Shown here one piece after another: positions 1-37,152 of a stretch of DNA of 37,152 nt. The position numbers and the translations under genes were made by a program. How positions within the stretch are numbered: the stretch's first letter is position 1; every line of letters starts with the position of its first letter. Below the pieces are notes generated by a model, which ran no database searches, was not told where the DNA came from, and was given only the letters and a program-made list of their open reading frames with translations. Where the stretch lies: contig DXAL01000025.1 of NCBI GenBank assembly GCA_019117125.1, positions 1-37,152 of the forward strand, in the 5' to 3' direction. The DNA comes from Candidatus Mediterraneibacter merdipullorum (GTDB lineage: Bacteria > Bacillota > Clostridia > Lachnospirales > Lachnospiraceae).

Positions 1-206
1 AGGAACGACACATCATTCTTTATCGTCATGTAGATGGCGTTCTCCAGGGTGTTGATTTCCAGAAGCCCCGGGTCCGTATAGTGTTTCCCGCTCATGGCGT
101 TGTACAGCTCCAGCAGGTTGTCCTTGTCCTCGAACAGCATGGTAAATACCGTGGACTTGTAGGTCCGGTTGACGGGAAGCAGGGTCGATGTGGTTTCATT
201 TGTCAT
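1..206 (-). CDS. Rpn-family PD-(D/E)XK nuclease/putative transposase, N-terminal part
   Basis: This is the first 68 or so codons of a gene that runs off the left edge. The protein starts MTNETTSTLLPVNRTYKSTV and continues with a segment containing ELYNAMSGKHYTD and INTLENAIYMTIKNDVSF. This N-terminus is familiar from the Rpn (recombination-promoting nuclease) / PDDEXK_2 proteins that are highly multicopy in Lachnospiraceae. The ATG at 206 has an AGGAGG site about seven bases upstream, so the start is firm. The catalytic PD-(D/E)XK residues would lie beyond the edge or at it, so activity cannot be judged. Family assignment is from recognition of the N-terminal pattern; role in DNA mobility is known only for the family. 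Confidence 0.75.
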   Translation of the reverse strand, partial: MTNETTSTLLPVNRTYKSTVFTMLFEDKDNLLELYNAMSGKHYTDPGLLEINTLENAIYMTIKNDVSF

Positions 207-459
207 ATGCAAAGCCTCCTTTGAATGTGTGCTGCAAAGAGACCTTGAATGTATGACCGTCTGTAGCGCTCCCGCCGGATGCATCTCCATCCAGGACCTC
301 TCTGCTGTAAATAGGGAATCAAAAGCATTGAGATTTTCCTGAATGTGATGGAGTTTGGGATGCGGCTTTTCCTGCCGCCTTTGAAATCAAACATGCTGGA
401 AACATAATGCTTTGTAAGTATGATAGCACAGTTTCCCGGAAAATGCCAGCAAAAAATGA

Positions 460-481
460 AAAAATTGATTCATTTCGAATC
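460..481 (-). terminator. weak intrinsic terminator after the lar/ABC operon
   Basis: On the minus strand a short stem GATTC/GAATC with a five-base loop is followed by AATTTTTT, 25 bases after the last stop codon of the ABC operon. The stem is weak. The rest of 207-505 shows no coding signal that I can support and no clear promoter for the Rpn gene. Confidence 0.4.
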
Positions 482-505
482 TCTCTGTTGCGCTCCGGTT
501 CATTC

Positions 506-1108
506 TCACAGCGCCACGACCCTCGTACACACTTTTTCAAGCAGCGCCCGGCTGTGGCTCACCACGAGCATCCCCATCTTCCGCCTGTCTGCTTCCCCGA
601 GCAGAAACTCCCATATCTGCGCCTGCGTCACCAGGTCGAGCATCGCTGTAATCTCATCGCACAGCAGGAATTTTGTCTCCGGGCGCAGCGCCCGTGCAAG
701 GCAGAATCTCTGCAGCTCCCCGCCGGAGAGTTCGGACGGATAGCGCCCAAACCACGCTTCTTCGATGCCCAGCCTGTGCAGGATGTCTTCCTCTGGCGGT
801 CCTGCTTCCCGGAGGGTTTCTCCCAACGGGAGCAGCGGGTCTACCGCCGTCTCCGGGTGCTGCCATATCATCTGGACCGGGCAGACGCCCCGGTATCCGC
901 CGACCGGTCTTTCGTCCAGAAGCACGCTCCCGCTTTTTGGCTTCTCATATCCTGCCAGCAGGCGGCAGAGGGTTGTTTTGCCCCTGCCGCTGAGCCCGGT
1001 CAGTCCGACGCGTTCCCCTGGTCCGAGCGTCAGGCTGAACCGGTCAATGAGCGGAGATTTTTTTCTGTTCTTATAATAAAATGTAAGTTCCCGCGCTTCC
1101 AGTTTCAT
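506..1108 (-). CDS. ABC transporter ATPase, Dpp/Opp/NikE type (second ATPase)
   Basis: A 200-residue cytoplasmic ATPase that would power the importer encoded by the neighbouring genes. Walker A is GLSGRGKTT, the signature is LSGGELQRFCLARAL, Walker B is FLLCDEITAMLD and the switch histidine is in VVSHSRALL. It is short: it ends soon after the switch and lacks the C-terminal oligopeptide extension seen in the partner ATPase, as in NikE-like subunits. The ATG at 1108 overlaps the upstream stop (ATGA, four bases), so it is translationally coupled. Last gene of the larE-led operon. Substrate is inferred from context (nickel), since sequence alone cannot separate nickel from peptide transporters. 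Confidence 0.85.
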   Translation of the reverse strand: MKLEARELTFYYKNRKKSPLIDRFSLTLGPGERVGLTGLSGRGKTTLCRLLAGYEKPKSGSVLLDERPVGGYRGVCPVQMIWQHPETAVDPLLPLGETLREAGPPEEDILHRLGIEEAWFGRYPSELSGGELQRFCLARALRPETKFLLCDEITAMLDLVTQAQIWEFLLGEADRRKMGMLVVSHSRALLEKVCTRVVAL

Positions 1109-2052
1109 ATCTGCTCTCTGCCTCCCTGCTCCGGGTGCAGGCAGCGGACTTCCCCGCCCCGGTATGGCCTCAGCGGGATGTCCGGTACCGTCCGGCAGTC
1201 CGGCATGCAGAAGCTGCACCTTCCTGCATACGGACATCCGGAAGAGCCTTCTCCCGCAGCGGACCGGGTCTTTTCATCCGCCCGGAAACCATGTCCGGGC
1301 ATGGCATGCCACAACGCCCGTGTATAAGGATGCCGCAGGCGCTCTGCCGAGGCGAAATCTTCTGCTTTTGCCCTTTCCACGGTCTCGCCCGCATAAAACA
1401 CTGTCACATCATCCGCCACAGAAAGCGCCAGTTCCAGGTCATGGGTAATAAAAAGCACCCCCGCGCCCTCATCTGCCAGTTCCCGGAAATGTCCGAGGAT
1501 GCGCCGGGCAGCACGGACATCCAGCCCGGGAGTCGGCTCGTCTGCGATGATGAGGCGCGGCGTCTCCAGCACTGCAGATGCGATGAGCACGCGGCGCGCC
1601 ATGCCGCCTGAAAGTTCAAAGGGATACTGTTCTTCCGTATCGCTCCCAAGCCCGTACCGTTCAAGCGCGGCGCGGCACTGCTCCCTGGTCCGGGCATCCC
1701 TTTTCCCTTTCCGCAGCTGTGCGCCCACCTTCATCAGCGGGTCCAGGTAGGTGACGCCCTGGGGAATCAGGAAGATTTCCCTCCCCCGCAGCTCCTTTGC
1801 CCGCTTCTTTGTCAGCAGCTCACCGTCGTAGAACACTTCACCCGACACGCGGCTGTTCCGAGGCAGGATGCCCAGAATGCTGTGCGCCAGCAGACTCTTC
1901 CCGGAACCGCTGGCGCCGACGACAGCAGAAATCTGTCCCGGAGCCACTTCCAGAGAAAGGTCTTTTACTGCTTCTGTGTATGTTTCCCGGATGCCGCGCT
2001 CATATCGCGTGAATCCGATGGAAAGATGTCTGATTTTTAAAATTGGTCCCAT
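1105..2052 (-). CDS. ABC transporter ATPase, DppD/OppD/NikD type (first ATPase)
   Basis: A 315-residue ATPase with Walker A GASGSGKS, signature LSGGMARRVLIASAV, Walker B LIIADEPTPGLD and switch ITHDLEL. The C-terminus carries the oligopeptide/dipeptide extension with a cysteine cluster (GCPYAGRCSFCMPDC and a later RCLHPE); in characterised Dpp/Opp ATPases similar cysteines can hold a 4Fe-4S cluster. It pairs with the shorter ATPase that overlaps it by four bases to form the nucleotide-binding heterodimer. ATG at 2052 follows AGGAG by about ten bases and lies seven bases after the permease stop. Confidence 0.88.
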   Translation of the reverse strand: MGPILKIRHLSIGFTRYERGIRETYTEAVKDLSLEVAPGQISAVVGASGSGKSLLAHSILGILPRNSRVSGEVFYDGELLTKKRAKELRGREIFLIPQGVTYLDPLMKVGAQLRKGKRDARTREQCRAALERYGLGSDTEEQYPFELSGGMARRVLIASAVLETPRLIIADEPTPGLDVRAARRILGHFRELADEGAGVLFITHDLELALSVADDVTVFYAGETVERAKAEDFASAERLRHPYTRALWHAMPGHGFRADEKTRSAAGEGSSGCPYAGRCSFCMPDCRTVPDIPLRPYRGGEVRCLHPEQGGREQI

Positions 2053-2059
2053 CTGCTTT

Positions 2060-2869
2060 TCACTCCTGTACTCCCGCCGGTCCGGTCAGTCTGCGCACCT
2101 GTCCGCCCATCAGCGCGAACAGCATCACCGTCAGCACCAACGATAATCCCGGAAAGAGGGCGAGCCACCATTTCCCGGTAGTAAGATACCGCATGCTCTC
2201 AGAAAGGATCACCCCGATGGCAGGCTGCTCCGGCGACAGCCCGAATCCGAGAAATGTGACGCTCGATTCATGCAGAATCGCATGGGGAAACAGAAGGATG
2301 AGCCCGGTCAAATACTGAGGCATCAGGTGGGGGAACAGATGCCGGCGGATGAGTCCGGCTTTTGATACACCCAGCTTCTGCGCCGTCAGGATGTAAGGCG
2401 CCCGGGAAAGCTGGAGCAGTTCCCCCCTCAGGACTCTGGCAAGGGAGGGCCAGTGGCTCAGCGCCACGCCTGCCACGACTCCGGCGAATCCCTTCCCGCA
2501 TGCAAGGGAAATCAGGATGACGAGCAGGATATGCGGGATGCCCATCACCAGGTCGACCAGCCAGGAGACCACTGCGTCCGCTTTCTGCCCAAGGACAGCA
2601 GATACCGTCCCCAGCGCCAGCGCGATGGCGGCGCTGACCGCGGCAGTCAGAATGCCGATGCGGATACTTAAGGACAGTCCCGCAAGGGTGCGGGCAAACA
2701 TGTCCCTCCCCATCCAGTCTGTTCCGAAAAGGTAGGCAGCACAGGGCATCAGGTTTTTCCGGGTGAAATCCGTCTGCACCGCCTTCTGCTCCAGCAGGAG
2801 GCCGGCAGCAGTGATTGCAAGGAGAAGGACCGCCGAGACCGTGAGAAAACAGATTGTCCGTTTCTTCAT
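2060..2869 (-). CDS. ABC transporter permease, DppC/NikC type
   Basis: A 269-residue inner-membrane permease. It opens with a single N-terminal membrane segment (TICFLTVSAVLLLAITAAGL), then the DppC-type motif FGTDWMGRDMFARTLAG, then a typical BPD_transp_1 core with an EAA-like loop around LTAQKLGVSKAGLIRRHLFP that docks on the ATPases. It forms the channel with the preceding permease, whose stop it overlaps by four bases (ATGA). Short for DppC (about 300), closer to NikC size. Confidence 0.88.
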   Translation of the reverse strand: MKKRTICFLTVSAVLLLAITAAGLLLEQKAVQTDFTRKNLMPCAAYLFGTDWMGRDMFARTLAGLSLSIRIGILTAAVSAAIALALGTVSAVLGQKADAVVSWLVDLVMGIPHILLVILISLACGKGFAGVVAGVALSHWPSLARVLRGELLQLSRAPYILTAQKLGVSKAGLIRRHLFPHLMPQYLTGLILLFPHAILHESSVTFLGFGLSPEQPAIGVILSESMRYLTTGKWWLALFPGLSLVLTVMLFALMGGQVRRLTGPAGVQE

Positions 2870-3858
2870 TTTCCTGCCGCCCCCTTCCGTATCTTCGGGT
2901 CAATGACGCCGTAGAGCAGGTCTGCAGTCAGGTTCCCCACAAATATGATGGCGGCTGTGACTACCGTGATGCCAAGGAGCAGGGGCATGTCGCTCCCCAG
3001 CCCTGCCGTGACTGCCGCCTGCCCAAGCCCCGGGTAGGAGAAGACCTGCTCCACCAGCACAGAGCCGCCGATGATTTCTCCCGCAGATGCGAACTGGAGC
3101 GTAACGGCAGGGAGCAGTACATTGCGAAGCCCGTGCCGGCAGGCGACAGAGAGTTCGGATTCTCCCCGCGCCCTGGCAAAAAGGACATAGTCCGACTCCA
3201 TCACATCGACCATCTTTTCCCGGGTATGAAGCGCGATATTCGCCACGCCGGTAATGCTCAGAGTCAGAGCAGGCAGTATGGCATGGCGCAGGCGGTCCGC
3301 TGCGGTGACCGCCGCCGCATCCATTCCCACAGGCACGGCGAATCCAACCGGGAACCAGCCCAGCCAGACCGAGAAGACCAGCAGGAGAAGGATGGCCAGC
3401 CAGAACGCCGGAGTGGAGGATATCATCAGACAGTATCCTCTTATGAGACGGTCCGCCAGCCTGCCCCTGCATGCTCCGGCGATGACGCCCAGCGCCAGTC
3501 CCAGGACGCCGGAGATGAGCCATGCTGAGACGAGCAGCAGGACAGAACCTGCGAGCCGCTCAGCAATCACTGCCGTTACCGGCCGCCGGTAGAGCAGGGA
3601 GATGCCGAAGTCCCCGTGCAGCGCATCCGAAAGCCAGCCCAGGTACCGGACAAGGGGCGGCGTGCCCACACCCCAGTACGCCTCCGCCTTCGCAATCTGC
3701 TCCGGGCTCATGGAGCCAAGCGCAGCCTGACCGATATTGGTCTGGAGCGGGTCCAGGGGAGACGCCCACATCAGCAGGAAGGTGACGAAGCTGACCCCCA
3801 GCAGCAAAAGCGCAATCCGTATGAACTTTTTCCCTGTAAACTGAAGCCGATGTCTCAC
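2866..3858 (-). CDS. ABC transporter permease, DppB/NikB type
   Basis: A 330-residue integral membrane protein of the DppB/NikB family: N-terminal membrane helix (IALLLLGVSFVTFLLMW), the periplasm-facing segment with GDFGISLLYRRPV, and a BPD_transp_1 core ending in DLLYGVIDPKIR. The EAA-like loop is around ARARGESELSVACRHGLRN. The initiation codon appears to be GTG at 3858 after AGGCGG; no nearer ATG exists. It starts 67 bases after the binding-protein stop, the only sizeable gap inside the operon, and overlaps the next permease by four bases. Confidence 0.87.
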   Translation of the reverse strand: MRHRLQFTGKKFIRIALLLLGVSFVTFLLMWASPLDPLQTNIGQAALGSMSPEQIAKAEAYWGVGTPPLVRYLGWLSDALHGDFGISLLYRRPVTAVIAERLAGSVLLLVSAWLISGVLGLALGVIAGACRGRLADRLIRGYCLMISSTPAFWLAILLLLVFSVWLGWFPVGFAVPVGMDAAAVTAADRLRHAILPALTLSITGVANIALHTREKMVDVMESDYVLFARARGESELSVACRHGLRNVLLPAVTLQFASAGEIIGGSVLVEQVFSYPGLGQAAVTAGLGSDMPLLLGITVVTAAIIFVGNLTADLLYGVIDPKIRKGAAGK

Positions 3859-3925
3859 GTGCTGCCGCCTTTCTGTCTGCTCTCTGTCTTCTGTCCGTTC
3901 TCTGTCATTTGGTCCTGTGCCGCTG

Positions 3926-5644
3926 TCAGGACCAGCCCCACTGGTCTACATTATTTACAATGGACCAGCCGTGTCCATGGGGATGTATCTTCTGCTCCGC
4001 CACCTGGAGCCCGTCCCTGACCCAGTAGAGATGGTCGATATTGACAAGCCATACCCAGGGGACGTCCCCTTCCTGGGTCACTCCCGTGTTCCCGTCCCAC
4101 TGCGCCTGCTGCCACAGGGCATAGGACTCTTCCAGGTCCGGACTTTCCAGCGCCCGGTCCATATATCCGTCCACGGTCTCATTGGAATAGGGCGAATACC
4201 GGGCAGTCTCCCTGCCGGGAGCTGTGTGGTAGATATTGTAGAGCTCCATAGGCGTATGCGCGCCCCATCCCCAGACAAGCGGTTCGCTCAGCGCCCGGTC
4301 ATACGCCGTATCCCATCCCACGCCTTCCGTCGTGCAGGAAATGCCAAGCTCCCCGAGCTGAGCCGCCAGGTCTGCCGCCAGCGTCTGCCGCACGGAATCT
4401 CCTGCGGAATAGAGCAGGACCAGTTCCGCCTTTTCTCCGTCCTTTTCCCGGATGCCGTCGGCCCCTGTCTGCCAGCCCGCCTCATCCAGCAGGGCGGCGG
4501 CGCCTTCCGGGTCATAGGATACTTCCGCGGCGCTGTTGTACCACGGAAGCTGGTCGCACACGCTGTATGCAGGGCTCCCATAGCCGTTCAGCACATGGTC
4601 TATCATCTCCTGACGGTCAATGCCGATATTGATGGCGCGGCGGACGCGCACGTCGCAGGTAAAGTCATTTCCCACAGTGCGCCCTTCCCCGTCCGTCTGC
4701 TCCGGGACTGCCGGGAGATTGACGCCCCGGTTGTCCACCGATGCATAAGATGCCAGGCTGTACCCTGCCACTTCCTGGTCCGCATAGGAAGCGGATGTAT
4801 AGGCAAGGTCCACCTGCCCCGCCTGTGCAGCCAGGAACACCGCATCTTCTTCCATAAAGAGGATGGTTACCTGCTCCATCTGCGGCGCCTCCCCGTAATA
4901 ATCCGGGTTCGCCTCCAGGATCACCTGCTGCCCTCTGTCCCACTGCTTCAGGATGTATCTGCCCGAGCCCACCGGCTCCGTCCCGTAGGTCGCGCTGTCA
5001 TACGCGTGTTCCGGGACGATGCCCACTACCGCCATGGTATACGCCCAGATGGAAAAGGGACGGGTCATATGAAAGACCACCGTTGCATCGTCCGCCGCCT
5101 CCGCGTAGTCCAGCATGGTAAAATCACTGACCGTGCTGGACGCTTTGACCGTATTGTATGTAAATGCCACATCTTCCGCAGTCAGCGGCTCTCCGTCTGT
5201 AAAGCGCACATCGTCCCGGATGGTGACGGTCCATGTCATGCCGTCCGCACTGACGGAATAATCCGTCGCCAGGTCATACCCGATTGTCAGGTCCGGTTCC
5301 GTCACGGTGAGGGTGCTCTGAATCAGCGGTTCGTGCACATGCTCCCCGGCACCCCAGCCGAAAGCCGGGTCGAATCCGGCAGCAGGCTCCGAGTTCGTAT
5401 CCATGGCAATCACGACGGAGTCCTTTTGTCTGTCCAAAGCACCGCCGTCCGCCGCCTGTTGCTGTACATCCCCGCCGGTCCCGGCTGCTCCCCCGTCTGT
5501 TCCGGCTGCATTCCCGCCGCAGCCGGATGCGCCCAGCAGCGTACATACCAGGAGCGCGGCGGCAGAAAGGAGCGCGGGCATTCTCCCGAACCTGTTTCTC
5601 CCGCCCCGGCTTTTCCCAATCCGTCCTGTTCTTCTGTGTGTCAC
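3926..5644 (-). CDS. solute-binding lipoprotein of SBP_bac_5 family, putative nickel-binding (NikA/DppA-like)
   Basis: A 572-residue extracytoplasmic binding protein. The Arg-rich N-region, hydrophobic core and LGASGC lipobox (Cys about 42) mark a lipoprotein anchored outside the membrane. The mature part has SBP_bac_5 features such as DLATDYSVSADGMTWTVTIR followed by FTDGEPLTAEDVAFTYN. The start is GTG at 5644, overlapping the larC stop (GTGA); an internal ATG at 5581 would remove the positive N-region, so it is less likely. The C-terminus contains HPHGHGW, a His-rich motif compatible with metal binding. Linkage to NPN cofactor genes makes nickel the best guess for the cargo; a peptide or metallophore complex remains possible. 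Confidence 0.85.
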   Translation of the reverse strand: MTHRRTGRIGKSRGGRNRFGRMPALLSAAALLVCTLLGASGCGGNAAGTDGGAAGTGGDVQQQAADGGALDRQKDSVVIAMDTNSEPAAGFDPAFGWGAGEHVHEPLIQSTLTVTEPDLTIGYDLATDYSVSADGMTWTVTIRDDVRFTDGEPLTAEDVAFTYNTVKASSTVSDFTMLDYAEAADDATVVFHMTRPFSIWAYTMAVVGIVPEHAYDSATYGTEPVGSGRYILKQWDRGQQVILEANPDYYGEAPQMEQVTILFMEEDAVFLAAQAGQVDLAYTSASYADQEVAGYSLASYASVDNRGVNLPAVPEQTDGEGRTVGNDFTCDVRVRRAINIGIDRQEMIDHVLNGYGSPAYSVCDQLPWYNSAAEVSYDPEGAAALLDEAGWQTGADGIREKDGEKAELVLLYSAGDSVRQTLAADLAAQLGELGISCTTEGVGWDTAYDRALSEPLVWGWGAHTPMELYNIYHTAPGRETARYSPYSNETVDGYMDRALESPDLEESYALWQQAQWDGNTGVTQEGDVPWVWLVNIDHLYWVRDGLQVAEQKIHPHGHGWSIVNNVDQWGWS

Positions 5645-6939
5645 CGGTCCGCCTCCTTTTCCTGCCGCTCCTGCAGCAGCGCCTCCTCGTAAATCTGCCG
5701 GAAAGGCGTCTGCCGCTCCCGGGCAAGGGATGCCACATCTTCGTACTCCGGTTTCTCATGCCGGATGCCGAATCCTTCCGCCGTCTTTATGCGCACTTCT
5801 CCGTAAGGAGTCCGGACGCTCCTGGTACCCGGGGTGAGGAAATATTTCTCGCAGAGCCGCACTCTCACGCCGTTGGTCGTCGTCTCCCGCAGGATATCCC
5901 GGGCGGTCTTCTCTGTCTCTTCCGGTCTGCACAGCACGGTGAGCTCCCATCCCGGACGCCCTTTCTTCATCGTCCCGGACACCGTATACACATCCAGCGC
6001 TCCCAGCCGCAGCAGCTGCTCCTTTGCATATGCCAGCGCTTCCGGCGTCATATCATCGATGTTGCACACCAGCTCCGCAATGCTTCCGCCGGCGCCGCTT
6101 TGACCGCAGGCATCTTCCTGTCCCGCAGTTTCCCTGCGGTCCTCTTCGGTTTCCCCCAGAAAGATGCGGACGCAGTTCGGACGCTCAAATTGTTTTCTTC
6201 CCACGCCGATGCCGGTGGCTTTCAGGCGCATCACCGGCATCTCCCCGAAGGCTTCCGCAAAATGGACGAGCAGCGCCGCTCCGGTGGGGGTGCACAGTTC
6301 CCCGCGGATGCTGCCCCCGTAGAACGGCACTCCTTCCAGCAGGTTCGCCGCAGCCGGAGCCGGTACCGGCATGACGCCGTGGGCACAGCGGACGGTTCCG
6401 CTTCCCACATGGACCGGAGACGCCAGCACGCGGTCCGGCTTCAGGAGATGCATGGCATAGCACACGCCTGCCACATCCGCCACCGCATCCAGCGCGCCCA
6501 CCTCGTGGAAATGCACATCGCCGACCGGACAGCCGTGGGCTTTCGCCTCCGCCCGGGCAATGGCATCGTAGACCTGATGTGCATGCTCTTTCACTTCAAA
6601 AGGGAGCTCCAGCGCGTCAATCCGCCCTGCAATCTCCCCGGGCGCCGCATGGACGTGTCCGTGGGCATGTCCATGGGTATGTTCGTGGGCATGTTCGTGG
6701 ACATGTTCGTGGGCATGCCCGGCGCCTTCTTCCTCTCCGTTGACTGCCACCTTCATGTGGACACCGGATATCCCGCATGTGGATGCGGTCTCCGGCGCGA
6801 CGGTCACGCCGGGCAGCCCCAGACTGTTCATCCTGTGGAGGAATTCCTGTTTCTGCGCCTCATCCAGGAGGTCGTACAGAGCTGCCATGAGCATGTCCCC
6901 CGCAGCCCCCATCTGACATTCTATGTATAATGTTTTCAT
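5641..6939 (-). CDS. larC: LarC, nickel insertion protein for the pincer cofactor (single uninterrupted gene)
   Basis: LarC is the CTP-dependent nickel insertase that completes the NPN cofactor of lactate racemase. The protein starts MKTLYIECQMGAAGDM, contains a His-rich stretch (alternating HAHEHVHEHAHEH then THGHAHGH) near residue 80, and the conserved FHEVGALDAVADV. About 432 residues, the usual full length. In Lactobacillus plantarum the protein is made from larC1/larC2 by a ribosomal frameshift; here one frame covers it all. I prefer ATG 6939 because GAGG lies nine bases upstream; the ATG at 6948, which overlaps the larB stop as ATGA, sits directly against that site. Overlaps the binding-protein gene by four bases. 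Confidence 0.93.
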   Translation of the reverse strand: MKTLYIECQMGAAGDMLMAALYDLLDEAQKQEFLHRMNSLGLPGVTVAPETASTCGISGVHMKVAVNGEEEGAGHAHEHVHEHAHEHTHGHAHGHVHAAPGEIAGRIDALELPFEVKEHAHQVYDAIARAEAKAHGCPVGDVHFHEVGALDAVADVAGVCYAMHLLKPDRVLASPVHVGSGTVRCAHGVMPVPAPAAANLLEGVPFYGGSIRGELCTPTGAALLVHFAEAFGEMPVMRLKATGIGVGRKQFERPNCVRIFLGETEEDRRETAGQEDACGQSGAGGSIAELVCNIDDMTPEALAYAKEQLLRLGALDVYTVSGTMKKGRPGWELTVLCRPEETEKTARDILRETTTNGVRVRLCEKYFLTPGTRSVRTPYGEVRIKTAEGFGIRHEKPEYEDVASLARERQTPFRQIYEEALLQERQEKEADR

Positions 6940-6944
6940 ACCGC

Positions 6945-7751
6945 TCATCCTCTTTTCCCTGAATCACCCGGCAGTCCTCCCGTTCCGGACGCCGGCGGGA
7001 TGCTCTCCATCTGATTGATCATCCCTGCCAGATACCCTGCCCCGAATCCATTATCGATATTGACAACGCTGCACCCGGAGGCACAGGAGTTGAGCATGGA
7101 CAGAAGCGCGGACAGCCCGCCGAAGCTCGCCCCATATCCCACACTGGTCGGGACCGCCACCACCGGACAGTCCACCAGCCCGCCGATGACCGAAGCCAGG
7201 GCGCCTTCCATGCCCGCCACCGCCACCACGCACCGGGCGCTCATGAGAACATCCAGATTGGACAGAAGCCGGTGGAGCCCCGCGACGCCCACATCATAGA
7301 GCCGGGTCACCTGGTTTCCCAGCGTCTCCGCCGTCATGGCAGCTTCCTCTGCCACCGGGATATCGCTGGTCCCTCCGGTGGCCACCACGATGCTGCCTCT
7401 GTGCTCCTGCTTCCGGGGAAATGCCACCGCCAGCCTGGGGAGCGGATGATACTCTGCCGGAACAGCCGCGCACAGCACCTCCGCCGCTTCCGGGCTGATG
7501 CGGGTGACCAGGATATTGCGGCAGCCCCGCTCCCCCATCGCCTCCACGATGCCCCGTATCTGCTCCGGCGTCTTTCCCTCGCCGTAGATGACTTCGGATG
7601 CGCCCTGGCGGACGCTCCGGTGATAATCGACCTTCGCGTAATCCAGGTCCTCAAAGGGCGCCTCTTTCAGATGCAGAAGCGCCTCTTCCGGGGACGTCTT
7701 CCCGTCTGCAACCTCCTGCAGCAGTCTTCGTATGTCCTGTCTCTTTTCCAT
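6945..7751 (-). CDS. larB: LarB, pyridinium-3,5-biscarboxylic acid mononucleotide synthase
   Basis: LarB carboxylates and hydrolyses nicotinic acid adenine dinucleotide, the first step of NPN cofactor synthesis. The 268-residue protein has a helical N-terminal region with AKVDYHRSVRQGASEVIYG and a PurE-like (AIR carboxylase) C-terminal domain with VGYGASFGGLSALLSMLNSC and VVNIDNGFGAGYLAGMINQ, both hallmark LarB blocks. ATG 7751 is preceded by AAGGGGG at good spacing; an upstream in-frame start would run into larE. Starts 13 bases after larE and abuts larC. Confidence 0.94.
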   Translation of the reverse strand: MEKRQDIRRLLQEVADGKTSPEEALLHLKEAPFEDLDYAKVDYHRSVRQGASEVIYGEGKTPEQIRGIVEAMGERGCRNILVTRISPEAAEVLCAAVPAEYHPLPRLAVAFPRKQEHRGSIVVATGGTSDIPVAEEAAMTAETLGNQVTRLYDVGVAGLHRLLSNLDVLMSARCVVAVAGMEGALASVIGGLVDCPVVAVPTSVGYGASFGGLSALLSMLNSCASGCSVVNIDNGFGAGYLAGMINQMESIPPASGTGGLPGDSGKRG

Positions 7752-7764
7752 GGATATCCCCCTT

Positions 7765-8520
7765 TCAGACTGACGGTTCCCTTGCCGCAAGGTCCAGGAC
7801 CACCGTCTCAAACACGGGTCTTAATTTTTCACAGATTTCCGTTCGCCTCTCCACCGCCAGGCACATCTGCGCTTCCGTCACCTGGAGCAGGGCTTCCTTT
7901 CCCCGCAGCCGCACCCGGCAGTCGGAAAATCCCATGCCCGCCAGGAGGCGTTCCGCCTGCTCCGCCCGCCTGAGGTCTTCCCTGCATATCTTCGTGCCGG
8001 TAGCGATGCGCGTGGCAAGGCAGGCATATGCCGGCTTATCCCAGGTAAAGAGCCCTGCCTGCCGGGAGCGCTCCCGCACCCGGGCTTTTGTGATGCCGCA
8101 TTCCCGCAGCGGGGAGCGCACCTGCAGTTCGCGCAGTGCGCGCATCCCCGGCCGGTCACCCGCCTCGTCGGATGCATTCGTCCCGTCCAGCAGCACATGG
8201 AACCCGTCCGTTTCTGCCGCGCCCAGTATCCGCGAGAAGATTGCCTTCTTGCAGTAGTAGCACCGCTCCTGACCGTTTTCTTCTGCTTCCCGGACCGACA
8301 GGATGTCCAGTTCCAGCACGGTCAGGGGGATACCCAGCATCCCCGCCAGCCGGTTCGCATCTTCCAGTTCAAATGCGGGCTGGAAATCCGTTTTTACATA
8401 GTAGGCGTGTATCCTGCATCCGTACTCCTTTGCCGCCCACAGAAGAAATGCCGAGTCTGCGCCGCCGGAAAATGCCGCCGCCGCTTCCGGCACTTCTGTG
8501 AAAAACTGTTCCAGTGTCAT
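7765..8520 (-). CDS. larE: LarE, ATP-dependent sulfur transferase of NPN cofactor synthesis
   Basis: LarE adenylates the pyridinium dicarboxylate mononucleotide and replaces the two carboxylate oxygens by sulfur. The 251-residue protein has the PP-loop SGGADSA (about residues 18-24), RCYYCKK (about 87-92) and KPAYACLATRI, whose Cys (about 167) corresponds by motif to the sacrificial cysteine of L. plantarum LarE. It has several further cysteines, so a cluster-dependent catalytic variant cannot be excluded. ATG 8520 has AGGAGG eight bases upstream. First gene of the eight-gene operon; its leader has alternative hairpins. Confidence 0.93.
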   Translation of the reverse strand: MTLEQFFTEVPEAAAAFSGGADSAFLLWAAKEYGCRIHAYYVKTDFQPAFELEDANRLAGMLGIPLTVLELDILSVREAEENGQERCYYCKKAIFSRILGAAETDGFHVLLDGTNASDEAGDRPGMRALRELQVRSPLRECGITKARVRERSRQAGLFTWDKPAYACLATRIATGTKICREDLRRAEQAERLLAGMGFSDCRVRLRGKEALLQVTEAQMCLAVERRTEICEKLRPVFETVVLDLAAREPSV

Positions 8521-8558
8521 GAAACGCCCTCCTTCCGGCATCCGGACCGTTCTGACAA

Positions 8559-8607
8559 CAAAAAGATACCCGCCCCCGTCTGAGAGCAGATATCTTCCTG
8601 ATATCCC
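8559..8607 (-). promoter_or_regulatory. mutually exclusive hairpins in the larE leader
   Basis: In the minus-strand transcript GATATC (8605-8600) can pair with GATATC (8594-8589) over a five-base loop. The second element, as AGATATC, can instead pair with GGTATCT (8570-8564) over an 18-base loop, and that stem is followed by a run of five T. This is the geometry of an antiterminator/terminator switch, but the stems are short and no known aptamer was recognised. It may equally be the weak terminator of the DUF951 gene. Confidence 0.35.
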
Positions 8608-8672
8608 GGACTACAGAGTTTTCTCCTGCGGACGTCTATCATCAGTACTGTCATCCCCATACGCCACCGTCC

Positions 8673-8894
8673 TTACTGCAAATTTTCTTTTGCTTCTTCT
8701 TTCGTCTCTGCTTTCCTGGTTATCTGCCGGGTGTTCTTTTCCACCAGTTTCCTCGGCACCATAACCTGATGGGCGCACCCCATGCATTTCAGCCGGAAAT
8801 CTGCTCCCACCCGCAGGATTTCCCACTCGTGGCTCCCGCATGGATGGGGCTTCTTCATCCGGATGATATCGCCTACTTCAAATCTGTCCGCCAT
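8673..8894 (-). CDS. DUF951 family protein
   Basis: A 73-residue basic protein of unknown function, widespread in Bacillota. It shows the DUF951 pattern: FEVGDIIRMKKPHPCGSHEW, then ILRVGADFRLKCMGCAHQVM and VPRKLVEK. The cysteines in HPCG and CMGC may bind a metal. ATG 8894 follows AAAGGG. It lies 33 bases downstream of the sortase gene on the same strand, so co-transcription is likely. Confidence 0.9.
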   Translation of the reverse strand: MADRFEVGDIIRMKKPHPCGSHEWEILRVGADFRLKCMGCAHQVMVPRKLVEKNTRQITRKAETKEEAKENLQ

Positions 8895-8927
8895 ATCTTT
8901 CCCTTTCTTTCGTGTCAGGACAGGGTC

Positions 8928-9815
8928 CTAGTCTACAGCCGTCAGCACGCCCTGGAGAAGGAACCGTTCATCTCTCCGGTCCCCGGTACAGGTCGAGAGC
9001 GTCACAATCTGGGACTCTGGGTCCAGCTCCACATCCACCTGGTAGTTCGAGGACTCCCGGCACATCTCCAGATATTCCTCAAACTCTTCATCCGATTCAA
9101 ATTCAATCTGATAGTTTCCGGCCGTGGCATGTACGATGCCCGCCATGAATACCGTGTAGGTCCTCACTTCCCCGGATGGCGTGTAGATATAGAAATCCGG
9201 ATGCTCCTGACAGAATTCTTCATCCTCATACAGATGGAGCCTGGAGAACATATCCGGGCTCACGTTCAGATGATGTCCGTATATGATGGTGTTCTTATCG
9301 GAAAAATCATCGTGGTTGTTCATATCCATAAAGATGGAGCCGAGGGTGTTGTCGTTCTCCGAAAAAGTCTGCGTCAGGTATTCCTCATTATCCGCGCTCT
9401 TTACAACCGGATAGTTGATGATGGACGGCTCGTCAAAGCGTATCCACGCGACGGTGTCCGGATTGATGTCCAGCAGCGCGTCAAAATCCACGCTGAACCC
9501 GGCTCCGTCGCCGTCCGCCGTCACCGCCAGGTCTTTGATTTCATCGTATTCCTTTCCACCCATGTATCTCGGTATCAGTATCATCCCGAGCTGATAGATG
9601 GAAAAAACAAACACACAGACCGCTGCGATGAGGATGACCCCGGATACAATGTCAAAGGTCATCTTCTTTTTCCTGCGCTGTTTCCGGCGTTCCTCTTTTG
9701 TCATTCCCTGCTCGTCCGGTCTTCTCCTGCGTGTTCCTTCCGTCCTGCGTGTTCCTTCCGTCCTGCGTGTTCCCTCGGTCCTGCGTGTTCCGCCGGTCCT
9801 GCTAGTTCTTTTCAT
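8928..9815 (-). CDS. srtB: class B sortase
   Basis: A membrane-anchored transpeptidase of about 295 residues that would cleave a sorting signal and attach proteins to the wall or to each other. Order: Arg/Thr-rich cytoplasmic tail with tandem repeats, RKQRRKKK stop-transfer charges, one membrane helix (TFDIVSGVILIAAVCVFVFS), then the sortase fold with catalytic His in IIYGHHLN, Cys in IVTLSTCTGD and Arg in DRRDERF. The spacing and the long region before the Cys fit class B. ATG 9815 has GGAAGAG upstream; a GTG at 9851 would add 12 residues. No substrate with a sorting signal is in the window. Confidence 0.92.
   Translation of the reverse strand: MKRTSRTGGTRRTEGTRRTEGTRRTEGTRRRRPDEQGMTKEERRKQRRKKKMTFDIVSGVILIAAVCVFVFSIYQLGMILIPRYMGGKEYDEIKDLAVTADGDGAGFSVDFDALLDINPDTVAWIRFDEPSIINYPVVKSADNEEYLTQTFSENDNTLGSIFMDMNNHDDFSDKNTIIYGHHLNVSPDMFSRLHLYEDEEFCQEHPDFYIYTPSGEVRTYTVFMAGIVHATAGNYQIEFESDEEFEEYLEMCRESSNYQVDVELDPESQIVTLSTCTGDRRDERFLLQGVLTAVD
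9724..9800 (-). repeat. 18-bp in-frame tandem repeat in srtB
   Basis: About four units of an 18-base repeat, each containing the string CTGCGTGTTCC on the plus strand, encode successive GTRRTE units at the N-terminus of the sortase, ahead of the membrane helix. Units differ at only a few positions, suggesting recent expansion. Confidence 0.8.
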
Positions 9816-9915
9816 TCTTCTCTTCCCTTTCTCCTGCCGTGTGCTCCCCACAGCAATGTATCCCCGGTGTCCGCCGCCTCATTCCGGCACGGCGGAGCAT
9901 CCACATGCGCTGTGC

Positions 9916-10551
9916 TCAGAAACCGAGTGCCTCATCCACGAGGATGACCTTAAACCGCTTCGGTATCCTGCTGAACCGCGTGACGAGTATCTGGCAGCAG
10001 ATGCAGTCCGGGCTCTTGCAGTCCGCGCAGCTCCCGTTCTTCACGCAGGGCGTATCGATGCCGAACCGCTGGGTATTGATGGGCGCCGCCTCGTTCCTTG
10101 CCCTGTGCATGGCGTCTTCTTCGGACTTGACGACCTTGTTCATGCCGACGATGAGCAGCACATTCTTCGGTCCGAAGGCATAGGCTGCCACCCGGTTTGC
10201 ATTGCCGTCGATATTGACGAACACGCCGTCCTCGCTCATGGCGTTGACGCTTCCGAGGAACCAGTCGCAGGTGAATGCTTTCAGCGCAATCTCGCTGCGC
10301 TCCTCCTGCGTGGCGGCTTTATCCCGGTCATAGAACACATAATTTCCTGCGCTCAGGGCATCGGTCAGCCCGATCTCCCGCACGGTAGCGGAGCCGCCCA
10401 TATTGACGGTGCTCCCCTCCGGGATGAGCTCCAGCGCTTTTTGCACTGCCTCTTCCCCGGAAGAGACATAGTACGCCTCCATATTCCTCGACTCGAGCGC
10501 CTTTACCACGCGCCTGCCAAGGGCTTCATTTCTTTTCTGTCTCACATCCAT
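9916..10551 (-). CDS. LUD-domain (LutC/DUF162-like) protein
   Basis: A 211-residue single-domain protein of the LUD family, to which LutC and part of LutB (lactate oxidation) belong. Typical blocks are EGSTVNMGGSATVREIGL, FTCDWFLGSVNAMSEDG and VLLIVGMNKVV. The C-terminus is Cys-rich (CVKNGSCADCKSPDCICCQI), a feature of the stand-alone clostridial branch and possibly metal-binding. The function of that branch is not established. ATG 10551 has AAGGAGG upstream. It lies 59 bases after gatD and may be co-transcribed with murT-gatD. Confidence 0.87.
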   Translation of the reverse strand: MDVRQKRNEALGRRVVKALESRNMEAYYVSSGEEAVQKALELIPEGSTVNMGGSATVREIGLTDALSAGNYVFYDRDKAATQEERSEIALKAFTCDWFLGSVNAMSEDGVFVNIDGNANRVAAYAFGPKNVLLIVGMNKVVKSEEDAMHRARNEAAPINTQRFGIDTPCVKNGSCADCKSPDCICCQILVTRFSRIPKRFKVILVDEALGF

Positions 10552-10610
10552 CGCTGGGTCCTCCTTTTCTCCTCATTTCCCGCGCGGCACGCCGTCCTGC
10601 CGGCGCCGCG

Positions 10611-11369
10611 TCAGGTATGCCGTTTGATGGTCTCTTTCAGGATATATTTCTTATCGTTGTACCGCTCTGCGATATAGCGGTTCGCTTTCGTTTCCATATC
10701 GTCGGGAAGGGGAGCGAGCGAGGCTTCCTCTCCGTACTTCTTCTTCAGGGCGCGCTCCAGCAGGTAGTCGCACACATGGGGATTCTTCGGAAGGAGCGGA
10801 CCGTGCAGATAGGTGGCGATGACATTTTTATACACTACGCCCTCATATCCGCTGTCCCCGGTATTGCCGAATCCGTAAACGACTTTCCCGAAGGGGGTGT
10901 GGGCTCCAATCTCCGTCCTGCCGCCATGGTTCTCAAACCCGACCACCGGGCGGTCAAACAGAGGGCTTTCCAGGACAATGTCCCGGATGAGCCGCTCCGG
11001 CTTCCAGTCCGTGGTGATGTCCAGTATCCCAAGACCTTCGATGGTCTTTTTCTCTGTCCGGTAATACTTCCCGAGGAGCTGGTAGCCGCCGCACACGGCA
11101 AGGACCACGCCGCCCTCTTCTACATATATTTTGAAATCTTCCCGGATATGCTTCAGGAATCCGCAGACCAGTTCCTGCTCCCGGTCGGAGCCTCCGCCCA
11201 GCAGCACGATGTCCAGCCCGGAAAAGTCAATGGCATCCCCCGACAGGAACGGGACGACTTCCGCCTCGATGCCGCGCCACTCAAGCCGCTTGCGGAAACA
11301 CTGGATATTCCCCCGGTCCCCGTACAGGTTCAGGAGGTCCGGATACAGATGTCCGATCGTCAGTTTCAT
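10611..11369 (-). CDS. gatD: GatD, glutaminase subunit of lipid II isoglutaminyl synthase
   Basis: A 252-residue class I glutamine amidotransferase that hydrolyses glutamine and passes ammonia to MurT, which amidates the D-Glu of lipid II. The nucleophile is Cys about 93 in LAVCGGYQLLG and the catalytic His lies in TYLHGPLL, as in Staphylococcus aureus GatD (Cys94, His189). The ATG at 11369 shares one base with the murT stop (TGATG), giving tight coupling to its partner; a GTG three bases upstream is the alternative. Confidence 0.95.
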   Translation of the reverse strand: MKLTIGHLYPDLLNLYGDRGNIQCFRKRLEWRGIEAEVVPFLSGDAIDFSGLDIVLLGGGSDREQELVCGFLKHIREDFKIYVEEGGVVLAVCGGYQLLGKYYRTEKKTIEGLGILDITTDWKPERLIRDIVLESPLFDRPVVGFENHGGRTEIGAHTPFGKVVYGFGNTGDSGYEGVVYKNVIATYLHGPLLPKNPHVCDYLLERALKKKYGEEASLAPLPDDMETKANRYIAERYNDKKYILKETIKRHT

Positions 11370-12772
11370 CACGCCTGCACCTCCTCTTTCTCCAGCTCTG
11401 TGAGCATATGGTTCGTCCGGTAAAGCCCGGAATAATTCACAATGACATACAGGTTCTTCGTACCGTTCACCGTGCGCTCCGTCACCGCCGCCTTCAAATC
11501 TTCCGTTGTCTCGCAGGGGATATCCTCATATTTCAGGCGCAGACCCATATCGTACCGTCTGGTCCCGGCTGTGAGTATCTTCTCCGCGCTGCTGTCCGCC
11601 AGATACTGGAAGTCCACGTCCCAGAGCCAGGAGATATCGCGTCCGTCCTGGGCGGTGTCATTAATCTGGATGATGATGTCCTTTGGCTTTTCATCCTTGA
11701 GCACAAGGGAAATCTTCTGCTGGAACCCGATGGGGTTCTTCGCCAGATGGAGCTGCACCCTGGCGCCGTTTATCGTGAAGATGCTCTCCCGGTTGTTGCC
11801 GTAGTCAAAAGCTTCGATCATCTCTTTGAATCCCGCATACCCTGCGCCCATCGTCTTCAGCGCCGTGTAGGCGGACAGGGTATTGTAGATATTGTACGGT
11901 GTCCGCGCCGTGGAATCGATGTGCATGCCGTCCAGGTCAAAGGAATAGACTTCCCCGTCCATCCGGATGCCCGCCGCAGTATAATCCGGCTCAGGTCTGG
12001 CAAAGCCGCACGCCGGGCAGCGGTAGATGCCGAGCTGTCCGTAGTGGAAGAAGTCGTATTCCAGCTTCTTCCCGCATTTCCGGCAGAAGATGCTCTCCCG
12101 TATCTCCGACCTGGAGATATCGTCGAATATCTGCTCGTCAATCCCGTAGGAGACGAAGGGATTCCCGCTCTCTTCCGCGAGGGAATAGGACAGGATGTCG
12201 TCGCAGTTGATGATGAGCGTCGTCTCCGGCACGCTTCGCACTGCTGTGAGCAGTTTCCCGTAAGTGATGTCCACCTCGCCGAAACGGTCCAGCTGGTCCC
12301 TCGATATATTCGTCAGGAGGGCGCAGTCGGGCTTCAGCTTCGGGAGCACACCCACGGAAGATATCTCATCCACCTCGATGCACGCATAGTCCGCATCCAG
12401 CCGTCCTCTCCGGTCCGTCGCCAGGACGAATGCGGAGATGATGCCGTTTAACATATTGGCGCCGGTGCGGTTGATGATGACTTTCTTTCCCTCGGATTCC
12501 AGGGCTCTGCAGAGGATGGCGTTGGTCGTCGTCTTGCCGTTGGTCCCCATGGTGACAATGGTCTTCCCCCGTACCTGCCGCGCCATCTCACCCAGGATAT
12601 CCGGGTCGATGCGGCGCGCCACATAACCGGGGAGGGTGACGCCGCTCCCCCGGTTCATCAGCTTGATGAGCCCGCTTGTTATCTTTGCAAATCGTATCGC
12701 TAACCTGCTTCTTACTCTCATAAATGTAACCCAACTCTTTATCTTAATCTTGATTGCAGTCCGGTCAGACAT
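11369..12772 (-). CDS. murT: MurT, Mur-ligase subunit of lipid II isoglutaminyl synthase
   Basis: A 467-residue Mur ligase-like protein that with GatD converts the second residue of the peptidoglycan stem from iso-Glu to iso-Gln. Order: short basic N-region, P-loop GTNGKTTTN (about 76-84), Mur central domain with NISRDQLDRFGEVD, a four-Cys zinc ribbon (CRKCG about 230-234, CPACG about 252-256) and the DUF1727 C-terminal domain with NDTAQDGRDISWLWDVDF. ATG 12772 lies about 20 bases after the predicted transcription start. Comparison with S. aureus MurT suggests that the ATG at 12721 could also be used, but it lacks a visible ribosome site. Confidence 0.94.
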   Translation of the reverse strand: MSDRTAIKIKIKSWVTFMRVRSRLAIRFAKITSGLIKLMNRGSGVTLPGYVARRIDPDILGEMARQVRGKTIVTMGTNGKTTTNAILCRALESEGKKVIINRTGANMLNGIISAFVLATDRRGRLDADYACIEVDEISSVGVLPKLKPDCALLTNISRDQLDRFGEVDITYGKLLTAVRSVPETTLIINCDDILSYSLAEESGNPFVSYGIDEQIFDDISRSEIRESIFCRKCGKKLEYDFFHYGQLGIYRCPACGFARPEPDYTAAGIRMDGEVYSFDLDGMHIDSTARTPYNIYNTLSAYTALKTMGAGYAGFKEMIEAFDYGNNRESIFTINGARVQLHLAKNPIGFQQKISLVLKDEKPKDIIIQINDTAQDGRDISWLWDVDFQYLADSSAEKILTAGTRRYDMGLRLKYEDIPCETTEDLKAAVTERTVNGTKNLYVIVNYSGLYRTNHMLTELEKEEVQA

Positions 12773-12799
12773 CGCTTCCCGCCCGCTGCCACGAGGGAT

Positions 12800-12828
12800 A
12801 TTATACGTGAAAATGCCCGGAAATACAA
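12800..12828 (-). promoter_or_regulatory. promoter of murT-gatD
   Basis: Minus strand TTGTAT, 17-base spacer, TATAAT. The predicted transcript starts near 12793, about 20 bases before the murT start. Confidence 0.7.
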
Positions 12829-12846
12829 GGGCTCGTCATCCGCTTC

Positions 12847-13749
12847 CTATGCATCGTCTTTCCCCCGTGCTTCGCCTCCGGACGGCATCCGTTTTAAGAG
12901 CTCGTCGATGGCGTACGCCACGCCCAGCTCTTCATTTGTCTTTGTGACATATCTTGCCGCGCGCTTCACTTCCGGTTCCGCGTTCCCCATGGCAACGGTC
13001 GCCCCGAAATCCATGGAGAGCATGGACAGGTCGTTCATGCTGTCGCCCAGCACCATCACCTCGTCCATCGTGTACCCGAGGGATTCGATATAGTCTTTCA
13101 GCACCGGACCTTTCTGCGCCCGCACATCCGTAATCTCCAGGTTTGTGACAAAGGAAGACGCCACTGCGATATCCGTTCTGTCCGCCAGACTCTCTTCGAT
13201 TTCCGAGAGCATCTGCGTATCATTGGAAAAGAGGAAGAGCTTGTAGACGGGCACGCCCGCTTCCTCCAGTTCGTCGAGGGAGCGGAAGGTCTTTGTCCTT
13301 GCCTTCGTCTTCTCGTAGAGTGGGGAAGCCTTAATCTCCTCTCTGGACATGCTGAGATGGAACAGTTCCAGCTCCAGCATAAGGCTTTCCTCAATCTCTT
13401 CCGGCGTCCCGATGCGGTAGTCGTACCGGTCGGTACAGAAAATGACAGAGACCGGGTATTTCCTGATCCGTCCGTAGACTTCCCTGCACACTTCCCGGTC
13501 TACCGGACAACGGGAGACAATCTGCAGGGAAGGGTCCCGCACTTCAGCCCCGCTGCTGACGAGATAATCACAGACAATCCCGGTGCTTCCCATCTCTGTC
13601 ATGGCGCCGAAAAAATTCCTCCCCGTTGCGATGATGAACCGTATCCCCGCATCGCAGGCGCGTCTGACCGCATCGATTGTCTCCGGCGCCGCTCTGTGGT
13701 CGTCGCCGAGAAGGGTGCCGTCCATGTCGCTGGCTATCACTTTTATCAT
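12847..13749 (-). CDS. Cof-type HAD-superfamily phosphatase
   Basis: A 300-residue cytosolic hydrolase of the Cof/YidA group (HAD class IIB). Motif I is ASDMDGTLLGDD with both catalytic aspartates; motif II is FIIATGRN; motif IV is VMVLGDSMNDLSMLSM. The C2-type cap sits between. Members dephosphorylate sugar phosphates or flavin/cofactor phosphates; the substrate here cannot be told. It has its own promoter upstream and stops 74 bases before the murT start, on the same strand. Confidence 0.92.
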   Translation of the reverse strand: MIKVIASDMDGTLLGDDHRAAPETIDAVRRACDAGIRFIIATGRNFFGAMTEMGSTGIVCDYLVSSGAEVRDPSLQIVSRCPVDREVCREVYGRIRKYPVSVIFCTDRYDYRIGTPEEIEESLMLELELFHLSMSREEIKASPLYEKTKARTKTFRSLDELEEAGVPVYKLFLFSNDTQMLSEIEESLADRTDIAVASSFVTNLEITDVRAQKGPVLKDYIESLGYTMDEVMVLGDSMNDLSMLSMDFGATVAMGNAEPEVKRAARYVTKTNEELGVAYAIDELLKRMPSGGEARGKDDA

Positions 13750-13794
13750 TGGTCTTCTCCTTGTTGTATGCTGCCTTTGTCTTCCAACTGTTTT

Positions 13795-13823
13795 ATCTTA
13801 GCACACCCTGTGATTCTTGTAAA
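13795..13823 (-). promoter_or_regulatory. promoter of the HAD phosphatase gene
   Basis: Minus strand TTTACA, 17-base spacer, TAAGAT, about 45 bases upstream of the start codon. Confidence 0.6.
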
Positions 13824-13870
13824 TCTGCCGGGAGAGCAGAAATGCCGGGAGGGCGGATACTGCTCCGGGC

Positions 13871-14209
13871 TTACTGAAGCCCCTCATCCTTTCTCCCGTA
13901 TTCCCGTACCGTTGTATTTGCTTTTTCCCGATATTCCTCTGCATATTGAATCGCCTCCAGCGTGCGGCAGGCGCGGGTATAATAATACCGGAGTGCAGTA
14001 TCCATGACATTTTTGCGTTTTCCCGCAAGAAGGTCCGGGCTCAGCTCGATTCTCTTCTTATAGGAGATAAGGCGTTCGCCGGAGCGGATATAATTTTCCT
14101 GTGTCTCCAAATCCACAATCAGCTGCGGCATATCACCGATATACAGCTTCGTTCCTTCCAGTTTAAAGGTAATCTTTCCGTCATTCACCAGTACTTCCCT
14201 TTCTTCCAT
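13871..14209 (-). CDS. unknown small protein overlapping the HipA-like kinase gene
   Basis: A 112-residue protein starting MEEREVLVNDGKITFKLEG. I do not recognise a family. The first half looks like short beta-strands (KLYIGDMPQLIVDLET), the second half is helical and basic, rich in Tyr and Arg (ALRYYYTRACRTLEAIQYAEEYRE). The ATG at 14209 lies inside the 3' end of the kinase gene, which it overlaps by 25 bases in another frame, after GGGAGT. The overlap implies co-translation and a shared task. It is not a HipB-type helix-turn-helix protein as far as can be seen. Confidence 0.7.
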   Translation of the reverse strand: MEEREVLVNDGKITFKLEGTKLYIGDMPQLIVDLETQENYIRSGERLISYKKRIELSPDLLAGKRKNVMDTALRYYYTRACRTLEAIQYAEEYREKANTTVREYGRKDEGLQ

Positions 14210-15423
14210 ATCTTTACTCCCAAAGCAAATTGCCTGAGAAATTCCGTTTTTTCCCGTATTGTCCCGGCAATCTCCTCCGCCCGTTCTTCCGGCATATCCG
14301 TGTATTTCTCCAACAGGCTTTTTACATGTTCTGCAAAATGCTCCGTCCGTTCCAGTTCCGGCACGCTTTCCGTCCGCACATACCGAAGAAGCACCGTTTC
14401 CCGGCTGCAAAACGAATTCACGCGGATATCCAGAAGATGTTCTCCGTGCGGGATGATATCAGAATCATAAAACAGCGAGTTTCCCGTATCAAACAACGGC
14501 GCCATACCTGTAATCCGGTGCATATCCGGTTCGTACAGAAATCCGAAATTATTCAGATGCCGGTCCGTATTGGAAAGGATAAAATCTGTTACTATCATAT
14601 ATTCCAGATAAGAGCGTATTTCTTCTTCCGGCATTCCTTCAGAAACAGCTATTGCAATCAAAGATTCATACAGCGAGCTGTCATTCGGAACCTTATAATC
14701 TGCCGCCAGCTGATACGCCGGTACAAATTCCATTTTTTCAGAGGTAAAAAGCGGGCTCAGGCAACAGGGATATTCTTTTCCTTGTATTCTGATGCTTCCC
14801 ATCTCATACGGAACATAATTTCTCCACCCAAAACATTTATGAAGTTCGCCTGCAATCACTTCGTTTACTGTCTGCTGGCTGTAGCTGCCTGTACTTATTT
14901 TCAACAGATAACGTTTCCCGTCCCGTATAATCCACTTTTTCTTCATATCCCCGTTGACAGACGCTGAAGGCGATATTTTAGAAATATGCCCGCCTTCCTC
15001 TTGCTCCTGGGAATCGGTCAGCATGTTCCCCAGCTCATCTGTAAAATCATTTTCATAAAAATTGATATCTTTCCAGTAGAGTTCCTGACCGACCGGCTGC
15101 ACCCAGTAATGGTCCGTCAGGCTGAGCCCATAGGAAGAAAGCATCAGAGACTGCCCTGATGCCTCAGACAGGGCGTTCAATACCTGTCTGAGACCTTTTC
15201 TGGAATCAGGGATTGCCCGCATATTCCACCAGCGGGAAAGTCCGGAACCATCTGCTGCCGTCCCTGCCGGCAGTTCTTCCGGCATATATACCTCAGGCAC
15301 ATACTCTATCATCCCGGTATGGAGATTCATCTGGAGCATTGCCGTATCGATATCTTTATGTTTCAGTATGAATAATCCTGTCATATCTTCTGTCTGTGTT
15401 TTTTCGACTCTGGTCTGATACAT
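14185..15423 (-). CDS. HipA-like serine/threonine kinase
   Basis: A 412-residue protein with the HipA/PI3K-like kinase core in its second half. Seen: loop GHISKISPSASVNGD (about 145-159), probable ATP-binding Lys in RYLLKIS (175), Glu in NEVIAGEL (188), catalytic loop SNTDRHLNNFGFL (about 284-296, compare HipA NxDxHxKN) and the metal-binding Asp in APLFDTGNS (about 312). All key residues are present, so it is likely active. The N-terminal 140 residues (with GLSRWWNMRAIPDSRKGLRQ) are unlike E. coli HipA and probably define the target or regulator. ATG 15423 has AGGAG at good spacing. No hipB-like antitoxin is adjacent; the partner is the overlapping small gene. The promoter sits in the duplicated cassette upstream. 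Confidence 0.83.
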   Translation of the reverse strand: MYQTRVEKTQTEDMTGLFILKHKDIDTAMLQMNLHTGMIEYVPEVYMPEELPAGTAADGSGLSRWWNMRAIPDSRKGLRQVLNALSEASGQSLMLSSYGLSLTDHYWVQPVGQELYWKDINFYENDFTDELGNMLTDSQEQEEGGHISKISPSASVNGDMKKKWIIRDGKRYLLKISTGSYSQQTVNEVIAGELHKCFGWRNYVPYEMGSIRIQGKEYPCCLSPLFTSEKMEFVPAYQLAADYKVPNDSSLYESLIAIAVSEGMPEEEIRSYLEYMIVTDFILSNTDRHLNNFGFLYEPDMHRITGMAPLFDTGNSLFYDSDIIPHGEHLLDIRVNSFCSRETVLLRYVRTESVPELERTEHFAEHVKSLLEKYTDMPEERAEEIAGTIREKTEFLRQFALGVKIWKKGKYW

Positions 15424-15430
15424 ACCGGAC

Positions 15431-15514
15431 TCCTTTCCTGAATCACTCTTTTCATAAGATTACCATAGTAAGGGAAGTCGTGTAAAGAAAAAGGACGGGC
15501 ATTTCTGCCCGCCC
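15431..15514 (-). repeat. intergenic terminator-plus-promoter cassette, copy A
   Basis: This 84-base segment matches 16939-17020 at roughly 86 per cent with one gap. On the minus strand it contains a terminator followed by a promoter TTTACA-18-TAATCT (15486-15457). In this copy it ends the oxidoreductase transcript and starts the HipA-like kinase transcript. Confidence 0.85.
15487..15514 (-). terminator. intrinsic terminator after the Gfo/Idh/MocA gene
   Basis: Minus-strand stem GGGCGGGC/GCCCGTCC (one G-U pair) with a six-base loop, followed by TTTTTCTTT; 12 bases after the stop codon. Confidence 0.88.
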
Positions 15515-15525
15515 TTCTGACCGTT

Positions 15526-16602
15526 TTAGCGCTCGTCTGCCCAAAGCTGGCTTTCCGACTGAATGTCCCTGCCGCTCTTTTCTGCTTCCTCCAGCAGGAA
15601 GGACAGATATGTGTCCTGAAGCGCCTCCCGGAGGGGATAAAAGTCTTTCCCCGTCTCCCTGTACTCCTTCATCCGCTGCAGACAGGATGCCACCGCAATC
15701 TCATCGTCATTCATCCTCGCCGGGTAGAAGGGATTCTTGTACACCGCACGGTCCAGGAATGTCATCCGCCTGTGCGACCACTCGCTGTTGTTGTTGATGC
15801 CCGCGTCAAACCGCTGTATCTCCTGGATGACCGGGAGATTGCCCTCTGCGAGGAACCGCACCGTCATATCGTCGATTTCCCCGCGGGTCCCCTGTATGTT
15901 CCAGCGTCTCGCGCGTATCTGGGAGAAATACTGTTCACCCGAGAAATCCATAAACGCCGCTTTCCCGCTGTCGAAGCAGAAAGACGCCCACTCCCTCTCG
16001 CTGCGGATGAGTTTTCCGCTGTAGTCAAATCCTTCTCTTCCGTTGGTGTACACGATATCATAGGGGAAGACACTGCCCCTTATCACACAGTTTTCAAATC
16101 CGGTCTTCAAAAATCTCCGGAAAATGCTGACGGCATGATATCCGTGCAGCGCCGAGAGCATCACCTGCGTCACGTCTCCTATCACGCCGCTGTCTGTGAT
16201 ATCCTCCACCGCCGCATAGTAGGGCTGGAGCGGATACTGCTCCACAATCTGCACCCTGCCGTCCTGACGCAGCTTTGCCTCCCACAGTTCATTTAATTCT
16301 TCTGTATCTTTTCCCGGAGGGGTCTCGCACAGGATGTACTCTTTTTTCTCCATCAGTTCTGTCAGATAGGATTTCACGCCGTCTCTCGGTATGCATAAGA
16401 CAACGAAGTCATGCTCTTTTCCCAGCGCTTTCTCCAAATCCGCTGTCGCATATATGCCTGTCTCTTCCTGTACCTGAGCCGCGCGTTCTTCCGTGCGCAA
16501 AACCCATGCGGCAATCCGGAAACGGTCCGGCAGCATCCTGGAAATCCTGTAGAAGAAATCCGCCCTCCATCCGTATCCGATTAAAATAAATCTTGTCTGC
16601 AT
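15526..16602 (-). CDS. Gfo/Idh/MocA-family oxidoreductase
   Basis: A 358-residue NAD(P)-dependent dehydrogenase-like protein. The Rossmann start is FILIGYGWRADFFYRIS, with the GxGxxx-type glycine pattern altered to GYGWRA. YILCETPPGKD occupies the position of the family's EKP motif (here ETP, lacking the usual Lys), and the C-terminal alpha/beta domain follows. The missing Lys is worth noting, since it is catalytic in many members; substrate is unknown. ATG 16602 has AGGAGGG upstream. It follows the small YczE-like gene by 21 bases and likely shares its transcript, which ends at the strong terminator in cassette copy A. Confidence 0.8.
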   Translation of the reverse strand: MQTRFILIGYGWRADFFYRISRMLPDRFRIAAWVLRTEERAAQVQEETGIYATADLEKALGKEHDFVVLCIPRDGVKSYLTELMEKKEYILCETPPGKDTEELNELWEAKLRQDGRVQIVEQYPLQPYYAAVEDITDSGVIGDVTQVMLSALHGYHAVSIFRRFLKTGFENCVIRGSVFPYDIVYTNGREGFDYSGKLIRSEREWASFCFDSGKAAFMDFSGEQYFSQIRARRWNIQGTRGEIDDMTVRFLAEGNLPVIQEIQRFDAGINNNSEWSHRRMTFLDRAVYKNPFYPARMNDDEIAVASCLQRMKEYRETGKDFYPLREALQDTYLSFLLEEAEKSGRDIQSESQLWADER

Positions 16603-16623
16603 GCTCTTATCCCTCCTGTATCA

Positions 16624-16938
16624 CTATTTCTGAAGAACTTTCCCGATTCGTTTCGCAATCAGTCCAACCAGGAGCGCGGCAGCTACCGTGCCTTCCCGCA
16701 CGCCCACTGCTACCAGCAGGATACCGGTCAGACAGATGAACCACTGCTGCCAGATTGTCGCCGTTCCCACGGTCAGCAGCGCGAACAGACTGACCACATA
16801 AGGTACACTGGATATCGGGGAAGTCCCCAGATTTGCCTTGATTGAAAAAGCTACGCCAAACGCCATGACCGACAGTCCTGCAAAAAGTATAAGATATCTC
16901 TTTAAAATATCAAGCGATACTCTGCTCAATCGAATCAA
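16624..16938 (-). pseudogene. YczE/YitT-type membrane protein with an internal deletion
   Basis: A 104-residue open frame with two or three membrane segments. The first 65 residues (RYLILFAGLSVMAFGVAFSI then KANLGTSPISSVPYVVS and LLTVGTATI) match the N-terminus of YczE-like proteins. The last 28 (GVREGTVAAALLVGLIAKRI) match their C-terminus. Family members are about 210 residues, so about 110 residues in the middle seem to be lost in frame; the joint lies near residues 65-78 (about 16745-16705). The start is probably TTG at 16938 (or TTG at 16929) after AAAGG. It may be a non-functional remnant, or a shortened but still expressed membrane protein; it retains promoter and ribosome site. Confidence 0.65.
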
Positions 16939-17020
16939 TCCTTTCCTGAATAACCCCGTTTATAAGATTACCACAATAAGGAAAGCTGTGCAAAGAAAAA
17001 GGCGGGCATTTCTGCCCGCC
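16939..17020 (-). repeat. intergenic terminator-plus-promoter cassette, copy B
   Basis: Second copy of the cassette at 15431-15514. On the minus strand: terminator of hsp20, then promoter TTTGCA-18-TAATCT (16994-16965), then the conserved block TTCAGGAAAGGA leading into the next gene. Confidence 0.85.
16996..17020 (-). terminator. intrinsic terminator after hsp20
   Basis: Minus-strand perfect stem GGCGGGC/GCCCGCC with a six-base loop, then TTTTTCTTTG; 20 bases after the hsp20 stop. Confidence 0.9.
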
Positions 17021-17040
17021 CGACCGCGTTCATAAAGGCA

Positions 17041-17493
17041 TCAGCCTTCAATCGCGATGGATTTCTTTGTCTCAACAGTCTGCGCATCCTTCTTCGGAAT
17101 GCTCAGTTTCAGGATGCCGTCCTCGAATTTCGCCCTGATATCCTCCTGCGTCACAGCGTCGCCTACGTAGAAGCTCCTCTGCATGGTGCCTGCATAACGC
17201 TCGCGGCGGATATATTTGCCTTTCTTATCCTGCTCGTCATTGTTCGCACTCTTCGTAGCGGAAATCGTCAGGTAACCATTCTCCAGCTCCGCTTTGATTT
17301 CGTCCTTCTTATATCCCGGAAGGTCGATATCAAGCTCATATCCTGCGTCATGCTCGCGGATATCCGTCTTCATGAGGTTTTTCGATGCCTTTGTATACTT
17401 GGGTGCTGTCCTTCCCCAGAAGTCTCTGTCAAACGGGAAATCCATCCAGTCATCATCAAATAAGTTTTCTCCAAAAATGCTAGGTACTAACAT
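17041..17493 (-). CDS. hsp20: Hsp20/alpha-crystallin small heat-shock protein
   Basis: A 150-residue ATP-independent holdase that keeps unfolding proteins soluble. The alpha-crystallin domain starts at MKTDIREHDAGYELDIDLPG and ends with FEDGILKLSIPKKD; the GxLxL-type motif is GILKLSI. N-terminal DDWMDFPFDRDFWG is typical of clostridial Hsp18/Hsp20. Single-gene unit: CIRCE-controlled promoter upstream, strong terminator downstream. ATG 17493 has AAAGGAG nine bases upstream. Confidence 0.95.
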   Translation of the reverse strand: MLVPSIFGENLFDDDWMDFPFDRDFWGRTAPKYTKASKNLMKTDIREHDAGYELDIDLPGYKKDEIKAELENGYLTISATKSANNDEQDKKGKYIRRERYAGTMQRSFYVGDAVTQEDIRAKFEDGILKLSIPKKDAQTVETKKSIAIEG

Positions 17494-17559
17494 AAGTCAT
17501 ATCTCCTTTCAAAATCAGAACCCCGGAACTTTATGTCCCTTCTTTTTTGTTCTAGTTGT

Positions 17560-17588
17560 ACTATAGCACCCGTTATTAGCACTGTCAA
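17560..17588 (-). promoter_or_regulatory. hsp20 promoter
   Basis: Minus strand TTGACA, 17-base spacer, TATAGT. The -35 box and part of the spacer lie within the CIRCE element. Confidence 0.88.
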
Positions 17589-17602
17589 GAGATGAGTGCT
17601 AA
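17576..17602. promoter_or_regulatory. CIRCE operator (HrcA site)
   Basis: Arms TTAGCACTG and GAGTGCTAA separated by nine bases; consensus arms are TTAGCACTC/GAGTGCTAA, so there is a single mismatch. It overlaps the -35 region of hsp20. HrcA repression of this small heat-shock gene follows from the established role of CIRCE. Confidence 0.93.
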
Positions 17603-17674
17603 TTTTTTTGATTTTTTTTGCAACTCCAGTAAAATATCTTTCAATCAAGTGCTCCAATCCGGAATATGAGTATA

Positions 17675-17712
17675 GAAAAAGCGGCTGCTCTCTAAATAAA
17701 GCAACCGCTTTG
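17675..17712 (-). terminator. bidirectional-looking terminator after ung
   Basis: Stem AAGCGGTTGC/GCAGCCGCTT on the minus strand with a 12-base loop, then TTTCT. About 60 bases after the ung stop; the other face also has a T-rich end. Confidence 0.8.
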
Positions 17713-17773
17713 TAGTATGTGCAATATGAAATCGTTTATTGCTCCGATGGTGCCGGTTCCGCTGCCCTTTCCC

Positions 17774-18442
17774 TCAGTCAATCTGCCAGTCAATCGGCTC
17801 AATTCCGTGGCTCTCCAGAAATTCATTGGTCCTGCTGAAAGGTCTGCTGCCGAAAAAACCCCGGTAAGCAGAAAGGGGACTTGGATGCGGCGCGGTGAGG
17901 ATGAGATGCTTCGGATTGTGGAGCATCGCCTTTTTCCGCTGCGCCGGACTCCCCCAGAGAATGAACACGATCGGCCGGTCCTGTCCGTCCAGCGCCGTGA
18001 TTGCCGCGTCCGTAAATTCTTCCCACCCGATGCCGCGGTGGGAGTTCGCCTGGTGGGCGCGCACCGTGAGCACGGTATTGAGCATGAGGACGCCCTGCTC
18101 CGCCCATTTGGTCAGGCATCCGTGGTCCGGAATCCTGCACCCCAGGTCATCATGGAGCTCCTGATAGATATTGACAAGAGACGGTGGTATCTCCACGCCC
18201 TTCTTTACGGAAAAGCACAGCCCGTGCGCCTGTCCGTTATTGTGATAGGGGTCCTGTCCGAGTATTACGACTTTCACCTTCTCAAGGGGCGTCAGATGAA
18301 AGGCGTTGAAGATATCTTCCGCAGGAGGGAAGATAAGCCTCGTCCTGTATTCTTCATTTACGGTTTCAAACAGTTTCCTGTAGTACGGTTTTGAAAATTC
18401 CCCTTTTAACGCTTCATACCAGTCGCCATTTAACCCTGCCAT
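17774..18442 (-). CDS. ung: uracil-DNA glycosylase, family 1
   Basis: A 222-residue enzyme that removes uracil from DNA in base excision repair. Catalytic Asp is residue 64 in ILGQDPYHNNGQAHG, and the DNA-intercalating/catalytic loop is APHPSPLSAYRGF; FILWGSPAQ is the usual uracil-recognition strand. Length and spacing match E. coli Ung almost exactly. ATG 18442 has AAAGGAG upstream. Monocistronic or last gene after hisF, 70 bases downstream of it. Confidence 0.97.
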   Translation of the reverse strand: MAGLNGDWYEALKGEFSKPYYRKLFETVNEEYRTRLIFPPAEDIFNAFHLTPLEKVKVVILGQDPYHNNGQAHGLCFSVKKGVEIPPSLVNIYQELHDDLGCRIPDHGCLTKWAEQGVLMLNTVLTVRAHQANSHRGIGWEEFTDAAITALDGQDRPIVFILWGSPAQRKKAMLHNPKHLILTAPHPSPLSAYRGFFGSRPFSRTNEFLESHGIEPIDWQID

Positions 18443-18512
18443 GACCGTTCTCCTTTTCTGTCTGTATATGTCCCTGTTTCTCTTCCCGTTCCGCCTGCGG
18501 CTTCGCGCCGCC

Positions 18513-19274
18513 CTACAGGCGCACCGGGACGCCTTCTTCCCTCAGATACTCCTTCACCTGGCGTATCTCCAGTTCTTTGTAATGGAACAGCGAAGCTGCC
18601 AGAGCCGCATCCGCCTTTCCTTCGGTCAGAGCCTCCCGGAAATGTTCCAGCGTGCCTGCGCCTCCGGACGCGATGACCGGGATGGAAACATGTTCCGCTA
18701 TGGTGCGCGTCAGCTCCAGGTCATATCCCGCTTTTGTCCCGTCGCAGTCCATGCTTGTAAGGAGGATTTCCCCTGCGCCGAGCTGTTCCACTTTCATCGC
18801 CCACTCCACCGCGTCGATGCCCACATCGATTCTGCCGCCGTTCTTGAAGATATTCCAGCCGGAGCCGTCCGGTCTCCTCCTGGCGTCTATCGCCACGACC
18901 ACGCACTGGCTCCCGAATTTATCCGCAGCTTCACTGACAAGCTCCGGAGTATTGATGGCAGAGGAATTCACGGATATCTTGTCCGCCCCTTCCCGCAGAA
19001 GCGCCCGGAAGTCTTCCACTGTCCGGATGCCCCCGCCTACGGTAAACGGGATAAACACCCGCTCCGCCACTTTGCGGACCATATCAGCCACTGTCTTTCT
19101 TCCGTCGGAAGACGCCGTGATATCCAGGAAGACCAGTTCATCCGCGCCTGCGCTGTCGTACGCCTCCGCAATCTCCACCGGGTCCCCCGCGTCTTTTAAA
19201 TCTACAAAATTAACACCTTTCACCACCCGTCCGTCATTTACGTCCAGACAGGGAATGATTCTTTTCGTAAACAT
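18513..19274 (-). CDS. hisF: HisF, imidazole glycerol phosphate synthase cyclase subunit
   Basis: A 253-residue (beta/alpha)8 barrel that uses ammonia from HisH to cyclise PRFAR to IGP and AICAR in histidine synthesis. Catalytic Asp residues lie in [19 protein letters not shown] (Asp11) and in [15 protein letters not shown] (the second Asp); phosphate sites include [11 protein letters not shown] and [15 protein letters not shown] 19274 has GGGAGAA upstream. It follows hisH by 36 bases; no other his genes are adjacent, so the pair is split from the main pathway operon. Confidence 0.97.
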
Positions 19275-19310
19275 GCTTTCTCCCTTTCCCCGTATATCAA
19301 AAGCTGCAGC

Positions 19311-19916
19311 TTACAGTTCCACGAAATTTTTCAGGATGCAGAGTCCCACATCGCTGCTCTTTTCCGGATGGAACTGGCAGGCAAATACATTCTCCTGTTC
19401 CACAGCAGCGTGGATATGGGTGCAGTATTCCGTCGACGCCTTCACGATGCGCTCATCCGCAGCCTTCAGATAATAGGAATGTACGAAATACACATACGCG
19501 TTCTCAGGAATGCCCCGGAACAGCCGTCCGTCATGCTCCAGGTGAAGGGAATTCCAGCCCATGTGGGGAATCTTCCGATCCGGCTTCTCCGGGATGCGGA
19601 GGATTTCTCCCTTCAGGATGCCCAGTCCCGGCACGCCCGGCGCTTCCTCGCTGCGCTCGAACAGAAGCTGCAGTCCGAGACAGATGCCCAGAAACGGCAC
19701 ACCCCGCTCCACGGTTTTTCGTATCACATCATCCAGCCCTGTCTTTTCCAGCATCGCCATCGCGTCGCCGAAAGCGCCGACTCCCGGCAGTATCACCTTG
19801 TCCGCTGAGAGGATGGCATCCCGGTCACCGGTCACAACCACTTCCTGACCGAGATGGAGGAGGGCTTTTTCCACACTTTTTATATTTCCTGCATCATAAT
19901 CGATGATTGCTATCAT
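19311..19916 (-). CDS. hisH: HisH, glutaminase subunit of imidazole glycerol phosphate synthase
   Basis: A 201-residue class I glutamine amidotransferase; it delivers ammonia to HisF. Nucleophile Cys in FLGICLGLQLLF, catalytic His/Glu in CQFHPEKSSD. The start at ATG 19916 is chosen because GGAGG lies eight bases upstream; the ATG at 19922 is only two bases from that site. First gene of hisH-hisF, with a promoter whose -35 box lies in the 3' end of the preceding histidine kinase gene. Confidence 0.96.
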   Translation of the reverse strand: MIAIIDYDAGNIKSVEKALLHLGQEVVVTGDRDAILSADKVILPGVGAFGDAMAMLEKTGLDDVIRKTVERGVPFLGICLGLQLLFERSEEAPGVPGLGILKGEILRIPEKPDRKIPHMGWNSLHLEHDGRLFRGIPENAYVYFVHSYYLKAADERIVKASTEYCTHIHAAVEQENVFACQFHPEKSSDVGLCILKNFVEL

Positions 19917-19946
19917 TTTCATTTCCTCCGGTGTCTGATACCCTGC

Positions 19947-19975
19947 ATTTTAACGTATTTTCACTTTAATGTAAA
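19947..19975 (-). promoter_or_regulatory. promoter of hisH-hisF
   Basis: Minus strand TTTACA, 17-base spacer, TAAAAT. The -35 box overlaps the last codons of the sensor kinase gene. Confidence 0.7.
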
Positions 19976-21459
19976 GAAGTGTTTTCCGTTTTCGCATCAA
20001 GCTCAAACCAGAATTCTACGCCGTTTTCCAGGTTCCTGACACCGTATTTCTGCCGGAACGCGCTCATGATTGCCTTTACGATAGACAGTCCGATGCCGTT
20101 GCCTCCGTATTCCCTTGTGTGGGCTTTGTCCACTTTGTAGAATTTGTCCCACAGCTTCGGAAGGTCTTCCTCCGGAATCGGTCTGCCGGTATTAAAGACA
20201 GAAATATGGGCGATATCCCCCTCGTGCCGGATGCGTATCTCGATGCGTTTTTCACCGTCCACATGGTGGATGGCGTTGGTGAGGTAATTGCGCACTACCT
20301 GTTCGGTCTTAAACTCATCTGCCCAGACATACAGTTTCTCATCGGCGATAAAGTCCACCGACGCCTCCGCCTGCTGGATGAGTATCTCGCATCCCGCTAT
20401 GACTCCGCGCACCATGCTGACGATGTCGAACCGCTCGAACCGGACTTCATCGCCGCCGAACTCCAGCTGGTTGAGTGTGAGCAGATTTTTTACCATCCGG
20501 TTCATCTTGCCCGCCTCGTCCATGATGACATCACAGTAGAATTCCATGCTCTCGGGGTCGTCGCTGATGCCCTCTTTCAGACCTTCCGCGTATCCCTGGA
20601 TGAGCGCAATCGGCGTTTTCAGCTCATGGGAGACATTGCCCAGAAATTCACTGCGCATCTCTTCCACTTTTTCTTTCTGTTCAATATCCTTCTGAAGCTG
20701 GATATTCGCGCTCTTTAACTCGGAGATGGTCTTCTCGAGCTGCTCGGACATCCGGTTGAAATTGCTGCCCAGTATCCCAATCTCATCGCGCCGGTCTTCC
20801 TGATATTTTGCTTCAAAATTCAGGTTCGCCATCTCCTGGGACAGCCGGGTGAGCTGCATGAGCGGCTGGGTGAGCCTCCTGGAGAATATCCAGATGAGCA
20901 GTCCGCCGACCACGATGACGATGCCGCCCAGATAAATGAGGAACCGGTTGGCAAGCTGCGCGCTCTCCCGGATGCTGGCAAGGGGGCTCTGCATGACGAA
21001 CCAGGAGCCGTCAGAGAAATTGCCCCACATCTTCAGATATTCCCCCCTGCTCCCGCTGCTCTCCGTCGTAGACCGGTACACTGTAAAATCCGCGTTCCTC
21101 TGGATGATGTCATCGGAATTGATTGTCCGGCTCAGAGGCTCGCTGAGCATCTGCTGATAGCGGGAATCCGCCTGGTCCAGTGTGGAGAGCTGCGCCTTGC
21201 CCCTGCTGTCCACCACGACCAGGTCGATATTTGCACGCTCTGTCCGGAGCAGGAGGCTGGGTATCACGTTCAGGTCCGTCAGGTCCCCGTCTTTTAATAT
21301 GGAGTCCATCTCCCTGTAGGTGCGCACCAGGTCTTTCGTCTTATGTGAAAGATAGTAGGTCTCGAGAAAGCTGTTGTTGATGACGAGCACTGCCCCGAGC
21401 GCAAGGACGAACAGACCGATAAAGATAAATGTGACCTGTCTTCTTATTGAATATTTCAT
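19966..21459 (-). CDS. two-component sensor histidine kinase
   Basis: A 497-residue membrane kinase. Order: N-terminal helix (QVTFIFIGLFVLALGAVLVI), extracytoplasmic domain (about 30-170) with a PAS/dCache-like look, second helix (LIYLGGIVIVVGGLLIWIF), HAMP linker, coiled coil, then H-box NVSHELKTPIALIQGY with phospho-acceptor His about 278, N-box NYLTNAIHHV and G-box GNGIGLSIVKAI. It should phosphorylate the regulator encoded 12 bases upstream. The signal is unknown. Confidence 0.94.
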   Translation of the reverse strand: MKYSIRRQVTFIFIGLFVLALGAVLVINNSFLETYYLSHKTKDLVRTYREMDSILKDGDLTDLNVIPSLLLRTERANIDLVVVDSRGKAQLSTLDQADSRYQQMLSEPLSRTINSDDIIQRNADFTVYRSTTESSGSRGEYLKMWGNFSDGSWFVMQSPLASIRESAQLANRFLIYLGGIVIVVGGLLIWIFSRRLTQPLMQLTRLSQEMANLNFEAKYQEDRRDEIGILGSNFNRMSEQLEKTISELKSANIQLQKDIEQKEKVEEMRSEFLGNVSHELKTPIALIQGYAEGLKEGISDDPESMEFYCDVIMDEAGKMNRMVKNLLTLNQLEFGGDEVRFERFDIVSMVRGVIAGCEILIQQAEASVDFIADEKLYVWADEFKTEQVVRNYLTNAIHHVDGEKRIEIRIRHEGDIAHISVFNTGRPIPEEDLPKLWDKFYKVDKAHTREYGGNGIGLSIVKAIMSAFRQKYGVRNLENGVEFWFELDAKTENTSLH

Positions 21460-21471
21460 AACGCCGCCTCT

Positions 21472-22155
21472 TTAGTCTGTCTCAAATTTGTATCCCATCC
21501 CCCAGATTGTCCGGATGTATTCCCCTTTCGCTCCCAGCTTGCTCCGGAGTTTTTTCACATGCGTATCGATGGTGCGGGCATCTCCAAAATAATCATAATT
21601 CCATACATTGTTCAGTATCTTCTCGCGGGACAGTGCGATGCCCCGGTTCTCGATGAAATAGGAGAGCAGTTCAAACTCTTTGTAGCTGAGCTCCACCGGT
21701 TCCCCGTCTATCGTAACGATGTGGGCTGCCTTATCCACAACGATTCCGCCCGCCTCTATGACATCGCCGCCGGAATTGCCCAGCGACCTGCGCAGGATGG
21801 CATTGACCCGCGCCACCAGTATCTTCGGGCTGAAGGGCTTGGAAATGTATTCATCCACACCCAGTTCAAAGCCCTGGAGTTCATCCCGCTCTTCCGAGCG
21901 CGCTGTCAGCATGATGATGGGGACTTTGGACGACTCCCGTATCTCACGGCACACCTGCCATCCGTCCATCTTCGGCATCATGACATCGAGGATGACGAGC
22001 GCGATATCCTTATCTTCATAGAAGATATCCATCGCCTCCATGCCGTCCCCTGCTTCGAGGACCGCATAGCCCTCCCTCGTCAGGAAGTCTTTTACCAGCT
22101 TCCGCATCCTGCTCTCATCATCTACTACAAGGACTTTTATGTTCCTGTTTTCCAT
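21472..22155 (-). CDS. OmpR/PhoB-family response regulator
   Basis: A 227-residue transcription factor: receiver domain with acidic pocket VVDDESRM, phospho-acceptor Asp57 in VILDVMMPKMDGW, Thr in IIMLTARS and Lys in YISKPFSP; then a winged-helix DNA-binding domain with LSYKEFELLSYFIENRG and DARTIDTHVKKLRSKL. ATG 22155 has AAGGAG six bases from the codon, which settles the start; longer open frame upstream is leader. First gene of the pair with the sensor kinase. The leader contains a long inverted repeat. Confidence 0.95.
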   Translation of the reverse strand: MENRNIKVLVVDDESRMRKLVKDFLTREGYAVLEAGDGMEAMDIFYEDKDIALVILDVMMPKMDGWQVCREIRESSKVPIIMLTARSEERDELQGFELGVDEYISKPFSPKILVARVNAILRRSLGNSGGDVIEAGGIVVDKAAHIVTIDGEPVELSYKEFELLSYFIENRGIALSREKILNNVWNYDYFGDARTIDTHVKKLRSKLGAKGEYIRTIWGMGYKFETD

Positions 22156-22220
22156 CTCTGTCTCCTTACTGCCCAGCCTGTCCCGGCAGGGCTCCATTTC
22201 ATATACTGTTCCGGATTCGG

Positions 22221-22271
22221 TAGCGTCAGTGTATAAGGAGCAATACGGTCGCCCCTTGTACACTGACGCTA
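22221..22271. promoter_or_regulatory. long imperfect inverted repeat in the response-regulator leader
   Basis: Outer arms TAGCGTCAGTGTA and TACACTGACGCTA (13 perfect pairs) extend through AAGG/CCTT and GC/GC with two interruptions, giving about 20 pairs around a nine-base loop. It lies just downstream of the predicted -10, so it may form a 5' RNA hairpin or be an operator. Confidence 0.8.
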
Positions 22272-22296
22272 TCAGTTTATCAGAGAAATATGTCAA
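22268..22296 (-). promoter_or_regulatory. possible promoter of the two-component operon
   Basis: Minus strand perfect -35 TTGACA, 17-base spacer, weak -10 GATAGC. The transcript would start inside the inverted repeat. A weak -10 often means activator control. Confidence 0.45.
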
Positions 22297-22331
22297 AACT
22301 GTGACATCTGTGCCGCGCGCGCAAGATTTCC

Positions 22332-22360
22332 TTGCATTTTGGCGGTCCGGATGATAAGAT
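22332..22360 (+). promoter_or_regulatory. possible promoter of mntP
   Basis: TTGCAT, 17-base spacer, TAAGAT. Predicted start about 22367, at the foot of the following dyad. Confidence 0.5.
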
Positions 22361-22368
22361 AATGCTGC

Positions 22369-22394
22369 CAGGTACAGTGCGTACCTGTTTTTTT
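22369..22394 (+). promoter_or_regulatory. dyad plus T-run upstream of mntP
   Basis: Perfect stem CAGGTAC/GTACCTG with a five-base loop, followed by seven T. It has the form of an intrinsic terminator, but no plus-strand gene precedes it; it lies at the very 5' end of the mntP leader. It could be an operator palindrome or an attenuator. The yybP-ykoY manganese aptamer was looked for and not seen. Confidence 0.6.
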
Positions 22395-22420
22395 GTGCAG
22401 TACAGATGAGGAGAATGAAC

Positions 22421-22981
22421 ATGGGATTACTGGAACTTTTTATCTTAGCTGTGGGACTTTCTATGGACGCTTTCGCAGTCTCGGTCTGCAAGGGACTTGC
22501 CATGCCGAAGATATCGCTGAAAAAAGCCGCCATTGTGGGCGCGTGGTTCGGCGGTTTTCAGGCGCTGATGCCTGCCATCGGCTATGTCCTCGGCTACCAG
22601 TTCCGGGATAAGATTACTGCCGTCGACCACTGGATCGCATTCATCCTCCTTGGCGTCATCGGTGCAAATATGATAAAGGAAGCCTGTTCTCCGGGCGAAG
22701 AGACGGAGGATGACCGCCTCGATGTCCGGACCATGTTCCTCCTCGCCGTGGCGACCAGCATCGACGCGCTCGCCGTCGGCATCACATTTGCATTCCTGGA
22801 AGTACACCTTGCAGCCGCTGTCTCCTTCATCGGAGCCACCACATTTCTTCTGTCCGCCGCAGGCGTAAAGATTGGAAATGTATTCGGCACGAAATACAAG
22901 GCAAAAGCCGAGTTCGCAGGAGGGGCAATCCTGATTCTGCTGGGCGTAAAGATTCTGCTGGAACATCTGGGGATTTTATAA
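22421..22981 (+). CDS. mntP: MntP, putative manganese efflux pump
   Basis: A 186-residue membrane protein of six helices, exporting Mn2+ to prevent manganese toxicity. Paired conserved Asp motifs are [15 protein letters not shown] (Asp16) and [14 protein letters not shown] (Asp about 115). ATG 22421 is preferred over the ATG at 22406 because GAGGAG lies seven bases upstream of the former, and family members start right before [16 protein letters not shown]-like sequence. Divergent from the two-component operon. Confidence 0.95.
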
Positions 22982-23022
22982 AAACATCCGGGGATTTTGC
23001 AGGAACATCCGAGGATTTCCGA

Positions 23023-23052
23023 TTGACTTTCCGGCTGTTCCTGTGCTATGAT
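23023..23052 (+). promoter_or_regulatory. promoter of the MATE gene
   Basis: TTGACT, 18-base spacer, TATGAT, giving a leader of about 100 bases. Confidence 0.6.
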
Positions 23053-23078
23053 CGTCCTGCAAAAAAAGAATCATTTGT

Positions 23079-23130
23079 AAGTCATATGGTTTTCCTGTTT
23101 CAGAATTCAAACAGGCATATGGCTTTTTTT
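23079..23130 (+). terminator. terminator-like hairpin between mntP and the MATE gene
   Basis: Outer stem AAGTCATATG/CATATGGCTT (one G-T pair), inner stem CTGTTT/AAACAG, eight-base loop, then seven T. If the promoter at 23023 is used, this lies inside the MATE leader and acts as an attenuator; otherwise it terminates mntP. Confidence 0.75.
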
Positions 23131-23160
23131 ATTATTCAGAAGAAAAAGGAGAAACCGACT

Positions 23161-24354
23161 ATGGAAAATCAGACAACACCTGCGGAAGAAAATACATTTA
23201 TGAAAACAAGACCTGTTTTTTCACTTCTCGTCTCCATGTCTGTCCCGATGATGCTCTCCATGCTCATCCAGTCACTCTATAATATCGTGGACAGCATCTA
23301 TGTATCCAGGCTCGGCACAGACGCGCTCACCGCCGTCTCCCTCGCCTATCCGCTCCAGAACGCCATCGTCTCCGTCGGCGTCGGCATCGGCGTGGGCATC
23401 AGCGCTTCCATCTCCATCCACCTCGGCGCCGGGGACCAGGAGAAGGCGGACCGCGCCGCAGCGCTCGGGGTAGCGCTCACCGTCTTTCACTGCATCCTTT
23501 TTATCCTGGCAGGCGTCTTCATCACCCGCCCGTTTCTCTCCCTGTTCACAGAGGATGCCGCTGTGCTCAGAGATGCCTGTGATTACACCTATATCGTCCT
23601 CTGCCTTTCCTTCGGCGCCCTGCTGCAGATTGCAATGGAGAAAATCTTCCAGTCTGTAGGGCAGATGAAGGTCACCATGTATCTGCTCATCGCAGGGTGC
23701 GTCATCAACATCATCCTCGACCCCATCCTCATATTCGGACTCCTCGGCTTTCCCGCCATGGGCGTCGCCGGCGCAGCCATCGCCACGGTCATCGGGCAGA
23801 TATGTGCCTTCCTTTTATATATCATCGTCTATTTCAGGCGACCCCTTGCTGTCCGCATCCGGCTGCGGGACCTGAAATTCGACGGAAAGCTCATCCGGGA
23901 AATCTACAGCGTAGGCATCCCGTCCAGCATCATGATGCTCATGCCCTCCTTTCTCATCAGCATCCTGAACCGGATACTGGCAGGATTTTCTTCTGTGTAC
24001 GTGGCGGTCCTGGGACTTCTGATACCCGGACCGATATTTGCGCTGTTCCAGGCAGACGCCGAACTCCTCGACGCAGGCATCACTGCGCTTCGCATCATCT
24101 GTCTCGGCTTCCTCGTCTCTTCCGTGGGCGTCATCGCATCCGGAACTTTCGAGGCGCTGGGCAACGGACGGAACTCCCTCATCATCTCGCTTTTGAGACA
24201 GTTCATCGTCACGATACCGCTGAGCTTCATCCTGTCCCATTTCATGGGACCGGCGGGGGTGTGGATTTCCTTCCCCGCAGGCGAGGTCTGCGCCGCTGTT
24301 GTGGCATGGTTCTTTCTGAAAACTTACAAAAAGGGAGTGTTCGCCCCGTTTTAA
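23161..24354 (+). CDS. MATE-family multidrug/Na+ antiporter with apparent internal deletion
   Basis: A 397-residue efflux transporter of the clostridial MATE group, with MSVPMMLSMLIQSLYNIVDS then YVSRLGTDALTAVSLAYPLQ at the N-terminus. Family members are about 450 residues. At residues 280-290 the sequence passes directly from YVAVLG to LLIPGPIFALFQADAEL; about 55-60 residues normally found there (a helix with the YMPANGLIQGMRPIISYNYGAG-like block) are missing, in frame, near 24010-24027. The rest of the C-terminal half is intact. Activity is doubtful, since a conserved pore segment is gone. ATG 23161 has AAGGAG ten bases upstream; upstream in-frame codons are leader. Confidence 0.85.
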   Translation: MENQTTPAEENTFMKTRPVFSLLVSMSVPMMLSMLIQSLYNIVDSIYVSRLGTDALTAVSLAYPLQNAIVSVGVGIGVGISASISIHLGAGDQEKADRAAALGVALTVFHCILFILAGVFITRPFLSLFTEDAAVLRDACDYTYIVLCLSFGALLQIAMEKIFQSVGQMKVTMYLLIAGCVINIILDPILIFGLLGFPAMGVAGAAIATVIGQICAFLLYIIVYFRRPLAVRIRLRDLKFDGKLIREIYSVGIPSSIMMLMPSFLISILNRILAGFSSVYVAVLGLLIPGPIFALFQADAELLDAGITALRIICLGFLVSSVGVIASGTFEALGNGRNSLIISLLRQFIVTIPLSFILSHFMGPAGVWISFPAGEVCAAVVAWFFLKTYKKGVFAPF

Positions 24355-24375
24355 CGCGGGGCAGCTACATCGCTG

Positions 24376-25461
24376 TCACGCTTGTTCAAACAGGCGCGCC
24401 AGACTCTCTGTATACGGCGGATAACAGATTCCTTTCTCGGTCACGATTGCCGTAATCAGGCTGCTGTCCGTCACGTCAAACGACGGATTGTAGCATTTGA
24501 CATCCTTCGGCGCTGCCGGCTCTCTGTAAAACATTTCCCGTATCTCCTCCGGCTTTCGCAGTTCGATGCAGATGTCTTCCCCGCTCTTACAGTTCCTGTC
24601 GATGGTGGACGTCGGTCCAAGGACATAGAAGGGGATATGATAATACTTTGCCAGCACCGCGACGCTGCTTGTACCAATCTTATTCGCCGTATCTCCGTTT
24701 GCCGCCACCCGGTCACATCCAACCATGCACGCCTGGACCCAGCCGTTTTTCATCACCATGCCCGCCATATTATCGCAGATTAATGTGACGTCTATCCCTG
24801 CTTTCTGCAGTTCATAAGCAGTCAGCCTCGCACCCTGGAGGAGCGGTCTTGTCTCGTCCGCAAATACTTTGAACTCCATGCCCCGCTCTTTCCCCAGGAA
24901 CAGGGGACCCTGCCCGGTACCGTACCGGGATGTGGCAAGCGGTCCCGCGTTGCAGTGGGTGAGAACGCCGTCTCCGTCTTTTAACAATGTCAGTCCGTAC
25001 TCGGATATCTTTGTACACATCTCGATGTCTTCCCGGTGAATGCTCCGGCATTCTTCCCGCAGAAGCCCCAGTATCTCCGGCACAGTCCTGCCGCTGTCTG
25101 AAAGCACGACCCGCTCCATGCGGTCCAGTGCCCAGCTCAGATTCACTGCTGTGGGGCGGGCAGAATCCAGATAGTCCTTCAGCCTACTGAACTCTTTCCG
25201 GAACTGCTGCTCATCTTCCGTCCCTATCTGCCGCGCCAGACAGTATATCCCGTAACCGGCGCATATCCCGATTGCAGGAGCTCCCCGGACCCGAAGTTTG
25301 TAGATTGCTTCCCACAACTCTTCTGCCGTGGACAGGATCCGGTATTCCATTTTTCCGGGAAGCTGCGTCTGGTCGATAATGACAACGCTTTTTTCATCGC
25401 TGCTCAGACGTACACTTTCCACGCGGGCAGCATCTGCTGCCTGTCCTTCAAAACAGTTCAT
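24376..25461 (-). CDS. mtnA: MtnA, S-methyl-5-thioribose-1-phosphate isomerase (or 5-deoxyribose-1-P isomerase)
   Basis: A 361-residue aldose-ketose isomerase of the eIF-2B-like superfamily; it converts methylthioribose-1-P to the ribulose form in methionine salvage. Motifs: [16 protein letters not shown], catalytic Cys170 in [12 protein letters not shown], and the Asp in [19 protein letters not shown]. No methylthioribose kinase or later salvage gene is beside it, so it may act in the 5-deoxyribose/DHAP shunt, which uses MtnA homologues. ATG 25461 has AAAGGAG upstream. Tail-to-tail with the MATE gene, 21 bases apart. Confidence 0.92.
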
Positions 25462-25591
25462 AGGGCTCTCCTTTCTGGCAATCGCACGAACAAATGCAGT
25501 ATCTTGGACAGTTTGATTATATAATCCCCTGCACTGCTCTGTAAACCTGTACGCAGATATTTAAATTTTCACATTTCGACCGGGAATTTTA

Positions 25592-25620
25592 TTGACACTT
25601 TTCAGGACGTACTGTAGAAT
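25592..25620 (+). promoter_or_regulatory. promoter of tRNA-Leu(UAG)
   Basis: TTGACA, 17-base spacer, TAGAAT; about 70 bases before the mature tRNA. Confidence 0.8.
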
Positions 25621-25696
25621 TATCACGTGTTACTTTTTCACACACATCTTGAGAAAAACGAAGTGCATTAATATATATTTTCTCAAAGATATGTAA

Positions 25697-25780
25697 GCGG
25701 ATATGGCGGAATTGGCAGACGCGCCAGATTTAGGATCTGGTGTCCCAGACGTGCAGGTTCAAGTCCTGTTATCCGCACCA
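25697..25780 (+). tRNA. tRNA-Leu (anticodon UAG)
   Basis: Class II tRNA with acceptor GCGGATA/TATCCGC, long variable arm, T-arm with GTTCAAGTC, anticodon stem CCAGA/TCTGG and loop TTTAGGA. The CCA end is encoded, unlike the other tRNAs in this window. Confidence 0.97.
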
Positions 25781-25800
25781 GAAAATCCGTATTTAAATCC

Positions 25801-25881
25801 GCACTCAAAAATAATTTTATTTTGAGCGCAGGTTTAAATACCCGCGATAGAATGAGCAGCCTAAACAGGCCGCTCATTTTC
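25801..25881 (+). terminator. two hairpins downstream of tRNA-Leu(UAG)
   Basis: First hairpin GCACTCAAAA/TTTTGAGCGC (25801-25829); second GAGCAGCCT/AGGCCGCTC (25853-25876) followed by ATTTTCT. The second looks like the transcription terminator. Confidence 0.7.
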
Positions 25882-25990
25882 TATGTATGCAGACAGCGTC
25901 AGCATTTACCAAACAGAATCTCCGAACCAATGATGGATTTATAACATGACTATTGCTATAATATAACGAAAACAAAGGAGTGATTCGTGT

Positions 25991-26324
25991 ATGAAAGAAG
26001 TAAATAACTCCATTCCATCATTTGAAAATAAAACAATCCGAACCGCATGGAACGAAGAGCAGGAAGAATGGTATTTTTCTGTGACAGATATTGTGGCTGC
26101 CTTAACTGATAGTACCGACCCAAAACAGTACATTAAAAAAATGCGTTCTCGCGATTCAGAACTTAATGCAAGGTGGGGGTACAATTTGTACCCTAACTGC
26201 CATGACTGCTTCTGACGGAAAGCGGTATCGCACAAATGCGGCAAATTTGCAGGGTATTTTCCGTATCATACAATCCATCCCATCGCCCAAAGCAGAACCT
26301 CTAAAACAACAAAGAGCAAGATAA
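25991..26324 (+). pseudogene. BRO-N domain antirepressor-like gene, frameshifted and truncated
   Basis: The first frame gives MKEVNNSIPSFENKTIRTAW, then EEQEEWYFSVTDIVAALTDS and KQYIKKMRSRDSELNARWG, a BRO-N domain as in phage antirepressors. At a run of five G (26175-26179) the frame breaks. Reading one base fewer restores TICTLTAMTASDGKRYRTNA then NLQGIFRIIQSIPSPKAEP, the normal continuation, which ends at TAA 26322-26324 after KQQRAR where the family would read KQWLAQ. So there is a +1 frameshift and loss of the C-terminus. ATG 25991 keeps a good ribosome site (AAAGGAG). A relic of a phage or mobile element next to tRNA-Leu. Confidence 0.85.
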
Positions 26325-26380
26325 CGGCAATTACAATTCATAATCACAAAATTTCTATTTTTTATTTCACCGGTACAATA

Positions 26381-26418
26381 GAGAAAGCGGAAATGCTACA
26401 CCAACACAGCATTTCCGC
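26381..26418 (-). terminator. terminator of the six-tRNA operon
   Basis: Eleven-pair stem GCGGAAATGCT/AGCATTTCCGC with a ten-base loop, followed on the minus strand by TTTCTC; 15 bases after tRNA-Lys. Confidence 0.8.
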
Positions 26419-26432
26419 CCCTGTTCCGACAG

Positions 26433-26505
26433 TGAGCGTGCGGGGATTCGAACCCCGGACAACTTGATTAAAAGTCAAGTGCTCTACCACCTGAGCTACA
26501 CGCCC
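26433..26505 (-). tRNA. tRNA-Lys (anticodon UUU)
   Basis: Acceptor GGGCGTG/CACGCTC, anticodon stem CTTGA/TCAAG with loop CTTTTAA, T-loop GTTCGAATC. No encoded CCA. Last tRNA of the minus-strand operon. Confidence 0.97.
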
Positions 26506-26542
26506 TTATTCTCTTTTTCAGCTTACCCGTAAGTAACCTTAA

Positions 26543-26614
26543 CTGGGCTAGCTGGATTCGAACCAGCGTATGCAGGAGTCAAAGTCCTGTGCCTTACCGC
26601 TTGGCGATAGCCCA
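26543..26614 (-). tRNA. tRNA-Gln (anticodon UUG)
   Basis: Acceptor TGGGCTA/TAGCCCA, anticodon stem CAGGA/TCCTG with loop CTTTGAC, T-loop GTTCGAATC, discriminator G. No encoded CCA. Confidence 0.96.
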
Positions 26615-26664
26615 TCGAAGACTTGTGTCTGACACTGCATGCCAGTATGAATATAAAAGAAAAG

Positions 26665-26739
26665 GGTGGGTAGTGGGACTCGAACCCACGATATCCAGAA
26701 CCACAATCTGGCGCGCTAACCAACTGCACCATACCCACC
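26665..26739 (-). tRNA. tRNA-His (anticodon GUG)
   Basis: Acceptor GTGGGTA/TACCCAC with the extra 5' G opposite discriminator C, the mark of tRNA-His; anticodon stem CCAGA/TCTGG with loop TTGTGGT. Confidence 0.97.
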
Positions 26740-26743
26740 ATAA

Positions 26744-26817
26744 CGAGCCTGGGGGGATTCGAACCCACGACCTACGGCTTAGAAGGCCGTTGCTCTATCC
26801 AGCTGAGCTACAGACTC
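26744..26817 (-). tRNA. tRNA-Arg (anticodon UCU)
   Basis: Acceptor GAGTCTG/CAGGCTC (one G-U pair), anticodon stem ACGGC/GCCGT with loop CTTCTAA. Only four bases separate it from tRNA-His. Confidence 0.96.
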
Positions 26818-26862
26818 TTATACGAACATTCTCCTGCAAAAAGCTCCTGCCCTCCACAGGAA

Positions 26863-26933
26863 AGCGGGTGATGAGAATCGAACTCACGTATCCAGCTTGG
26901 AAGGCTGGTGTTCTACCATTGAACTACACCCGC
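26863..26933 (-). tRNA. tRNA-Gly (anticodon UCC)
   Basis: Acceptor GCGGGTG/CACCCGC, anticodon stem CCAGC/GCTGG with loop CTTCCAA, T-loop GTTCGATTC. Confidence 0.97.
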
Positions 26934-26938
26934 ACATA

Positions 26939-27013
26939 TCGGGGTGACAGGATTTGAACCTGCGGCCTCCTGGTCCCAAACCAGGCGCTCTAGCCAAGCT
27001 GAGCCACACCCCG
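26939..27013 (-). tRNA. tRNA-Pro (anticodon UGG)
   Basis: Acceptor CGGGGTG/CACCCCG, anticodon stem CCTGG/CCAGG with loop TTTGGGA, discriminator A. First tRNA of the operon. Confidence 0.97.
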
Positions 27014-27055
27014 GCATACTGCTGCGTGTCCTGTCTTTCCCGTAGCGCAAGGACT

Positions 27056-27084
27056 ATTATATTATATGGTTCATCCAATGTCAA
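27056..27084 (-). promoter_or_regulatory. consensus promoter of the tRNA operon
   Basis: Minus strand TTGACA, 17-base spacer, TATAAT: both boxes match sigma-A consensus exactly. It serves the Pro-Gly-Arg-His-Gln-Lys cluster. Confidence 0.93.
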
Positions 27085-27099
27085 CAACTTTTTTATTTT

Positions 27100-27579
27100 T
27101 TAGAGATACCTCTGGTCGTATGTGACCGCGCCGTCATCCGCAATCTCCATGACCATATAGCTCCCTCTCCTGCCCTCCTGCCTGGGGAATGATATGCTGC
27201 CCGGATTCAGGAGTGTGACACCGTCTTTCTGCGCGAAAAACGGCCTGTGGGTATGACCGTACATCACGATGTCCGCCTTCCTCGCCTGACCTTCCTCCAG
27301 GATATATTCCGGGTCGAGGGATACATAATAAGCATGTCCGTGCGTGATGAACAGTTTGTGCCCGCCCAGGCAGAATTCTTCCTCCCGGGGCAGGTCGGAG
27401 AAAAAGTCATTGTTTCCCCTCACGATATGCTTCTCGCAGTCTATGACTGCATCCAGGTAGTCTTCGCCGCCTTCTACATCGCCGAGATGGATGAAGACGT
27501 CGATATGCCCCGTCTCTTCCAGTGCGCGGTCAAGCCCCGCGTGCCTCCCGTGCGTGTCACTGACGATCAACACTCTCAT
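27100..27579 (-). CDS. YfcE/MJ0936-family metallophosphoesterase
   Basis: A 159-residue calcineurin-like phosphodiesterase. Metal ligands: SDTHGRHAG, IHLGDVEGG, VRGNNDFFS, FITHGHAYY and YGHTHRPF, all of the family's metal motifs. Physiological substrate unknown; family members hydrolyse model phosphodiesters. The ATG overlaps the rdgB stop by four bases, and this rdgB-phosphodiesterase pair is common in Clostridia. Confidence 0.93.
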   Translation of the reverse strand: MRVLIVSDTHGRHAGLDRALEETGHIDVFIHLGDVEGGEDYLDAVIDCEKHIVRGNNDFFSDLPREEEFCLGGHKLFITHGHAYYVSLDPEYILEEGQARKADIVMYGHTHRPFFAQKDGVTLLNPGSISFPRQEGRRGSYMVMEIADDGAVTYDQRYL

Positions 27580-28190
27580 AACAGTTCCTCACCGATTTTT
27601 TCTTTTAACAATTCCTTCATCGCGCGGAGCGCTTTCCCGCGATGGCTCAGTTCATTTTTCTGTTCCGGCGGCATTTCCGCTGTTGTGCATCCATACTCCG
27701 GGACATAAAAGATGGGGTCGTAGCCGAATCCGTTTTCACCCGCAGACTCATGGGCAATGCTTCCTTCTATTGTCTTGCGCACTGTCGATACCGTTCCGTC
27801 CGGAAATACTGCCGCGACCGCGCATACGAAACGGGCGGTCCGTTCCTCATCCGGCACGCCTTCCAGCCTGTCCAGCAGGATGCGGTTCTTGATGTCATAG
27901 GAAGTATCCTCTCCTGCGAAACGCGCCGAATAGATACCGGGCGCCTTGTCCAGATAATCAATCTCCAGCCCGGAGTCATCTGCCAGGACAATATCATTTG
28001 TGAGTATCCGCGCCACAGCCCGCGCTTTGATTTCCGCATTTTCCTCGAAACTGAAGCCGTCTTCCACGATGTCGGCGTCAGCGCCCGCCTCTTTCATGGA
28101 CAGGATTTCCATTCCCAGGTCCTGCAGGATCATGCGTATCTCCTTCATCTTATTTTCATTTCCCGTTGCAAATATGATTCTCTTCTTCAT
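27576..28190 (-). CDS. rdgB: RdgB/HAM1 non-canonical purine NTP pyrophosphatase
   Basis: A 204-residue enzyme that hydrolyses dITP, ITP and XTP to monophosphates and so keeps deaminated purines out of nucleic acids. Motifs: IIFATGNENKMKEI at the N-terminus, VLADDSGLEIDYLDKAPGIY, GFGYDPIFYVPEYG and ELSHRGKALRAM. Upstream, 28195-28245 is a purine-rich stretch of GATACAG-like units. Followed by the phosphodiesterase with a four-base overlap. Confidence 0.96.
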   Translation of the reverse strand: MKKRIIFATGNENKMKEIRMILQDLGMEILSMKEAGADADIVEDGFSFEENAEIKARAVARILTNDIVLADDSGLEIDYLDKAPGIYSARFAGEDTSYDIKNRILLDRLEGVPDEERTARFVCAVAAVFPDGTVSTVRKTIEGSIAHESAGENGFGYDPIFYVPEYGCTTAEMPPEQKNELSHRGKALRAMKELLKEKIGEELL

Positions 28191-28278
28191 CTTCCCTGTA
28201 TCCTCTGTATCCTGTATATCTTCTGTATCTTTATCTTTTTCTATCTTCTTTATCGTCTTTGTTTTCCTGCATCCTCTG

Positions 28279-29436
28279 TCATTTTTTCTGTCTGGGAGGT
28301 TTTTTCCCTGAGAACTGATAGAAATAAGTCCTTATCATCCCATTGTATATTTTTCTGTTCTTATCCGCTTTTCTTCCGAAATACCGCTCTGCCTGGTCCC
28401 AGCTCGTAATCATGTATGCCGACCAGTCTTCCAGCCCTCTGAACGCTTCCCCGAACTGCCGGTAGATGCCCGGCAGCGCCTCTTTTTCTTCCAGCCGCTC
28501 GCCGTAGGGCGGGTTCGTGATGATAAAACCGTATTTCTTCGGGTGCCTGAGGTCTTTTACCTCTCTCTGCTGAAAATGGATGAGATGCTCCACCCCGGCG
28601 GCGCGGGCATTCTGCCTGGCGGTCCGGAGCACTTCTCCGTCCGCATCGTATCCCTGTATGTCCGTCTCTATCCGGTCGTCTATCAGGTCCTGTGCTTCGT
28701 CCGATGCCTGATACCAGCAGTTCTTCGGAATCAGGCTGTCCCAGTCTTCCGCAGTAAAGGACCGGTTCATGCCCGGTGCGATATTTGCCGCCATCATCGC
28801 AGCCTCGATGGGGATTGTCCCGCTCCCGCAGAACGGGTCTACCAGGATGCGGTCTTTCTTCCACGGCGTCAGCATGATGAGCGCTGCTGCCAGATTCTCC
28901 GCGATGGGCGCCTTGCCTGCCACCGGGCGGTAACCCCTCTTATGGAGGGATGCGCCTGTTGTATCCAGCCCCACTGTCACCATGTCTTTCATAAGAAATA
29001 CGCGGACCGGATAAGATGCGCCGCTTTCCGGGAACCACTGGATGTGATACCGCTCTTTCATCCGCTCCACCATCGCCTTCTTCATGATGGACTGGATATC
29101 GGACGGACTGAAGAGCCTGCTCTTTACCGACGCCGCTTTTGCGACCCAGAATCTGCCGTCTTCCGGTATGTATTCTTCCCATGGGATTTTCCTGGTCCCC
29201 TCAAAAAGTTCTTCGTATGTCCTGGCGCAGAAGCTCCCCACTTTCAGCAGGATGCGCTCGGCAGTGCGCAGAAAAAGATTGCCCCTGCATGCCGCCTCGA
29301 TTCCGCCGGAAAATGTGACCCTTCCGTCTTCCACCTGGGTAATCTCATATCCAAGGGCTGTAATCTCTCTTTTCAGCACTGATTCGAGTCCGAAATGACA
29401 GGGCGCGATCCATTCCATTTTTTCCATGAATCTCAT
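28279..29436 (-). CDS. THUMP-domain class I RNA methyltransferase (RlmL/YpsC type)
   Basis: A 385-residue SAM-dependent methyltransferase expected to make N2-methylguanosine in 23S rRNA. N-terminal ferredoxin-like/THUMP part (CHFGLESVLKREITALGYE), then UPF0020 methylase domain with DPFCGSGTIPIEAAMMA and catalytic NPPYGERLEEKE. Exact target base not deducible. Start choice is uncertain: ATG 29436 is three bases from AAGGA, while ATG 29427 is 12 bases away. Confidence 0.9.
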   Translation of the reverse strand: MRFMEKMEWIAPCHFGLESVLKREITALGYEITQVEDGRVTFSGGIEAACRGNLFLRTAERILLKVGSFCARTYEELFEGTRKIPWEEYIPEDGRFWVAKAASVKSRLFSPSDIQSIMKKAMVERMKERYHIQWFPESGASYPVRVFLMKDMVTVGLDTTGASLHKRGYRPVAGKAPIAENLAAALIMLTPWKKDRILVDPFCGSGTIPIEAAMMAANIAPGMNRSFTAEDWDSLIPKNCWYQASDEAQDLIDDRIETDIQGYDADGEVLRTARQNARAAGVEHLIHFQQREVKDLRHPKKYGFIITNPPYGERLEEKEALPGIYRQFGEAFRGLEDWSAYMITSWDQAERYFGRKADKNRKIYNGMIRTYFYQFSGKKPPRQKK

Positions 29437-29540
29437 CCGTCCTTACATTTTTTCTGTATACATATTACTATAAATCAGGGGCAGAGTAAAGTTGAACTTT
29501 CCCCGCCCCCGCCGGCGCAGCCGCCGCATGTCAGGATGCC

Positions 29541-29732
29541 TTAATACCGGTCTGACTCGTCGTAGGCATCTGCATTTCTTCCGCAGTTCCTGCTGTCAGA
29601 TGCATTGGATTTGGAATTGCTGCTGTTCTTTGCAGAATTTTTGTTCTTGTTCTGTCCATCTCCGTATGATGAACTGTTCTTTGAATTTGTATTCCTTCCG
29701 GAATTGTTTGCATTGCTGTAATTCTTAGCCAT
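29541..29732 (-). CDS. small Asn/Ser-rich hydrophilic protein
   Basis: A 63-residue protein beginning MAKNYSNANNSGRNTNSKNS and almost wholly Asn, Ser, Lys, Gly, Asp; no hydrophobic core, so probably disordered. ATG 29732 has AGGAGG at ideal spacing, the best evidence that it is translated. Similar low-complexity small proteins occur in Lachnospiraceae, without known function; a spore or stress role is speculation. Second frame after the 25-codon Cys-containing one, behind the palindrome-controlled promoter. Confidence 0.7.
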   Translation of the reverse strand: MAKNYSNANNSGRNTNSKNSSSYGDGQNKNKNSAKNSSNSKSNASDSRNCGRNADAYDESDRY

Positions 29733-29787
29733 GAGTAATCCCTCCTGTTTATTTGATTCAGTCATAGTATCCCACAGAGAAATTGTT

Positions 29788-29865
29788 TTATTCGTCTTCC
29801 GGCATGTTTGTACCGCCGCACATCCGGCTGTCGGAGCCGGGACCGCAGTTTTCCGGCATCCGCAT
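29788..29865 (-). CDS. candidate 25-residue Cys/Gly-containing small protein
   Basis: Short frame coding for MRMPENCGPGSDSRMCGGTN followed by MPEDE and TAA. The composition (two Cys, Gly, Pro, acidic end) looks selected rather than random, and it ends 55 bases before the Asn/Ser-rich gene. The ribosome site (GGGCGGGATGAG) is weak, so this is a candidate only. An alternative start is the ATG at 29859. Confidence 0.4.
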   Translation of the reverse strand: MRMPENCGPGSDSRMCGGTNMPEDE

Positions 29866-29918
29866 CTCATCCCGCCCGAATTTTTTTTAAATTTTTCTTG
29901 CTTTTTCCAATTCAGTAT

Positions 29919-29955
29919 ATTATACTGTCTATTGTAGAAAGTAACCTTTCTACAA
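29919..29955 (-). promoter_or_regulatory. promoter with perfect palindromic operator before the small-protein genes
   Basis: On the minus strand a -10 TATAAT (29924-29919) is preceded by a perfect dyad with arms TTGTAGAAAG and CTTTCTACAA around four bases (29955-29932), covering the -35 and spacer. The -35 itself (AGGTTA) is poor. The -10 lies in a second small palindrome, CAGTATA/TATACTG. The layout suggests repression by a dimeric regulator. Cognate regulator not in the window. Confidence 0.6.
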
Positions 29956-29983
29956 CCCCTTATTAATTATTTATACTCCCCTC

Positions 29984-30014
29984 AAAAGACCGATGGCTCC
30001 CCCATCGGTCTTTT
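29984..30014. terminator. bidirectional intrinsic terminator
   Basis: Thirteen-pair stem AAAAGACCGATGG/CCATCGGTCTTTT with a five-base loop, T-run on both strands. It separates the small-protein promoter from the broken membrane-protein gene, and probably ends the pseudokinase transcript. Confidence 0.85.
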
Positions 30015-30039
30015 ACCTTATATCCGTATACACAACAAT

Positions 30040-30071
30040 CGGACCGGAACTGCATACGCGGCAGCCGGTCC
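30040..30071. other. GC-rich hairpin without T-run
   Basis: Arms CGGACCGG/CCGGTCCG plus inner CTGC/GCAG. No T-run follows on either strand. Within the 537-base gene-poor stretch 29733-30269, which otherwise holds the candidate 25-codon frame, the promoter/operator, the terminator and the hairpin at 30227. Confidence 0.5.
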
Positions 30072-30226
30072 GGAACACGTTCATAAATTGTTCATTTATC
30101 ATTTAAAAATCTTTCATCTTATCATCACGTTTTCTTCATTTCTCTTCCATATACTAAAACCATCGAAAGAGAAAACAGATAAATGAGACGCTGACAAGTT
30201 ATTTTGAATAAACTTTTTCATAATAC

Positions 30227-30271
30227 ATGCCGGGGACCGAGCCGATCGGTCACCCGGCATCCTCCCTTTTT
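30227..30271 (+). terminator. strong hairpin near the broken membrane-protein gene
   Basis: Arms ATGCCGGG/CCCGGCAT with inner ACCGA/TCGGT around GCCGA, then CCTCCC and five T on the plus strand. No plus-strand gene precedes it; on the minus strand it follows the stop of the pseudogene without a T-run. Confidence 0.5.
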
Positions 30272-30747
30272 ACGGGGTTTCTCCACTTTCACCGGATTTT
30301 TCCACATAAAATATCATATACAGCATTACCAGGACAAGCAATCCGTATATCAGCGTAGACAGGTTATAATAAATTGCAGCCGCGATATCTGCCGCATATC
30401 CGTCTATCTCATTTGATATGAAAACCTGATAAAAGCGTTTTTCTGTCATTCGCCGTGATATAACTGTACGATTCTATGAGATTGCCATCTTTATCTGTGA
30501 CTCTTCCCTCATTATTAATCCACAAGAGCCCCGCCCTCACATCTGCATCGAAATCAAGACCGATTTCAACCGGAACGGTTTCCTCTTCCGGAATTTCTTC
30601 GGTTCCTTCATCCGGAATCTCTTCGCTTTCCTCTTCCTGCGCATCATCCCAGACCATCGTAACGTCCTGACCGTTTATTTCCTCCGATGTAGGAATCTCA
30701 TCTTTTGTGCTTGAAACAGAAATCCTCCACGAACTCCGCGGCTGCAC
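30270..30747 (-). pseudogene. membrane protein with a +1 frameshift
   Basis: The first frame (from about 30747) is acidic, with EEESEEIPDEGTEEIPEEE and then DFDADVRAGLLWINNEGRVT and SYSYITANDRK, ending at 30409. At a run of five A on the minus strand (30442-30438) dropping one base gives NDRKRFYQVFISNEIDGYAA and then IYYNLSTLIYGLLVLVMLYM with EKSGESGETP and a stop at 30270. So a C-terminal membrane segment was split off by one base. I do not recognise the family. The true 5' end is unclear: no ribosome site is visible at 30747. It follows the pseudokinase gene by about 50 bases and probably formed an operon with it. Confidence 0.7.
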
Positions 30748-30798
30748 TCCTGAGCTTCAGGAACAGATTTTAAAAATCGTAAGGGCTCTGAAATAAAA

Positions 30799-31812
30799 TC
30801 ATTCCATCCCGTTCGCTCCATATTCTTCCAACAGCCCGGCTATCTCCTCTGAACCGCCTGTCTTTTTCAGCGCAGCGCGTCCTGTCCGGATTGCTTCTTC
30901 TGTCTCTCCCGCTTCTGCTTCCAGCCGCATCTTTTTCACTGCAGTTTCTTCAATCCTGGACCTGTCGCGCTCCAGCTCCAGGAGCCGGTCATATGCCAGG
31001 AGCATTTCTTCCCGGACAGCGGCAGGCATATTGCCCCCGGTATCGGCATAACTTTTCAGGACGCCCTGCCTTCCGATATCCAGCGCCAGGCAGACGATCA
31101 GGCAGGCGGCAGCCCCCGCCGCGGCTGCCGGCAGATATCCGGTCTTGCTCCCTTCAACTGTGCGCTCCGCCCTCCTGCGCCCCACCCGGTTTTCCGCCGG
31201 GGCAGGGAGCGCCCGCACCACCTGGCGCATGTCCTCAAACCGGGTTTTCTTTTCGCCCGTGCAGCGTGCAATCAGTCTCTCCAGACGGAGTTCTTCCCAC
31301 CTGGACAGGGACGGGGAGACATCTGTGCAGGCGAGCATAAACTGGAGCGTCTTCCCATAGGCGTAGAGATCGGCTTCGTGGTTCCTTGTCACTCCCATAC
31401 GGTAGACCGGCTTTACAAAATGCTCCCTCACCGCACCGGTCTGCATCTGCCTTGCCGCTGCGGAATTATCCGGCGCTTCCATATCAAGGAGCATCAGCCC
31501 GCCTTCTTCCGTGACAATGACGCTGCACGGATTGAGATACCGGTAATCCTGTCCGTTCCTGCATCGGTGGAACTGGTCCACAGACACCACCAGTTCTCGG
31601 AACCACCGGAACAGGGCTGCCTTCCCCACGCGCGGTTCCTCTTTCAGGCAGGCGAGCAGCGTCGTGCCCCGCACGCAGTCCATGCTCTGCCTGCAGTGTT
31701 CTCCGTGTTCCACAAACTTCATCACTTCGTACATTTCTTCCATATGCAGTTCTCTTTCTGGCTGGATGTACCGCCGGCAGGACAGTCCCTCAACTGCCTG
31801 TGGCGCTGACAC
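30799..31812 (-). CDS. membrane-anchored pseudokinase-like protein
   Basis: A 337-residue protein. Residues 30-200 resemble a Ser/Thr kinase C-lobe: FHRCRNGQDYRYLNPCSVIV stands where HRDLKPxN would be, but the catalytic Asp is Tyr (YRYLNP, 90-95); LLDME (108-112) replaces DFG; EADLYAYGKTLQFML (147-161) matches the alpha-F region. No glycine loop is seen. Then a basic linker, one membrane helix (about 225-246) and a coiled-coil-prone outer domain rich in Glu/Arg. So it is probably catalytically dead and acts as a sensor or scaffold. Start is GTG 31812, supported by GGAGG seven bases upstream; the ATG at 31743 has no good site. Upstream of the frameshifted membrane protein. Confidence 0.7.
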   Translation of the reverse strand: MSAPQAVEGLSCRRYIQPERELHMEEMYEVMKFVEHGEHCRQSMDCVRGTTLLACLKEEPRVGKAALFRWFRELVVSVDQFHRCRNGQDYRYLNPCSVIVTEEGGLMLLDMEAPDNSAAARQMQTGAVREHFVKPVYRMGVTRNHEADLYAYGKTLQFMLACTDVSPSLSRWEELRLERLIARCTGEKKTRFEDMRQVVRALPAPAENRVGRRRAERTVEGSKTGYLPAAAAGAAACLIVCLALDIGRQGVLKSYADTGGNMPAAVREEMLLAYDRLLELERDRSRIEETAVKKMRLEAEAGETEEAIRTGRAALKKTGGSEEIAGLLEEYGANGME

Positions 31813-31857
31813 GTTCCCGCCTCCGGAGCGCAGGCGCCGGGAGACGGTCTGTATAAG

Positions 31858-31892
31858 AATAAAAAAACCACCCGGACCAGACGAATCCGGGT
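31858..31892 (-). terminator. terminator after glf
   Basis: Minus-strand stem CACCCGGA/TCCGGGTG with a nine-base loop, then GTTTTTTTATTC. It lies about 110 bases after the glf stop and just before the pseudokinase gene. Confidence 0.85.
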
Positions 31893-32004
31893 GTCATTAT
31901 CATAACGGAATCTGAAAGAAAAAGCAAGCGTCGGATATGCCGCCGTCACGCAGACAGGTTGCTGCCATACGGATATGGCGTCATGCAGCCCGACAGGACA
32001 GATG

Positions 32005-33108
32005 TCAGATTCCCATTGCCTCGAGCTGTTCCAGCGCCGCCGCGATGACTTTGTCCATATCATAATACCTGTAATTTCCAAGCCTTCCGCCGAATATCAC
32101 GTGATCCTCTTTCCGGGCAAGCTCTCTGTACTTTCTGAAAAGGGCATTGTTCTTCTCATCATTGACCGGATAATAGGGCTCCATCCCCTGGCTCCACTCG
32201 GAAGAGTATTCCCGGGATATGACCGTCTTCTCCTGCTGTCCGAACTCAAAGTGCTTATGCTCGATCACGCGGGTGTATGGCACCTCGCGGTCCGTGTAGT
32301 TTACGACCGCATTTCCCTGGTAGTTCTCACAGTCAAGCACTTCCGTCTCAAACCGTACGGAACGGTATTCCAGGGCGCCCAGCTGATACCCGAAATATTC
32401 GTCAATCTGCCCGGTAAATATGACCGTCTCGGCGATATCCGGTTCCGATTTCCGGAGCTCGAAGAAATCCACGCCTGTGCGCACATCCGCGCCTGCGAGC
32501 ATTTTCTCCACGATGGGCGTATAACCGCCGATGGGAATGCCCTGATACCTGTCATTGAAATAATTGTTGTCATAGAGGAAGCGGCAGGGCAGCCGTTTGA
32601 TGATAAATGCCGGAAGTTCCGTACACTTCCTGCCCCACTGCTTTTCCGTGTAGCCTTTCACCAGCTTTTCATAGATGTCCCGGCCTACAAGGAACAGCGC
32701 CTGCTCTTCCAGGTTTTTCGGCTCTGTGATGCCCGCCTCTTTTCTCTGCCGCTCGATGATGTCTTTCGCCTCCTGAGGCGTCCGGACTCCCCACATCCTG
32801 CTGAATGTATTCATATTGAACGGCAGATTATAGAGTTCATCTTTATAAACCGCCACCGGTGAATTGATATAATTGTTAAACTCTGCGAACTGGTTCACAT
32901 AGTCCCATATTTTTTTATCGGACGTATGGAAAATATGAGCCCCGTACTTATGTACGTGGATGCCTTCGATCTCCTCGCAGTAGATATTTCCCGCGATGTG
33001 CTCCCGCCTGTCGATGACAAGACAGGATTTTCCCTTTTTCCCCAGCTCGTACGCCATGACCGCGCCGTACAGCCCGGCGCCCGCAATCAGATAATCATAT
33101 TTCTTCAT
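32005..33108 (-). CDS. glf: UDP-galactopyranose mutase
   Basis: A 367-residue FAD enzyme that interconverts UDP-galactopyranose and UDP-galactofuranose for cell-surface glycans. FAD site YLIAGAGLYGAVMAYELGKKG followed by SCLVIDRREHIAGN; then KYGAHIFHTSDKKIWDYVNQ, GYTEKQWGRKCTELP and the C-terminal GRLGNYRYYDMDKVI, all diagnostic. ATG 33108 has GGAGAGG upstream. It stands alone, with no glycosyltransferases next to it. Confidence 0.97.
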   Translation of the reverse strand: MKKYDYLIAGAGLYGAVMAYELGKKGKSCLVIDRREHIAGNIYCEEIEGIHVHKYGAHIFHTSDKKIWDYVNQFAEFNNYINSPVAVYKDELYNLPFNMNTFSRMWGVRTPQEAKDIIERQRKEAGITEPKNLEEQALFLVGRDIYEKLVKGYTEKQWGRKCTELPAFIIKRLPCRFLYDNNYFNDRYQGIPIGGYTPIVEKMLAGADVRTGVDFFELRKSEPDIAETVIFTGQIDEYFGYQLGALEYRSVRFETEVLDCENYQGNAVVNYTDREVPYTRVIEHKHFEFGQQEKTVISREYSSEWSQGMEPYYPVNDEKNNALFRKYRELARKEDHVIFGGRLGNYRYYDMDKVIAAALEQLEAMGI

Positions 33109-33221
33109 CTGCACCTCTCCTCTGAATCTGCACCTTTTTGTGCCATTATACCACGTGTGCGGGAAAGGAGGCGGCGCGCAGCCCCCTTTTCGTTAATTTG
33201 TCTATTTTTTATATTTTTTCA

Positions 33222-33250
33222 TTTACAAATTTGTGATTATGCACTAAACT
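33222..33250 (+). promoter_or_regulatory. promoter of the phosphofructokinase gene
   Basis: TTTACA, 17-base spacer, TAAACT, in an AT-rich stretch; leader about 60 bases. Confidence 0.7.
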
Positions 33251-33315
33251 GGTAGTGTAGGCGTTTTGAAAACGCAGCCAGAAAACGACACCATGTAAAA
33301 CGGAGGTAACACACA

Positions 33316-34548
33316 ATGAAAGGTAATGTAATCGTCGGACAGTCAGGCGGTCCTACTGCTGCGATCAACTCAAGTCTCGCAGGAGTATACCGCACAGCCA
33401 AAGACCGCGGAGCCGCCAAAGTATACGGAATGCTCCACGGCATCCAGGGGCTTCTCCAGGAGCGCTATATTGACTTGTCTGAATATATCACAAATGAACT
33501 GGACGCAGAGCTTCTGAAGAGGACGCCTGCGGCTTTCCTCGGCTCCTGCCGCTATAAGCTGCCGGAAATCCACGAGGACAAGGCAGTGTACGAGAAGATT
33601 TTCGCCATCCTCAACAAGCTCGATATCGAGGCATTTATCTACATCGGCGGAAATGATTCCATGGATACCATCAAGAAGCTTTCCGACTATGCCATCATCA
33701 CCGGACATCCCACACGCTTCATCGGGTGCCCGAAAACCATTGACAACGACCTTGCCCTCACGGACCACACGCCGGGCTACGGAAGCGCCGCAAAATATAT
33801 CGGCACGTCTGTAAAAGAAATCATCCGCGACAGCTTCTGCCTGGAATACGAGAAAGGACTCGTCTCCATCGTGGAAATCATGGGCAGGAACGCAGGCTGG
33901 CTCACCGGCGCAGCGGCGCTTGCAAAGGGCGAGGACTGCGCAGGTCCGGACCTCATCTATCTGCCGGAGCTCCCCTTTGATATCGAGGCGTTCGGCGCCA
34001 AGGTAAAAGAGCTCCTTAAGAAGAAATCTTCTGTCGTGGTCGCTATCTCAGAGGGAATCCGCCTCGCAGACGGACGCTATGTATGCGAGCTCGGACAGAG
34101 CATTGATTTCGTGGACGCGTTCGGACACAAACAGCTCTCCGGTACGGCGAATTATCTTGCAAGCTACATCGCAGGCGAGATTGGATGCAAGACCCGCTCC
34201 ATCGAGCTGAGCTCCCTGCAGCGCTCCGCATCACACTGCGCATCCCGCGTGGACATCCTGGAGGCTTATCAGGTTGGCGGCGCCGCTGTCAAAGCTGCCG
34301 ACGAGGGCGATTCCGGAAAGATGGTCGTTCTCCAGCGTCTCTCTGACGACCCGTATCAGAGCGGCACAGAGGTAAAAGACGTACACAAGATTGCAAACGA
34401 TGAAAAACTCGTTCCCCGCGAATGGGTGACCGAGGACGGTTCCTATGTGACCGACGAATTCGTCAGTTATGTACGCCCGCTCATCCAGGGCGACGTATCT
34501 CCTGTAATGGTAGACGGTATACCGCGTCATCTTTTCCGTCAGATATAA
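33316..34548 (+). CDS. pfp: 6-phosphofructokinase, pyrophosphate-dependent type
   Basis: A 410-residue enzyme phosphorylating fructose-6-phosphate. The nucleotide-site motif is GGNDS (111-115), with Asp where ATP enzymes have Gly (GGDGS), and the next motif is PKTIDND (139-145), with Lys where ATP enzymes have Gly. Both changes mark pyrophosphate-dependent enzymes, so glycolysis here may be reversible at this step. MGRNAGWLTG and the sugar-phosphate site follow normally. Strong GGAGG site before ATG 33316. Codon choice looks highly biased, as expected for abundant glycolytic enzymes. Monocistronic with a strong terminator. Confidence 0.93.
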   Translation: MKGNVIVGQSGGPTAAINSSLAGVYRTAKDRGAAKVYGMLHGIQGLLQERYIDLSEYITNELDAELLKRTPAAFLGSCRYKLPEIHEDKAVYEKIFAILNKLDIEAFIYIGGNDSMDTIKKLSDYAIITGHPTRFIGCPKTIDNDLALTDHTPGYGSAAKYIGTSVKEIIRDSFCLEYEKGLVSIVEIMGRNAGWLTGAAALAKGEDCAGPDLIYLPELPFDIEAFGAKVKELLKKKSSVVVAISEGIRLADGRYVCELGQSIDFVDAFGHKQLSGTANYLASYIAGEIGCKTRSIELSSLQRSASHCASRVDILEAYQVGGAAVKAADEGDSGKMVVLQRLSDDPYQSGTEVKDVHKIANDEKLVPREWVTEDGSYVTDEFVSYVRPLIQGDVSPVMVDGIPRHLFRQI

Positions 34549-34582
34549 TCAGACACAGGGGCTGCTCTGTTCGTCCGGATGC

Positions 34583-34631
34583 AACCGGGAGGGCTCCCGC
34601 CGGAATGCGGGACTGCCCTTCCGGTTTTTTT
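34583..34631 (+). terminator. terminator after the phosphofructokinase gene
   Basis: Outer stem AACCGG/CCGGTT, then AGGGC/GCCCT and CCCGC/GCGGG, ending in seven T; 35 bases after the stop. Confidence 0.9.
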
Positions 34632-34674
34632 GCGGCGGCAGGACAGAATGGAACAAATGAACAGGAGGTAATTT

Positions 34675-35940
34675 ATGCTCATCAAAAACGGCTTTATCAT
34701 GGACCCTGCATCCGGCAGGTCCTGTACCGGCGATATCCGCATCGGGGGAAACGCCATCTCCGACATCGGCAGGGACCTTGTCCCGGAACCGGATGAAGAA
34801 GTAATCGATGCCCAGGGGCTCACAGTCGCTCCTGGACTGGTGGATACCCACGTCCATTTCCGGGACCCCGGATTCACCTATAAAGAAACACTGCACACCG
34901 GTGCCCTCTCCGCGGCAAAGGGTGGATTCACTTCCGTGATATGCATGGCAAATACATCGCCCGTCACCGACAACACCGGTACCCTCTCCGACATCCTTTC
35001 GCGCGCCCAGGGCGAACCGGTCCGCATCTATCAGGCGGCAGCCATCTCCCGCTCGCTCAAAGGCGAAGAGCTCACGGATATGGAAGCGCTCACGGGGGCA
35101 GGCGCCTGCGGCTTTACAGACGACGGCATCCCGCTTAAGAACGCTGCATTGCTCTATCAGGCAATGGAAAAGGCAAAAGAACTGGACGCACCGGTCAGTC
35201 TTCACGAGGAAGACCCTGCGTTTATCCGGGAAAACGGCATCAATCACGGACCCGTATCCGCACAGCTTGGCGTCTTCGGCTCCCCCTCCATCGCCGAGGA
35301 ATCTCTCGTGGCGCGGGACTGCCTGCTCGCCCTGCGTTCCGGAGCCCGCACAGTGATACAGCATATCAGCTCCGGCGTGTCGGTGGACCTGGTCCGGACA
35401 TTCAAGGCGAAAGGCGCTGACCTGCACGCAGAAGCAACGCCCCATCATTTCACACTGACCGATGAGGCGCTGCTCACATACGGTTCCCTGGCAAAGATGA
35501 ACCCGCCTCTCCGGCAGGAGAAAGACCGGCAGGCAATCATCGCCGGACTCGCCGACGGGACCATCGACCTTATCGCGACAGACCACGCACCCCACAGCGC
35601 GGAAGAAAAGGCGCGCCCGCTCACCGAGGCGCCCAGCGGCATCATCGGTCTGGAAACGTCCCTCGCCCTTGGCATCACATCCCTCGTGCGCCCCGGACAT
35701 CTGACGCTGATGCAGCTTCTGGAGAAGATGACAGTCAATCCCGCCAGGCTCTACCATCTGCCTGCCGGAAGGATAGAGAAAGGCTCCTCCGCTGACCTCG
35801 TGCTCTTCCATCCCGGGGAGCAGTGGCGCCCTGACAGCTATGTTTCCATGTCGTCAAATTCTCCGTTCACCGGCAGAGACCTCTTCGGCAAGGTCAGGAT
35901 GACCATCTGCCGGGGAAAAATCGTCTACCGGGATGTGTAA
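34675..35940 (+). CDS. pyrC: dihydroorotase, class I
   Basis: A 421-residue zinc amidohydrolase that closes carbamoyl-aspartate to dihydroorotate in pyrimidine synthesis. Metal site VDTHVHFRDPGFTYKET (His59, His61), GACGFTDDGIP, SLHEEDP, VIQHISSG, and LIATDHAPHSAEEK. The C-terminal SSNSPFTGRDLFGKV closes the composite sandwich domain. Strong AGGAGG before ATG 34675. Other pyr genes are not adjacent. Ends in a double hairpin. Confidence 0.97.
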   Translation: MLIKNGFIMDPASGRSCTGDIRIGGNAISDIGRDLVPEPDEEVIDAQGLTVAPGLVDTHVHFRDPGFTYKETLHTGALSAAKGGFTSVICMANTSPVTDNTGTLSDILSRAQGEPVRIYQAAAISRSLKGEELTDMEALTGAGACGFTDDGIPLKNAALLYQAMEKAKELDAPVSLHEEDPAFIRENGINHGPVSAQLGVFGSPSIAEESLVARDCLLALRSGARTVIQHISSGVSVDLVRTFKAKGADLHAEATPHHFTLTDEALLTYGSLAKMNPPLRQEKDRQAIIAGLADGTIDLIATDHAPHSAEEKARPLTEAPSGIIGLETSLALGITSLVRPGHLTLMQLLEKMTVNPARLYHLPAGRIEKGSSADLVLFHPGEQWRPDSYVSMSSNSPFTGRDLFGKVRMTICRGKIVYRDV

Positions 35941-35960
35941 AACGGAACGCCGCTGTTATG

Positions 35961-36020
35961 GCGCAGCCGCCGCTCCCCGGACAGGGAGGGGCGGCTGAAC
36001 TGCGCTCCGGAGCGGTTTTA
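35961..36020 (+). terminator. double hairpin after pyrC
   Basis: First hairpin: arms CAGCCGCC/GGCGGCTG with inner CTCCC/GGGAG. Second: GCTCCGGAGC followed by GGTTTTATT. Confidence 0.8.
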
Positions 36021-36200
36021 TTATCTGCAACAACCTTTAATGACAATATATGGTTCTCGATAACTCTTTATTAAATTGGAATACCCAAAAAGAGTTAATG
36101 ATTTTTTAGCAAATTCCTCATCGTCAATTATAAGATTTTGCTGTTTCAGTTTTTCTATTTGTTTTTCTACAGTTGTATATTCGATTTCATCATTTGCCAT
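36021..36200 (-). pseudogene. truncated Abi_2-family abortive-infection protein
   Basis: A 59-codon frame MANDEIEYTTVEKQIEKLKQ, then NLIIDDEEFAKKSLTLFGYS and YREPYIVI followed by GCCR and a stop. This is the N-terminus of an AbiD/AbiF-like (Abi_2) phage-defence protein, normally about 300 residues; everything after the first helices is missing, and the stop abuts the pyrC terminator. ATG 36200 has AAGGAG seven bases upstream. The region is far more AT-rich than its neighbours, which fits a horizontally gained gene cut off at its 3' end. A -10 like box TATAAT (36299-36294) lies upstream. Confidence 0.7.
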
Positions 36201-36418
36201 AAATTAACTCCTTATAAGCAAAAAGAGTCTTGGAATACAATTCCAAAACTCAATTCGCGACCGCCCTGCAGTCATTCACTAATTGCAATTAGTATTATAG
36301 CATATGATATAACCTTCCGAATAAATAAGCTTGATTACTTAGTTCCTGTCAGGTAATTATTAGCAGATTTTTTCTAAAATACCTAAAGTCCCGCAATCCG
36401 CGTAATTACGCAAAAATT

Positions 36419-36451
36419 CAAAAATCCCGTAATCACTCGGATTACGGGATT
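36419..36451 (-). terminator. terminator of tRNA-Leu(CAG)
   Basis: Perfect twelve-pair stem AATCCCGTAATC/GATTACGGGATT with a five-base loop, then T-run on the minus strand, directly after the tRNA. The remaining stretch 36201-36418 is AT-rich and shows only the probable Abi promoter. Confidence 0.88.
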
Positions 36452-36453
36452 GA

Positions 36454-36537
36454 TGCGGAAGAAGAGACTTGAACTCTCACAGGATTAACTCCCACTAGAA
36501 CCTGAATCTAGCGCGTCTGCCATTCCGCCACTTCCGC
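36454..36537 (-). tRNA. tRNA-Leu (anticodon CAG)
   Basis: Class II tRNA: acceptor GCGGAAG/CTTCCGC, long variable arm, anticodon stem CTAGA/TCTAG with loop TTCAGGT, T-loop GTTCAAGTC. No encoded CCA (TCA follows the discriminator). Confidence 0.97.
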
Positions 36538-36664
36538 TCGACAAGTGATATCTTATCACATTGAATTCTGTTTGTAAACCCCTAAATTAAAAAAAATTAC
36601 AAGAGTGAAACAGGCAGTTCCTGATGCGCCGTTCCGCCCTGCTGAATTCTTTTCCTTTATAATG

Positions 36665-36711
36665 TACCGGCGGTCTGTCCGCGCCTTGCTGCAGCAGACG
36701 GACCGCCGGTA
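36665..36711. terminator. strong hairpin after the GH13 gene
   Basis: Eleven perfect pairs TACCGGCGGTC/GACCGCCGGTA with further inner pairing; it lies 55 bases after the stop of the glycosidase gene. There is no T-run on either strand, so it may be a terminator of unusual form or a 3' stabilising element. Confidence 0.5.
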
Positions 36712-36765
36712 TAAGGAGGGTCATATAAATAAAGTACAATCCAGATGCCGGAATAACAGCGGAGA

Positions 36766-37152
36766 TTATACAGCACGAAGATACTGCACGCTGTAAGGCG
36801 GCATCTGAAGCTGCCCCTGAAGAGAAATCTTTTCCGCAGATGCTGTGGTTTCCGGAGCATCAGAATTCTCAGAGTTTTCTGTACTATCAGCAGCTGATTT
36901 GATATCTTCTGTGATATCTGTATTCAGCAGCTCTGTATACTCGCCCTGAAGTTCTCCGCTTCCTGCAGTGTAAGGAGTATCTGATGCATTGACTGCGACC
37001 AGAACCCGGTCATGATCCGTCCTGCGTTCAAAAACAAGCTGATGATTGGTAATTACTACGTTTTTATAATAACCATTGCACAGAGCATCGCTGGTCCTGC
37101 GGACGGCGATCAGTTTCCGGATGAAGTCTGTCAGTTCGTTTGGTTTTGGCTC
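36766..37152 (-). CDS. GH13 alpha-glucosidase/amylase-type protein, C-terminal part
   Basis: The last 128 codons of a gene entering from the right edge. DFIRKLIAVRRTSDALCNGY and LVFERRTDHDRVLVAVNASD are typical of the end of the GH13 barrel and the C-terminal beta-sandwich of bacterial alpha-glucosidases and neopullulanases; LQMPPYSVQYLRAV is the usual last strand. The C-domain carries an acidic Ser/Thr/Asn/Glu-rich insert of about 35 residues (around DITEDIKSAADSTENSENSD) between two strands, which ordinary members lack. Catalytic residues lie outside the window. No transport genes are visible. Confidence 0.8.
   Translation of the reverse strand, partial: EPKPNELTDFIRKLIAVRRTSDALCNGYYKNVVITNHQLVFERRTDHDRVLVAVNASDTPYTAGSGELQGEYTELLNTDITEDIKSAADSTENSENSDAPETTASAEKISLQGQLQMPPYSVQYLRAV

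Follow-up and report, generated by a model that had tools for sequence, protein, structure and literature searches.

An eight-gene lar-importer cluster and an orphan nickel-pincer nucleotide pathway in Mediterraneibacter

The lar locus of Lactiplantibacillus plantarum comprises larABCE plus lar(MN)QO, with larC split by a frameshift. LarB, LarC and LarE of this organism share one operon with LarA (PMC9283937), and lactate racemase operons that include genes for a nickel transporter, lar(MN)QO, have been described (PMC10134865). In about 15% of the genomes analysed in one study, for example those of cyanobacteria, larB, larC and larE are found without larA, and non-LarA clients binding the nickel-pincer nucleotide (NPN) have been proposed (PMC11796402). 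As to nickel importers of the ABC type, YntABCDE has five named components and is a distant relative of NikABCDE (PMC2667541).

The lar genes and their arrangement

The window, a stretch of 37,152 nucleotides from Candidatus Mediterraneibacter merdipullorum, carries at positions 506-8520 of the minus strand larE, larB and larC, followed by a complete importer made up of an SBP, two permeases and two ATPases. Each of the eight genes is intact:

7765..8520, minus strand: larE, ATP-dependent sulfur insertase of NPN synthesis (TIGR00268, 230.6 bits, cut-off 150)
6945..7751, minus strand: larB, NaAD carboxylase/hydrolase of NPN synthesis (NF033503, 284.6 bits, cut-off 175); 13 bases past larE
5641..6948, minus strand: larC, nickel insertase (TIGR00299, 206.3 bits, cut-off 90; NF052512, 131.5 bits, cut-off 50; PF01969, E 2e-128); 4-base overlap with larB
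3926..5644, minus strand: SBP lipoprotein, YntA-type; GTG start; C-terminal end HPHGHGWSIVNNVDQWGWS; 4-base overlap with larC
2866..3858, minus strand: importer permease 1 (NikB/Opp family), PF00528; best NCBIfam E 6e-68, under all cut-offs listed
2060..2869, minus strand: importer permease 2 (NikC/Opp family), PF00528; best NCBIfam E 6e-49, under all cut-offs listed; 4-base overlap
1105..2052, minus strand: importer ATPase 1 (NikD-like, oligo_HPY C-terminal region), PF00005 and PF08352; best NCBIfam TIGR02770 nikD, 158 bits, cut-off 318.7
506..1108, minus strand: importer ATPase 2 (NikE-like, short), PF00005; best NCBIfam NikE model NF007739, 115 bits, cut-off 354; 4-base overlap

An earlier note on this DNA had described lar genes and a full importer on one strand, joined by four-base overlaps. 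The eight minus-strand frames confirm the former point; the overlaps are found at four of the seven junctions, that between larC and the SBP gene included, and are absent from the others. From larE to the last ATPase gene the intergenic distances are +13, -4, -4, +67, -4, +7 and -4 bases, the largest spacing (67 bases) lying after the SBP gene. We infer that the eight genes are co-transcribed as one unit. A nickel riboswitch was considered as a control element and discarded, as an Rfam scan of the entire window gave tRNAs only, and no riboswitch, at the gathering threshold. Scans for promoters (6 sites, 3.6 expected) and terminators (11, 7.2 expected) yielded nothing decisive.

LarE, LarB and the two LarC halves score above the NCBIfam cut-offs (four of four models) and, by these curated equivalog scores, the set belongs to NPN biosynthesis. 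As in the L. plantarum locus, LarB, LarC and LarE are all present; the two loci differ in that a five-gene YntABCDE-type importer is found here and larA is not. Whereas larC of L. plantarum is split, the gene in the window is a single uninterrupted frame (LarC1 plus LarC2) carrying a His-rich stretch, a trait that was examined as a possible mark of importer-linked loci and proved not to be special to them. The LarE sequence contains SGGADS, CYYC and a later Cys in ACLATR. All elements of the SGGXDS and CXXC-C signatures of the [4Fe-4S]-dependent LarE type (PMC9283937) are therefore in place, in contrast to the sacrificial Cys of the L. plantarum protein (PMC9283937).

The importer and its probable cargo

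When the SBP was compared by phmmer with solved structures, the best matches were YntA (4ofl, E 1e-106) and 3ry3 (E 2e-106), annotated as "putative solute-binding protein", followed by 8efz (E 2e-44). Residues 83-572 match either of the first two at 360 bits, so that the homology with the Yersinia protein extends across 490 residues; judged against solved structures only, membership of the YntA group holds over the full length. The next solved relative scores 155 bits, E. coli NikA 91 and DppA 45. The grouping with peptide importers that the earlier note had named as a possible objection is not borne out by these scores (YntA 360 bits, DppA 45). The E. coli NikABCDE system belongs to the same superfamily and has the same set of components, but the NikABCDE cut-offs (TIGR02294, 02789, 02790, 02770 and 02769) are not reached by any subunit of the importer (158/393, 203/447, 150/358, 158/319 and 102/333 bits, respectively, the first pair being that of the SBP and NikA). 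Likewise, the SBP falls short of CntA of the Cnt staphylopine importer (NF047575; 103 bits, cut-off 800), and the scores listed for OppA, DppA, Opp4A and the Opp/Dpp permeases are all far under threshold. None of the five proteins reaches any listed curated equivalog cut-off. The label "Nik/Dpp-type" used previously is better replaced by "YntABCDE-type". The HPHGHGW sequence pointed out earlier at the lipoprotein C-terminus is indeed present, and it is kept in all 11 SBPs scoring >800 bits (window SBP counted); in the four SBPs that score 309-501 bits, the sequence reads HGHGHG or HPHGHG and the next residue is A or T.

Since the closest solved relative of the SBP is the nickel-binding YntA, nickel is the best-supported cargo, and we infer that the importer is specific for it. 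A kinship read from alignments does not prove nickel transport and would be compatible also with cobalt or a metallophore complex. The importer may supply other nickel enzymes as well. The Yersinia YntABCDE importer serves urease; the one described here is tied to NPN synthesis.

Recurrence of the lar-importer linkage

In a genus sample of 58 genomes, that of the window counted, larC is found in 34 and the SBP in 32, and the two co-occur with an odds ratio of 82.5 (p 6e-10, the 58 genomes being treated as independent). In 29 of the 34 larC-bearing members, the SBP gene immediately follows larC and shares its strand. One congener (G594) has all eight genes in the same order at 65-86% identity; its larC coordinates equal those of G570, to which the M. 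catenae locus L239 belongs. The linkage, for which a neighbourhood survey had been suggested, recurs more widely: within the family, a YntA-type importer accompanies 15 of 141 larC loci (4 downstream, 10 upstream, 1 divergent), and its distribution on the LarC tree (131 rows) needs 7 changes. CbiM, another nickel/cobalt transporter type, lies near larC in 8 of the 141 loci; the earlier note had pointed to a CbiMNQO-type nickel transporter in the L. plantarum lar locus, in keeping with the published lar(MN)QO (PMC10134865). A further neighbour family of larC, seen at 13 loci, lies opposite larB in most of them and was set aside as a probable antisense artefact, judging from its position. Among the literature matches listed, no published description of a YntABCDE-lar operon was found by title or abstract opening.

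Conceivably the importer has another cargo, be it peptides, cobalt or a metallophore complex, and lies next to the lar genes for regulatory reasons or by accident. All five proteins belong to the peptide/nickel importer superfamily and none attains a Nik cut-off, as this explanation would have it; however, YntA is the nearest solved relative of the SBP by about 200 bits, and the association with lar is seen in three arrangements and in most larC-bearing congeners, which makes the explanation very unlikely. The match to YntA and the recurrent linkage support instead the nickel uptake-and-insertion line proposed in the earlier note.

LarA and the user of the cofactor

No enzyme family other than LarA is known to use NPN, a rare nickel cofactor, and the client enzyme had been expected to be a LarA-family protein encoded elsewhere in the genome. 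This expectation found no support. A search of the genome (assembly 94.26% complete) with the Lar_N profile gave no match at the Pfam gathering score of 23.3, the sole sub-threshold match being a DUF362 protein (21.4 and 20.5 bits). Taking a Lar_N match at E <= 1e-20 as a clear LarA, only 4 of the 34 larC-bearing congeners have one and 30 do not, or 28 if divergent matches above the Pfam cut-off in two of them (G596, E 5e-10; G619, E 2e-8) are counted as LarA. Across the family, 36 of 151 larC-bearing genomes have a clear LarA; among the other 115, eight have a divergent match above the Pfam cut-off. LarA also occurs in genomes that lack larC (7 of 24 congeners, 10 of 46 family genomes), so that a lack of larC carries no decisive weight in either direction.

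An ordinary LarA homologue could have been overlooked owing to the incomplete assembly or to insensitivity of the profile. Lar_N may miss LarA subfamilies: a control search gave no match in Corynebacterium glutamicum, the source species of LarAH19/GntE1, though strains may differ. Moreover, LarA is present in 8 of the 14 family genomes from other genera with importer-linked larC, the window aside. Yet the same search did detect LarA of several sizes elsewhere, and larC-bearing genomes without it are so many, in the genus as in the family, that chance assembly gaps are no explanation; we consider an overlooked LarA rather unlikely. NPN synthesis here is an orphan pathway that comes with its own probable nickel supply. 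It resembles that of other larBCE genomes devoid of LarA, with the differences that the operon includes the genes of the probable nickel importer and that the trait could be followed through one genus. The combination of an importer-equipped larBCE operon with scarcity of LarA in the genome and its close relatives makes a cofactor user other than LarA probable.

The DUF362 protein offers one candidate. DUF362 (PF04015) shares Pfam clan CL0471 with DUF2088/LarA and has served as an outgroup (PMC11770544). The best matches of a predicted model of a near relative are LarA structures, and the family is predicted to have a LarA fold with an inserted ferredoxin, which in DUF362-A is of the 2[4Fe-4S] type and sets it apart from LarA. 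In a profile alignment whose 24 rows had been selected by the H/K/H motif itself, DUF362 H159, K169 and H185 align without gaps with LarA H174, K184 and H200. The pattern H-x9-K-x14/15-H is found in 31 of 31 DUF362 loci examined, and the motif is kept in 80 of 80 named loci, collected with two search patterns of which one contained the first H and neither the K or the last H. DUF362 presence follows larC at family and phylum level, and DUF362 adjoins lar genes in several genera. The notion that DUF362-A simply tracks larC fails within the genus (proxy matches in 25 of 34 genomes with larC and 17 of 24 without) and in Bacteroidales, where LarC is found in none of eight and none has LarB above cut-off. 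Ten of 15 DUF362-A genomes (completeness not given) are without LarC; the remaining five comprise a Fusobacteriaceae and a Desulfomicrobium, both without LarB above cut-off, C. vincentii and two Mediterraneibacter. No published proposal of an NPN role for DUF362 was found among the literature matches listed. We tentatively suggest, as a possibility short of an even chance, that DUF362 represents a second NPN enzyme class, combining the LarA fold with a 2[4Fe-4S] ferredoxin and acting as the client of larBCE in LarA-less genomes. In this scheme, the lysine matching LarA K184 would anchor the NPN, which would move hydride between the substrate and the iron-sulfur clusters.

Both LarA and DUF362 are absent from 24 of the 151 larC-bearing family genomes. 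The client might be another linked protein, such as a ferredoxin-containing aldo/keto reductase encoded next to larC in other genera. A cluster of such reductases (domains PF00248 and 4Fe-4S, from one scanned representative) is found in the neighbourhood of larC at 17 of 141 loci, on the same strand every time; the linkage corresponds to 13 changes on the LarC tree, and LarA is found in none of the 17 genomes. Against this, the reductase is not encoded in the operon of the window, aldo/keto reductases of this type are common in Lachnospiraceae, and they have no NPN-binding motif that we are aware of. A client of this kind seems unlikely.

Taken as a whole, it is likely that the eight genes are transcribed as a single unit and constitute a nickel-to-cofactor line whose client, in most of the genus, is probably not LarA. 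The YntA-type lipoprotein would capture chelated nickel, which the two permeases and two ATPases would bring into the cell; LarB and LarE would turn NaAD into the dithiolated pyridinium nucleotide. Nickel insertion by LarC, which carries the His-rich stretch, would complete the NPN. The cofactor would then be used, in the window genome and most of the genus, by a protein other than a recognisable LarA.

In an older survey, nickel transporters were reported from 10 organisms for which no nickel-dependent protein was known (PMC2667541). The operon unites this orphan-transporter puzzle with that of orphan NPN synthesis in one cluster, which most of the genus members with larC share, and sharpens the published open question of larBCE genomes without larA. 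An NPN user other than LarA probably remains to be found, and the genus offers a limited number of gut bacteria, isolates among them, for the search, with DUF362 as one concrete candidate. If the DUF362 proposal is true, that family would be a net-redox NPN family, fed here by a dedicated nickel importer.

Organization and conservation of the lar-importer operon

The eight genes of the operon were found intact at the position given in the earlier note; they lie on the minus strand. LarE, LarB, LarC1 and LarC2 all scored above curated cut-offs, and the importer consists of one SBP_bac_5 lipoprotein (the substrate-binding protein, SBP), two BPD permeases and two ATPases. The four-base overlaps previously attributed to these genes exist at four of the seven junctions, larC/SBP among them, but not at the other three; the spacings, in order, are +13, -4, -4, +67, -4, +7 and -4.

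506-8520, minus strand: larE-larB-larC, SBP lipoprotein, two permease and two ATPase genes
About 8673-8894: upstream neighbour of the operon, which we take to resemble DUF951
Next gene beyond: class B sortase, its N-terminus (about 9720-9815) with a series of near-identical TEGTRR repeats
26433-27013, minus strand: cluster of six tRNA matches

The operon is a genuine conserved gene cluster. Among 58 genomes of the genus Mediterraneibacter, larC was found in 34, the SBP (E <= 1e-60) in 32 and both in 30. Of the 34 larC-bearing congeners, 29 have the SBP gene immediately downstream of larC in the same orientation. In G589 the SBP is distant from larC, in G622 larC sits at a contig end, and a search at E <= 1e-60 found no SBP in the larC-bearing G611, G575 and G580; G574 and G614 carry the SBP without larC. 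Genome G594 has all eight genes in unchanged order, and its larC coordinates are identical to those in G570, which holds the M. catenae locus.

The wider family was sampled with 250 genomes, one per genus, 151 of which contain LarC; 141 larC neighbourhoods, from 140 of these genomes and counting in the window, were examined. A YntA-type SBP (above 300 bits) occurs at 15 of the 141 loci (4 downstream, 10 upstream, 1 divergent), while CbiM and CbiQ, for each of which one representative was scanned, lie near 8 and 7, respectively. In a FastTree phylogeny of LarC (131 rows, after removal of 10 shorter frames), importer-larC linkage requires seven changes; branch support is patchy, 53 of the 128 inner branches being open.

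Other families recur near larC. An aldo/keto reductase cluster (the one representative scanned has a 4Fe-4S domain) is found, always on the same strand, at 17 of the 141 loci (within L094-L233; e.g., L117:2802-3968), amounting to 13 changes on the LarC tree; none of the 17 genomes has LarA. A cluster with a DUF3842 representative occurs at 10 of the 141 (e.g., L214:16632-17084), accompanied by CbiM/CbiQ in L214 and L230. Two clusters of small, apparently membrane-bound proteins (6 and 5 loci; both in L148 and L173), whose scanned representatives gave no Pfam match, possibly represent a small metal transporter.

Kinship of the importer

Among solved structures, the SBP is closest to YntA (4ofl), from the nickel importer of Yersinia, and to 3ry3, labelled a "putative solute-binding protein"; both align with residues 83-572 at E about 1e-106. 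They are followed by 8efz (2e-44), AppA (3e-38), 4oet (1e-30; presumably a Campylobacter-type relative), E. coli NikA (about 6e-25) and DppA (about 5e-11). It scored below the cut-offs of NikA, CntA, Opp4A and DppA, and the other four importer proteins fell below every cut-off listed (for each ATPase, the best 25 of about 180 families). The importer is best described as YntABCDE-type, and from kinship and context we infer nickel as its cargo. An HPHGHG motif is present in all 11 SBPs scoring above 800 bits, the window's included. In four SBPs scoring 309-501 bits the stretch reads HGHGHG, or HPHGHG with A or T as the next residue; in three neighbours with lower scores it is GHHGVG. The aligned stretch of YntA has fewer histidines.

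LarA, DUF362 and the client of the cofactor

The importer half of the finding is less surprising than the client half. A Lar_N profile search of the source genome gave no match at cut-off, its single weak match falling within a DUF362 protein. Counted at Lar_N E <= 1e-20, LarA is present in 46 of the 250 family genomes and in 36 of the 151 with LarC; within the genus, it accompanies larC in 4 of 34 genomes and occurs in 7 of the 24 without. Divergent, weaker Lar_N matches over the cut-off were seen in 2 of 30 larC-bearing congeners and 8 of 115 LarC-bearing family genomes scored LarA-less. A Lar_N control in Corynebacterium glutamicum gave no match, although a LarA homologue has been published from that species; the LarC search does match there.

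Six of the seven larC-less LarA congeners have a LarA-like open frame of about 500 residues (G586, G590, G600, G603, G605 and G613, the last 99% complete; LarC was not found in them). This matches the size of the solved LarA-like NPN enzymes 9q2u and 9q3j (498 and 505 residues), suggesting that NPN-using-type proteins exist even where larC is not found.

Co-occurrence with LarC is stronger for DUF362 than for LarA, with p values overstated throughout by taking genomes as independent. Any DUF362 gave 125 genomes with both, 40 with DUF362 only, 26 with LarC only and 59 with neither in the family (odds ratio 7.1, p 7e-12), and 163, 81, 9 and 56, respectively, among 309 phylum genomes (12.5, p 1e-14); LarA gave 2.8 (p 0.007) in the family. 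For DUF362-A, the form with an inserted 2[4Fe-4S] ferredoxin, the family counts are 80, 21, 71 and 78 (odds ratio 4.2); in a few of the 101 carriers the frame is partial or broken. DUF362-A lies near larC at 5 of the 141 loci, about 0.3 being expected for uniform placement in an assumed 3.0 Mb genome; this proximity requires five changes on the LarC tree. At one of 80 named loci, L266 of Anaerostipes sp. 992a, it stands immediately before larB-larC-larE, all on one strand. Its closest relatives among named records are from Mediterraneibacter. The motif H-x9-K-x14/15-H, aligned with H174, K184 and H200 of LarA, is retained at all 80, despite carriers among LarC-less Bacteroidales. LarC was not found in 10 of 15 DUF362-A genomes tested (8 of 8 Bacteroidales, a Spirochaetaceae and a Faecalitalea), and LarB was above cut-off in none of these Bacteroidales. 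In the genus, 25 of the 34 larC-bearing genomes and 17 of the 24 others have a DUF362-A proxy (the weak Lar_N match typical of this group). In the family, 24 of the 151 genomes with larC contain neither LarA nor DUF362 of any kind. Because it does not track larC in the genus, and given the LarC-less Bacteroidales and these 24 genomes, DUF362 is a candidate NPN client rather than a finding, and a rather doubtful one.

A proposed route for nickel

In the best-supported route, nickel would be brought in by the YntABCDE-type importer, the pincer ligand would be made by LarB together with an Fe-S type LarE, and LarC would insert the metal; the pathway steps of LarB, LarE and LarC follow PMC11796402 and PMC9283937. 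A single putative transcription unit that holds both the importer and the insertase would fit nickel supply to demand. In a genus mostly without recognisable LarA, most members that carry larC have kept the larEBC-importer unit.
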